Assembly (NCBI GenBank): GCA_022453515.1 | Contig: JAJNNY010000085.1 | Span: 60,764 to 124,763, forward strand | Direction: 5' to 3' | Source of the DNA: Astrocystis sublimbata | Lineage: Eukaryota; Ascomycota; Sordariomycetes; Xylariales; Xylariaceae | DNA: 64,000 bases | In this document: piece by piece, positions 1 to 64,000 of the stretch | How positions within the stretch are numbered: position 1 is the stretch's first letter | Layout: every line of letters starts with the position of its first letter | Position numbers and translations under genes: made by a program | Notes under the pieces: generated by a model | Seen by the model: the letters and a program-made list of their open reading frames with translations, nothing else | What the model was told of the DNA's origin: nothing | Databases searched by the model: none

Positions 1-860
1 AGGTGTTACATACAACTTTCCTGTAGTGGGCAGGAACATCTCGAAATGCATCAAAAACCAATGCATGGGGTCTATTGCTTCAACCATGACTGCGAAGGAC
101 GTTTTGCTTGCCATAGGTTGCAGGCGAGACAGGCACAGAGGTCAGCCACGCTGCATCGTCCAAGCCGCCCGCTCTTTCAATATGCCTGTGCAACATCATC
201 CACAAAGAGGGCTGGCTCCCTTGCACTGGGTTCTTGCCTGGCGAAATGTTTTTGGTAGGATCTAGACATGCCTGGTCCCGAGGTCCTTCGCACTTAGACT
301 CAGATAGGCTGGGGCATGGCGCTATGCCTAAGGGTATCCGCCACGTGCCTGCTCGTCTGCCCTTGAAGTTACTTGATTGGGCGTTTGGTCGCAGTTGATT
401 GGACAATGCTGGATAAAGCGCCCTGGCGCCTTCCCTCGGGGTTATCGGGCCTAGCGCTTGCCTAAAGCTCTCGTTGGGCTCGCTGGGGCAAGTGACGCCC
501 AGGTGATCAATCAATGTCAGGGATTTATTTACTGACCCACTTGGCGCCTTTATGTACCCAGCCGCCATAAGTAGCGTGTCAGGTACCTGCGACGGATCCG
601 GAGGGACTAGCCTAGCCGTCACTGTTACGCACCACCTGGGCAATTACTGATTTACCAATGCGACATGCAGACATCGTCCCCATCTTGATCTTCCTCAATA
701 CAACAAATCCACAACATCCATCCAAGTTGACCGCCAACAGACCCCGACCACCAACCAAGTCCACCCCTCTCAACCACCCCTCCCAACCCTCTCCATTTTG
801 CTTGTCTCTTACTTGGTCCGAAGCCTGTCGGCAGCGTACAGCACATTGCATCTGTGCAGC
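1..860. other. Left-edge intergenic and 5' region, no supported gene
   Basis: Open frames occur on both strands but none has a recognisable domain, a convincing start context or splice signals. The last 200 bases are C/A-rich and probably include the 5' UTR of the poly(A) polymerase gene that follows. Confidence 0.5.
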
Positions 861-3608
861 ATGTATAACAACCACCATAGCTCGTCGTCGTCGGGTCCGC
901 CGCCGCCATATCCACCGGCCACCGACCGACACAACGCCTACCCGCCACCACCGCCGCCCTCGAGTCTACCGCCGCCGCCGCCGCCTCCCCAGCAATGGGA
1001 CAGACGCGACAGGGGCGATGGCCGAGATGGACGCGATAGTCGCGACAGCTACGACCGGTACGACGACCACCGTTCCCGCGATCGAAGGGACGACCGCCGC
1101 TTTCGCGGCCCTTACTCCGACTTGCGCCAACAGCGCGGTCCTTCTGGAGGCTATCGAGACCGAGACGATCCGCGCGAATCCCGCGACTACCGCGACTATG
1201 ACAACTACCGTGATTCTCGCGACTCTCGCGACTCTCGCGACCATCGTGATCGCCGCGATGACTTCCAACCGCCTCGGGGCGACTTCACTTTCCAGCAGGC
1301 CGCACCCGGCAACATCTCGTCCTACCGCCCCAACGACTACCCCAGGTATGCCCATCACTGTACCCATCTCAAACATGATAGACAGCATCCTCTGACTTCC
1401 AGTTCCCGCAGCTTTGATCGCCAGGGGTCCAACTACGGTCCCCGCCGGTTACGGGGCAACGGGCGGTATCCTGACCGACCGCGCCGCGGTGGCCCGTATC
1501 AACCGTATCAACGCCGCGAGAAGGAGAAGGCGGCCGACCGGCTGCTGCTATCCAAGCGATTTGACGACGAGAAATCCGAGCTGATGCTAGGAGATACGGC
1601 CGTGCGCGCCACGTACCGAGATGTCGATGAGCTCTCCGATAGTGACGAGGTGGACATGGACATCTCGGACAACGACGACGCTGTCCCGAATGCAGCCGAA
1701 CGGCCCACGAAGCGCGCTCGCACTAATCAATCGGCTGCCGCATCCGCTGACGACGCGCCCAAGTGGTCCAACCCGGACCCCTACACGGCTCTGCCACCGC
1801 CCGAGACGACTCGTAAGAAGGACGTGGTGCAGCTGATTAGAAAGGCGCGCGTGGAAGCTGAAGCACAGAAACCCGCCGTATCGGCCGAGCAGGCTGACTT
1901 TATCTCGTTCGATGCTTCCGATGACGAGGCTAACGCACCCGCAACGCCCCCAAGTGATTTAAACACTGGAGGTGCATTTACTTTTTCAGTGGAGAAATGG
2001 AAGACGGCGGTTGATGTGTCACAACGTTTCAATAAAGTTAGTTCGTCGGATGACCTTGCTGGGCTCCCTGCTGCATCCTTAAATCTACCCCCCAAGCCTC
2101 CCGCATCGACCGCCAACCTCAACCTCGCCCCGCCGCCGACCGAGCAGTCGCAACCCTCGCAACCCTCGCAACCCACCGATCCAGCCCAGGTCAAATTCTC
2201 TGCACCTGTTGATCTCGCCCCTTCCACCGGCTTGGGCAACCGTAAGCGGAATCTTGATGATGAGATTCTGCAGCCCATGCAACCTCCGCATGCACTCTTG
2301 AAGAAGGTGAACAGAATGTCGCCTGGCGGCAACGTCGTGCCCATATGGCAGCCTGTGCCGGGCCAAGAGCCCTGCCCTTGGGTACAAGATCCTCATTTTG
2401 GCGTGCCCAACATGGGTACACGGTAAGTCTCAATCCCACCACTGCTTCTGATTGATCCGACAACGGATCGCCGCCGCCGCGAGACTGACCCTCGTAGCCT
2501 GCATATGGAGATCAGGGACTTCTACGAATATGTTGCGCCCCGTCCCTTCGAAGAGAAGCTGCGCCAACAGCTGGTGTCACAACTGGAGACGGTCGTACAT
2601 GCAAGATGGCGCGACGCCAGGATACTGCCATTCGGCTCTTTCATGTCTGGTCTTTACCTGCCCACGGCCGACATGGACATCGCCATCTGCTCCAATGAGT
2701 TCATCGAGCGGAGCAAACTCTGCTTCGACAAGAAAAGGTTTCTTTGGCAGATGAAGTCCCATCTTGAGTGGCACCGGGTTCCTTACAAGAACTCTGTCGA
2801 GGCTATTACCCGCGCCAAGGTTCCTCTCTTGAAGTACACGGACGACCACACTGGCCTGAAGGTTGACATCTCCTTTGAGAAAATGGACGGCTACAACGCC
2901 ATTGCCACTTTCAAGAAGTGGAAGGACCAGTATCCTGCCATGCCTCCACTGGTCGCCGTCATCAAGCACTTCTTGCTCATGCGCGGCCTCAACGAACCGG
3001 TTAATGGCGGCCTCGGCGGGTTCTCCATCATCTGCATGGTGGTTCATGTCTTGCAGACTATGCCCCAGGTGCAGAGTCGCTCTATGACGGACGACCATCT
3101 GGGAGAAGTCTTGATGCAGTTCCTCGACTACTATGGGAACCGGTTCAATTACGAGAAGGTGGCTATCCGCATGGATCCACCTGGCATCCTTAACAAGGTG
3201 CGTAATCTAGTTCACGATTCCATACTGACCTGCTAACGCCAAGTACAGGCCAAGGCGAGCTCTGTCGTGTATCGCAACCTCGACCGAATCTCCATCATTG
3301 ATCCGAACAACCCCGAGAACGACATCTCGGGTGGCTCGTCGAGTTTCTATGTCATCAAAGATGCCTTCGCCAAAGCGTATCAGACTCTTCAGTCGGGCAT
3401 GATGCAAGCCGCTAAGGAGACTTCCTTGACCCCGACTGATCCTATCAGGAGGAGGAAGGGTGACGTCAGGAAGACGTTGTTGCACCCACTATTCGCCGGC
3501 AACTACTCACACTTTGAAAGGCAGAGAGCTTGGCTGCAGAAGTTAGACCGTGAAGGACGTCCCGAGAATGCCACAAGCTACAGCGATGCCGTTAAATCGG
3601 AATGGTGA
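861..3608 (+). CDS. Trf4/PAPD5-like noncanonical poly(A) polymerase
   Basis: Nucleotidyltransferase of the Trf4/5-Cid14 group, which in fungi adds short oligo(A) tails to nuclear RNAs within TRAMP to feed the exosome. Exons 861..2422, 2498..3197 and 3249..3608 join in frame (873 codons); both introns have good donors, and the second has a TGCTAAC branch site. I start at 861 (MYNNHHSS) rather than the in-frame ATG at 798. Residues 1-500 are low complexity: proline runs, then RD/RDYRDSRD-rich repeats resembling an RNA-binding or nuclear-targeting tail, then acidic stretches. The catalytic core starts near residue 525, with GS at 567-568, metal-binding D579 and D581 in TADMDIAI, and a later PAP-associated GGLGGFSIICMVVH segment. 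A further 66-nt intron at 1346..1411 (frame-neutral, good GTATGC donor) is likely and would remove 22 atypical residues, leaving 851. The family assignment is firm; TRAMP membership is inferred. Confidence 0.9.
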
Positions 3609-4686
3609 ACACCTGGACCGATCCAACGATTCTAATTTATTACACCATCTGGTATGGTACCCCGATATGGTAGCATCCATCATGGCCAAGACCTTGGAAG
3701 TTCCCATAGTCTATTGGCCCTTTTCAACCTTTACAAACAGGTGTATGAGAGACGAACGATCGATCCATTCCATTATCGGCGTTACGGAACATCAAAAGGC
3801 GAATGGAGAAGAAGGAAGGGGGGAGGCTATATGTTGATGAGAGGTTCTTATAGACGGGCAGGCACGAACGACTCAAGGATTCGCGAGACTTTCCGGCTGT
3901 CGTTTTCCGAGATACCCCCTATTTCTTGTTGCATTTTTTCCTGCTTTCTTATAACTGCCCCCCCACCTTTTCTTGCATTCTCTTATTTCATTATGGACTT
4001 GGTTGACGGCAGACGTGTAGTATATAGCATGACGGACGAAGGTATGGTTTGACTGACAATTGGCCGTTATCAGTCTAACCCCTACCTACCTACGCTGTCA
4101 AGACTGTCGGGGTTTTTTTTTCTCCTGTCTTTCATGAACACACCTATACACAGGCTACATGGAGTAGCCTACCTACTACATATTTGCATTTTATCACCCC
4201 CTCGCCACTTTCCACATCGAATCAGGCAAAGGCCACGCCGGTGCAGATAGCCAAGTGGCAGGGGACGAATACGAAACAAAATCGGGATTTTACTTTGCTC
4301 TTGCAGATTGCATGAATGCGTCCCATGCCGAACAAGGCTTTCTTTCATGGCTTTTTTCTCTCACGTGAACCTCCCCACCAGAACAACAGTTCTTTCATTG
4401 TCGGAATGAACTGATTTGATTGCTCCCAGAAACCAGAACCCAGAACTTTGGATCGGCGCAGAACCTTCCCACCACCCACCACCCACCACCACCTGCCATC
4501 CTATCCCCATCACCCATCCCTACCTATATCGATGAGACGGTCGGTTTCTGCGCCCTAGCTTACTGTTATTCGCAGAATCAAACTTACTTGCTTGCTTGCT
4601 CTGCTAGACAAGCAAGTCATGCATTCTTCTTGGAGAATGTACTACTACTGTGTTGGGTTGAGGATCTTCTTCTTCTTCTTCCACCC

Positions 4687-4743
4687 GGTGCCTTTGACAA
4701 TTGTCTTTGTTGTTGTCAAAGCAAAGTAATTGTTAAAGGCACC
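4687..4743. repeat. Inverted repeat / potential hairpin
   Basis: The 16-base arms GGTGCCTTTGACAATT and AATTGTTAAAGGCACC pair at 15 of 16 positions around a 25-base loop that itself contains CTTTG...CAAAG. It lies between the poly(A) polymerase and DUF3176 genes. It may be a MITE end, a structured transcript or chance; no family recognised. Confidence 0.5.
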
Positions 4744-4872
4744 ACCGTTTTCTCACTGGTTACCTGGCTTTATGCTGGGGGCTGGGGAGGAAATTTGGGG
4801 GTGAGGGGGGAGGGAGGAGGGAGGAGAGTAGGGTAGACGAAATCAAAACCTGATGGGTTCTGTGTCCCAACA

Positions 4873-4960
4873 GGCTAGCGCCCTCATAGCCCTGGCCCAC
4901 AAGGGCCCCTTATAAGGGGCGGCTTCGCCCCAGACTCTACGCGAGGGTTCTTTTCATTGT
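4873..4960. repeat. Dispersed GC-rich repeat, copy A
   Basis: Begins CTAGCGCC and contains GGGCCCCTTATAAGGGG, a GGCTTCGC segment and CTCTACGCGAGGG before a T-rich tail. The same order of blocks recurs near 8483, so this is a diverged copy of one element. Element type unknown. Confidence 0.55.
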
Positions 4961-5852
4961 TACCTCTCTTTTCTACTTCCTACGAAGGGGGTGGTTTTAA
5001 GGTGGTCGGAGGTTTTTTAACCTACCTACCGTCCTTGTATTCGAGACCCAATTTCTCCTCTGGGCTAGGGCCTCCGGGCTAGATGTGCGTATGGGATGCT
5101 ATATAGAGTAGGCTTAAGGGGCTGGAATGGATGGAAGGGGGGATCGTATGGGCCTTGTATTTATTTTGATTTTTTTAGGGCATGGGCAGGTATTTGAAGC
5201 CTAGTTGTGGTGGCTAGTACTTACTTACTCCCCTCCGTAGTGAGTGGTACGATTGCTTATATCCATAGGCCTCGTCTATGGCTCATGCCCTTTCCCCCAA
5301 TATATCGTTTATTCTATTCTGTAAGCCTGTTGAAAGCGTAGATACATCCTATACTTACCTCATGGTGGGGGTTTGAACTTATGATTTCCATTTGTGCATT
5401 TTCACACGCTGCCTCACTCAACCTTGGAAGTTACGAGAGTTGCCAACATACCTTAAGTTTCAAACAATCCACCCCCAACGGCATTGCGAAATCTCACGTA
5501 AAAACATATGTAAGCATAACCCATCTGTAATTGGTCTGTTCTTGGCCCCTCTTGGCCCCTAAGCCACAAGTGTAACGAGGCCGGAGCTATGAATAGAAAC
5601 GTGTCCGACACCACGAGGCATCACCAGCGATTCAGGACAAGATTTCCGATGTGGCTTGCCGGGTGTACATAGGATGTGTATTAGTTTTGAATGTTTGGTT
5701 AGTATAAATGATGCGCTCTCGAGATCATCGCTCCTGGCATTGATTCCTATATATCGTGCTTACGTTTCCACGTCGCTGAGCACACTGATGATTACTCATT
5801 TCGGTTTTTTATATTTCTGCAATATTCTTCTATTGTATTTGACTAGGCCACG

Positions 5853-8021
5853 ATGGAACCAGAGCCAGCAGGCCATTTGGATAACCACCATCGTATCGCC
5901 TCAGACTACAACCCAAGGCACCCTCGGACTCCATCCCTTGCCACCTCGGAAAACTGTGACAGTTCTCGCCCTATTCTTGGAAGCTCAGGGCTTGTTCAGC
6001 CGGAAGCCACACCGCAAGATGCATATTCTCAAATGTCTCGCTGCCCTCGAACCTGCTCCTGGTGGTGGTGGTGGGAGATCCTGGCAATGCTACTAAGCCT
6101 TGCAAGCATGGGCCTGTTGGCCTACGTGCTGTCTAAAATCAACGGAATCCCGCTCGAGGCCTGGAGTCTTCCGATCGTGCCCCAGTCCGTAATAGCCATC
6201 CTAACGACAGCCGGCAAAACCGCCTTGCTTGTGCCAGTGGCATCGTGTATCAGCCAGCTGAAGTGGCATCACTTTACTAAGCCGCGGAAGCTTATTGACC
6301 TCCAACTCTTCGACGGTGCAAGCCGCGGCCCTTGGGGATCAACGTTGCTGGTCTGGCACCTAGCTTTCCGAGCGAGGCTTCTGGTGGCTCTGGGCTTTGC
6401 CATAGTTACGGTTCTAGTACTTGGGTTTGACCCTAGTGCTCAACAGATCATCAAGCTTCCTATTAAAGAATCGCCGCTTAAGAATGTTTCCGTTGAGCTT
6501 GGCTCGGCCGACTTCTATTATTCCAAAGGATTTCTGGGCGGCTCGGATGGCTACGGTAAGGCTACTATTCATTCCCCCACATTTTCTATAAACAATGTTC
6601 TAACCTTCCAAAAGGTAGTATTGGAGATCCAATTCTGACCTCCTCGCCATTCAATCGTCTATTGTAAATGGTGCCACTGGCTCTGTCTTTCCGCCGTATT
6701 TCAACTGCCCCCCACCGGCAACTCGATGTGCTTGGGATAAATCCATGGCGTTGGGTGTTTGTGCCGAGTTCAGGAACGTTTCCAGTGAAGCCGTGGCTCA
6801 TTGCAATGGAGAAACCTACTCGCTGAACTGCACCTACACCGTGCCCGGGGTCCACGACCTGCCTACTGATTCCGAAGGGAATATGATGGTCATGCAGTGG
6901 ATTGGCATCACGGAGGGTCCAAGCAGTCAATCGACAATGTTATTCCAATCATTATTCAGTACGGTGGCTACAGATAGTGCGAACACAACTCACTGTAAGT
7001 AGTGATTGGCACCATTTGCCACATTAACAAATTTCAGTACCGAGACCCCTTCCTTGACAGTATAAGCATGCAAGTGATGCTCGGTGTTAATACTGAAGAC
7101 TCGAACTATGCTTTCGAAACTTCAAATCTTTACCCATTACTAACTTCATACGATACAGTCGGTTCCTTTGTCGCTGTAAAGGCTGTAGGCAATGGCCAGC
7201 CAATTGACGTAAGAAACGCAACAGGAGTGACTGTTCCAGCCCCTCCGCCTACCGAGGTCTACTATGCAACATTTAGGTGGTGTGCTCGGACCTACCACAA
7301 CACCAGCGCCTCACAGAAGCACCTCAATCAAGGCCAAGCCACCGCAGAAGAACTGCTCTTCACAGATTATATACCCGCGAAATTCACAGCGCTGGGAGCC
7401 CAATTAGCGCCCGACTACTACACACTTAATAGCAACGCTACTAATACCACATTCAAGATAACTAGCAGGGCGAGAATTTCCATCCCAAGCTATTTTAGCA
7501 GGTTGCTCACCACGACGGTATACAACAAAGGCCCCTATGCGCCCGACGTGCCTAACGACGGCCTCTTCGCCATCGGCTTCGCGCTTATGAGCGCAAACCT
7601 GAGTGACGTCGTCACGAACATTGCAGAAACGCTCAACAACCAGATCCGCAGCAGCAATCCGGGCGATAACTACAACGCCACCACGGTAGCCGGGGAAGCC
7701 TTTTTCCAAGAACCGTATATCGAAGTTCAGTGGGCGTATCTCGCGCTCCCCCTCTCGGTAACGCTGGTTTCGGCTGTCTTGCTAGCTATTACTATTCTCA
7801 TGACAGACAAGCAACCGCTGCTCAAGCATTCTCTGGTCGCACTTTTGGTCAATCGGCTGCACGGGTGGAGCAGCGAAGAGTTGGATGTACAGGGGCAGCA
7901 GACGCTGGAAAAATTGGACCGTCTTGCGGACACGATGGTGGCTAGACTGGAAGATGACAAGAATGGCAGGACAAGACTTGTGAGGACGAGCTTGACGACC
8001 TCTGTTGATTCTGGTCATTGA
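5853..8021 (+). CDS. DUF3176 membrane protein, gene model disrupted or unresolved
   Basis: Belongs to the fungus-specific DUF3176 family (function unknown, plasma-membrane type). The N-terminal part (5853..6555) has a W-rich segment, a membrane span near residues 75-95 and two more hydrophobic spans before residue 205. The middle part holds the family's cysteine-rich extracellular region (PPYFNCPPPATRCAWDK, then LGVCAEF). The last exon ends with a C-terminal membrane span followed by a cytosolic tail with LVNRLHGWSSEE. The parts do not join cleanly. The strong donor at 6556 leaves phase 1, but no acceptor before the next coding block restores its frame. At the second junction the donor at 6995 fits only if the acceptor is the unusual CCGAG ending at 7044. 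Either a base is missing or added near 6620-6640, or the gene carries frameshifts. Stop at 8019-8021. Confidence 0.7.
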
Positions 8022-8912
8022 GATCGGTACTTCTTCACTAAGGGACTGGCGGGTGTATAAGGCTCTGATCTTTGCGAGTTCGCATGCTTCCGAAACAGAT
8101 TCAGGGGACTAGGGTTCTAGCTCAAGACAGCCGTGTAAGAACGGATCTCAGACCTTGTCCCATCAATCGGGGGCTATTGTTCAATTTAAACGGGGCGTTT
8201 CAGGAAGACCAGAGACGTGTGTAAGCCAGCTGGAAAATATCATGTCATATTGGACTGCCCTCCTATATATGATATTAAAGATAGTAGAGGAATATATTCA
8301 AGAGGTGTGGAGTGTACCAGTCGCCCCTTTTTCGAATTACCAACCTGATTTTCAAGCCCTGCGAATGTACCTGCCTTTGAGGTCACCATGCAAGCATCAA
8401 ACCGACCTTCCACATCCATAACCTCTTTTCTCAATCAAGCAGAAGCTCATATAGCTGTTTTTGACTAGGTATGTTTTACGACCTAGCGCCGGCACGGACC
8501 TGGGCCCCCTATATAAGGGGGCTTCGCACCGAGGCTCCACGCGGGGGAACTTTTCCTTGCCCCTTTTGCCACCTCCACAAAGTGGATTATTTTCAAATAA
8601 CCAAAAGGTTGCTTAATCAACCCGCTGTATGGCAATCGGTTCGAAATCTAGTTTTGCAGTGACCTCCATGACAGACGAAGAGCTGCATTACCTGAACCTG
8701 AACCACTTCGATTCACGTACTCATAGTTGTTGTATGGGGTAGGCGGTGTCGCTGAGTTTACTGCGACGGTAGGATGAAGGGGCTAGAAAAGACTTATTCA
8801 CGTCATATTGCCTTATTTCATTGTTGTACCTAGTGCTTGTCAGTCAGTGCCAACAATGGTCTAGAATGAGTGGGAAATTCGCACTTGGGTAAGCTATAGT
8901 TCAAAAGCCTTG
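8022..8912. other. Intergenic region with dispersed-repeat copy B
   Basis: Lies between the convergent DUF3176 and DUF2235 genes. Apart from the repeat at 8483-8559 I see no gene or RNA signature. Confidence 0.5.
8483..8559. repeat. Dispersed GC-rich repeat, copy B
   Basis: Same block order as copy A at 4873: CTAGCGCC, GGGCCCCCTATATAAGGGG, GGCTTCGC, CTCCACGCGGGGG and a T-rich tail. Several substitutions and one-base length differences separate the copies. Same orientation as copy A. Confidence 0.55.
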
Positions 8913-10498
8913 TTACTTGACTCGGTCTTCCTGACTCAATAGTCGCCAAATTCGAATGCAGATTGCCTTGAATTTGTCGGGAAACTCAGCGTCTCGATTA
9001 GTCCAAAACCAGGGGTTTTGGACTCCGGCTTTGAACCACATCATATCGTTTCTACACCGCAAGATCTGGTCATAACAGGGGAAAAGCTTCCTTGGAAGCG
9101 TGTTATATAGGTACAGGTCGGTGAGTAGGTACACCGAAGGGTGAATGATGGTTCCCTGAGGTGCTGTTCCAGACGTCAGTGTAAGTCAGCTGGTGGTCGA
9201 CATATTATGCTTCAGTGATGATGAAGGAAAGCTTGCCATACCGAAATCACAATAGCCCTTCAATTGATATTCCGGTTCATCGCCGAACGGTGTTCTGGGT
9301 TTCTTGAACTGGCCCAGTAAGCCCTGCGACTTTTCCAGACGTATGGCGTATCTTGCTCCATGTATGGGATTCTTGTCATCATGTAGCTGACGAATGTCGC
9401 ACATCCTCACAAGCACCCCATTTTTCGTAGTATATGACCACATCTTTTTCTGGCTATCACCAATTCCGAGAAGATTCAATGGATTAGTCATTGCAGACCT
9501 GCCGGAGAACCCGCCCACAAATTTGAGCACGAGGCCCTGCGCCTGGCTTTCCAGTAGCATCCACTGAAGCGGATATAGGGCCAAACCGTCTGACTTGGCC
9601 GATCCTCCGAGATTGATGTGCGCACCGACGAACCAGGCTTGAAGAAAGCTTCGACTTGACATATTGCCCGTTCCATTGGCCCACGATGGCCATAAGACTT
9701 CAGGCTGCATGGCTTTCCTGTCTTCGTTGAGCGCTAGGGCTGCTCGCATATGCTGAATTGAATCGTTGAAAGAGATGTCGTATAGTGACTTGTCGTCTAC
9801 GGCCTTGACGGTATCGAATGTGCCCACGAATTTGATTGTTGGGGCTTCCCTGGTTTTTGCAGTAAATAGATAATGCATCTAACATAGATGTATTAGTTAC
9901 GTGTTTCTACTCAAGAATATGGTCATCGCAATTCGCCATAGGCAAAGCAACTTACACCACCCTCGTTGATCTGGAATTTCTTTTGTCGATTTTCGTACAT
10001 CTTGAGAGCCTCCTTGTAATCCTGGTCAAATGTCTTGTCGGCAAGACCGGCGGAAATGAGGGCTCGTAGATGATGAAGAAGACCGGCGACAGCTCGAACA
10101 ACATAAGCTCCGCGGCTGAATCCATAAAGCCAGACCTCGTCTTGATCTGTCAAGCGACAACATTCTCGATACACGTTCTTGATGTGGTCGAAGCTTTTCC
10201 AGCCAAAGGCTCCATCATACAGTTTTTCTATCCTGGAGATATTGTCTTCTGACCCAAGACCCGCTATGTATATCTTTTTTTGCATATACCTATGATGATC
10301 AACCATTAACAAAAGTTTTGCGTGGCTCCTGGGGACAACTTACACCTCGCCGGATGCGTTTTTGCATATCCCTTCAGCAACGCTTGCGTACACGCGATAC
10401 GTGTTTGACACGTTGCCATGCTTCTCGTTCCCGCCGTCCGGGTCGAACCAGGTACCATCTACACACACGATCAAACGGACTGGAATTTTCCGGGGCAT
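8913..10498 (-). CDS. DUF2235 alpha/beta-hydrolase-like protein
   Basis: Member of the DUF2235 (Tle1-like) hydrolase family, predicted lipase/phospholipase fold; fungal members are uncharacterised. Reading from the start, exons are 10344..10498, 9956..10289, 9242..9878 and 8913..9163, which sum to 458 codons plus stop. The family's opening VCVDGTW lies at residues 11-17, the nucleophile elbow GFSRG has its serine near residue 110, then VGTFDTVKAV, a KPELW-like MQPEVLWP and WFVGAHINLGG. The last exon supplies GTIIHPSVYLLTD, the family's usual C-terminal motif. Reading straight through 9242 would stop at 9186; the GTATGG donor at 9241 and the acceptor before 9163 restore the frame, so I treat this as an intron, not a nonsense mutation. 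An in-frame ATG at 10573 would add 25 residues. No signal peptide seen. Confidence 0.88.
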
Positions 10499-13380
10499 AT
10501 TGACAGCGAGTTGGGTGGCTTGCTGGTATTTAGCTTCCTGAACAAGCACACGGTTTGCGTCACTGTGAAGCACACTGTATAGATTGTGACCAGTATAGAG
10601 TTCTGAAGACCAATGAGACCTGGTGAAAGCTTGTAGTGGCTACTGAGAGGATGAACTAGAAATTGAAATGGAAGAGGAAGATGGCAATTGAGTGTTGAAT
10701 TGGGCTGAGCTGGCAGTTGCTTATGTGATTCGATTCTGGGACTATATTCTCGCATTCCATGAAAAGTAAACTGTCCGAAGCAGAGCCCGTTTATAGTAGG
10801 CATGCTTACGTGACTGGTACTGTAAAAGTTGTACAGTGGTCTGTGAAAAAGCAAGCAGTATAGATAGCATGCTGCCAAGCCACCACCTTTCCCGCTGCCT
10901 CGATTGCATCGATCGGCTGTGTGCGCGAGCCTGATCATGCACTGCATTCTGCGGTATGCAGGCCTATGCGCGACCTCCGGCAAGTAACCTTCAGCTGCCC
11001 GGGCGTCTGCCGGGGGCAAGTAAGTCCTACAACACAACGTGATTCGACGTATGAAGGTCGGAATCGAATATAGACCTATGAATAGAACGTTCAATAACGC
11101 TTACAGATGCTCTACAGATATGTAAATTGAGGTTTGAGCAAAAGGGGGCGAAAGGGCCTCTTCTTCTTTATATGACAGACTAACGCTCCTTTTTTCTCAA
11201 TAACAACAGCGACTCTTGATAATATCTAGACTGCTGGAGATCAATATGCGTCCTCAATAGCGTATGCGTTCTCAATAGCGTACATGGACAATGTGCCTTG
11301 TTCGCTCGAGAGGTCAGCCGGCTTTCCTGCAATAGTAGGCCACCACCTGTGGGTGTTATCTTTTAGGCCCGCGATATGATAGCGCCGCAGGAACAATCAT
11401 TTGAGGCGCAGGTGGCGGCTGTTTAACATCCCGGTCGGCCGCTTATGTAGCAGTACAAGTCAGCAGATGGAAGCCTATGTAGCCGAAGTGTCTTCATGAG
11501 GTATATGGATCTCAAGGACCATTCTGACTACAATACTATCTTGACCACTTCCTTAGTTGACCGAGCCCCTTCGACGCCAACACTGCCACACTAGCCAGTG
11601 GGTGAAAATCGGCGGAGATTGAATGAGAGAGTCAACAGTCTCGAATAGCTAGTGTTAGCCACTCACGGCGCAGTCGAATGCTGTAATATGTTGCGTGCTG
11701 CAGCTTCCCAGTGGAGGCTTGGTTTCTAAAAGTGTATCCCTTTCTACATCTCGGGTTTGACCCCACCTGTATCAATCCGAGCTCCGGCACCACGGCCCCT
11801 AACAAACACAATCGCTACTCAAAATTGGGAAGACGTTTTTAGCCAGCACTAATTCATTTATCAACTATTCGTCGTCTCGGAAGGTGTACTTGGGGGCTTG
11901 GGTACTCTTAAATGCAATTATCCTTCTAGGTGCATCGACTCTAATTCCATAGCAGGCTTGACACTTGTGTGCCGAAAGAACATTCGAAAACAAGACTAGG
12001 TATCGCAACATAGGGCTTGGTCGGGTTGTTCTATGATGATGACCAAGCTAATCGCAAGTCGGGGATCATGCTAGCCCGTGACGATTGAGCCTTCTTTGGG
12101 TGTACATCATGTCGGCTCTCGAATATCGTCCTTTTAGGCCCAGGACCACACTGCAATGAAGTATTTACAGCTTAAGTCATTGGGAGCTCAATAGGGAAAT
12201 ATGAATCACGAGCATATCAGTTTATTCCATCCCCGTGACTTCGAAAGTGGAATGGTATTCATATTAGACCATTATAAGTCTGAAGGTCACTGCGCCCCAG
12301 GGGCCGCAAAAAAACCCTCCCGCTATGTCTGCATTGTCAATACGCGACGCATGGCCAGTTTTGGCACTAAGGAGAAAGTGGTCTGTAGTTTGTGATTTCT
12401 CCTACGCCGCTATCATTCTCGATCATGATAATTACGGGAACTGGTAGCAATGTCCGTCGTGGTAGTAAGATGATTGTATATAATCACTGAACTTTGGATC
12501 ACGTCGGCGAAGCATGGAGACCCCAACTACCTAATTAGGTCATGTGGCGTTGATGGGGAGATGTGTCTAGGAGAAACATCGCCTGTAATAGAAACATTTC
12601 TAGCGCATGTGTCAGCGATGTTGCTCCCTATTTCCCCCTATGCACCAATAGCGCCGCAGTAAGATATTAACGCTCAATCGCCTCATCGCCTTAGAGCCTT
12701 TGAGAAAAAATGCTCACAGCAAGTCCAATGTCGATACTCCCTGAATTGCTCGTGTCATAGAATCATACAACAGGATTTGCTATACTAAACCCACCCAGCT
12801 TGGGTAGATACGATCGGTTTGAAGGAACAAAATGGCCATCAACATCTATGGGTTGTTGCAGTCCCCGACTTGACACTCTAGCTGTAATTATCCCTTCTCT
12901 TTGTCACAACGCTCTAGCTACGTCATCTTCCGTCAGCTAACTGCTACGGTAGCTAACCATAAACCCGTGTCCTTTGTACTTATTCTGCAATTGGGTGTTA
13001 TTCTAGTGCCACACTTGATTTGCCTTACGAGGTCGCCAAACATGAGTAGTTCCGCAAGGGAAAATAGTTGTTAGTACATACCCCAACCCGCCCCGCTTGC
13101 ATGCGGCACCACCAACATGCATATGTAGACCACTCTGAAAGTACGCAGAAAACCTACCGCAGCCTGCGTGCAAGGGCGCAACGTGCTGGGAACACCCACC
13201 TCTCTCTCTCGCAATTTTCCCTCCAAACAGCTATATTTTGCTCCTGCAGGTCCAAAGGTCTTTAGTCTTCAAGCTGGCCACCCCCATAATACTTCTCGCT
13301 TCAGCCGTTCAAGGTCGTGGTACAATTCGCCCCCTCTTCGACACCTTGTCTTCATCGTCAGACGTGACGTCCTCGTAGCG
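10499..13380. other. Long gene-poor interval
   Basis: About 2.9 kb with only short frames lacking homology or splice logic. It includes an 18-bp direct repeat at 11245-11280 and no strong composition change. It may contain the promoter of the DUF2235 gene and the remains of older genes; nothing else can be supported. Confidence 0.45.
11245..11280. repeat. Two-copy 18-bp tandem repeat
   Basis: TATGCGTCCTCAATAGCG is followed directly by TATGCGTTCTCAATAGCG, differing at one base. No function evident. Confidence 0.6.
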
Positions 13381-15518
13381 ATGGAAGAAACGAGTTTCAT
13401 TGCGCAGATGGCACCCGACGGTTGGTCGAAGTTCTCTCTAGTCTTTATGACATCATTTACCCTAGTGAGTATCCTCACCTTGGCTGCTTATGGCCACTAA
13501 CCGCATCTCATGAACTTCTAGCTGTGTGCTTATATTGTACCGAGATGCATCTACCTTCTCTACTTTCATCCAGCAGCCAGATTTCCAGGACCTAGGCTGG
13601 CGGCTATCTCAAACTTTCCGTTTGCTTACTATTGGTAGGCCTACACTCAAAACAGGTCTATCCTATGCTGAACTTTTACTTACCCTCTCAGGCTACGAGG
13701 GAGATGGCCGTGGGCGGTTGAGGAAATGGTCAAGGAATACGGTATAAATTCTTCAACTATACACCACATGAGTCGAAGTGTTGACATCCTGTAAGGCGAT
13801 GTTGTCCGAGTTGCTCCCAATGAGATCGTCTTCGCCACAACACAAGCTGCTTTAGGTAAGCCAACCTCGACTTGTCTCAAACTCTGCAATGATGAGATCG
13901 TTGACGCTGACCATCGCAAAGATATCTACAATCCTGCAGTGAAGCACCATGAAACGTGGCTCAAGACAGACAACATGGATTTTGGGGCCAAAGAGTATGT
14001 TCACAATTGCCGAGTCTCCTCGCATTGCGAATCTCATTGATCGAATCTCTGCAACGTTGATGGAATGGCTGCCTGGGTCCCAATGCCCTGTGATCCCCAT
14101 TGACCTTTTATCAAAATGGGCGGTACAACTATGGATGGCAGTTCAGAAGCTAACTTTCAACAGCGGGGGCTTCATCTGGGAACAAGATCCTGTCAAGCGT
14201 CGTGAGGTCGCTAAGAAAATCTTGCCTGCATTCAGCTCAAAAGCCATCAAGGCTAAATAGCCTACAATGCAAAAGTACATTGATCTTTTCATAACGAAGA
14301 TGAAGGCTATTAGTCCCGAACCAGAAGGAGTTGACTTGAATAAGGTACGCAACATTGTCATCCCTCTTTACTCGGTAGCATTTCAGATGAGTCAATTGAA
14401 TATTACTGACGAGACTGCCTTCGTGGAGTGGTTGGTTTGGCTCGCAATGGATATGTCAGCCGATCTGGCGTATAGCCGCCAGCTACATCAGATGCAAGAG
14501 GGCAAGGCGCAGGCCTGTTAAGCCCCCCTGAATTTCGTTGGGACTAATGATTTTGACAGAAACTAGCTCCGATTTTATGGAAACGCTCTTAGGCACTAAC
14601 CTCTTTGGGACTATCATGCAAGTCTCGAAGAAGATTCCGCTGCTCACCCCCCTCGCATACCTCGTGATACCACTCAAGGTAATGAGAAAGGTTGGCAAAA
14701 CCTTCCAAATGAACAGCGATGAAGTTCAGAGGCGAATCGACAACCACGGAAATACTGAACACCCAGATTTTATGGAGTATATGCTATCGGAAGGAACACC
14801 GTTCCCTATCCCTAAACGCCTAAAGATTCACATAGAACAGGTTGCGCTACAAATCTTCATCGCTGGCTTCGACCCAGTCCAATTGGTGTTTTTCTCTAGC
14901 TTATTCTTTCTCCTGAAGGAACCCGAAGTCCTCGATATACTTGTTCAGGAGATTCGCGCTAGTTTCCAAAGCTACGACGATATTACCCCTGATGCCCTGT
15001 CTTCTCTTCCGTACTTGAACGCCTGCATACATGAGACATTGCGTGTTCACACAGCCATATCTACCGGTATGCCCAGGATGAGTCCCGGCGCTACGGTAGA
15101 CGGACATTATATTCCCAAGGGCGTAAGAGCTCAAGCACCAAGACTACGGTCTATGCCGGATTAGCAGCTAACGTCTAGTAGGTCGTCTGTCAAACCAGCT
15201 TCTTCAGCATAGCTCGCAACCCGCGTAACTTTCATGAACCTTTGAGCTTCCACCCTGCGCGCTGGCTTCCAGTTGACCATCCAAGATATGAAGCAAGGTT
15301 TTCCGAGGACAAGCTCAAGGGCTACCTTTGGTCTGGGTCCCAGAGCTTGCACGGGACGTGAGATTGCTTGGAGCCAGATCCGATTTTTCCTTGCAAAGGT
15401 TCTATGGACTTTTGACCTGCAATAAACTCGCGGACAGGACGCGACGTTTGACAAGGATTACAGTACGCACATGATGTGGTATAAGCCTGATGTCAGGGTC
15501 AAGTTCATTCAGCGATAG
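13381..15518 (+). pseudogene. Cytochrome P450 pseudogene
   Basis: Near-complete remains of a membrane-anchored fungal P450 monooxygenase. In order: N-terminal anchor from ATG 13381, the proline-rich hinge FHPAARFPGPRL, GRWPWAVEEMVKEYG, VVRVAPNEIVF, then WEQDPVKRREVAKKILPAFSSKAIKAK, an I-helix region near 14850, the K-helix ETLR at about 15033, and the heme loop FGLGPRACTG at 15327-15356. It cannot be read through. The AFSSKAIKAK segment ends in an in-frame TAG near 14258, an extra stretch of about 160 bases separates FGAK from the WEQDP exon, the heme loop lies one frame away from the exon in front of it (which instead ends YLWSGSQSLHGT-stop), and a TAA follows FDLQ soon after. Downstream codons up to the TAG at 15516 still resemble a P450 C-terminus. 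I infer a recently inactivated gene. Confidence 0.82.
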
Positions 15519-17273
15519 GGGTGACTTTTAGTTGAACTGCACTTATTACGGGAAGCTGGGGTTCCCTGGTGTGGTATGTGGGGGTTGGATTGATCGCACA
15601 AGAAAACACCGAAAGACTTGACGGGTCGGAGAAACAAGTTACAGGCATTTTTCTGAACACAGTTGACTCGGCGACGAGCCAACTTAGCGTTGAAGCATAA
15701 TTACATAAGGGGCAAAAGTAACCTTGAAAGTCAACTTCATTCAGTGGTAATCATGGCATTAAATTTATCCGCCATCTCAATACGTCCTCCGAGCCTTCCT
15801 TCGAGGGCTGATATGTCCCTTCACTTGTCAAGTATGATTTTCTGCGGGTAACTCGCAGGGTTGAGTGACTGCAACCTCTCATTGTTCCTAGTAGACGTAG
15901 CATATGAGCACTACACTCGGCCGGTGGAATCAAGTCTGGTTTGAACACACTGGAATTGAGATCTAACACTGGCTAGGTCGGCCTCTTGTTGCTTCTTCTT
16001 TTCATCACAAGTGCTTGCCTCAGAATCAGACTTTTCTTTCGAGTTTGTGATGTCTCGGGTGGCGTTCTTGCTCGAAGGGGTATCTGCAGTTTATCAACAC
16101 CGAAGCAGTCACATGGCTGGGATGAAGGACATACATGTGTCTCCCATTGTTTCGTATGAGTTCAAACTTGAAAAAAAGAGGTTCTGATATTGTGTTCTGG
16201 GAAACTAGTGACTCTATCTTTCTGTCTTGGATAAGATGACTTGATGCTTCAATTCTCCATTCTCGGGTCTGCGGAAGGCCCGCTGCGCTTAAATAAAAAG
16301 GTTTTCTCGTCATGTTGCGTGTGTTGCAGCTTCCAAAGCACACTATTCTGCAACAACACCATCCTCGACTTCAAAATGAAGTTCGAATTTTGGCATCAGC
16401 CAATAGAAGCTGCAAGCATTGTCGCAGGATGTTGCGAGAATAAGTTGTTGGCTACCTTAAGGCTGGCGGCGATGAGGCGTCCCGCTCTGATTTTGGTGAT
16501 AGCCAATAGGGTTGGTGATTTGTATTCGAACATGCGTAGAATCGTCACAGGAATCCGGGAGAGCAGACTAGGGTTCGAGTCAGATTTTGGAACTGCCCAA
16601 TCACGGCACAAGTGAAATAGCGTGGCAACCAGGCAACTATTGCAGGATGAACAAGTTACAACTACTTGTCAAATGGGTCTGACCCTCAGCCTACACGACG
16701 TATCTCTTGGCGTTTTTCGAACTTTGGTGTCGACCAATTATGGCATTTGCAGGCCACAGCTGTGATAGTACGCATCACCTATGGTAAAGGCCGCCGAATC
16801 CCTAAATAAGGGGGCCGACGCTGTACCTATAGGGGGCGGGGTAGAGTTGTCTCCACTCTGATTATGTTTCTGTCCATTGACAGACGATGGAAAGAAGCCA
16901 TGTCATGCATGAGACTGCAGGCTCCGATATTGGCTGCCATTTTCACGCCTCATTGCAGTGAAGTCATGTACACCGAAACTGGACTGATTGGTCGAGAAGC
17001 TGCCATTAGATCATGCCACCAATAGCGAGCAAGGTACCTAGGTCCCGCGGCAACCGATGAAGCTTCATGCAGTCAGACTGTTAAACTACATTATCGATGA
17101 TAGCCCTTCATTCAGGATATCGGTTCTTTCCTTCTCCCCACCTCTTTCGCTCTCCGCTCTCATTCACCCTATAGTGAGTGTTCCTTCAACGATATTTGTT
17201 GGGAACCCCGAGTGTTACACAGGCGTATTGGTGGCATCTTGTCGCTTCTTTGCAGCTCACATCATACTCAACT
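15519..17273. other. Intergenic region, no supported gene
   Basis: Only short unrelated frames on both strands. The 3' end is the likely promoter of the Clr5-ankyrin gene. No RNA gene or repeat recognised. Confidence 0.45.
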
Positions 17274-20200
17274 ATGGCGTCTAATAATTGGGAGCGGTAC
17301 AAACCCCTCATAATTCAGCTATATCTGGTCGAGAACTCCTCGCTTGGTGAAATCATTACGTACATGCAAGAAAAGCACAACTTTGCCAAGAAGTAAGGAC
17401 GCCATAGCATTGTCTAATTGTCGTACTAACGCCCTGGAAAGGAAACACCAATACGTGTATCAATTCAGCAAGTGGGGTGTTCAGAAGAATTCAAAGAAGA
17501 ACTCGACAAGAGTAGAATGGCAGCACATCAGCCAGCTTCTGCAGAAGAGGATCGGGAAACAGTCACAGGTCACTCAATTTGAGGTCCCTGTCGCTTCAAA
17601 TAAAGTACAAAGGAGACTTCAGCGGTATGCTAATGCTATTCCGACTGCTTCCGAATTCAGGATAGGAGGTGAGCTTCACAGAGGATAATTATTTGAATAA
17701 TTCCATGCTTACGTCAATCCAGTATCGAGCTCTCGGGCGACAAATGAGATGGCCATTCGAGTCACAACACCTCCCATTGTTGATGAGACAACATGGCCTG
17801 CGCTTCCTTGGTTCCAATTCAAAAATCGAATTCTACCCGGTACGCTTTAATGACGCGCATTTTTCTAATACGACTGCTAAATTTTGATCAGCTCTTAGCA
17901 ACCCGTCCGGTCTTCTTAATACGTTCCTCGTGGCGATTGGGTCTGAGAATCTCTTCGACTACCCAAAGGAACACACATTCAGTGCCATCTCGAGACTACT
18001 TCAGGATCCCTCCGAGCTGCTTAAAGTGGCCTCTAAACTCACCTACACGATACCAGATGACTCGATCGATATACTTCAAAAGCAAAAATCTTTGAACAGC
18101 GAAAGATGGCCTCTATTGATGGCAAGTGAGATGCTGAAGATGGTACTTTTCGGCTTGTCGAACAACAATGTCCCATACGATGACCCTATTAACCTGCGAA
18201 TCCATGACCGACTCATACTACATCTTGTGGAGGCAGTGTCAAGCACTAACCCAGAGATACTATCAAATATATTCTCTGGCGCTTGTTCAACAACAAAAGC
18301 TGTGAAAAATGCAGTCTATGGATCTGCGGTTCGAAGGCGTGATTGCGCAGTTGTGTCGCGCCTGCTCGAATCTGGTGTAGATCCGTACACTGTAGTATTT
18401 GGCCAGATCCAATCCTCGACCTTTTCTGCCTGGCGCGGACTACTACACTGTAGAGGAGATTTTGGCTTGCGCTCTTCAAAGACAGCAATGGACTTCGCTG
18501 CAAATGCGGCGGATATCCGTCTTGCTCAAATACTAGTACGCGCCGGGGTGCGCGTGAACTGGATGGCAGATCTCACCCTGTTAGATATTGCTGCGAGCAG
18601 GGGCAGTACTTACCGTGATATGGTTGAGGTTGAAATGCACAAATCCGTGGAGTTCGCTCAATTCATCATCGACAACAGTGTACCAAGCGACCAGTACACG
18701 CCATGTTCTACATGTCAGCGTCAGAGATTGCTCATTACCATTGCGAAATCCATCTCCAGGTCGAATAATTGCCTAGCGAACTTTCTGACTACGAAATACA
18801 GTGCGGTATCACTGTACGGAAACACGAATTCGGCCCAGTGCAGACGTAACCACACTGTACTCAGTGGTTACCACAGTGGACCTAATCGGATGGCTTGCAC
18901 ACCACTACACCTCGCGATTGTTACCGGCAACAAAGAACTTATTGAGTCATTTCTTCCACCGATACTATCGTGTACACTGCGAGCGCCCGTAAGGACTGTC
19001 CAACAGGCGCTTATAGCTTCATGCCTAGCAGGTGATGCGGACCTAGTATCCAGAATTGTTGCAAGCCACCCCACCTTGCCGGCACTCGAAGAGTGGCCAG
19101 AGAGTGTTACACCGCTGGTTGCATCAGCTTGGAACGAAAACACCACGATTTCTCAGCTACTACTGGCCCACGGTGCTCATGCTGGCCCGAAACCGGTTGA
19201 TGGAATCTCGGAGGCATCAATTACACCAATTCACGTGGCAGCGGCACACGCGAATGTAAGCATGGTGAAGCTTCTTATCGAGTCCGGGGTCGACTGCAAT
19301 GTGCATTTGAGCCGCCAGCTATCTACCTTGTATGCTGCACCCATACCGTCCGGATGGGGTCGCGAGGATCACCAGTCTCGGCCTCGAACGCCTCTCCAGT
19401 ACGCGTTAGCAGCAAAGGATGGAATTGACTGCGCAAACTTGCTGGTACATCGGTCCAACTTTATTGGTGGAGAATTGGTTCAGGCGATCGATTTGGGCGA
19501 CGATACTTTAATTCAAGCTATCGTCCAGAAAGGAGTGGACATGCGGTCAATTGACCATCAAGGAAGGAATGCGCTTGATGCTGCTGTTCACAACGGGAAA
19601 CAGCGTACAATCGTTTCATTATATTTCACATCTGGTGGGTCGTATAGCTCTCCAGCTTTATTCCACGCTATCGAAAAAGGCATCGCGTCTCAGGACTATT
19701 CTCTGATTCGGCTGTTGATAAATTACCGACCTATTACGGAAATTGACAGCTACGAAGCTTCATCCATTGTATTGTGTATCGAGCACAAGGAATGGGACCT
19801 GCTTCATATCCTTCTCAACGACCCATTTTGCAGTGGGCTATCAAGTTCACTCTACGAGTGGCGAGCCAAGTACGGGTTATCCTTCAGCTCCGATAAGATT
19901 ACTAAGTCTCCGGGTCTAAGAGGAGCGACACCGCTTTGCCGGGCCATATACTCTGGAAGCGAGGACCTCGTCCAAACAATGATTCAGCGAGGGTTTCAAC
20001 TTCAGGAAGTGGATGTCTTTGTTTTGATGACACTCGACCCAGATAAAATGCATGAAAGTATACGTCATTGGTTTCCTCTGGAGACGATGGCCCAGGCTTG
20101 TCTCCATGCACTTCTGCGCTGCTCAATCTACTTAGACGACGAGCAAAAGGTGCTTGAGTATGCCAGCTTGGTTGATAACCAGGACATGATTCCCATGTAT

Positions 20201-21406
20201 AGCTGCAAGGACCCGAGTCTTGACTTGTATTTACCATACGATCTGCAGGCAGAAGACCCGGAACGCACACACTTGATGCTTGCGGCGAAAGTTGGCAATG
20301 TTAAAGTTATTACAATTCTGCTTGACAGTGGGGCTAAGATAGATTTACGAACGGGTGGCCACTATGGTCCCCATACAGCATTGCAAGAAGGAGCAGCCGA
20401 AGGGAACTTTGAAGTAGTGAAACTTCTCCTTGATCACGGGGCTGATGTTGATCTGATGGGAACGGGCTACAATGGAGCAACTGCATTGCAATATGCTTCA
20501 ATTCGAGGTCATCTCAGCATAGCAAGATTGCTCGTCTCAAGAGGAGCCATGATTGATGCACTGCCAAGCAAAAGATCCGGCCGTACGGCTCTTGAGGGCG
20601 CAGCTGAGAATGGGAGGCTCGACATGGTTCAATTTTTGTTAGGCATGGGAGCAAAAGTAAAAGGCAGAATGCGAATCTACTATATCCGCGCTCTTGACTT
20701 CGCAGTACAAAATGGTCATCAGGTTATAGCAGACGTTCTCAAGGAACACGGGTTGTGGAATGATCGGGACCAGACTATACATGACCGATCCAGCACCTTC
20801 TTCTTTTGTGATTTCCACTACGACGAAGAAGTCGATGACTGGCACCTTCGACTGATAAAATTCAGGAACGATGACGAGTATAGTGTGGGATCGTCAGATA
20901 GCGAGTATAGTGTGGAATCGTCAGATAGCGAGTTCAGTTTCGATCAAACATACGAGTCCGGGACAGCTGAAATCGAAGATCGAGCCGACATCACAGAGGC
21001 TGATGAGTCGCCTAGCGATGACTACGAAAAGTCTAACTGGATTCAGCAGGAGTTTGTCCCTTACTCTCCTACACTCGTTAATCGTAATCAGGAGCGACTA
21101 GATCAGATTACCATGCCCTCGAGAATTACGGAGCTCGATGAGACAGGCGAAGATGACGATGCAATCGAATCTGCTACCCATCGAACAACTGTTTTCGAGA
21201 CCGGCTTCGATTCCGTTGCCACAGACCAACTTGGTATATGGCAGCAGCAGTGTGATTTTGGCGTTGACAGTTGCATTCCAGAAACATTCGTTACTGATGA
21301 ACACAGCAGGCAATTCGTTGGCGACGATGTAGAATGGGAAGGGCCATTTTCTGAGCAGCAGATTGTGGAAACGAACGAGATGTTTGGTGTGGTACCTTGG
21401 TACTGA
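17274..21406 (+). CDS. Clr5-domain ankyrin-repeat protein (1325 aa)
   Basis: Exons 17274..17392, 17442..17668, 17723..17839 and 17892..21406 join in frame to 1325 codons. Residues 1-60 form a Clr5 domain (NWERYKPLIIQLYLVENSSLGEI, then KHQYVYQFSKWGVQKN), a fungal DNA-binding-like module split here, as often, by an intron. A linker with WPALPWFQFKNRILP follows. From about residue 260 to 960 there are two ankyrin blocks: an earlier one with TPLHLAIVTGNKELIESFL and TPIHVAAAHANVSMVKLLIESG, and a later well-conserved one with THLMLAAKVGNVKVITILLDSG, ALQEGAAEGNFEVVKLLLDHGAD and ALEGAAENGRLDMVQFLL. The C-terminal 250 residues are acidic and serine-rich with a short duplicated EYSVxSSDSE unit. The role is unknown; Clr5-ankyrin proteins are common near fungal NLR genes. 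No membrane span. The gene ends 333 bp from the convergent HeLo-like gene. Confidence 0.9.
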
Positions 21407-21739
21407 AGCTATGCCGGTGCGAGCTTATTAGCCCAGAAATTGCTCAAGACAATGCCATTGGGGGTGGAAAGGTGCCAATGCGCCCGGTTGCGCCGAGTAC
21501 GGGCCGCTGTATCATGATAGGTAGCAACAGCGCTGGGTAGCGATTCTGGTGGTGAACCCCGAGTGTGTACGTACCGCAACTATATCAGTCTATGATTAGA
21601 TAGCAAGGAGTAACACGATCGAATTCTGATCAATTGATTACGCTGTACACTACTTGGTTGGAGATGGCAGGGGAGTAAAGGAGATCACTTGACAGCGAGT
21701 GAGATGTTTGCGTAGGCGCAAGTTGTGCACATGAAAACA

Positions 21740-22468
21740 TTATCCAAACATGTGACCGAAAGAAGCCGCATCCATAGTCCCTTGGAATCCCCTGCTGTTG
21801 TTCTGCGCCGACAGTGTTCCGAACGTCTGTCTCACTCCGTCCTGAACTTCGCCAACTACCCCTTGCATAGCGCGAGACTGGTCAATCTGCATGTCCCCAA
21901 AGGTCTGGCCGGTTCGCTCTGCCTGAGTGACTCGACGAGCAGCTTCGCAAGTCTCGTGCAATGTCGCAAATCGGCGAGATCTCGCTTGCTCATCGACCGC
22001 AATGGCGACTTGCGCAGTATTACCACCTTCTTGGGTGTTGGACCCTGTAACTCTTGAGATCGTTTCTTGGCAGCCGCTCAATTCGTCGTTGAATTGAACA
22101 ATCTGCGACCTATGCAGTTGCACATGTATCCTGTCACGATTGCTCAACCTTGATTCGGTCGAATGGCTTGTATACTTCGTCAGTGTTGCCTTGAACTTGT
22201 CGCATAGCTCTCGGGTGGAGGTCAATGTCCTATCGAGTTTAATAGATTGCAGAGCAGGCTCGAACCTCATCTGCACATCTCGATTCGTCGACAACGTTCT
22301 TATAAGGGTATCCAATGAGTTTTGCGTTCCCGTCAGAAGAGTCTTTGACTGGGCAATGGCTTGTGGTGCCTCTGCCAAGCCATCGATCACGCCGTAAACG
22401 GCTTTGGCGCTCTGCGTTACAAGGCCTGCAACAGCAATCACACTTGCTGTGACGCTTAATGGTTCCAT
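21740..22468 (-). CDS. HeLo-like (STAND-associated) protein, putative cell-death effector with duplicated FG...QG motif
   Basis: Single-exon gene of 242 residues. I start at 22468 (MEPLSVTASV) because this is where the conserved domain begins; the open frame upstream to 22600 has no resemblance to it. The N-terminus MEPLSVTASVIAVAGLV...SAKAVYGVIDGL matches the fungal N-terminal domain of STAND proteins (Helo-like), whose relatives form membrane-targeting helical bundles in programmed cell death. Residues 35-180 are helical and polar. The C-terminus carries two related motifs: QTFGDMQIDQSRAMQG (188-203) and QTFGTLSAQNNSRGFQG (214-230), 26 residues apart. The divergent NLR has one copy at its N-terminus. 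The domain is recognised from sequence pattern; the effector role and an amyloid-like mode of activation are inferred from architecture. A plain NLR-derived fragment is the alternative. Confidence 0.82.
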   Translation of the reverse strand: MEPLSVTASVIAVAGLVTQSAKAVYGVIDGLAEAPQAIAQSKTLLTGTQNSLDTLIRTLSTNRDVQMRFEPALQSIKLDRTLTSTRELCDKFKATLTKYTSHSTESRLSNRDRIHVQLHRSQIVQFNDELSGCQETISRVTGSNTQEGGNTAQVAIAVDEQARSRRFATLHETCEAARRVTQAERTGQTFGDMQIDQSRAMQGVVGEVQDGVRQTFGTLSAQNNSRGFQGTMDAASFGHMFG

Positions 22469-22943
22469 ATTGTTCAACTGCAGGATAAAATAGTAGGCGT
22501 GGACAAGATTTATTTTGCATTGGTTGAAAGAATAGATGCCCAGGGTTGTATCTGACACATTGCAGGGAGGCAAGGCTTGAGTGTAGGTGTTCTTATGCAA
22601 GAATAGAGGAGATGAACAGAAGCTGGCGATGACCCGACGAGTACACCAATTCCATCAGGATCTGGCCCCCAACCAATAGTGCCTGTCTCTATAGGATTGA
22701 GACCAATAATACGCTGATCACGTGCTTATGGTTGCAGTGGTGGCTGAACAGTTGTTGTCGTCAGCTCGATTGTCCCGAGAACTTTCATTTTCCATGCAAC
22801 AGCTCCGCCCTGTCTCGATCATAAACCTGTTCTACTTTACATTGTTGATGATAAGTACAACCGAGTTTGAGATACGTGCCCGCATAGTTCATCTGTCAAC
22901 CTACACACCAGCCGCGTCGTCTGAGACGCCGCCTTAGTCCACG
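22469..22943. promoter_or_regulatory. Shared divergent promoter region of effector/NLR pair
   Basis: The 475 bp between the two start codons must contain both promoters. I see no clear TATA box or repeated operator-like site. Head-to-head arrangement with one spacer is consistent with co-expression, which is inferred. Confidence 0.5.
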
Positions 22944-25479
22944 ATGTCGGAAGCCGTGCGGGGTCAACAGCAGTTCGGCAATGCGTCAGTCACCAATGGC
23001 AGTCAATCATTCCAGGGCATTGCCCATGGGGCTCTCTCGATGAACTGTAGGTCGTTTGGCTCACTGGTTTCCGTGCCTGACTACGATCTGCCTTCAGCAA
23101 TCTAATTTATCTTGCTCAGCAACACATAATCACTATGCACCACCACGACCAGACACCCCCCTGAAACCGACAGTCCTCATCCCCTTCAGTCGAGACAAAG
23201 ACTTCGTCAATAGGGACGACATTCTCGACTGTGTTCACGAGCTTAGTGCCACTCAGGCCTCACGAATTGCGCTCGTCGGCCTAGGCGGCGTCGGCAAGTC
23301 GCAGATCGCAATTGAATACGCCTTCCAGATCCGAGACCGATCACCCGACACGTGGGTTTTTTGGGTTCACGCAAGCAACATGTCCCGTTACCAGCAGAGC
23401 TTTCGAGGCATTGCAGACTACCTGAAGCTTGCTGGGCGAGAAGACCCCCAAGCCAATATCTTCCAACTGCTCTACAACTGGCTACTCAGCGAGAAGAGTG
23501 GGAAATGGGTTCTAATCATTGATAATGTTGATGATGCCAGCTTCCTGGTCGAGAGCCCTGCCGACATAAGGGATGGGCAAGCGAATAATCCAGGCAGCCA
23601 CGGTGGAAAACCTCTCGAGCAGTATCTTCCTCATTGTTCACATGGATCAATTCTCATCACGAGCCGAAGCAAGGATACGGCGTTGCAACTTGTCGAATTA
23701 GACAGTATCGTCACCGTCAATCCCATGAGTCAGTCAGAGGCAGTATCCCTCGCAAACAACAAACTAAAGAGTTTACCCAAGAAGGAGGATATTGAGAGCA
23801 TCAGAAGCCTCACTGAGACGCTCGAATACATGCCTCTGGCAATCGTCCAGGCGACAGCCTATATCTTGCGAAGGGAACCTCGCTGCTCTATAGGACAATA
23901 CCTTGAGAGATTTGAGACAAGCGATGGGAAGAAGGCAGGTCTCCTTGACAACACAGGCAAAGAGGAAAAGGCACGCTGGTTACGGCGAGACTATGAAGCT
24001 AAGAATTCAATCATTATCACATGGCAAATATCCTTCGACCATATTCGCAAGATACGACCATCGGCATCCGATCTGCTTTCGCTTATGAGCTTCTGCGATC
24101 GCCAGGGGATTCCTGATAGTCTTATACAGCCTTATATACCTGAACATGATTGCGATCAACACCAACAGCACGCTGCCATTGATAGTAACCACCCGAGCGT
24201 TGACGGTGAATCTACCGATGAAGCGACCGGTTCAGAATTTAGCGTGGATGATCAGTTCCAGGAGGATGTTTCGACTTTGCGTGATTACTCGTTCATTACC
24301 ATTACCGACAATGGGTCGATGTTCGAAATGCACAGATTAGTACAACTTGCAACGCGACGATGGCTTGAAACAAAAGGGCAGCAGGAGAGGTGGAACCATG
24401 AGTTTCTTTATCGTCTCGCCGTACAGTTTCCGCCGGGAGAATACGAGAACTGGGAACAATGTCGGGTGCTCCTCCCGCATGCCAAATCGGCTGCAGCACA
24501 ACGACCAAAGGCCGAAGCGTCGTTAATCGAGTGGGCCTCCGTCCTACATAAAGCCGCGTGGTACCTAAGATATTTGGGTGAACTACAAGCGGCGGAGAAG
24601 ATGGCGGAGGATGGAATGGAAGTACGAATAAGGATTCGTGGAACAAACCACGAAGATACGATTAATAGCATGCATCGTCTGGTGGTCATCTATAATCTAC
24701 AAGGCCGATGGGAGGCAGCAGAAAAGCTGGGTGTGGAAGTGATGGAAGCTTCGAAGCAGAAATTTGGAATGGAGGATGAGTGTACACTAGACTGTATGGC
24801 TGCCTTGGTATCAACATACGTTCTCAAAGGCCAGTGGGAGATGGCAGAGCAGCTAGGAATACAGGTGTTGGAGAGTCGTAAACGGATACTTGGAGAAGAT
24901 CACATGAGCACGGTAACGAGTATGAATGACCTTGTGAAAATATGGTTGGAACAGGGCCGATGGGACGCGGCAGAAGAACCTCAACTCCAGGTGTTAGAGA
25001 TTAGCAAGCGGAAACTTGGAGAGGATCACCCAAATACGCTAGTTACCATGGGTAACCTTGCGAGTATATGGGGGGGACAGGGCCGATTGGAGGCGGCAGA
25101 AGAACTACAACTCCAGGTGTTAGAGACTCACAAGCGGATACTTGGAGAGGATCATCCAGAAACGCTGGCTAGCATGAATAACCTTGCTGTTACATGGAGG
25201 CAACAGGGCCGATGGCACGTAGCAGAAATCCTAGGAAAAGAAGTATTCGAGGCCCGTAAACAGAAACTCGGAATCGATCACCCGGACACGTTATTGGGTA
25301 TGAATAATCTATCTCATATGTTCGCTCGACAGGGCCGATATTCAGAAGCTCTCGAGTTGATGCGGCCATGTATGCCGATGGCGAAAAAGGTCTTCGGGCC
25401 TCAGCATCGGTGGTACCTTGTGTTTGAAAGAAACTTGGAATATTACGAAGGGTATAGGAAGGTTAATGCTTCTGGTTAA
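22944..25479 (+). CDS. NB-ARC/TPR NLR (STAND) receptor with N-terminal FG...QG motif
   Basis: Exons 22944..23046 and 23120..25479 give 820 codons in frame; the start at 22944 is chosen because the 73-nt intron (GTAGGT donor, TCTAAT branch, CTCAG acceptor) fuses it correctly to the linker HYAPPRPDTPLKP. Residues 9-25 (QQFGNASVTNGSQSFQG) form a short motif shared with the divergent HeLo-like gene. The NB-ARC domain follows: P-loop GLGGVGKS at 88-95, Walker B-like KWVLIIDNVDD, then SILITSRSK and a winged-helix region ending MFEMHRLVQLATRRWLE. The C-terminal third has about seven 42-residue TPR units of kinesin-light-chain type (RWEAAEKLGVEVMEASKQK..., GEDHPNTL). The architecture is that of a fungal NLR that senses a ligand through its repeats and signals through its N-terminus. 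The ligand is unknown. Confidence 0.9.
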
Positions 25480-27396
25480 CTAACAGTTGAACAATCTTGT
25501 TAATCGAATGAATAGACATCTGTTCTCTAGTTGACTTCAACCGATTACACCATCTAAGCTCCAGATCCCGAGTTCATCTAAGGACAGAGTGAAACGAGCA
25601 CCGAGTTCGCTGGAGGCCATTATCATAGGTGATAACATGGGCTCGTATGTAGTATCATAAAGCTACGCGCTAACATGTTAGAGGGTTGGAACTCTGAACT
25701 CGAAACCGAGCAGAACTGCTGGCCGTATGCCTGGATCCAGTTTGAATCCCATCTTGTGGTATGTGCTTCAGTTTATAGAGGCGGACGAAGGCGACGAAGT
25801 TACTGGCTGCCATTTGTGGTGCTCGTCGCCGGAGTGTCTTTCCCTAGGAGGTGGGTGGTACGTCAGTTGTGCGCCGGTGACAGCTGTGGTAGCACGGTGA
25901 CACAGCAGTGATATAACGACGGGGACATTGATTGAGAGCATCGAATGACCAGTTTGCGTACTCAATGACAAGCAATGAGGCAAACTCGAAACCGTAGGAT
26001 ATGTGGCTCTGTGAGCTGTCGATGAGTTTGGTTTTAGATGACGGCCTTGTTATGTTTTCTTGCGCCTTTGTCCGGTACTAATCGAATTCCGACAAGATGG
26101 CGAATCTTCCCAACTGTGCACGGCTCTTCGGGTGAACTCGAGGCATCCAGCTTGTTCGGCCCCGTAATGTTCGCTCGTGACTCATCCGTAGCGCTAGATG
26201 ACAATTATTCGACCGGAGTGGCAACTCACAAGGGAGATAGAGAGACCGAGCCGTTCACAAATGCCACGATGCTTGTTTGCCACATGATGGGCTTATTGAT
26301 GTTGATATTAGTACACATGAAGAGAGTTTGGTAAGAACTTCGGAGACGTAGGCCAAGAGTAGATAGGAAGATCATCTCATCGGGGGGTGACACTGCGTGG
26401 CGATGCCATGCAGTGGGATGCCTCGACCATCACACAGGAGTTGAGCGCTCACCTCTTGTACAAAGGGTATGGTGCTCGGTCGCCTCATCGTGGGCCGTGG
26501 CTCGCTCTGATTAGTCCTTGACCGAGGTCAAGGGGCAGTGTAGCACTAACCTTTGACTTCTCGCCGTCATTAGCAGAGTGAAGAGTAAGAACAGCATCTC
26601 AGAGGTGGAAATACTATTTGACATATTATGTGTCTTCATATTGAATGAAAAGATGGTGGTCTAGATAATTTCGGTTATGAGCGGTTAAGCAAACCCGACC
26701 GATCGCTCTCGTATCCCCGTCCACAACCTCAATCTCATCAGTAGTTGCATCCCTCACTACTTGAAACGGCAGCACCGCTACACACGATTCCCATCAATCC
26801 ACATGGTATCGCCGCTCATTTCTCCCTTCACCGACATTGAGGCTGCGCAGACGCGCATACTCACACATACGTGTATACGGCCGCGTCCAACCGCCTGCTC
26901 CTAGCTAGACTACATGCTCTATGAGGATGAGTGCCTCGTCGCGCAAAGTGAACGATCGATCGGCAGGCGAAGTACATATTCAACAATAGCCCCAGCGCAG
27001 GAATTCGCCTCCCTGGTCTTGTACCACGATGTTCGCAAATTATCGAGTAAGCTTCGGTGAGCAGCATTCACTGATCACCATTGGGTTATGCCTGTGTTGG
27101 CGTATTGAGCGCCACCATCCATACCCACAGACACCGTCCTCTCCAGTTGCGTGAAAGGAAACCACTTCCTCATTCACACCGGCCTTCGACTTCAGCAAAA
27201 TGATAACAGTCCTGCATCTCCCCTTCCGCCGAAGTGTCCTGCTTATTCTAGAACCCATCTTTAACGACCCAGACGAAGTTGGAGCTCTAGATAGGTATAA
27301 ATAGTACGGTTTCCTGCTCATCTTTCTGCTTACTATTCTCACACTTTCAGCATCTAGCTATTACCACCAACTTGGCAGGGAACTTGTTAGGTAGTG
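25480..27396. other. Intergenic region, no supported gene
   Basis: About 1.9 kb between the NLR and the sugar transporter. Frames at 25675-25911 and 26038-26334 lack domains and start context. Confidence 0.45.
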
Positions 27397-29374
27397 ATGT
27401 ATCAGGTTCGGAACATCTACCTGATCTGCGGCTTTGCCGCGATCGGTAAGTCATTTGCATCATGTTCAGCGACGCATTTTCATAGTTCGGATGCTCAAGC
27501 GATGATCCAGAAGTGGCTGACGATGAGTATGTGAATAGGCGGCGGTCTCTTCGGCTTTGACATCAGCTCGATGAGCGGTGTCCTCGGCACCAACGCCTAT
27601 AAGAACTACTTCGGTAGCCCTGTGTCTTACCGACAGGGTGGCATCACAGCTTCGATGCCTGCTGGATCCCTCATCGGTAAGTGAGCTAAGGAAAAGTTGG
27701 GTTTGGAATACAAACGCTAACAATAGGCTAGGCTCCCTTGTGAGTTCTTTCATCGCTGATCGCTTCTCGCGCAAGGTGGCTATCCAGTTTTCGTGTATTC
27801 TGTGGATCATCGGTTCGACGTAAGTCAACGCATACTTGCATCAATAAATGTGACTTGAAACGTTGCGCAATCTCCGCTTCCTCTCACTCGCTCAAAAGAA
27901 ACGAACTGACAAAAATGCTGATGTCAAAAGCATTCAATGCGCCTCCGTCAATGTCGGCATGCTCTGCGCTGGGCGCATAATCGCCGGCCTCTGCGTCGGC
28001 ATCGCCTCCTCGGTCGTGCCGGTATACCAGTCCGAGATCGCGCCCAAAGAGATCCGCGGGCGCGTCGTCTCGTTCCAACAATGGGCCATCACATGGGGTA
28101 TTCTCATTCAGTACTTTATTCAGTACGGAGCAGCACAGATCGGCGGCGGGCCAAACGATCCTAACCAACCTCCGGCCGCATTTCGCATTCCTTGGGGTAT
28201 CCAGATTGTGCCTGCGCTGGTGCTTTTTATAGGGATGTTCTTCTGCCCATATAGCCCGAGGTGGCTGGCAAGTAAAGATAGATGGGACGAGACGTTGCAG
28301 GTCCTGGCGATGCTGCATGGGAATGGGGACGATACGCACCCGAAGGTCCTCGCCCAATATCGAGAGATTCAAAGGGCGTTGAGGTTCGAGAGGGAGGAGG
28401 CGAGCTCGAGCTTCAAGGCGCTTGTGCAGCCGAGGATCTTCAAACGAGTTATTCTGGGTATGAGTATTCAGATGTGGTCGCAGGTACGTTGTGTCGCTTT
28501 GCTCATACAAATAACCCTTGCTTGTGTGGATTTCGGCTTACTGAACTGACCTACAACGCAGCTCTGTGGAATGAACATCATGATGTACTACATCGTCTAC
28601 ATCATGGAAGGCGCTCAGATCGCATCACCACTGACGACCGCAGTCATCCAATACGTCATCAACGTTGTTCTGACTCTTCCGGCTATCTTGTACCTCGATA
28701 CGTTCGGTCGCCGCCCTGCTTTGATTATCGGTGCTTTTCTCATGATGATATTCCTATTCACTTCAGGTAAGTTCGTCCATGGCCGAGAATGAGCTGCGCT
28801 GGAGAACTTCACTGACAAAATTGATGAAGGAAGTCTGCAAGCCACATACGGGCAACCAAACGACGGCACAGGTAGCAAAGACATTACTTGGATCGTGAAG
28901 GACAACCCGCCCGTATCGAAAGGTATTGTAGCCGCCTCGTACCTCTTCGTCGCCACATTTGCAACGACATGGGGCCCTACATCCTGGACGTATCCCGCAG
29001 AGATATTCCCTTCTAGGGTGCGCGCGAAAGCCGTCTCACTAGCGACGGCGGCGAACTGGTTCTGGAACATGATCCTTGCCTTTGCCGTACCTCCCCTGCT
29101 GTGGTCCATCAACTGGAAGATGTACCTGATCTTCGCTGCGTTCAATGGCGCGGCGTGCATCCATATGTTTCTCGCTGCCCCGGAGACGAAGGAGTACACG
29201 CTTGAAGAGATGGACGAGGTCTTTGACGAAGGACGTCCTGCATGGAGAGCGCATAGGAATACGAATAAGCTTGATGGGTTGACGAGGGAGATCGAGATGG
29301 GTAATGTTAAGGTTCGGGGCGCTAGTCACGACGGGGAGAGTCAGACGGCCGAGAGCGTCGAGAAGACTCATTGA
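27397..29374 (+). CDS. MFS sugar transporter
   Basis: Major facilitator superfamily, sugar porter family; expected at the plasma membrane, moving hexoses or related sugars with protons. Six exons (27397..27445, 27539..27676, 27732..27819, 27931..28483, 28562..28766, 28830..29374) join to 525 codons without a break. Signature elements in order: GGGLFGFDISSMSGV in helix 1, GSLIGSLVSSFIADRFSRK, the ASSVVPVYQSEIAPKEIRGR loop, PYSPRWLASKDR in place of the usual PESPRWL, LCGMNIMMYYIVYIM in helix 7, DTFGRRPALI, TWGPTSWTYPAEIFPSRVRAK, and PETKEYTLEEMDEVFD after helix 12. Twelve spans are expected from the family and the hydrophobic pattern agrees. The substrate cannot be inferred. No obvious cluster partner next to it. 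Confidence 0.93.
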
Positions 29375-29802
29375 TCGTAGTCGTCTAGACTCTTGACACG
29401 AAAGCTTGCTGGAAAGATAAGGCACTAGTGATGAGATTGAACTTGTCAGTAATGTTGGAGCAAGTGTCTGTAGGTCAGATTGAAACAGCATGAATTGAGG
29501 TTTTGGGAACGCAGGAACACTTCAGGACATCGAAGCAGGACGGTTGCAGGTCAACACGTTGTATGGCACCAACTTGGAACGTTATGGGTTAAACAGAGTG
29601 ACATAATTTTAGACAACTAGTTAGGACGTTCACCTCCCATTACATGGTCCAGCTTTATCATGAATATTTCCCGACCTAGTCGTTCATGCATGATTCTTGC
29701 GCACGACCGTCGCAGTTGTCGCTGTCGCATTTGCTGTCAATGAAGGTGATGATCCTCACGTGGCATTACTCGGACGCCCCCCAACTTCGGCCGCCGACGA
29801 GC

Positions 29803-30627
29803 TCAAAAAATGTCCTCCAGCATCTTGATGATATTTCGATTACCCCCTTCCCGTGCGGCCCACAGGCACGAGCGACCCAGCTCATCTTGGGAATACACAC
29901 AGGCACCCTGTTCCACCAGGTATCTCGCAGTCTCCTCCTGGCCCTTCAAAGCAGCCCGGTGCAGCGCAGTGCCCATTCCCACAACCTCATACTCTTCGTA
30001 GTCTTGGGGCCACCACGGCCAATTGTGCTCAAGATCAGGACCATGCGCAGCCTCCACGAGCAGCTTCAAGGCCTCGAGGTTGCCGGTCTCGGCGGCGGCG
30101 ATGTGGGCGCTTTCTTCGTATTGAGTCCAACCATACTGCAACATATATCGGATGATGTCGGATTTGGGGCAGGGTCCCGCGACGGCCAGCACAGCTGCTT
30201 CGTAGCCCCTATAGTCATGTGTCTGGTTGGGGTTGACGCCGGCCTGGAGCACGACGCGTGCGAGTTCGACGTTGCCGTAGTAGGCCGCGATACTGAGTGC
30301 GTCGCCTAAGTCGCTGTGATGCTTGCTGATGTCGACACCGTGCGCGATCATGACATTGAAGATTTCCGGCGACCGTGAGAAGCAGGCTTCATCGTAGAGA
30401 TTGTTGTTGTACACGTCAGGGCCCATTTGGAACCTGGAGCGAAAGCACCAGTCGAGGATGTGCGGCACGCCATGTCGTGCAGAGAGCAGTGCGATGTATT
30501 GAAGGAGGGTGTCATCTCCCATCTGCATCTGCAGGTCGTACCGGTAAGTCGCAAGGAAGATCCTGATACCTTCCAGGTTCCCTGTGGCGATGGCAAACCT
30601 AAGTCTGTCTGCAATGGAGGGAGGCAT
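29803..30627 (-). CDS. Ankyrin-repeat protein (274 aa)
   Basis: Intronless 274-residue protein starting MPPSIADRLRFAIATGNLEG. Ankyrin-type units run through its length: GDALSIAAYYGNVELARVVLQAGVNPNQ, SAHIAAAETGNLEALKLLVEAAHG and TALHRAALKGQEETARYLVEQGA are clear, with weaker ones before and after. No other domain, signal peptide or membrane span. Probably a cytosolic protein-interaction module. It is unlike the larger Clr5-ankyrin protein in the window. The 3' ends of this gene and the MFS transporter face each other with 428 bp between them. Confidence 0.85.
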   Translation of the reverse strand: MPPSIADRLRFAIATGNLEGIRIFLATYRYDLQMQMGDDTLLQYIALLSARHGVPHILDWCFRSRFQMGPDVYNNNLYDEACFSRSPEIFNVMIAHGVDISKHHSDLGDALSIAAYYGNVELARVVLQAGVNPNQTHDYRGYEAAVLAVAGPCPKSDIIRYMLQYGWTQYEESAHIAAAETGNLEALKLLVEAAHGPDLEHNWPWWPQDYEEYEVVGMGTALHRAALKGQEETARYLVEQGACVYSQDELGRSCLWAAREGGNRNIIKMLEDIF

Positions 30628-32343
30628 CTTGATAAGGCGAGAAAGGAGTGCTCGAAAGTCGCGCCTTAATGAACGTGGGTGTCAAATTGATGTGTGAAAT
30701 TGAATCGTATAAGTGTGGATGCTCACACAGAAGTGTAAAGTTCCATGAGTTTGTTGTTCAGGAGAGTAACTATTTCTACTACATAGGAGCTGGGAAGACC
30801 TGCTTATATATACGACAAACAGCCCAATGCCCCAAAAGCAAGGTCAGTCCCATTCACTAGCTCTCGTTTACTGAGTCTCTTTCGCTGGAACCAGGAATTG
30901 GCTGATCTCAAGCATTCACCGGCCATTGGGTTAGCGGTTTAAGCACATGTTATCGGGGGATTACCAATATGGTCTTGTACGTTTCATCTACCAAAGGGTA
31001 AGCATCAGTGAAGTCTATCAAGTTCAATTACGTGCATAAGCTCGAGATTGGATATTCCATTGTTGGTGTTTGGGTTCTGAGAGTCTCAGTGATAATCCAC
31101 ATTCGGCGGTTTCTGGATGACATAGGCCGTGGATCGCCAGGCGACCACCATTGCAACGGATCCCAATGGAGTCTCCAATCGAGCTCGATGTGCATCGACT
31201 TCCAGGAGGTTATCACACTACCAGAAGATTATCGTCTGCCTTCCCAGGTTCCAATATCACGTTGAGAGGATATGGCGAACGAGTATGGAGTCTTTGGGTA
31301 CAGCAGTCCCTCACTTATCGTGAACAGACTTAGTATATGTTTCTCTACTGGCCAACTGAAACACAAGGGTTCGTTTACCTAGGTAGGTACTGTAGATGTG
31401 CAGTCGTTATCGAAAAATGGGAATCTTTGCCTCGTTATTCCGTCTTTTTAGATGACCTTAGTGAATGGCTAGATGGTAGTTGATGTTCTTGGGGACGCTA
31501 ACGATGCTCGCACTGGGCAGCTGAGCAAACAAACCTTGTGCTGGGTATGTCCTGATGAGAATCAAAACCCTGAAGTTGCATATGGCTGTAGTAGTTAGGC
31601 GCCTCCGGTCGGCAGTCCTATTGCATACACATTTTGGCCTGAAATGGGTATATCATAGTGAGCACGGGATTCAACAACCCTTATCGAATGTTCACTGTGA
31701 GTTTTGTTGGTTGTTATGTGGTCAGATGAAATGGCATGGTTTGAATGGGGCATTAAGCTAACAGCTATCGCTTATCGGCCACGAGCCAACCGAGGTTGAA
31801 GTTCACTTATCCTATCCTGGATTGGGGCTGATTTCCTTTGTTCAAGTTCTGGACACGCTTAATAATGAGCTTTGAAGAAATGGTTTACTTTCTTTGGAAG
31901 CTCCACTGAAATCAGAATTCGCTATATAGAGAGTTCTTGATTGCTCACAATTAATCATTCACTCATTGCTATCTGAAATAAATCGCAGGTGTTTACAGGG
32001 GCTCACTTACATCTGCAAGTCGATACCCACACGCCTAAACAGGTACACAGCCACGCCATCGCCCCATTCGGAGAACACTAAGATGCAGGTTAGGTGAGGT
32101 TCCGCAGGGGTTCGTTGGGAGCCCAAGGTACGCTAGATTCAGATGACGTCTAGGTGGTCCAGGGTGCCACGATCGGCTCCGGCTATGCTGTACATTAGGC
32201 TGACAGGAGGACACTTTCACGGCTTCTCCAATCTGTCGGGTTTCTACTTATATATACCCGCACGGGGCTTGCCGGTGTTGCTTGTAAACTGAAACTATCT
32301 CCAGTCCCGAACGAACCATCGCAGCGGTCTACGGTAATCAACC
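30628..32343. other. Intergenic region between divergent genes
   Basis: About 1.7 kb; it must contain the promoters of the ankyrin and arrestin-like genes. A TATA-like site is noted separately. Short frames at 31008-31333 and 31555-31761 have no support. Confidence 0.45.
32248..32259 (+). promoter_or_regulatory. TATA-like element of arrestin-like gene
   Basis: CTTATATATACC lies about 85 bp before the start codon at 32344, a normal distance for a fungal TATA box plus short leader. Sequence evidence only. Confidence 0.4.
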
Positions 32344-33621
32344 ATGTCGGTCGGCACGCTCCATGCCAATATCCTCTTCAGTGAGCCTGGGAAGATACAC
32401 TGTGGCAGTAGTGATCCTGTCCTGGGCCATGTCAGCATAAGATATCAACCGTCGCAGAGGAATCCCGGCGCCGAACTTTTCGGACCGCTTCAGGTCATGG
32501 TATACCTCCACGGACGCGCCAAGACGAAGATCTGGAAGTCAAACGGCCAAAGCACCAGCATCTACCGCGGGCGAGCAGCATTGTTTGCGCGAAAGGCGCT
32601 CGTGTACGATGACTCTTTCAAAGCACAGCCCGGCGAAGAGGGCGTCTTCCCTTTCAGCTTGACCTTCCCTGAACTCACTGATGGTACGGACCTCGACGAC
32701 TTTGACGATGCAGACCCAAGATTCGTATGTCAGCGGAGACAGCCGCTGCCGCCAAGCTTCCAAAGCGACTACCGTGGTTTCGCGCACCACTATGAGTCTT
32801 TCGTCGAGTACCGTGTTGGGGTTGATGTGATCATGCCTCAATTGCGCGTGGATGTGATCAAGCCAGACCGGTACCAAGAACCACTTGTCCGATATGAGCG
32901 CCCACGAATGTCGCAACCCACGCAAGCTGCACCTCTCAATTGGCGCGGTTACGTCTCGGTGAAGAATGAGCTGCTCTTACCAGAGGAAGACCGACCGTCT
33001 GGGTTCAGACAGAAGACCAAGGCTTTTCTGGGCGCAGCCAACTTTCCCACATATGCCTTCGACTGGGTCTGCTTGGCGCCTCAGATTTTCCACCTGGGAC
33101 AGCCAGCCGCCTTCGAAGTGCAGATCAAGCCTCGCGAGAAGGAGTGCACAGCGCCTCTGGTCCCCGAGGTCCGGCTGAGCTATTTCCAGATTGAGATTGA
33201 GGCCCGCACGCAAGTACGGGCGGACCGGACGATATTCAGAAACCCAGAGTCCGAGGGAACCTACTCGATAGGGCAGATGGCAGGCGTCATCGACAGCCCG
33301 CAGCCGTTCTCGAAAGCCAACGAGTACACCAAGATCGTCAACATGCCGCCTATTGCTGGTCCGAGCTCGAGCTTCGCAACGTACAACATCTCGCACAGAC
33401 ACGGCATCAAGCTCATGCTCGCTTTTCAAGTCACCGACAAGCCGAAGCAGTTTCGCAGAGAATATGCGATCGCGATCCATCCCCCGCTTGAGATGCCTGC
33501 TGCGCCCGAGCCCGCGATAGCAGGGCCGTCTTCGGCGGCGCAAGATACGACGGACGCGGAACCTTTGCCGCAATACGAGCCTCCGCCCTCGTATGAGAAA
33601 GCCCCAGCAGGCGATGATTAG
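32344..33621 (+). CDS. Alpha-arrestin-like adaptor protein
   Basis: Intronless, 425 residues. The N-terminal half matches an arrestin-like N domain (LHANILFSEPGKIHCGSSDPVLGHVSIRY, then LQVMVYLHGRAKTKIW and FPFSLTFPE), and the second half resembles an arrestin C domain (PAAFEVQIKPRE...VPEVRLSYFQIEIEARTQVRA). The C-terminal tail is Pro-rich and ends EPLPQYEPPPSYEKA: PPSY is a PPxY motif and LPQY a variant. PPxY motifs bind WW domains of Rsp5/Nedd4 ubiquitin ligases, so the protein probably recruits that ligase to membrane transporters for endocytosis. That role follows from the family; the target is unknown. Shorter than ART proteins such as those of yeast, closer to the small fungal arrestin-like group. 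Confidence 0.85.
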   Translation: MSVGTLHANILFSEPGKIHCGSSDPVLGHVSIRYQPSQRNPGAELFGPLQVMVYLHGRAKTKIWKSNGQSTSIYRGRAALFARKALVYDDSFKAQPGEEGVFPFSLTFPELTDGTDLDDFDDADPRFVCQRRQPLPPSFQSDYRGFAHHYESFVEYRVGVDVIMPQLRVDVIKPDRYQEPLVRYERPRMSQPTQAAPLNWRGYVSVKNELLLPEEDRPSGFRQKTKAFLGAANFPTYAFDWVCLAPQIFHLGQPAAFEVQIKPREKECTAPLVPEVRLSYFQIEIEARTQVRADRTIFRNPESEGTYSIGQMAGVIDSPQPFSKANEYTKIVNMPPIAGPSSSFATYNISHRHGIKLMLAFQVTDKPKQFRREYAIAIHPPLEMPAAPEPAIAGPSSAAQDTTDAEPLPQYEPPPSYEKAPAGDD

Positions 33622-35047
33622 GATTGTTACAGGCTTGGTAACATTGACATCCCTTGTCTCACAAGTCTTTGATTGCAGGGCGGTGTTGGGTCACGAGGGT
33701 GTTACGAGTGAGCTTGCTGAATTTTGTGGTACATATTGAGCCCATGTGCCATCTGGTCGTCAGCTATTTTATTCTCATTTTTTGTAGTTTGATACCCCAT
33801 ACTACTGACGACTTATTACATACATCAACTAAATGCAAAAATTGTTGACATCTATTGAATGAAATGTAGTCGTATTCACTGGTACCAAAATTCGAATGCT
33901 GAAACACTCACTCTGCTGCAATGCCAAGGAACCCTAACATTCTGCATCCCTAGGTGCGGGTGTTTGCAGATGTACCGTCTCAGAAGGGGAGATTGAGAGT
34001 GAATTGTGTCACCGTCACACATGAATCAGCGCATGTATGTTACTGGCCTGTGTGTTCTATTTTGAGCCGTCCAGAGTTACATTGTCCCCGGTGCTTTTCA
34101 GCTCTACGTCTGAGGCCCTCCTGATGTCGGTGTCATAGTATCGCAAAGCAGTAATTTCTTCACCTAAATATTTGCAGAACGACGTGGTCGTCTCGCACAG
34201 GGGTGTCGGTACACCGAGGAGCAGGTTCTGTAGCCACCCGCTGCTGTCCTTGTACACCTGCCAGTAAGATTGGCAGTTGATTAAGCACAACAGATCATGT
34301 GGTCAGTGTTAGTATCACCGGTGGTTTGGGCATCGCAATGAGGCCTGTAGAACCCCGTGCTGTTGGATTTGAGGTGCACCTGAGCACGTTTCAGAACCAC
34401 CTGTGCATGTTGTGTCTAGAGCCCAAATGCGTCATTGAATTTCAGATGTTTGGCATGGTTGTGTTGGTTAGGGCGCACCTTCTGGGCTAAATCTGGGTTC
34501 GGTTGATAGATGCTGAGGAGTGTTGATGATGCGCTGGTGTTCTTCATGTGTGTGTGTTAGGCCCTAGCATAGGCGATTTGCTATACATCCCCTGCAACTC
34601 CTGCACGTATTGGAATTGTGGCGTCTTAGAGATGCATCAAAGAGGAGATTGCCCACGTGGGTGGGGAGACCTATACCTATACCTAACCCACTGCAACATC
34701 ACTAGACAAAATTTGATCATTCTCATTCATGTAAAGGTAGAAAGCTTGTTTTATGTCTTGGGGATGTTAACGATAGCAGAGTGAACATTAATTCAGGTTC
34801 TCGTAGTTGCACTTAAGGCAACATGATTCAAAACCTATGCTATAAATAGACCCGAGCCCCATGGACCAGACGATATAGTGCTAATCAGTTCAGTAGCAGA
34901 CCAGGTCAGATGTTACAATAGCAGTATATAACAGACACAATAGGTTAAAAAACAGGAAGGGTTTGCAAAAACCAGTAGAATACATCAGTGGTGAATGCCA
35001 TTCGGTGTGAAATGGTACAATCGGAGTTGCTAATAAGAAAGACTTCG
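33622..35047. other. Intergenic region with one doubtful small frame
   Basis: Between the arrestin-like gene and the unknown protein on the other strand. A minus-strand frame at 34057-34290 could be joined by a plausible intron to a short upstream exon (MPKPP), giving about 70 residues with four cysteines' worth of unremarkable sequence, but no domain supports it. Confidence 0.35.
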
Positions 35048-36511
35048 TTATCGACCCGTCTTTTTGTGCTTAGTAGCCTGCCGCTTGGAAACCCTCGCAT
35101 CTTTTGCCGAAACAGCTTGCGCTTGTGTATCTGCTTTGGATCCCCCGCGTTTTGTTCGGCCTCGGCGGTTGGCTGGGGTGTTGAGGATGGTGATGTTGTC
35201 TCGCGCTGCAGCATTCTTCGCCTCTTGAATCCGCTTACTCCTTCGGAGTGGTGCTGGAGAGGTCCGAGCCGGCGAGCTTGAAGTAGGAGAATGTTGAAGC
35301 AGGGGATCCTGAGTTGTGGGTTCTAATCTGGGCGCCTCGGCTTTTTGGGGATGTTGACTGGCACCTTTCCCGAGGTTCGGGGGACGTGGCGGAGTCTCAG
35401 GTCGAGAAGAGGCTTCAGGCGTGATCGTCGGATAGTAGTCAGGGGAGGCATCACCCATGGGTAAGTCCTCGATCCATTGGCTTATGGGTACGGTCGACCA
35501 TTGAGTTGGACGTGGAGTCGCCAGTTTATTCTGCTCCCCGGGAGGTGTAGGCTCTATAGATCGAAAGGGTTCAAGGCCTATCTCTCCGAAGTTCAAGGGG
35601 CTTCGCTCTGGCGGACTTGGCGACTCGACGTAGGTAACGAACTTCATCTCTTCCTCAACCCATTCGTCGCGCGAACCTCGCTCATGGCGCCATGACCTCC
35701 CCGGAAGTACCCCCCAATTCCTGTCCCATATTTTCCACTCCTCCCAAGTTGCCTTCACTGTCTCATATGCTCTGGAGTTTATATCAGCAGGATCACTGCT
35801 GGGTTTTCCTTTGCGTTCCAGTCTCTGCTGGATGCGCTCGCACTCGATCGAAACTTGGTAACTGAATTGCTGGAAAGGGCGTGATGCCTCATGTTCGCGC
35901 ACTCGTTGCGCATGTGTCTGTTTGATCTGCCAGGTATCCTCGTCGTCTTCAACGTCGCTGTCCGGGAGTCTGATGTAATTTCTACCATTTGCTGGTCTTT
36001 TGGGATTGTCGCGCTTACATTGCGCCCTGTCCAGTACAGCCTGGACTTCTGGCTTTACCTCAAGCGGTCTTTCGTGGTTCCATCTCCAACGCCCATCATT
36101 CCCCCAGTTCTCATTCCATATACCTTGCGCGACCCAACTTCTCCTGATCGACTGTCTAGCAAACTCACTGATGGGGATGCCGAAAGGCACAAGGTGTATC
36201 CCGTTCTTCGATGCTTCTATAAGTCGAGATTTTTCGGTTTCAATCTGGATCCTGAGCATGGTAGAGGGCATTGTCTGGAACCATTGCTGCTTGAGTTCAT
36301 ACCTCTTGCTCTCTAGCCAGTGCTGTCTTATTGCACTTTGAGTCTGAATACTTGGTGGCTGAGTCGTGCTGCCTGTGACCGATAGGTATCGCGAAGGAGA
36401 GCAGCTAAACCGACTCCGTGCACGAGCAAGCTTCTGCGGGTCGTTGGCGAGAGTCTTAAGGGCCTCATCGACCCTGCCGATGGTACGCCCGTCAACAGTT
36501 TCGTAGAACAT
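35048..36511 (-). CDS. Unknown 487-residue protein with two W-rich repeats
   Basis: Intronless and not assigned to a family. Two internal segments resemble each other: SIRRSWVAQGIWNENWGNDG (then RWRWNHERP) and TVKATWEEWKIWDRNWGVLP (then GRSWRHERGS), sharing the spacing W-x(5)-W-x(3)-W and a final W-x-HER. A long proline/serine-rich linker follows. The last 90 residues are basic, with RRSKRIQEAKN and NRRGRTKRGGSK stretches typical of nuclear localisation or AT-hook-like DNA contact. No membrane span or signal peptide. I infer a nuclear protein of lineage-restricted distribution. Length and codon-like composition through the frame support a real gene. Confidence 0.7.
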   Translation of the reverse strand: MFYETVDGRTIGRVDEALKTLANDPQKLARARSRFSCSPSRYLSVTGSTTQPPSIQTQSAIRQHWLESKRYELKQQWFQTMPSTMLRIQIETEKSRLIEASKNGIHLVPFGIPISEFARQSIRRSWVAQGIWNENWGNDGRWRWNHERPLEVKPEVQAVLDRAQCKRDNPKRPANGRNYIRLPDSDVEDDEDTWQIKQTHAQRVREHEASRPFQQFSYQVSIECERIQQRLERKGKPSSDPADINSRAYETVKATWEEWKIWDRNWGVLPGRSWRHERGSRDEWVEEEMKFVTYVESPSPPERSPLNFGEIGLEPFRSIEPTPPGEQNKLATPRPTQWSTVPISQWIEDLPMGDASPDYYPTITPEASSRPETPPRPPNLGKGASQHPQKAEAPRLEPTTQDPLLQHSPTSSSPARTSPAPLRRSKRIQEAKNAAARDNITILNTPANRRGRTKRGGSKADTQAQAVSAKDARVSKRQATKHKKTGR

Positions 36512-37684
36512 GAGGAAATCTTGTAGAAGTAAGTCAGTCTTGCGAATAATCTCTATTCTACCACAGAGAAAGGGTGCAGATGTGGGCAGGGTTCAGTGAT
36601 AAGGAAATGAATCTGGTTGGGAGGAAATCGGAGCAGGGCATTGCCTGGAAATTAGTGTACAATTCACTGTTTCCAGCTGCCAAAAAATATTTGTGTCACT
36701 TGAAATCTGTGTGACATGTGACTACACTGGGTTCTCGCGGCATGAGCCAGTTAGTTGCTTCACTGGCCGTGACTATAATCATGTACAACGACGCACAAGG
36801 TTGGCCATTGATACGCACACATCCTTCTATATCCTAAATAGTAATTATCCCTTGATTCCCGCGAGAAACAAAGCGTGCTGCAGCACTGCGAGAGGCAACG
36901 CAATGCAACACATCTTGACACCGCACCACGAGACCAGTTCTGACACGCCCCAACTCCGAAATCACTTGTTCGCAGGGCTTTTGTGGTAAAACAGCCTGCC
37001 CGTCGACTCGGGTATCGTAAGGTGTAGTAGGCTCGGACAGAGCAGGTATCGGAGTGAGGTTTACCTCAGTTACGGCGATAGATTGTGCGACCATGACCGG
37101 AGCGCGGTGAAATGTTGGTACAAATGCTCTTCAACTCCAGGATAACAACCAGGATCAAAGGGCCTCCGAACCGGCCCCCTAACCACCGACAACGCGGATA
37201 AGGCCGATTATCTCGAAATGAAAGCGCGGCGAGTGACGTCGGGTAGTAAAGAAATATCGTTGTTAGATCCTTGCCTGATCTCTGTTTTTATAGCTTGGGT
37301 ATACCCATGGGCTTGCTCTTTTGGGCCGTGGGCTGCCAAGAGATGGCCTGGGCATGTAAACCCTCGAATTCAAACCTCGCCTGTTACTGATGATAATATT
37401 ACAGCGAGAGAGCACCCAAGGTCATTCGTTGGTATAATCGGGTTGAGGTGGCGCATGTTCGCCAACAGTACAGTACCGTGCATATAACATGCAGGCTGCA
37501 CCCCCTCATATAGAGGCATCCGTCCGGTCGGAAAAGCACTAAGCATTTCCTCCAACTTGAGCCCTCATCTGGTAGAGTCGCCCTCGTCTTCGTAGCTTTC
37601 CTCATGAACTACGCAAAATGAGCCTCTGTCTCCAACTACCGAAAGTAAACCAAAGATCTTGATCTTCAGTTGCTTTTAGTTAAC
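36512..37684. other. Intergenic region, no supported gene
   Basis: Contains the 5' flanks of the unknown protein (-) and the truncated P450 (+). A minus-strand 86-codon frame at 36834-37094 lacks homology. Confidence 0.4.
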
Positions 37685-39214
37685 ATGGCTCCCAACATTT
37701 CGGTCGCTGTTGGCGTGCTTGGCATCATCTATCTACTGCTCCTTGCTTTTCATCGTTTCACCCAAAGCGCCAAAGAGCCACAGTCAATCTGCAATGGCGT
37801 CCCATTCATTACGCCTTTACTGAGCATGGTAGCTCTGGGAAGCAGCTTCCACCGCCTGATGAGGTAATCTAGTGTTCGCTAACCACACCCTGGACAAGCA
37901 CACTAATCAACTGACGCTTCTCTTCTCCTAGAGACAAATACAATCTTCTGATACACACGCTTCGCATTCCTGGGACACGTTTCTATATCGTCAACTCCCC
38001 TTCTTTGATCACATCAGTCCAGAACCGATTTCGCATTCTTTCTTTTCCCGCAATCGAAGCGGGCATCGCCGCCAAGGTGTTTGGTGTCACTGAGGTCACC
38101 AATAAAGTCTTTAGGCACAACCTTACTAGCGATGAGGGTTACTTGATGAGCTTCCCCAAATATGTTCACTCCGCTCTGGGCGCTGGACCGGGCCGAGATG
38201 CTATGAACAGGAGGGCTGTCCAAGTCGTCGCCAGTTCATTGAATACGCTTGCCGGAACGGAGAACGGTTTCCGTACTGTTCATATGTTTCAATGGATTCG
38301 GCACGAGCTCCTGATAGCAACCACTGAAGGTGTCTATGGGCCCAAAAATCCTTTTCGAGACCCTACCATGGAGCGAGCTTGGTAGTAAGCCTTAATCCTC
38401 CCAACAATGAATGATGTTCCTGATAATACTTACACATGCTCAGTACCTTCGAGCCAGGGATGATGATGTTTGTTCTGAATCTTTTCCCCAGATTGTTAGC
38501 CAGGAAGAGCTTCCAGGCGCGTGAGTACATGGCCCAAGTCTGGCAGCAATACTTTGACAATGAGTGGTATAAGCAGGGCTCAGACCTGGTCAAAGCCCGT
38601 GTCAAAATCAACGAGGACTTCGAGATTCCTATGAGCGATACTGCTAGGCTCGAGGTTGCGGGAACCCAGGCAATCCTTACTAACACCATCCCATGTACCT
38701 TTTGGGTGGTGTTGCATATCTTCTCCGATCCAGTTGTTCTGGAAGAAATCAGACAGGAGCTATATCAAGGTGTACGAACGAATGATTCAGGCAGGTCCTC
38801 ACTATCTATCATCAACTTCTAACCCTAACCCTAACCCTAACCCAGAAGATAGTTCTGACCTGTGCTGCTGAAATTTATAGGTACCCATACTATCGACTTG
38901 GGTTACGTTCAATCATCCTGTCCCATTTTGCTATCAACTTTCAAAGAAACTATGCGTTTCCATTCTCTATCCGTGGCCACCCGCCTTGTAATGGAGGACC
39001 ATCTCCTCGACCTAGGGAAAAGGGGTCACGATGGACGGTATCCTTTTCCGGGTCCGAGAAGGGTATGGATATGGCGGCCGAAGATATCAAAGGTGCCACT
39101 CCTGACTTGGGTCATTGATGTGTATGTAGCTCGTAATCGACGAAGACATCTCGAGATAATGGTCTGGTCGATACTAATAGAGTCAATAGATTGCATGAAT
39201 CAACGTCAATGCTA
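37685..39214 (+). pseudogene. Truncated cytochrome P450 lacking the heme-binding end
   Basis: P450 of the CYP7/CYP8-like type (lipid or sterol oxidations in that group). Predicted exons 37685..37863, 37932..38384, 38444..38769 and 38881..39214 read in phase. They encode an N-terminal anchor (GVLGIIYLLLLAFHRF), IPGTRFYIVNSPSLITSVQ, FGVTEVTNK, GPGRDAMNRRAVQVV, TFEPGMMMFVLNLFPRL, an I-helix-like region and the K-helix ETMR at about 38950. After ATRLVMEDHLLD the sequence stops resembling a P450: the EFNPxRF segment and the FxxGxRxCxG heme loop are absent and the frame ends at 39214. The protein could not bind heme, so I call it a pseudogene. The last intron holds four perfect telomeric repeats. 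Its donor is GTGTAC at 38770, or a GC donor at 38791 with the same phase. Confidence 0.78.
38820..38843 (+). repeat. Interstitial telomeric repeat (TAACCC)4
   Basis: Four exact TAACCC units, the C-rich strand of the TTAGGG telomere repeat used by most filamentous fungi, lie inside the predicted last intron of the truncated P450. No other telomere sequence is seen in the window. Confidence 0.95.
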
Positions 39215-39307
39215 GCTTGTTCACTCGTCTAGTGTCTTACTACCGCACATGAGTAGACTATTGACCTGTAATTGGCAAAAAGGCGCTACTCATCCGCGTT
39301 TAATAGA

Positions 39308-40728
39308 TCACTTAAAGGTTGATGTATAAGATTCACACCCCGCAAGCGAGCCCTCCTCAAGCAACACCAGCACATCCCGCCTAGAAGCCCAATGGCGCCT
39401 CAAATACAGACAAATAGCCGGACACTCGACCCTCGCGCGCACGTCAATCCACCAAATACTCCTTGCCCCCTTCCGATACCACAAAAACATCAACAGCAGC
39501 GCAACGGGATCTTTACTTAACACCAAATCCTGAAACCGCCCCTCAATACACCTCGTAAACACCTCCGTATGTCCAACCCTCACCTCACCATCATCAAGAC
39601 ACAAAATCCGCGCTAGCGCATGCGCAGCATCAAAATAAGGACTATTCCCCGCCGTCGAAGCGTCATTCAATCCACACACCCTCGCCAAATCAGGCGGAAT
39701 ACCACCAACCCCCCTCTCAGCCCTAGGCGCATGCATCTCCGCATACGTCGCGGCCATGACGCGGAAGATGCTGCCGGGCCGTATGGGGTTGATGAGGGGC
39801 CAGAGGGCCATCTTCCCCTTGTTCAGCCTGAGCCATTCGAGATCTGTTTCTGACGACGACCGCATGGGCCAGGAAGTCTCAGGTGCATGGGAACTACCGT
39901 CTGGAGAAGCGAAGCTGAGCATGGCTAGCGCCGCGGCGGTGCCCCAGATCGGGTCCTTGTCGGCTTCTGTGATGGGCTGTGTTAGGCGTTTGTTGAGGAG
40001 CGCGGTGCCGAGGGAGAGGTGGTGGCATTCTTCGACTGTGCGGTTGTGGTTTGTGAGAGAGGTGTTGGGGAGATGGGCGCTGTGATGTCGGTCGTAGCAG
40101 AGGGCTACTGCTAGGGAGGCGTGCATTAGGTAGGGGTGCTGTGGGATGTGATTAGTTTCATCGTCATTCGTATAAGCTGCAGTCACTCGCTACGCCAAAA
40201 CGATGAGGTTCATACGATTTTCCATCAAATACTTAAATACATACAGTAAACGCGAAGCCCAACAGCTTACGATTAACCTCTGCCATCTTAGAGTTCTTTG
40301 GGTTGAGGAGACTTTCTCCCAGATACCTCGTGACGAAGTCTTGGCATTTGTCGTTCAGCTGGTAGTGCGAAGAGGCGTCCGCCGTCCACACGGCGTTGGA
40401 AAGGGGCGCCCGGACCACAACTTTGTTGCCCCTGTCTCGACGGGCCGGAGGCTTTAATTCCACGTCGTTGGTGACGGGCTGCAGGTCTGGCACGCGGAGC
40501 GTGATGTTGCACAGCACTCCGAAAGACACGCATCTCCTGCATTGCGGTCTGTCTTCATCGCACTGATCTCAGGGGATGTCTAGAGTTAGCTATGTTCACT
40601 TGTAATGACATGAACACGTGGGGTAGATTGATTAAGTTGCTCACTTTGACTCTTCTCAGCTTGCAATTCCTACAGCCGAATCTCGACCTCCGTTTACTTC
40701 GATTGGCTCGGTTATCACTCGCCGACAT
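39308..40728 (-). CDS. Zn2Cys6 transcription factor (410 aa)
   Basis: Fungal binuclear zinc-cluster regulator. Exons from the start: 40645..40728, 40245..40562 and 39308..40138, giving 410 codons. Cysteines 19, 22, 29, 36, 39 and 46 fit the consensus C-x2-C-x6-C-x6-C-x2-C-x6-C exactly, and the basic KRRSR stretch precedes them. The first intron splits the cluster right after RRVK, a frequent position. The rest is the short fungal-specific regulatory region of the Upc2-like kind, with GFAFTHPYLMHASLAVALCYDRHH (AFxHPxLMH core) created across the second junction. I start at 40728; an in-frame ATG at 40815 would add 29 residues. It is divergent from the epimerase-like gene and next to a dead P450, so it may have controlled a small metabolic group; targets unknown. 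Confidence 0.88.
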
Positions 40729-41064
40729 GACTGACCGCTTCTCGAAATCCCGTTGCAATGAATTGACAAAAGTAAGAGGGAATACCACGCACGCCACGAC
40801 GTTAGATCCCATCAAAGCAGTTGGCGCTAGCCATCGATCGGCTAACGTCTTGGCGCGCTAACCGGCTTTCGCCTGCGGGGATTTCTCATTGGCTGATCGG
40901 AATCTTGCAAACCAAAAATAACCTAACTGTTCCTGTAAACACCATCGAAAGTCGCATGTCTGGACTTATACGCAGTCTAGCGGGAATCAATTTGGGACGA
41001 TGTCCGACTCTGGTAGTATCCGTCCGAGCTCGCAAGTTGCCGAGAGATTTCTCACATAGGTAGG

Positions 41065-41074
41065 TATATAAAAG
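41065..41074 (+). promoter_or_regulatory. TATA box of epimerase-like gene
   Basis: TATATAAAAG lies about 200 bp before the start at 41276 in the spacer shared with the divergent Zn2Cys6 regulator. A C/T-rich leader follows, as expected for a fungal promoter. Confidence 0.45.
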
Positions 41075-41275
41075 CGCGACGTGATGCGCACAGAAATGAT
41101 GAAGGGCGCTCCTGCACCTGGCCTCTCACTTACACATGCTTCAATGCCTGCCTGACCGATCACGAAGACAACTGACGACAACCTCATAAACCTCCATTTC
41201 AATTCACCTCTTGCCCTTAAATCCGTCATCGAGTTTTTTCACTTTCCCTCACTAAACCAACACCCAATCCCCAAA

Positions 41276-42292
41276 ATGAAAGTCTTCATAACCGGCGCCT
41301 CCGGCGCAATCGGCTCCGCTCTAACCCGCGAGCTCCTCACGCACGGACACACCGTCCTAGCCCTCGCACGCAGCGATCGCAGCGCCTCATTCCTGCACAC
41401 CCTTAGGGCAGAAGTCGTGCGCGGATCCCTCACCGATCTCTCTATCCTCGCAAAAGCCGCTTCTGAATGCGACGCTGTCGCCCATCTAGCGTTCATCAAC
41501 GAGTTCGAACATTACGCGGAAAACTGTGCTGTCGATCGCGCTGCTATTGGGGCTATTGGGTCTGCGCTAGTTGCATCTTCAGAGGGAGAAACTACGGCAG
41601 AGATAGCAGCAGTAGAGAAGACAGGCGATAAGGCTTTTGTCATTTCCTCCGGCACATCCCTCCTCCCCAAAGGCCGCCTCGCCCTCGAATCCCAGCCCTA
41701 CGACGCCACGGACCCTTTTGGCGCCCTACGTGGTCCCGCGGAAGACCTCGCTCTATCGTTTGCTTCGAAAGGCAACGGCGTGCGCGTCTCAGTCATCCGC
41801 CTCCCCTCCGTCTACGGCAACGGCTCTCTGGGCTGGGTGGCCCTCATGCTCTCCTCTGCTTCCGAGAACGACGTGGTGCCGTATATTGCAGAAGGAGACA
41901 ACCGCTGGTGCGCGGCGCATGCGAGGGATGTTGCTGTGCTGTATCGTCTCGCTTTAGAAAATGGCGGGAAAGGCGGCAAGGGTGGGAAGGGGAAGGGGTC
42001 TATCTACCATGCCGTCGCCGAAGAAGGCGTGAGGAGTAAGGATGTGGCAGAGGCGTTGGGGAAGAAACTGGGACTACCCGTCAAGGGGATGAGGGTTGAG
42101 GAAGCACAGGAGGTGTTTGGGGTGTTGGAGGCGAATGCGCTGGGGATTGATTACCCGGCGAGCAGTGACATGACACGAGAGGAGCTGGGGTGGGAGCCGA
42201 AGGAGAGGGGGTTGTTGGAGTGGTTGGGGTCTGAGGAGTTTGAGGCGCGTGAGGTTCCGGGTTGGTCGAAGGCAGATAGCAAGAGCTCATAG
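41276..42292 (+). CDS. NAD(P)-dependent epimerase/dehydratase-like (extended SDR) protein
   Basis: Intronless, 338 residues. Opens with the Rossmann dinucleotide motif FITGASGAIGSALTREL (TGxxGxxG). VVRGSLTDL and DAVAHLAF follow at the usual beta-strand positions, then FVISSGTSL, and SVIRLPSVYGNG matches the substrate-side loop of the NAD-dependent epimerase family. The canonical YxxxK pair is not clear: the expected place reads DATDPFGALRGPAEDL, so this is probably an atypical extended SDR. A glycine/lysine run (GGKGGKGGKGKG) at about 226-237 is unusual. Cytosolic oxidoreductase or sugar-nucleotide-type enzyme; substrate unknown. Divergent from the zinc-cluster regulator with 547 bp between starts. 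Confidence 0.85.
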   Translation: MKVFITGASGAIGSALTRELLTHGHTVLALARSDRSASFLHTLRAEVVRGSLTDLSILAKAASECDAVAHLAFINEFEHYAENCAVDRAAIGAIGSALVASSEGETTAEIAAVEKTGDKAFVISSGTSLLPKGRLALESQPYDATDPFGALRGPAEDLALSFASKGNGVRVSVIRLPSVYGNGSLGWVALMLSSASENDVVPYIAEGDNRWCAAHARDVAVLYRLALENGGKGGKGGKGKGSIYHAVAEEGVRSKDVAEALGKKLGLPVKGMRVEEAQEVFGVLEANALGIDYPASSDMTREELGWEPKERGLLEWLGSEEFEAREVPGWSKADSKSS

Positions 42293-42428
42293 GAGAGAAA
42301 TTACGGCGTTTTGGTGCAGAGGGAATTGCATTTAAAGAAGACACCGGAATAGAATCCATTAATCAATCTCACTTCACCTATCTCTACCCCCGCTCGCATA
42401 CCTCAAGCAAGTCAACCCCCTACTTACA

Positions 42429-44578
42429 TCAACCAACCTTAACCATCCTATTCCTCAACGCGGCATTCTCCAACGCAACAACCTTGCCCTCCTTATCAAA
42501 CTCAAAAATAAACGAGTCCAGCGCCCGACTCCCATACGCCGTCGCACTCAGACTAATCCACGTGGAGCAATCCGTGGTAAACGGCTTCTGGATCTCCGGC
42601 AACGCGAGGTCCTCAAACGTCGCCTTGAACCCAACTTTCCTCCCACCCTCCGGCAACTCATCCCACAACCCCGTCGGAAACAGCCTTACACTAGGCCGCA
42701 TCTGCGCCCAGTAATCCGAAGAAACATTCTGCGCGAGAGCCACGACAAGGCCCATCATGTTCGTGCTATTGGACAGCCAGGGGCCGACGCCCAGGCCCGG
42801 CATCTGCGGATCGACAGTTATGGAAAGCGAGGAGTTGACAGAGGTGTTTTCAGACACGTAGTTTCCGGCATACGTAGCGTTCGCTTGGCTCCGTGCCACG
42901 CTGAGGATTGTCGGAAGATATGTGTTGGACAGCGTGTCGGCGATGTCGAGGACTAGCGAGGCGGGCAGCTCGCCGGCTGCGGCGATGCTGAAGCCGATGT
43001 CGAGGTCGGGGATCACGGCGAGGAGCGCGCTGTACCGGCCTAGGCTGCCGAGTTTGTTGAAGGTTGTGGCGAATTGGTAGGTTGAGTCTTATGGAGGTTA
43101 GTGAGGGTTGGGGTGTTTGGAGATGGGAGGCAGGGGTATTGGGGACGATGTAGGGAAAGACTGGTTGGTATTGTGAAGTACAATGGTTGTTGAGGTGGCT
43201 GGGAATACTTACTTTGACCAGGGATTGTCAGCCTCCGCACGCCCCAGGGGCTTCCGACGGACGAAGATGGGTCGGAGCTGTACGTCACTGGGCGAAGCCA
43301 CCGTCTTGTCACGGGCCAGGGGAGCAGAGTCGACTTCAGGATTGCTTTGCCCACAGTCGCCATGTCCTTGGCCGAAGAGTAAATGTTTCCTGTCCTGTGG
43401 CGGTGTCAGCAACCTTTCAAACACTGCCTCCGTATCTAGTCATGGGTTGTGGGTTCATGCTCACGGTGACTCGTTCCCCATGTTGAAAGCCCAAGTCGTC
43501 CCATACCGGTTTCCAGGAATGACACCCAGTTTGTCTTCGGGCGTGGTGTAGAACGTGCGTGTGAGATTCAAAGGTTTTACTAGCTTTTCCTCGAAGGACT
43601 GCTGGAACGGCTTTCCTGTCATCTTCTCGAGCGCGTAGCCCAGGAGGACGTATGCGATGTCGGAGTATGCGGGCGTAACGAAGGGCGAGAAGGCAGGCGG
43701 GAGCTTCATAAGACCTGCGAAGAACTCTGTGATGGTTGTTGGACGTTAGCCATCTAATGTCTTGTTGCCGTGTCAAATCACTAGATCAGGAGAGACCTGA
43801 TGCAGGCTGCAATTCTGTGACAATGCGAAAGGATGGCACTCACGGGCTCGGTTGCACACAGGGTTAGTGCCGCAAGGCGGAATGTCCCCTGGCGAAAGGG
43901 CCGGGAACCCCAAGGTATCTGCCTTATTCGTGACGAGCGTGAGCTCTCCAAGAAGCGCATCTAACATGCAAAAGCCTCATTAGCGACAGGCCCAATGACA
44001 TCTCAGTCAAGCATAATCGCGCGCTCACAGTCTCTCATCAGCCCTGAAATCTGACTCGCCAACGACCCAATGGTAATGGACCCCCAGTCCGGCGCAGACA
44101 GCGAATGCGACACATCAGGCTGGCTGGCCGCCATCTCCGCAATCTCCGGTATGAAGTTGCCGATGGGCTCGTTCCACGAGGCGTCGCCGACCTCAGCCAG
44201 AAAAGTCAAAATCGTAAAGATCTTGGTCAGGCTGCCGGTGCGGTAGACGGTGTCGCCGTCGATCTTCTTGGTGCCCGTCGTGTTCATGGTGGCCAGGTTG
44301 GGCGCCGTCCAGTAGTGCGAGTAGATGGACTCCGGCTCGTTCGCGGAGAAGACCTCGACCGAGTACGAATACCGCTGCGACCCTGTGCCGTTGCCGCGGT
44401 CGATGTACCGGCTCAGCACCGTGTCCAAGGCGCTGGCGGCGCTCTTGATGCCGTCATTGTCGAGCAGGTTGCTGGGCTTCGGGTAGCCTAGGCCGTAGAT
44501 GGGACAGTTCTTCTTTGCATCAGTGCCGAGGGCCTGCAAGGCCACCAGCCAGGTGAGAGCTCGCCCTACTCTGAACAT
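42429..44578 (-). CDS. Secreted beta-lactamase-like serine hydrolase
   Basis: Five exons from the start (44029..44578, 43844..43960, 43465..43726, 43213..43394, 42429..43087) give 589 codons in an unbroken frame. It belongs to the penicillin-binding-protein/class C beta-lactamase fold, fungal ARB_00930-like group with an extra C-terminal domain. A signal peptide is likely (MFRVGRALTWLVALQALGTDA). The nucleophile motif is SLTK at 116-119 in VYRTGSLTKIFTIL. The second motif reads YSD (PAYSDIAYVLLGYALE) where the family usually has YxN. C-terminal parts include TGNIYSSAKDMATVGKAIL, TYQFATTFNKLGSLGRYSALLAVIPDLDIGF and several N-glycosylation sites. Family members act as esterases or peptidases in metabolism; antibiotic hydrolysis should not be assumed. 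Substrate unknown. Confidence 0.9.
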
Positions 44579-46294
44579 CTTGACGCAACTCCTAAGTTAG
44601 ATACAGTAGAGACAGACTACAAGTCATAACACGACCCCCGGGACACCCGGCGCGTTGGATTTCTTTATGCCAGCTCGAGTTGAAGGTCGTGCACCACCAT
44701 CGATCAACCCCCTATCCTCAAGCGACCATCATCGTGAAAGCCAGTGAAACATGAACTCTGTCCTGATGGGGTAGTCTCGTATCTTTAATTGATAGGCAAG
44801 TGCGGAACAACATGCCATTCGTTGTGTGGCCATTCCGGATAAGCTTGGGCAATTAACCGTGCAAAGGGCAGCGCGAGCAACCGAGGTGGACTCGCGGCGC
44901 AGCGACTGAACAATATATGTTATCATTTCTGGACTCGGTGAGAGGTTAGTCGAGATTAAAGATTGATCACAACATTGGACTCGATGCATCATGCTTCGGA
45001 CGACTGCAACATCGACATTAATCATCTGTGCGATCTGAATATTTGCCGTTCAAGCCAACCGTGAGCAACTACCTGGCACACCCCCCCTCTCGGCACCAGC
45101 ACTCGGACTCTGCAATATGAAGACCGCTCAAGCCATCATGATGGCAATTGAAAATAAGAGTCGCAAGGAGTCAAGTTGACAATACATACAATTGGACGTA
45201 ATGGGCTGCTATTTTGGGAACCCGCATGTGCAATCCCCGCGGAGGCTTGCCGTCCGACCCCTTGGCAATGTACCTCAATAAAGCCTAATACACCTGCCCA
45301 TCAACCGTTCCAGAAGAACTTTAGAACAACATATCTCCTAAGATGATCGACATGCCTTGTAACACTGGACCTGCAGCAAGGCAATGTGGACCTTTCACAT
45401 CCGCTCCCGATTGACTTACCTATACCGGCCTGCCATACGCTCCATCTCTCGCCATCAAACATAGACTGACGACCGACAGAGCTGCCGATACCCTTTTTAT
45501 CTCTCCCTTCTAGCGGCGCTGACATTGCGGCTCGAACTTGTCGTCGGGTTATCTAGATAGGTAGGTAGTACTCCATCCGTTTCTCATGACATGTGAGTAG
45601 CCATAAAAATTATCACACATTGCACATCAACCAGATTCAAATACCTCTCATCTCTACTGAGGTTGCTGCATTCATCGCCGGTACTCTACTGGGCAATGGT
45701 TATCGGATAGGTAGACGGACGCAGATACAGACATTTACGACAGAAATTTTCATTGTTCCCTCCCTATCTCCCCAACTTCTATTCCATTATGCAGTAACAG
45801 TAATAGCCGTGTATATAGCATCGAAAGATCAAGCTCGCTATTCGTTCGTTCGGCATTGCCAGTTGCGGTTGCGGTTCGGTGCCCTGCACCTTCCTTCACC
45901 TCCACCTCCACCTTGCAAGACGAATATGTGTGTGAGGGGCGAGAGAGAGAAAGAATGCCAACTAAACCGCTATGCTTGCTTGCTTTGCCAGCCATGACAA
46001 TGACAATCAATGAACATCAGATCAGATAAAATCTCCAAGCCCGTTCCCTTCCCCTCCCCCTCCACTTGTCAATCAATCAAAAATGCAACTTTTTATGTAA
46101 TAGTACAATAGCTAGCTCTCATCTCTTCCCTTCATCTTTTTCAAGAGCCTTCTCTCGCCAAAATGCAAAATCCATGAATCCACCACCTAGACCTCTTGTA
46201 ACCTGTCAACAACCAGTGGTCATCATGATCATCCTTCTATACGAACTTCGAACTTTGAACAATAGATCATCCATCATCCATCCATCACCGTGCT
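44579..46294. other. Intergenic region, no supported gene
   Basis: About 1.7 kb upstream of the beta-lactamase-like gene and downstream of RCC1. Contains a GGTAGGTAGT tract near 45560. No RNA gene or conserved frame found. Confidence 0.45.
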
Positions 46295-48256
46295 CTAGTG
46301 TCCATTCGTAAGCGGAGAACCCTCACCCTCATGTGGTGCGGCAAGGACAGAGAACTGGCCACCGGCGCCGGCCCATGTTATCTTGCGTGTCCGGATCGCC
46401 GAGTTGTCGATCAGGGTGGGGACCTCGATGTCGTCGGTGGTGCCCTGACCAGTCTGGTAGTTGGCTGAAAAGCCCCATGAGTGCACCCGACCAGCCGGGT
46501 CGATGGCGAAGCTGGTATCCACACCCGCCGCGACGAAAGCAGCGTGTACATCTGTTCGCGTGTTAGAATTAAACATCGTCAAGGTAGTCTCTGCAGAATT
46601 GAACGGAATCGACTTACCACCAGCAGCAGTGGGCTTCATGAGAATACGAGGCTTGTTGTTCTCGTCGAACATGGCATTGTCCTCATTGTACAAGTTGGCA
46701 GGCTGGCCGACCTGGTGGCCATCTACACGACCCCAAGTCAGGAGCTTTCCGTTCGCGTCGCGGGCAACCGAGTGGTGTTCACCGCCGGCAATCTGCTCTA
46801 TATCTATCTCCTTGAGCGACTCAACAAGCTTGGGCTGGAGAACCATGGCATCGTCCTTGCCGGTGTCGTCGTAGTGACCGGTCTGCGAGTAGTTGTTCAA
46901 ACCCCACGACCAAACACGGCCTTGGTTGTCCTTGTAGAAACTGTGGTAAGAACCGGCAGCAATGTCGGTCGCGTAGTGTCTCTTGCCGAACATGCCGCAA
47001 GGCTGGGGCTGCAGCGTAGCCGAGGGGCCACTGTGACGCGTGATTGGCTTCCGGCCCAGTTGGAACTGACCTCCGCTGCCCCAGGTCCAGACCTTGCCTT
47101 GGACGTCGATGGCTATGACGTGGTTAGAACCACAGACGATGTCGGTAATGTCTTGTAAAGGTGCGATCAGCATGGGAGCAGGCTGCACTCGAATGCCCTC
47201 GGCGAAACCGATGATGCCATCTGCGCCACGGAATGTGCCCCAACCGAAGACGAAGCCGTCGGTTGTGAGAATGAAGGAAGCAGAATCAGTGGCAACAACC
47301 TTGCAGATAATGTCGTCCGCCAGGAGCTGACCATTGTCAATTTTGGTGGGTGTGCTTTCAAGGGGATTGACGCCTGTGTCATCGTCGTCCTCATCGTCGG
47401 ATTCCTCGGCGTCGACGTCGCGCACGCCGCCGGCCCAGGTGGTATCGCGACCGAGAGCCTTGTCGTCATTGACACCCCAGGTAAGAACTCGGTTGTCCTT
47501 GGTGAGAGCGATGGCGTGCATGCCTCCGCAGGCGATATCAACAACACCCACCTTTTGGGCATCGAGGTTGTGATTTATACGGGGTCGCTTGACATCGATC
47601 GGCTTCTTGCCTTCGTATTTCTTGCTGCCCAAGCCAAGCTCGCCTGAGCTGCCTTCTCCGAATACAAAGATGTCAAGGACGGCGGTGGGGACGGAGTTCT
47701 CAACCACGTTTCTCTTCCGCCGGCGGAGGACAACCTGCTTGCGCCAGCCAGCAGGGGCCTCTTCCTTCTTGGGGGCGACTGCACGAGCCTTCTTTCTAGG
47801 TCTAGGTTCCTCCACGGCGCTGCCGGCATCAGAAGCCTCATCCTCGTCCTCGTCTTCGTCGTCGTCGTCACGAGACCGCTTGCCATTAGCATTCTTCACG
47901 GGCTTCTTCTCGACGGGAGCTTTCTTTGCAGCGGCGGCCTTCTTTGCAGCGGCGGCCTTCTTTGTAGCGGCAGCCTTTGTCTTGGTCGCGGCGGCCTTGG
48001 CCTTGGCAGCAGCAGGGGCGGGCTTCTTAGTCTCGACGGCGGCGGCAGCCTTTGTAGCCTTGGCCGTCGCCTTGGGTGCCTTGGAGGGTGCAGGTGCAGC
48101 CTTGGGAGCAGCTTTGGGGGCGGCTTTGGGGGCAGCTTTGGGAGCAGCTTTGGCTGTGTCCTTCGCAGCATCGGTTTTCGAGGCTCGGGGGGCCTTAGAG
48201 GGAGCCTTCGCGGCCGCCTCGGCAGAAGCAGCAGGCTTCTTGGCCCTTGGCGCCAT
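46295..48256 (-). CDS. RCC1-family Ran guanine-nucleotide exchange factor with H1-like tail
   Basis: Seven-bladed propeller protein of the RCC1/Pim1/Prp20 type, the chromatin-bound exchange factor that loads Ran with GTP in the nucleus. The open frame is 653 codons, but a frame-neutral 66-nt intron at 46552..46617 (GTAAGT donor, TTCTAACA branch, ACAG acceptor) is very likely, giving 631 residues. Propeller repeats show the usual blocks: DIFVFGEGSSGELGLG, DIACGGMHAIALTKDNRVLTWGVND, DIVCGSNHVIAIDVQGKVWTWGSGGQFQLG, DIAAGSYHSFYKDNQGRVWSWGLNNYSQTG, QIAGGEHHSVARDANGKLLTWG and GVDTSFAIDPAGRVHSWG. The first 115 residues are rich in A, K and P with four tandem APKA units, like a histone H1 tail, followed by an acidic run and RPRKKARAV. 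The basic tail probably aids chromatin binding. Confidence 0.92.
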   Translation of the reverse strand: MAPRAKKPAASAEAAAKAPSKAPRASKTDAAKDTAKAAPKAAPKAAPKAAPKAAPAPSKAPKATAKATKAAAAVETKKPAPAAAKAKAAATKTKAAATKKAAAAKKAAAAKKAPVEKKPVKNANGKRSRDDDDEDEDEDEASDAGSAVEEPRPRKKARAVAPKKEEAPAGWRKQVVLRRRKRNVVENSVPTAVLDIFVFGEGSSGELGLGSKKYEGKKPIDVKRPRINHNLDAQKVGVVDIACGGMHAIALTKDNRVLTWGVNDDKALGRDTTWAGGVRDVDAEESDDEDDDDTGVNPLESTPTKIDNGQLLADDIICKVVATDSASFILTTDGFVFGWGTFRGADGIIGFAEGIRVQPAPMLIAPLQDITDIVCGSNHVIAIDVQGKVWTWGSGGQFQLGRKPITRHSGPSATLQPQPCGMFGKRHYATDIAAGSYHSFYKDNQGRVWSWGLNNYSQTGHYDDTGKDDAMVLQPKLVESLKEIDIEQIAGGEHHSVARDANGKLLTWGRVDGHQVGQPANLYNEDNAMFDENNKPRILMKPTAAGGKSIPFNSAETTLTMFNSNTRTDVHAAFVAAGVDTSFAIDPAGRVHSWGFSANYQTGQGTTDDIEVPTLIDNSAIRTRKITWAGAGGQFSVLAAPHEGEGSPLTNGH

Positions 48257-49668
48257 GGTGTCTGTTCTGCGCGAGGGCGAAGATGGGGGATTGAGGTAAT
48301 GGATGAGGGGGTGGAAAGTGGGCGAGGTCGCTAAGTGTTAGGTACGAACGGACTGCGAGGCAGTCGGTCAGATGGAGGTGGGAATCGCACAGGAATCCGA
48401 GGCGCGAGTTGGTGGCCTGACGAACTGGTGAGCTGACGGTGGTTTATGTATGGCTCGATTTTGGATTGGGCGCAATTGTTGGTGTATTCTGTGGGATTCG
48501 GGAAGCGCGCAAGCTCAAGTGCGAAGACACTTCACAATAACAAGTGTTCACAATACAAACAAGGTCAAGGACGTCGGGGATCGCCTTTGTTGATGTTTGC
48601 AGAGCAGAGTGGTGGGAGAAAGAATGAAAAATGGGCGGAAGGACGGGTGAGAAAAAGACGCGGCGCGTTGTGTGGATTGTTGGTGTGTACAGCTTATTTT
48701 TCCCAGGCGTCCACGGCCCTATACGGTATACCCAGCGCTGCACCTGCAGCTGCAGCTGCGATAAGAGCGAGAGCCGGGATCAGCTGTCTTGGGTTGGCTG
48801 CCTGTATCCCGATACCCCGCTATCGCACCTAATCTGCGCCGTGATAGCAGGTACTCGCTACCTGACCGAGCCTGACATCGCACTCTATTCGGTGGAACTC
48901 GGGCAGTACCAAGGCTCAGTCAGCACGCCAACACCTATTGGAACAACGCTCAAGGACAGAACGATCCGATGAGCTAATCATAGCAGCTACGCCCCACAAG
49001 AGCTTTGCAGCATGCGCCGAATCAGGACGCGTCGAGCGCCCACACGACGGGAGCTTTAGGCTCCCTGCCGAACTCGCCGCCATCCTTCCCATCCTCACCT
49101 CTACCGACTCGTACGTCGCCAACGTGCAGCGCAACGCCTGACCTAGCTTGTACGCCAACACTTTACGTGCCACAGGCCGTAAGGTATCTACCTACTGCGG
49201 TTGTTGTTATACAAGTCACCCCAGCATGCGTTTCAGGTCGCACCTCGGCCAATGGTTTTCTTACCACCGAGATGAGTGTGGATAGTGGTCACAAATCATT
49301 TCGCTCGTGGAACCATAGCTGAGGTTGTGTTGAGTGATTGATCATACAAGTCAGTGGTTGAAGAATCATTCACGCGCGACAGCTGCAAAGTCACTTCGCA
49401 AGTGGTGTTGAGGACGCACACAGACTTAGTGATAAACGAGTTTCAAATCTGCCCTTTCGTAAGTAGGGCACGATATCGTGGTATCTCAAACGCCAGACCA
49501 ACCACCCATGCCCAGCTCGATTCATGCCATGCCTTCCGAAGAACCAACTCATTCTCTCAAACGCCAACCTTATGCCTAGGACCGATCCCATGAAATGTAG
49601 TAGTACATCCGCTTCTTTCAGCTTTCCATCCCCATCCCCATCCTCATCCCAAATTTCCCCCGTCCTGC
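48257..49668. other. Intergenic region, no supported gene
   Basis: Promoter side of the RCC1 gene and 3' flank of the CxC-repeat gene. Frames such as 48446-48832 have no domain or splice support. Confidence 0.45.
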
Positions 49669-50098
49669 TCACTTGCTAGTCGTAAAGTCGATCTCATTCG
49701 GGTAAGCGTCGCCTCCGGCAGCAGCCCGCTCACAGGTGCATGAGCTGGCCGGGCGGGCTCCGCATTCGCAGGTGTTGCCGGCAGCGGGCTCCACGTTCTC
49801 CTTGGCCGCGTTCTCGCACGTGCACTGTCCGGCAGGGCGGGCGCGGCATGAGCAGCGCGCACCGCTCAGGATGTTCTCAGTTGCCGCCTTCTGGCAGGTG
49901 CAGTGCAGCGCTGACTGCTTGCCGCAGGAACAGGTGGCTTGCTTGGCTACAGGACGGGGTGTGTTAGTTACGGAAATACATACGTAAAACGGAATATTGA
50001 GGGTGCCGGTTTTGGTGAGATGACTTACCACAGATGCACTCGTTGCCCGACTTTCTGCCGCAGCAGGTGGGAGTGGCCTGGGTGACTTGAGTTGCCAT
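49669..50098 (-). CDS. Small CxC-repeat, metallothionein-like protein (115 aa)
   Basis: Exons 50029..50098 and 49669..49946 give 115 residues beginning MATQVTQATPTCCGRKSG. The intronless reading that starts at 50145 would run through the GTAAGT donor and lose the cysteine pattern, so I prefer the spliced model. Sixteen cysteines are mostly in CxC pairs. Three units have the exact spacing C-x-C-x7-C-x-C: CSCGKQSALHCTC, CSCRARPAGQCTC and CECGARPASSCTC, separated by EN/AA-rich linkers. No signal peptide. CxC clusters are typical of metal-thiolate binding, so a role in copper or zinc buffering is inferred, but the protein does not match a classic fungal metallothionein and may be a separate conserved fungal family. 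Confidence 0.8.
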
Positions 50099-50273
50099 TG
50101 TGAGTGTGGTGTAAGTGAGCCTGGGCTGCGTGACTGAAGATGCAATGGATTGGTCGAGTGAAAGTTGTCTGAGAAGACGGAAATGACTTGTACTCGTGGG
50201 AATAGGTGAGTTCTTGTGGGTTGAGATAGAGAACTAGAATTCAGAATACTCCCACAGCTGGAGAATGAGCCGT

Positions 50274-50283
50274 CTTATATACA
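50274..50283 (-). promoter_or_regulatory. TATA box of CxC-repeat gene
   Basis: On the minus strand GTATATAAGA lies about 180 bp before the start codon at 50098. Stress-regulated fungal genes often have such a TATA box; no metal-response element could be identified. Confidence 0.4.
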
Positions 50284-51002
50284 AATCTCCAGCTGTCTAG
50301 AACATCGCGATTCCAGAGACCAAAATCCAATGAATTGCTGGGTGACATCATGCGAGATGGTCATCACCTGTTCTCTGATTGGCCGCTGCTCAGTATCACA
50401 AATTTCAACCAATCATAGCGCATGTGATGACCTTTCTGGCCAGCACGAGAGGCCATGCCTGCCTGCCGGAGGACGCCTCAGACCGCCTCAGCCCGCTGTA
50501 CCCCTGCTTTTTACCCCAGATTTTCGTTTTCCGCCTGCAAGCCATGTAGGTAGGGCATGCAGGCACACAGGGTCTTAGGTCCGGGAGGTAGGAGCGTCTA
50601 CAACAGGAAGGCACGGTGTAACCTGGATTTCTATGCACTTAAGCTTACAGGCACACCCTAGCCCCCGGCCACACAGTAGATTCTCTCCCAATACAACCAC
50701 CTTTCTGATCGACCCGTCTATCGCCGGGCTTGTTCCTGGAATAATTTGCTTTAATCGCCTTCACGTTAACCCTGTTCCATTACAGACTATTTTAACGTTA
50801 TACGCTCTCTGCATCTTATGGAACGCTCGCACTCCCGAGGCACCCTTTCAATATAACATCGCCACATGGCCATGATGTTCTGCTGCTGTTGTTGCGCGAG
50901 TATTGACATGAGACTGGAAGATGAGGGTTAGGTAATCGCTGAGCTAGATATGTCACAAGCCGATGATTTATCCGCGGGCTCGTTGTATTTACATCTCCAA
51001 AA
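50284..51002. other. Intergenic region, no supported gene
   Basis: Upstream of the CxC-repeat gene and 3' of the arabinanase gene. No coding or RNA signal recognised. Confidence 0.45.
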
Positions 51003-52126
51003 CTAAACAACAGGCCAACCGCTCGAGAAGTCAATAGTATTCCAACCAAATCGCTTGTCGCCATCTCCAAACCCGATCGTTTTGTCCACATAATGGTAAT
51101 ACAGTATCTACAAACAGCCAAAGTCAGCACACCACATCTCCAACTCCAGGGTTTTACCACAGAGGAACTTACCGGCCCATGCGTCGGATCCTGATAAACA
51201 CCCTGCCCACCCGGTCCATAAACATTACCATGCGACTCCAAAACCACCGTGCCGCCCCCATTCGTGCAAGCCACACCATTCTTATCCACGAAGCCCTCCG
51301 TCGGCGAAGCCGAGCGGCACGCCATGATCTTATACTCAGCCCCCGCCGGCGGCATGTTCCGGTCATACCCGCAGCACTTGCCCTTGCTATAGAACAAATA
51401 GTAGAAGTCTCCATTCTTGAACACAAACGCGCCTTCGACTTCCGTGGTCGCCGGATCAAAAGCGACCTGCCGCGAACTGGCGCCGCTAACGAGCGTGAGG
51501 GGCGCGCCTTTCATCTCAGCTTGGTAGATATCTTTCCAGAAAGAACCCCAGGTTAGGAAGTTCCTGCCGTCGGCGCTGATTAGGTTCGCGTCGATGGCGT
51601 TGTACGGCTTGCTGGAGTCCGACTTGACCCCGGTGGCGCCGTGGTCCGTCCACGAGCCGACGTCGAGCGACGGCGAGGTCGCGACGCCGATGGCGGAGTT
51701 TTGGGACCCGAATTCGCTGACGGAGTAGTAGAGGTAGTAGGTGTCGCCGACGAGGCTGACGTCGGGCGCCTGTCAGCAGGTATCTTGTGTTAGCCAAGAG
51801 CATGTTGTCCGCTTTTCCATTGTCTCCCAAGCAATATCAGTATTTACACATCGACATACCCAGAGATCCTGATTACCAGGCAGATTGATGGACGAGCCAG
51901 ACGGCAGCGCCGCACCCTTGTACGTCCACGGCCCCGAGATGTCGGGCGCCGAATGCACGGCGACCCTGCCGCCCGTCGAGAAGCGGAAGTACGTCCCGTC
52001 GGCGCGCCGCACGATGCTCGGGTCGTGGGCGTTGGTGCAGGTTCCCGAGCACGCCTGCGGGTTCGCGTACCCGAGCGCGCGGCCGAGCAGGGGTACCAGG
52101 CCCAGCGCCACGGCACGGAGCGTCAT
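51003..52126 (-). CDS. Secreted GH43 endo-1,5-alpha-L-arabinanase
   Basis: Glycoside hydrolase family 43 enzyme that cleaves the alpha-1,5 backbone of arabinan in plant pectin; acts outside the cell. Exons from the start 51860..52126, 51173..51769 and 51003..51107, all phase 0, give 322 residues, normal for fungal endo-arabinanases. Signal peptide [21 protein letters not shown]. The three catalytic acids of the five-bladed propeller are all present: D35 in NAHDPSIV (general base), D149 in YNAIDANLI (pKa modulator) and E201 in TEVEGAFVF (general acid). The last exon supplies [21 protein letters not shown], the metal/histidine side of the active-site cavity. The frame read past 51173 lacks this end, which fixes the intron. 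It implies a plant-associated or saprotrophic life style. Confidence 0.93.
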
Positions 52127-54321
52127 TGTCGTGATCGTGGTGTGTATGTGATCTACTGTCTTATTCGCCCGGTAGTGCCTGTCCGACGATCGACCGCCTG
52201 TCGCAATAACAGAATAAATAGAACATGGCTATTACTCCCGTCTCCGGCATGCTGTCGACTTTATATTGCCCATCAGGAGATTGTATGTTCCTGCCCTGTT
52301 CTTGATTTGGTAGGCGCCGCCTTCCGTTGCGAAGCATTGCCCGATCCGGTAATTAGCCCCTGCGGCTCGGACGGTGATTGGAGGAACCGATCGTAATAGT
52401 TCGGCCGTGGGGGCTAACGTGGTTTCAATCGTGCATGATGCATGAGGACGTGCGTAAGAACGTAAGTGCTCGAGTGGTGCGCTCTTGTTTTTCTTTTTCT
52501 TTTTTATGGATTCATTGACGGCATTCCCGTTGAGCGCGGTTTCGTCGATTCTGAAAATTGGTGTCGGTGCTTGTCATCGTCATCATAGCTATCCTGTCGA
52601 GCTTGTCTGCGATGTATTGGTCAGTAAGTAGGTACAAGTCGGTGGGCCTGTGGGAAATAGTGTACGGAATTGCTTGGCTTCATCGAAGCCAAGTGGCCGA
52701 ATGAGAACTCACTCGTACATGGCCGAGATGGCGTACGGACTGTCATGAGGGAACTGCTGCGATAGCAGATGACGGTATCTTGTGATGATGTGTGCGCGGA
52801 ACAATCAGGCAAGTCGAGCAGTCAGGTCGAGTGTTTCGAGTTAACAGGATCGTCGTAAGGGTCATGGATGGGGTGTTTATCTCGATTGCCGAGCCACCAA
52901 GGCCACATCTGTACGACCTGAGGTCCTGGCATCCTGGCATGATGGGCCGCAAGCGCGCGTAACACTGGGGTCTTGGGGGCCGGCTGCTGGCCAATCGACG
53001 ACCAACAAGGTTGGACAAAGGTAGTTTGGTGGGATCGACTGTTATTTGGTAACTGAGTGGCCATTCCTCGATTGTCGATCGAGAGGTTGTCTTGTTTTCC
53101 GCAAATTGACATGTTGCATATGTCGCTGGTGGAGTGCTATTGGCGATCGCAGGCCTGGCGGTGGTGTTGGTCGGAGTTGGACGACTTTCAATTTCGAGAT
53201 TGCGGATAAGAATGAGTTCTTGAAGGATGTGGAGAGGGATAGATTGGGCTCGCAAGAGGACGCCATCCTGGTGATGTTTGGTGTCAGTGTGGTCGATGGT
53301 GTCGAGGTCCGAATGGAGTCGTCTGGGCGAGACCGCTCCTCTGGGCTACTGACGGGATTTCGGAGAGGGACACAAAGTCCAGTTCTGAGGCTAGATAGTC
53401 TGCTCGAAGATAGCCAATGTATGGATCTGTGTCTGTGTGTGTGTGTGGCAAATTTCGCTCATCGATGGTGGCGTGTCGTGCAAGTGTCTGGAGTCTCAGT
53501 TTCTGCTGAACTGTGCGCAGACATATTTTCTCTCATTTGAGGAGGTCAGTACAACTATTACCGCACGAATTGCACTCCCACATGATGGCAATAAATGACC
53601 TTCTCATCGCGATGACGTGGTTATAAGTTGAAGCCCAGACTGCCTTGCTTGTCAGCATAATAGAAAATTATCGGTCCATGGCTCTAGGAGGACAGGGGCC
53701 ACAAGATGTCCCAATGCACTGAGCTTGTAGTACTCTGAGCACGATGGCCTGCTCTGCGATGTCGGCTGCGCTGCGGCATCGGTACTATTCACTACTGAGA
53801 TATGGGACCGGGGCCAAAAGTAGACTGTGTAGCTTTTGTATCTAGGTCTAACGCTCACTGAGTCTGGCACGCTATCGCCGATGCCATTGCAACACTTGTT
53901 CAACGCCAACGAGCCCACTACATCGTGAAGAAATCATCTGTAAATTGCCACGCGTCACGCATTCTACGACACTCCCTATGGCCATGTCTACCCAATCTTA
54001 CGTTCGAAGGGGCCCAAATGGCCTCAGCAAGGTGTGACAAACATGCCCATGTGCCGCCAATTTCTTTCGTTCAACGTCACTGATGTTCTATTACCGTTCT
54101 ACCCTCTCAAGATGCGATAACCTCTATGGCGAGAGGTGTGGCAAGGGAGGACAAGCCCACGAGTATATATGCCCCGTCATGCCCTCAACACATGGTCCCC
54201 CTTAACGCGATGCCACCAAGAATCCGAACAAATCCGACTCCCATCCCTTCGAGACCCCTGCTTGCGCCCGTGCCGCCCAACCCCAAAGTCCCAAGTCGTA
54301 CCCGACCAACCCACTCCCACC
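52127..54321. other. Intergenic region, no supported gene
   Basis: About 2.2 kb with a (TG)n run near 53430. Open frames on both strands at 52743-53255 and 53046-53540 overlap each other and neither has a domain or start context. Confidence 0.45.
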
Positions 54322-54699
54322 ATGGGCGGGAACCAAGAAAGCCGCGTCTCCGAGGTGCGCAACTCGTACGAGAACCTCGAGAACATCATGATCGAGCTGC
54401 GAACCGAATGGCGCATCATGGACCTTGACGACATCAAGAAGCTCCTCGACATGATCTCCAAGCTCATCAGCGTCGCCGACAAGGCGCTGGTGAAGCCGAC
54501 GGACGAGAACGAGAGGTACGAGGTCGAGGCCATGAAGCGCAACATCGAGTCGGCCGAGACCGAAGCCCAGGGCATCTATGGCGAGGCCAAGGCGCTCAAG
54601 GAAGACGAGGCCAGGCGAAAGAAGGAGGAGGAGGAGCTCGAGAGGCGCGTGCGGCCGGGCAATTTGGATAAGATCACGGAAGAGGACGAGGAAGACTGA
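54322..54699 (+). CDS. Small charged coiled-coil protein (125 aa)
   Basis: Intronless. I start at 54322, where CCCACCATGGG is an excellent start context; the frame is open further upstream to 54136 but that part is C-rich and looks like a 5' leader. The protein begins MGGNQESRVSEVRNSYENLE and is almost wholly helical. Heptad-like hydrophobics run through IMIELRTEWRIMDLDDIKKLLDMISKLISV, and the second half is a charged coiled coil (KALKEDEARRKKEEEELERRVR) ending in an acidic EEDEED tail. No family recognised. Glycine at position 2 raises the possibility of N-myristoylation, but the following residues do not fit the consensus well. Confidence 0.65.
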   Translation: MGGNQESRVSEVRNSYENLENIMIELRTEWRIMDLDDIKKLLDMISKLISVADKALVKPTDENERYEVEAMKRNIESAETEAQGIYGEAKALKEDEARRKKEEEELERRVRPGNLDKITEEDEED

Positions 54700-54875
54700 G
54701 ATTACAATTACGTGTTGTGGAGTTTGTGAGAGTTATTGTTACATATTGTGTCAAAGCTGTTCTGGAGATCTTGGTGGCAAGTTGGTGCCCAAGTCCTTCC
54801 ATATCTCCTCAATCGAAGTTTCCTTGGCCGGCAAATTCCACGTTTATTCCCTGTTTATCCTTGGCAAGATAATGT

Positions 54876-57055
54876 TTATGCCAAAGATCTAAACATCTGC
54901 GGCAACTGGCCAGTGATTTTGTCCTGGTCCTGATCCGGAAAGCCAGGATGGAGTGTTCTTGCCCCCAAACGCATGTAAAGGGAAATCGTTATATCACAAC
55001 GGGTATTGTGTCCGTTGCTTCGTAGCTTCCGGTATGCAAACTTTAATAAAAGTGATGTCTCGCCTTCTGACTGCTCAAAAAAGAGACCGAAAGTCCAGCG
55101 GCCCTTCGGCAGGCGTCCGAGGTATAGAAGATCGTAGCAGTCGTTGTAGTATAAACGGCTCGGATCCCGATTGAAGAAGGGGTCGCAGAGAAGTTTCAAT
55201 TCATCGTGTCCAGTCAGTTCTAGCTGGACGGTGGCGCTCGGATGTCCCTTGATAGTCGCGGTTAATTCCCTGTTTATAGCCTTGGGGCTTTGAATCTCAC
55301 ATTTGTATACATAAACAATGCTTCATTGTCCCATATCGTTCCTGAGGCATCGGCAGATCTTCTCTGTAGCATCTGGATTCCAAAGCCAGCACCGCGAGAA
55401 AGGAACTCATCGACAGACGGGGCGTGAGCAACAGCGTATGCAGCTCCTTCGGAGATCCTTGCAGTGCTTGGCTATGTGTTAGTCGCATTTTGTGCATGTT
55501 CAAACAGAGAATAGGGAAGACAACGTACAAACCTGGCGTCCCTAGGGTTTCGAGGAACAGGGGCTCCCTAAGACCGTTGGCGGCGCAACACTCTTTGATC
55601 TTTTGTTGAAGGTAGCGGGATTTCGAGGTGCCTCCTATCAGAATAGTCAGATCACTGAATGAGTACTCACTTGCTGGTAGCTGGGATCTTACCGGCAACC
55701 AGCACACGCGCTTGACAGTCCGAGAGCTCGGCTGCAGTTACAATTCGATCCTCGGCCGTTTTCATGGGGAGTCGGAGGGCCTGTTCGAATGTCTTCAGTA
55801 CCAAAGCAGCTGGCACCATAACACGCTTGTGCTGCCCATCTCTACCCAAGATGTACCAATTGAAATCCCTCGCCCCGTCTGGTTCTGTCAGTCGGTTAAC
55901 GTCGTGTTGGAATGCCTTGTACAAATCATCTCGTTCTAGGGGTGAAAGCGTCCTGCCCAGTTCCACTTCGGTCCTGAGTATCTTCATACAACAATTGGCA
56001 ACGTGAAACTCCCACTTTGTAGACCTAATTTTAGTAAGGCGTATAAATTAGATAGTTTAGAAGCCATACCTGCTCCCCCCCGCCCGCAGCAGCTAACAAT
56101 AGTCAGCGTAGGATACGAAGTTTGGACGAGTTGAACTTGCCTTCTGGTCTGTCCATAAGGAAGAAACTTGCATTATTGCCACCCAACTCTGAGATCTTCA
56201 AAATGCATGAGTTCTATAATAATTACTCTTTCGTCAGCAAGATCTATTGAGTGCACGAGGTTGGGAGAATATACCGAGTTATGGCCTCCGAAATCCAGGA
56301 GAAGTATGATTTCTGCATTCGTATTGCCCGCTTGGTTCCGCAAGTCGCAATCGTCTGTTCGATCATACCAGGCACAGTGTGCTAAAGCCTCGGCCTCGGT
56401 AACGAAGATGATGGAGCTGGGTGCAATATCCCATGCCTGTACAGCTAAATCTCGATACTTCTCCTCGAACTCGAGGGTCCATTGGGATGGAATGGACAAC
56501 GACACAGTTGTTATCTGCCACTTCTTGATTTGGCAGATCTTCTCGGCGCCGTCCCAGATGTCTTTGAGCAATGCGACGATCGCAAGCTCGATCTTATGGC
56601 GAAACTCTTCATCGTATCTGTATTGCATCAAGGGAGTAATGACATCATACTGGGTTAGGAGCTGGTCACTGGCTTTGGCCAAGAGATACATTGCGTACTT
56701 CATGGACACTGGTTGTCGCAGTGTAGAATGTTCTGGCCCCCCCACGTAAGGCGATCCATCATCAAATGGGTAGCATTTGCCTGTGAAATCACCTCTAAGA
56801 GTATGATTACCCTGGGCGACCTTCAGCGACTTGGAACTGACGCAATACTATTTTATTGTAAGCAGTTTCCTTTCAGTGTGTCGCTAGTAGTCGGAGGATA
56901 TGAATGAATAAAACAAATGCATCGAGCGAATTGAACATACCACGGTAGGACGAGTCCCAGTACTCCCCAAATCAATCGCCAAAACACTAAATTTGACGAT
57001 TAATCCCAGCCAAGGACCAAGAATGTGGAATTTCATACGCAGCTTTTAGATCCAT
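54876..57055 (-). CDS. HSPA12-like Hsp70 family ATPase, complete (556 aa)
   Basis: Actin-fold ATPase of the divergent Hsp70/HSPA12 type common in filamentous fungi; cytosolic, role unknown. Exons from the start: 57039..57055, 56941..56986, 56275..56847, 56141..56186, 56070..56092, 55693..56014, 55529..55634, 55301..55466, 54876..55247. They sum to 556 codons with no stop. The model recovers every family landmark: phosphate loop VLAIDLGSTGTRPTV across two tiny exons, ITTVSLSIPSQWT, IIFVTEAEALA, LLLDFGGHNS, AAAGGGEQWEFHVANCC spanning a 23-nt exon, VLVAGGTSKSRYLQQKI, and ISEGAAYAVAHAPSVDEFL. The intron at 56093..56140 begins with GC instead of GT. The exon-4 acceptor (GAG) is weak. There is no classical substrate-binding domain; a C-terminal beta-rich part of about 120 residues replaces it. 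A truncated relative lies 3 kb away. Confidence 0.85.
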
Positions 57056-57792
57056 AGTTCCGATGTCGTAATTTGGAATGGATGCCGACTGTAATGAGGG
57101 GGACTGAAAGAGGGCGAACTGTTGTTGGTATTAACGCAGAGTGGAACGAGGAAGTAAGTTTCTGTGGGCAGAGGGCTTCCAGAGTTGCACCCAGGTGCTT
57201 GTTTGTGTATTGGAAGGCAATTTCACTCTCCAGGAAACTGCAGAAGTCTCAGTAGCTAGCTACCTAGGTTAGCTGTTGTTGACAGACATGTTTGAGTACT
57301 TAGGTACCTACCTAGAAAAAATAGTTGCTTCTGATGAGTTGTTTAAACACTACTAAGGTATCTACTTAACCACCCACATAACTACCTACCAACACAACTA
57401 CCTAGGTACACAAGTTTGAAACGACTTCTAAAGAAGGCACTGATGTATTATGTACACAAGTAGGTGGGTAGGTATGCACAGTTGCAATTTTCGCCCGACA
57501 TTGGGGTTTAAAACCTAACCCTCCTTCTTCCACATTTCAGCCAACACATTCACCACGCATCATCCACCACACATCCACCACACATCCACCACACATCCAC
57601 CACACATCCACCACACATCCAACACACATCCATCCACATTACAGACGCAGACCTCAACATCTCGTTACTTATCCTCAATCAACACTTTCCCTTGTACATA
57701 CATCAGCCAAACATTCTCAAGTCGTTCTGCAATCAAGCCGGTCTTGTTCAGCACCATTTTACAATAACAGGTATCGCGCCAGAGTCGGAACA
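57056..57792. promoter_or_regulatory. Divergent promoter region with CCTAGG tracts and an 11-bp tandem repeat
   Basis: Separates the Hsp70-like gene (-) from the 333-residue unknown (+). It contains many ACCTACCTA/CCTAGG units at 57260-57475 and the minisatellite at 57561-57631. Both promoters must lie here; no confident TATA box. Confidence 0.4.
57561..57631. repeat. 11-bp minisatellite, about six copies
   Basis: The unit CATCCACCACA is repeated in tandem about six times, the last copies slightly altered. It sits about 160 bp before the start of the next gene. Confidence 0.8.
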
Positions 57793-58994
57793 ATGTCGCT
57801 ATCCTTGAGTGACTTAGCCATGTTGGCCGAGCTGGAAGGCATCAGCAATGATTGGGAAGACGCCTATTCCAAGATGATCAATACAGTATTAGGTGCCGTC
57901 AAGGTCAGCTAATTACTCTGTCTCCATCGATTTTTCCTTCCAATATGCTCGAGATTCGTGATAACACACCTAAGCAAAACAATGCTGCTCTCTCCTCGCC
58001 ATTGGAAATTCACATGGGTTCGTACTGACTTTGAAACTGTACCAGGATCTCGTAGCCAAGAAGGACGAGTTGTTGCCTCGCGAAACCGAAATCCGAAACA
58101 GTATCCCCGAAGTATTGGCAGCTCAGCCTGTTCGCCCTGGACAACCACCATTCATAGTCTTCATACCTTCGGTGATTGGAACTACAACAGGTGACAAGTC
58201 GGCGGCTCTCCACCTCAAAGATGAGCCCGCTACAGACAGCGAGGCGGAGCCTTTCGTCCCAGAGGGCCTGCGTGGCTTATACGAACACAGCAAGACCCAT
58301 CTTCCTGTGCTGAAGCCCCCCACCGTGTCTTCCCTCTCAGGTAACGAGGCCGATAACGGTGACAACAGTGGCAGAATCGGAGAAAGAACTGATGGCGCTC
58401 CTGTCCCTGAGCCTCAATTACTTCAATTCAACATCAACGGAACAGCCACGACTGCCAGCAGCAGCAGGAACCAGGCCTCTTCTGCGGAACAACACAGAAG
58501 CGAAGGAATCGTTATCAGTGACCAGGCAGCTATGAGATCCCGGAAAGCCGGCCTACTCCCTCGACCCAAAGTCACCAAGTTCACACACAAGCCCAACATC
58601 GACTTGGAAGAGGTGAAGCGCGAACGCCTGTGGGTTTTCGAGTGCAAGGTCGGCGTCGGACGCACCAATCCCAAGCCCCAGTTCTACTACCTCGCCCTGA
58701 AGTGTCCTACCGGCTGTCGCTCCCCCATGCTTTCGAAGCACCCGCTTTACCAAGACCGGGCCGAGAAGCACTTCAGAAAATGCGGCGTCGACTTTGTTGA
58801 TGAATATGACATGCTGCGCAAGTATGCACGAATTGGTGAGTACCTTCCCCCGCAACTGTACAAGCAGACCGGGAACTGACATGGCCGTCTCAGTCGTATC
58901 TAGACAACGTATTACACGAGACCAGTTGAAGGCCTGGAACAGTAGCTTGCTCAAGCCGCATGAAGCCCACCTCGAAAGCGAGAACCTTGCGTGA
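57793..58994 (+). CDS. Unknown 333-residue protein with Cys/His C-terminal domain
   Basis: Exons 57793..57903, 58046..58835 and 58894..58994 join to 333 codons. The N-terminal 60 residues are helical (LSDLAMLAELEGISNDWEDAYSKMI, then DLVAKKDELLPRETEIRNSI). The middle 140 residues are acidic and serine-rich, probably unstructured. The C-terminal region is compact: ERLWVFECKVGVGRTNPKPQF, then LALKCPTGCRSPML, HPLYQDRAEKHFRKCGV and, across the last intron, YARIVVSRQRITRDQLKAWNSSL. The order C-x3-C, H, H-x3-C could form one zinc site, but I cannot name the fold. Without the last intron the frame ends early at 58879; the GTGAGT donor and CTCAG acceptor make the spliced end more likely. Possibly nuclear; function unknown. 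Confidence 0.75.
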
Positions 58995-60110
58995 GCTGGC
59001 GGCAAAGTCTCTGACACTGGAAGCATGCTAAGGGCTGGCCCTTAGAGCGCTCGCTAGCATCTGGATGTTACGCGAGAATCATCATTGATTACAGTTTGAG
59101 CGATTGATTTTGTCTTTATGTTTGATTTTCATCTGAGGGCAGATACATACAGTCTGGTACTGCGATAGACCTTTTGACACTTCCCCAATATAGGTTTTGC
59201 AGCAATCGTCGCATGCCCAAGCGCAGAACCATGCAGTCCGGCACTGCGGTGGATCTTTTGTTACGTTTTGATTGTTGCTTTCCAGGTATCAGTTGTTTTT
59301 GACTACACAGCGATGCAGTCAGGTACTGCAATGGATTTGCAGATTCTTCAGAATATTTTTCTTTGATGTATATATTTGATCACAAGAGTACAATGGGGCA
59401 GGCAGGCACTGCGAAGAGCCTTTCAATGTCAAACACAACGCATGAGCATTCACAGTTCTATGCCATCATTGTCAGGTACTATTCGTGTCATAAGCAGCTT
59501 CTGATAATCAATTGAAACTTCTGGGACGCAACAAGATCCGAAAACGTTGTTGCAAGAGGTTTACTCTACCAGTAGTTATCCGTTATGCCAGTTAAATCCT
59601 CGCAGCCTTGGACGTTCCTGTCTCCACACATAGAATGCATTAATGAAGTCAAACTAGGAGATTCTGAATTCAACGCGTACTAGACCTCCTGCAGGCCATC
59701 CATCCAATGCTTGAACCAACGCCATAATCATCACTCTTATCTCTTGAAATGAGCCCCAATACCACGTCCGTATTCTTGCTTCCAGATGACAGGGTCCCGA
59801 CCAGAATATTGAAGAAGCATAAATGGCAGCATCCCGAAGGCATGCTCTCACCAGTCCTTCCCGTAATAATCACGACGTCCTCGTCGCCACTATCATTCGC
59901 AAGTAGATAAACATAGAAAAAGCCAGTCTCATCACCAATACCCTTTCATGCCTTGAACCCATGCATGCAACACGCAACACGCAGCCCGTACTCTCGCTCT
60001 TCGTTCGACTTCGTGCTGTGTCTGTCGTTGCTTCTGAGATTGCTGCCAGCCTTGCTCATGAGTCCCTTTTGTTCCTCTAAACAAGCATTACCTGTACTAT
60101 AATGCCTACT
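58995..60110. other. Intergenic region with degenerate ~82-bp repeat
   Basis: Between convergent genes. Apart from the repeat block at 59147-59421, nothing is recognised. Confidence 0.5.
59147..59421. repeat. Degenerate tandem repeat, about 82-bp period, four copies
   Basis: Cores resembling ATGCAGTCCGGCACTGCGGT followed by a GGATCTTTT-like block start near 59147, 59231, 59313 and 59394. The spacing is 81-84 bp while the intervening sequence is diverged. On the minus strand the cores read as repeated AVPDCM peptides in a short frame, but there is no evidence for a gene. Confidence 0.6.
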
Positions 60111-61353
60111 TCATATGTCCACCTTTGCCAGATTCTCCAGTTGGGCAGTGATTTCCTCCTCCGACTGGCTTGGGGTGCCAAGATGGAGGGTTCGACTCCC
60201 CAAGTTGATATGTAGGGGGAATTCCTCGCGCCGGGACGAAGCTTGAGCACGCTTGGTGGCCTCTCGTTCCACTTTGATGCTGAATTTCATCTCGCCCTCG
60301 GATTTGGTGAATGAAATCGAGAATTCATACCGACCAGGCCGGAATTGCGGCAAAGTCGCGAGGTTATAGCAATCGTATATGTCTAAACGACAGGGACGTC
60401 CGCTGAAGTGACACTGGCATACGAGCCTCAGGAGAGTATGTGAAAATAGTTGGATTTGCACTTTGCCGTCCGGGAAACCCTAAAAACTATACCGGATTAG
60501 TTTGGCTTTGTCTACTTCGATGCTGTTTCGTTGTAGGTAGGTAGTCATTCTTACACGAGAAAACAGGAACTCTCCGGAGTGATTCCATCGACGATCCTTC
60601 GGCTTCTCCCCAACTTTGGTCCCGAACGTCTGCAGGCCAAAGGCAGCCCCTGCTTCGAGAAATCGTTCCACGGATAAAGGATGAGCATACGCGTAAGCGG
60701 CACCCTCGGCGATTCTGGCATTTCTGTGTTTCAAGTTAAGCGCTTGGTCTATTAATGGTCTTCGGAAAGAGTTTGACAAACGTACAGATCGCTCAGACCC
60801 CTGTCGTGGAGAAAGATGGGTGGTTGGAGACCATTATTCGCGCAGAGCTGACGCATCTGGTGTTGCAACCACTTCGACTTCGCCGTACCTCCTGGAAAAC
60901 ATGTTAGGCATAAAAAGGGTGAGCTAGGATTAGTTTGCATTGTGGCCGTACCGGTAACAACAACCTGGGCCTGTCCCCTCGAGTCTTTTGCAGCCTCACG
61001 AATTCTCTCCCGTGCAACATCGAGAGGCTTCTTCATGGCCGAGTTGTACATTTCTGTCACGTCTGCGGATGAACGTTTGATGTGTCCTATGCTGCCATCA
61101 TCCTGTCTGATCTGCCACTTGATACTATTACAACCTTCAATTGTCGTGAGGGTCGACAAGCTTTTGTTGAAGAAGTCAAATATTTGCGACTTCTCAAACT
61201 CCTCCAGTTGGTGTTCTCGGTTTAGATGGAGCTCATCGATATAGCTCTGAACAACTTTGTGTTTGAGCTTTACTAGGTGTTAGTTCTAAAGTAATAGAGA
61301 ATGCATTGCAGAAGCACATACTTGTTCGCACCCTCCTGCAACGGCCGACTCAT
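60111..61353 (-). pseudogene. HSPA12-like Hsp70 gene missing its 5' half
   Basis: Second Hsp70-like gene, present only from the middle of the ATPase domain onward. Predicted exons, from upstream: 61322..61353 (DESAVAGGCEQ), 60952..61267, 60786..60891, 60555..60723 and 60111..60479; phases agree at every junction. Landmarks are IEGCNSIKWQI, AQVVVTGGTAKSKWLQHQMRQLCANNGL, ARIAEGAAYAYAHPLSVERFLEAG and a C-terminal part like that of the complete gene at 54.9 kb (PGRYEFSISFTKSEGEMKF, LGSRTLHLGTPSQ). Upstream a possible exon near 61399-61450 reads LIGNSIPSFFVQPAPN, and beyond about 61460 the DNA turns AT-rich with no trace of the phosphate loop or first lobe. I infer that the 5' part was removed or replaced when the repeat block formed. 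Identity to the complete copy is moderate, so the duplication is not recent. Confidence 0.78.
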
Positions 61354-61539
61354 CTAACCAACAGTTAATAATTTGACAATCGTTCTTCTGGAGCTCAACA
61401 TACCGTTCGGGGCTGGTTGGACGAAAAAGCTTGGAATGCTGTTTCCTATAAGCTAACCGCAGGGGCCACGGGCCATGACCTCACGGGCCACCCAGCCCCG
61501 CGACTTTTCGTGACACCGCGTATTTAATCCCAGCGCAAT

Positions 61540-63060
61540 AACGCAACCACCTTTAACCTTCTCTTGTTATAATTATTATTAATCGAACCGCTTTTTCTCG
61601 CTTTTTATCATAATACCTTTAAATAATTATAATATACGCTATTGGGGTACCCTACGCGACGTTAAACTTAGTATAGCTATCTAAGCCGCGGCTAAGAAGT
61701 GGGCAGTCCTTCGAACCACCTTATAACGCCGTATCGACGGGATTCCTACCAGAAAAGACACTAATAGAAGCCTCTAAGCTTTATTACCTTACCTAGAAGC
61801 CCGATTAGCGTTCTGGGCGATTAGCCAGGCTAAACTAGGCTACGCACCTTTGTTTGTTAAATTCCGGCAGATTACTAACTTACTACTAAGTGCTTCTAGC
61901 GTTACTAAAAGGGTCAGGGAAGTGTAATATCGCGCTTTTCTTAAACGTAATCTAATTATTAAAGCTTTAAGATTATATATAATAGTTTATTTAAAAGTAA
62001 ATAGTACTATAGTTATAAATATTAACTTTTTTTTTAATTGCTTTAAAGTCCTATAGGTTATTAATATCCTATAAGACCGCTAGTATAATACTAATAAAAT
62101 AGGAGTCAGCTAAAATATTAGTAAAGATTACTAGGTAATATACAAGGCTAAAACCCATCTAACACTTAAGAAAAATATCGAAAGAGGCGAATAGATTACT
62201 ATAATGGAGTGTATTTCTGCTAATAGAGTGGTGCTTCCTCCGCTAGTGATTTTGAAAAGCAAAAAGGTCCAACAATAGTAGTTTCCGGAACGGAACCTTA
62301 GATTATAGGACGACTAGCTATTTAAAGCTTCGCCCAAAGGGTGGACTAATAACAATATTACGATAGATTGGCTTAAAGGCCTTTTTATTCCTCATATTTG
62401 TAAGCGGCACAGCAATAGATAAGTAGTTCTGGTCTATAATAGCTACGATTCTTATACAAACGACCTTTTTTTATCGACCTATCTATTAAACAAGGTTTAG
62501 CTAATCTTTTATAAGCCTTACTATAGTTATATTATTTAAGCGTTAAACATAAGAGTCTTTGGGTTATTAAAAAAAAGGCTTCGAAAATATTTTTATAATA
62601 TTCTATTAGCCACCTTAGGAATTAAAGCTATAAAAAAAGATATTATAAGGGCACTCCAGCTAGCGAGGCTCGATATTTTGAACTCTGGGGTTATTACTAA
62701 AGCCTAGGCAACAGCTAGGATCTTTCCTTACGATTATGCAAAGCTGTTATTATCGAAATATATAATCTTAAAAGACAAAGGTGTGGCAAAGGACGCTATA
62801 AATAAGTTAGCTATAAAGGAAAAACCAAAAATACCGGATTTTTTAGTATTCAAGCCTGTAACGACTGCTCTATCCGTAACACTGAGTACAGGGTAGAGTA
62901 GGGGTCTTAGTGGGTTTATGTTCCTAAGGATAAGGGCTAAGCTTATAACAAAGGATCGCTAAGCAATATAAAGTATCGTTCACTAAGTCGTTAGGAGGTT
63001 ACTCCTATTCTAAGAACTGTTAGTATGCTTAAATTAAATAGTAAAATAAGGAAAGACTAG
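61540..63060 (+). mobile_element. RIP-decayed pogo/Fot1-type (Tc1/mariner) DNA transposon
   Basis: One frame can be followed from about 61691 to 62897 without an indel but with many TAA/TAG stops. Its translated blocks match a pogo/Fot1 transposase in order: an N-terminal helix-turn-helix part (AKKWAVLRTTL...RRIDGIPTRKDT, LEARLAFWAISQAKLGYAPL), VVLPPLVILK at 62228, KGWTNNNITIDWLKGLF at 62336, and NSYDSY at 62438-62455 where the family has the catalytic DGHGSH. Each of the changes from DGHGSH to NSYDSY can be explained by a single C-to-T or G-to-A transition, the RIP signature. Near the end KPVTTALSV resembles the FKPLSTAYS region. The element is inactive. Its terminal inverted repeats were not found, so the ends are approximate. 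Confidence 0.8.
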
Positions 63061-64000
63061 ATATATAGGAATACCGTCGAGGCTATATAGTATTTCCTTC
63101 CTTCACACAATTGCTTATCTCTATTATTTCTCAAAGACTGTAGAGACCCGTTTCTGTTGTTTTTTAGAGACCACAGAGATTCTCTATTATATTACAAAAA
63201 TATATTACGTAATATCGAATACCCTTGTATCTAATATTCACGTATCTGTACTTACCTTGCATAACCCTTTGTCATATAGCTACGCTAGGCCTTCCCAACT
63301 GGCCTATCTTACAGTTGGTTCGTAACATTATTCCTCTCCTTTCAAGTTTATTACCCTTAATAAATACTAGTGAGTATCTTTTCCTTTTTTTGGTTTATCG
63401 AATTCTTTTTTTCCCTAGCTTGCCTTCCTTTTCGTATTATGTCTGGTTGTATTACTAAAACTAACCGTAGTATATAGAAAAAATCGTCTACCGAAAGTTG
63501 TTGCAAATTAGTTAAATCTATTAGCTAATTCGGTTTTGAGGTTATACCCTGCTTTTATTGTTTTAATAAAAGTCTTATATATAAAATACTAGAAAATCGG
63601 AATCGGTATAATCACTATAGTAATACAAATATATCTTTTTATAATAGGAATTATATATTGCTGGTTTTTTTTTAGTAAATTTATGCCGAAAAGGATTATA
63701 TTAATAAGGAGCATTATATTACTAAATAATAGCTTTAAAAACTTATTACTTATATTAGTTATTTAGGTTATTAATCTAACTTCCTTTATAAAAGGGGCGT
63801 AAAGTTTATCTAGCATGGTCTTTAGAACCTAGATAAGCTAGAGAAATAAGAGCGTTTAGAGGAGGAGCAGAAGCGAATAGCAGAGGAGTAGGCTTGTTTA
63901 TCCTCGGCTATTGCTTTTTCTGACTTTTCCCTTGGTTCCCCTTCGACTTGGGATCTCGACCCCTCCCTTCTGGCCTTGGTTGGTTAGGATGCTGGAGGAT
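63061..64000. other. AT-rich, RIP-like DNA of unidentified origin
   Basis: Very high TA content continues to 63.8 kb, then composition rises sharply towards the right edge with a GAGGAGGAGCAGAAGCG stretch. Probably further decayed repeat DNA; no transposon family could be read. No gene supported. Confidence 0.5.

What the first reader, a model, noticed from the sequence alone, without database searches (positions are those of the whole stretch)
21740..25479. Divergent HeLo-like effector / NLR pair sharing a short FG...QG motif: a candidate amyloid-signalling cell-death module
Seen: the NLR at 22944 begins with QQFGNASVTNGSQSFQG (residues 9-25), directly before its NB-ARC domain. The neighbouring HeLo-like protein ends with QTFGTLSAQNNSRGFQG (214-230). 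Both contain F-G, seven residues, S, two residues, F-Q-G at identical spacing, although the proteins are otherwise unrelated. The genes share one 475-bp spacer. Known: in fungal pairs such as NWD2/HET-S and PNT1/HELLP, the NLR N-terminus templates an amyloid fold on the effector C-terminus, releasing a HeLo-type membrane toxin domain. Inferred: this locus is such a pair. I cannot place the motif with certainty in the HRAM, sigma or PP families; it is Q/N/G-rich like sigma-type motifs.
Basis: partly seen in the sequence, partly recalled or inferred. Interest (0 to 1): 0.92.

Follow-up and report, generated by a model that had tools for sequence, protein, structure and literature searches.

The report
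HELLF/FNT1-type amyloid cell-death gene pair
Two neighbouring fungal genes appear to form an immune receptor and a cell-killing protein that talk to each other through a short prion-like sequence, a new copy of a system already worked out in another fungus, with an unexplained piece missing from the killer protein.

Summary
In Astrocystis sublimbata (Xylariaceae), a PF17111 (HeLo-like) protein with two motif copies at its C-terminus lies head to head, 475 bp away, with an NB-ARC/TPR NLR carrying one copy at its N-terminus. The effector C-terminus matches the HELLF prion domain of Podospora anserina (6eka, solid-state NMR amyloid; E 6e-15, family profile 1.4e-27). So this is an FNT1/HELLF-type pair with a HET-s-related (HRAM) motif, not sigma. 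Layout and NLR architecture match FNT1/HELLF; 12 further pairs are inferred from shared contigs. The mechanism (amyloid templating, then membrane-targeted death) is inferred from the published system.

Two points are not routine. The window's effector lacks 38 residues of the killing domain that the complete relatives examined have, while motif copies and NLR are intact. And most NLR homologues listed carry a PP-type N-terminus instead; the same genome has a second head-to-head pair of that kind, whose effector has an in-frame stop. New member of a known kind.

The parts
21740..22468 (-). HELLF-type effector gene, 242 aa, read without an intron
22055..22468 (-). HeLo-like (HELL) domain, PF17111, residues 1-138, E 1.4e-14
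   Evidence: PF17111 is called HeLo-like in PMC9815663
22040..22051 (-). junction where relatives carry 38 more residues (and probably an intron); effector residues about 140-143
21860..21907 (-). motif copy R1, residues 188-203, one residue shorter than R2
21779..21829 (-). motif copy R2, residues 214-230
22469..22943 (.). 475-bp divergent spacer between the two start codons
22944..23046 (+). NLR exon 1 (holds the motif copy)
22968..23018 (+). motif copy R0, NLR residues 9-25
23047..23119 (+). intron of the NLR gene (73 bp), predicted
   Evidence: the spliced protein is 100% identical to the NCBI protein
23120..25479 (+). NLR exon 2
23245..23538 (+). NB-ARC match (PF00931, E 3.3e-5), P-loop GLGGVGKS
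24046..24372 (+). DUF7779 match (E 3.8e-7)
24799..25362 (+). tetratricopeptide repeats (TPR_10, E 1.5e-75), 42-residue units; limits approximate

Best explanation
This is an Astrocystis copy of the Podospora FNT1/HELLF signalling pair. When its repeat region senses a ligand, the NLR oligomerises through NB-ARC and brings its N-terminal R0 copies together; they nucleate a cross-beta (beta-solenoid) fold. That fold templates R1 and R2 of the effector, whose HeLo-like domain then goes to the membrane and kills the cell. Shown here: gene layout, domains, three motif copies, sequence homology of R1-R2 to a solved amyloid, conservation and inferred linkage in relatives. Taken from published work on Podospora: amyloid, prion behaviour, templating, death. 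Inferred: that the Astrocystis proteins do the same. For this allele the killing step is uncertain, because 38 residues of the domain are missing.
For: Effector residues 180-241 match 6eka at E 6e-15, the only PDB hit at E up to 10; the profile of 17 of the 21 proteins gives E 1.4e-27 and relative P0002 E 2.2e-19. The AlphaFold model of P0002 puts strands at 231-233, 237-243, 257-259, 264-270 (block pLDDT 65-76) and its first Foldseek hit is 6eka, not significant by itself (E 0.26, prob 0.72). HELL domain, NB-ARC/TPR NLR, two copies plus one copy, as described for HELLF/FNT1 (passages). HRAM positions: Q3 in 44/44 R2 and 21/21 R0; F5 in 44/44 R2; R/K15 in 42/44 R2; L/M8 in 44/44 R2; Q18 and G19 were part of the search patterns, so their constancy there is by construction. 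Mean column conservation in the 17-sequence alignment: 0.85 in residues 187-242, 0.74 in 1-140. 13 pairs including the window share organism and contig length, 6 of them with consecutive locus tags; effector and NLR distances over the 13 correlate, Mantel r 0.80, 0 of 10000 permutations as high.
Against: No expression, aggregation or death data. The window's effector is the one protein of the 54 examined that lacks nearly all of the segment without being a broken gene model. The Mantel test is confounded by species relationships. Linkage in relatives rests on names, tags and contig lengths, not on DNA. 9 of the 22 NLRs with the motif (one a truncated model) have no partner in my lists; the lists are clustered at 90%, so that does not show absence. 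FNT1 itself was not compared. The domain model matched no known HeLo or MLKL structure in the 50 of 108 Foldseek rows shown; its confidence is low.
Confidence: 0.85

Rival explanations
1. The pair keeps amyloid signalling but the effector has lost its killing activity, because the 38-residue loss removes about half of the predicted long helix of the HELL domain; it is either decaying or a het-s-like, non-toxic prion form.
For: Segment absent from the protein and no match to it in the window DNA better than E 0.72; in the P0002 model it lies in helix 120-186; R1, R2, R0 and NLR frames intact. In the same genome the PP-type effector has an in-frame TAG.
Against: No significant speed-up in the effector: against P0002, HELL 21 v 10 (p 0.07), linker 10 v 3 (p 0.09), PFD 9 v 2 (p 0.065); against three other sisters all p above 0.1. 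The N-terminal stretch is intact. Both models are of low confidence (mean pLDDT 46.7 and 54.4).
Confidence: 0.3
2. The shared motif is a protein-binding linear motif or chance similarity, not an amyloid.
For: The motif is short; 1 of 2000 and 1 of 5000 shuffles do as well.
Against: Homology over 62 residues to a solved amyloid; the C-terminal region is better conserved than the domain (0.85 v 0.74).
Confidence: 0.05
3. Sigma-type or PP-type motif.
For: Q/N/G content; 74 of 120 NLR homologues carry PP-type N-termini by my pattern.
Against: The two HELLF-type N-termini and the window's C-terminus gave no Pfam match at E up to 10, while three PP-type N-terminal peptides matched Ses_B (two above, one below its cut-off); match to HELLF.
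Confidence: 0.03

Closest known systems
FNT1/HELLF of Podospora anserina (HELLF prion-domain structure 6eka)
   Same: HeLo-like domain, two C-terminal repeats homologous to HELLF 209-277, adjacent NB-ARC/TPR NLR with one N-terminal copy
   Different: Effector 242 aa, HELLF 277 aa; 38 residues of the HELL domain missing against relatives; R1 one residue shorter than in 6eka
NWD2/HET-S of P. anserina
   Same: Two plus one copy layout and HRAM residue pattern
   Different: NWD2 has NACHT and WD repeats and HET-S a HeLo domain; no Pfam HET-s prion-domain match here
PNT1/HELLP (PP motif)
   Same: HeLo-like domain with NB-ARC/TPR NLR; a pair of this architecture lies elsewhere in the same genome (L021)
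   Different: PP is centred on GxQxG and single; PP-type N-termini match Ses_B, the window motif does not

Membership tests
HELLF/FNT1 pair | effector with HeLo-like (PF17111) domain | tested here: met
   E 1.4e-14; but 38 residues missing against relatives
HELLF/FNT1 pair | C-terminal prion-forming domain homologous to HELLF 209-277 | tested here: met
HELLF/FNT1 pair | adjacent NLR with NB-ARC and TPR and one N-terminal copy | tested here: met
HELLF/FNT1 pair | NLR orthologous to FNT1 itself | not tested
   FNT1 sequence not at hand; no Sordariales NLR recognised by name among the 120 listed
HELLF/FNT1 pair | amyloid fibrils, prion propagation, NLR-to-effector templating, death | not testable with these tools
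   published for Podospora (passages)
HRAM (HET-s-related amyloid motif) | two repeats in effector, one in NLR; G19; hydrophobic 5, 8, 10, 16, 18; R/K15 | tested here: met
   R2: F5, L/M8, A/T/V10, R/K15 in 42/44, G19. Departures: 18 is Q (allowed for HRAM4 in PMC4518210), 16 is A or G, R1 lacks the R/K15 preference and in the window is one residue short
HRAM subfamily label | HRAM4 or HRAM5 | tested here: inconclusive
   PMC4518210 gives Q18, and a Podospora HeLo-like protein, to HRAM4; PMC7889193 calls HELLF HRAM5; logos not held
PP (Ses_B, PF17046) | Ses_B profile match in the motif | tested here: not met
   no match for the window N- and C-terminal peptides
sigma | about 40-residue motif of repeated submotifs; Pfam sigma match | tested here: not met
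   no match; length and layout differ from the description

The most novel reading that the evidence does not exclude
The Astrocystis effector is a natural, non-killing HELLF variant: the killing domain has lost about half of its long helix, while the prion-forming repeats, the NLR and the NLR's R0 are kept. Such a form could live as a [Het-s]-like prion and serve self/non-self recognition, the exaptation that PMC7885112 says should be looked for in HELLF and HELLP (passage).
Probability: 0.13. Interest if true: 0.7.

Novelty: new member of a known kind. Interest (0 to 1): 0.4.

Why it matters
It extends the FNT1/HELLF system to a Xylariaceae fungus with paired sequences that can be tested for cross-seeding against Podospora. 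If the domain loss is natural and non-toxic, it would answer an open question on whether HELLF forms damaged in the killing domain exist in nature. The NLR family also offers a case where closely related receptors carry either PP-type or HRAM motifs, which bears on whether the two amyloid motif classes are related.

Tried and rejected
Sigma and PP membership: rejected. Profile homology of the HELLF-type R0 to the PP-type R0: hhalign score 8.5, equalled by 93 of 200 column shuffles, so not supported. A gapped local-alignment version gave mean 27.4 against 18.9 shuffled, 0 of 300 (17 distinct R0 against 40 sampled PP rows), and 1 of 300 for the part after FQ; the sets were picked by patterns sharing parts of the motif, so this is a hint only. 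The missing 38 residues elsewhere in the window: no match better than E 0.72 (only the window was searched for it). Accelerated change of the effector: not significant; the NLR's NB-ARC changed faster against one of three sisters (39 v 18, p 0.0075). AlphaFold on the window protein: mean pLDDT 46.7, of no use for the repeats. Foldseek for the HELL domain: no HET-S or MLKL entry in the 50 of 108 rows shown. Own-genome scan: my motif pattern hit two places, the window pair and L021, among 21 loci, most with about 1.5 kb flanks, so N-termini further out could be missed.

Full report
What was checked. The window lies in a fungal genome (G000, 42.6 Mb, 189 contigs). The NLR protein is listed from NCBI under Astrocystis sublimbata, family Xylariaceae. 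Coordinates, motif positions and the 475-bp spacer of the finding are right. The NLR needs one 73-bp intron.

Domains. The effector matches PF17111 over residues 1-138 (the Pfam name in this copy is PigL_N; PMC9815663 uses PF17111 for HeLo-like, passage). The NLR has NB-ARC, DUF7779 and TPR repeats.

What the motif is. A phmmer search of PDB sequences with the window effector returned one hit at E up to 10: 6eka, effector residues 180-241, E 6e-15. Relative P0002 gave E 2.2e-19. A profile of 17 of the 21 proteins (one partial model and three fragments left out) gave E 1.4e-27; the other six hits were at E 0.23 or worse. Foldseek's entry title names 6eka as HELLF prion amyloid fibrils. In passages of PMC7889193 and PMC7885112, HELLF has a HeLo-like domain and a two-repeat prion domain; its neighbour FNT1 is an NB-ARC/TPR NLR with one N-terminal copy; the prion [Phi] triggers HELLF-dependent death. 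The window pair shows these sequence features. Numbered as in PMC4518210 (parts 1-3 of 5 read; passages), R2 of the family has Q3, F5, L/M8, mostly A/T10, R/K15, A/G16, mostly F17, Q18, G19 (positions 16-21 of R2 and 5, 14, 17-19 of R0 were wholly or partly fixed by my search patterns). The subfamily label conflicts between papers (HRAM4 by the 2015 text, HRAM5 in 2021); I could not see the logos.

Conservation and linkage. The window effector found 21 proteins, the 17-sequence profile 95 (only the 7995 candidates sharing most words were scored). Of the 54 with at least 235 aa, 40 have both copies by my pattern, 7 one, 7 none. Among the 14: P0156, P0159, P0162 and P0165 show the other copy with a substitution, P0164 has a different end, P0013 and P0167 are cut short, P0177 and P0199 look like broken models, and P0211-P0215 have two repeats of another sequence. 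The other 41 proteins, under 235 aa, were not examined for the motif. The NLR search gave 1376 proteins, of which the 120 best were listed: 21 carry the HELLF-type R0 (22 with the truncated model P0029), 74 a PP-type N-terminus by my pattern, 24 neither. Six of the 13 have consecutive tags (for example PG995_006314/006315, PFICI_10698/10699). Effector and NLR distances correlate (r 0.80), with species relationship uncontrolled.

Motif exchange in the NLR family. In a tree of 121 NB-ARC sequences, the 22 HELLF-type NLRs fall in one 28-row clade (SH-aLRT 99) with four PP-type and two other rows; the quick tree needs three changes of label. Holding the 22 together is not rejected (p-AU 0.855; that tree scored 39 log units better than the free one). 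Sampling centres on the window's NLR, deep branches are unresolved and the root is a midpoint, so a change from PP-type to HELLF-type R0 is a reasonable inference, not shown. Motif-level homology between the two types is not established.

Second pair. At G000:C167 (L021) a PF17111 piece (E 1.2e-7) and an NB-ARC/TPR-type NLR (43% identical to the window's) again lie head to head; the effector ends with TFGTNNQGFQTGSINGG..., the NLR begins with MAFSFGDNNYGFQAGQNNG. The NLR side reaches the Ses_B cut-off (23.4 v 23.2 bits); the effector-side piece gave no Ses_B match at E up to 10, so the PP label on that side rests on likeness to its NLR. By architecture it resembles PNT1/HELLP. The effector carries an in-frame TAG just after the PF17111-matching piece, where relatives of the window's effector still have domain.

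The missing segment. In the alignment of the 54, the window effector has 7 residues where P0002 has 45; P0177 (a broken model) has 17 and P0015 33; the other 50 besides P0002 have 42 to 62. Five models (P0013, P0162, P0165, P0168, P0169) carry extra residues at one point of it, as if reading through an intron, so the loss probably took an intron and flanking codons together (inference). The window DNA holds no good match to the segment. In the low-confidence P0002 model it is about half of helix 120-186. Rates of change do not point to decay of the effector. Assembly error cannot be excluded.

Conclusion. Literature on HELLF was sought; one search listed ten papers with the word HELLF, none with a title on Xylariales, and of these I saw passages or sections of three (PMC7889193, PMC7885112, PMC9815663). 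I saw no report of this pair there; that is not proof that none exists.

Noticed in passing
L021 (G000:C167:101000-110500), effector about 2558-3472 (-), NLR from about 4012 (+): Second head-to-head HeLo-like effector/NB-ARC NLR pair in the genome, with PP-like FGxNNxGFQxG motifs on both sides (Ses_B cut-off reached on the NLR side only); the effector has an in-frame TAG.
   Followed up: partly
window 22040-22051: Effector lacks 38 residues (and probably an intron) that relatives have, frame kept.
   Followed up: partly
NLR homologues P0035-P0141: 74 of 120 listed NB-ARC homologues begin with an FGDANSGFQAGIINGPV-like PP-type N-terminus by my pattern, yet by eye Ses_B (PF17046) stands in the precomputed Pfam list of only one, P0135; Pfam may undercount this motif.
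   Followed up: partly
P0211-P0215 (Pyrenophora, Alternaria, Lophium, Pyrenochaeta): Distant PF17111 effectors whose C-terminus has two repeats of a different sequence (ending SAITG / IAVAG or similar), perhaps another HRAM type.
   Followed up: no
window 17930-21406 (+) and 29803-30627 (-): Ankyrin-repeat genes near the pair.
   Followed up: no
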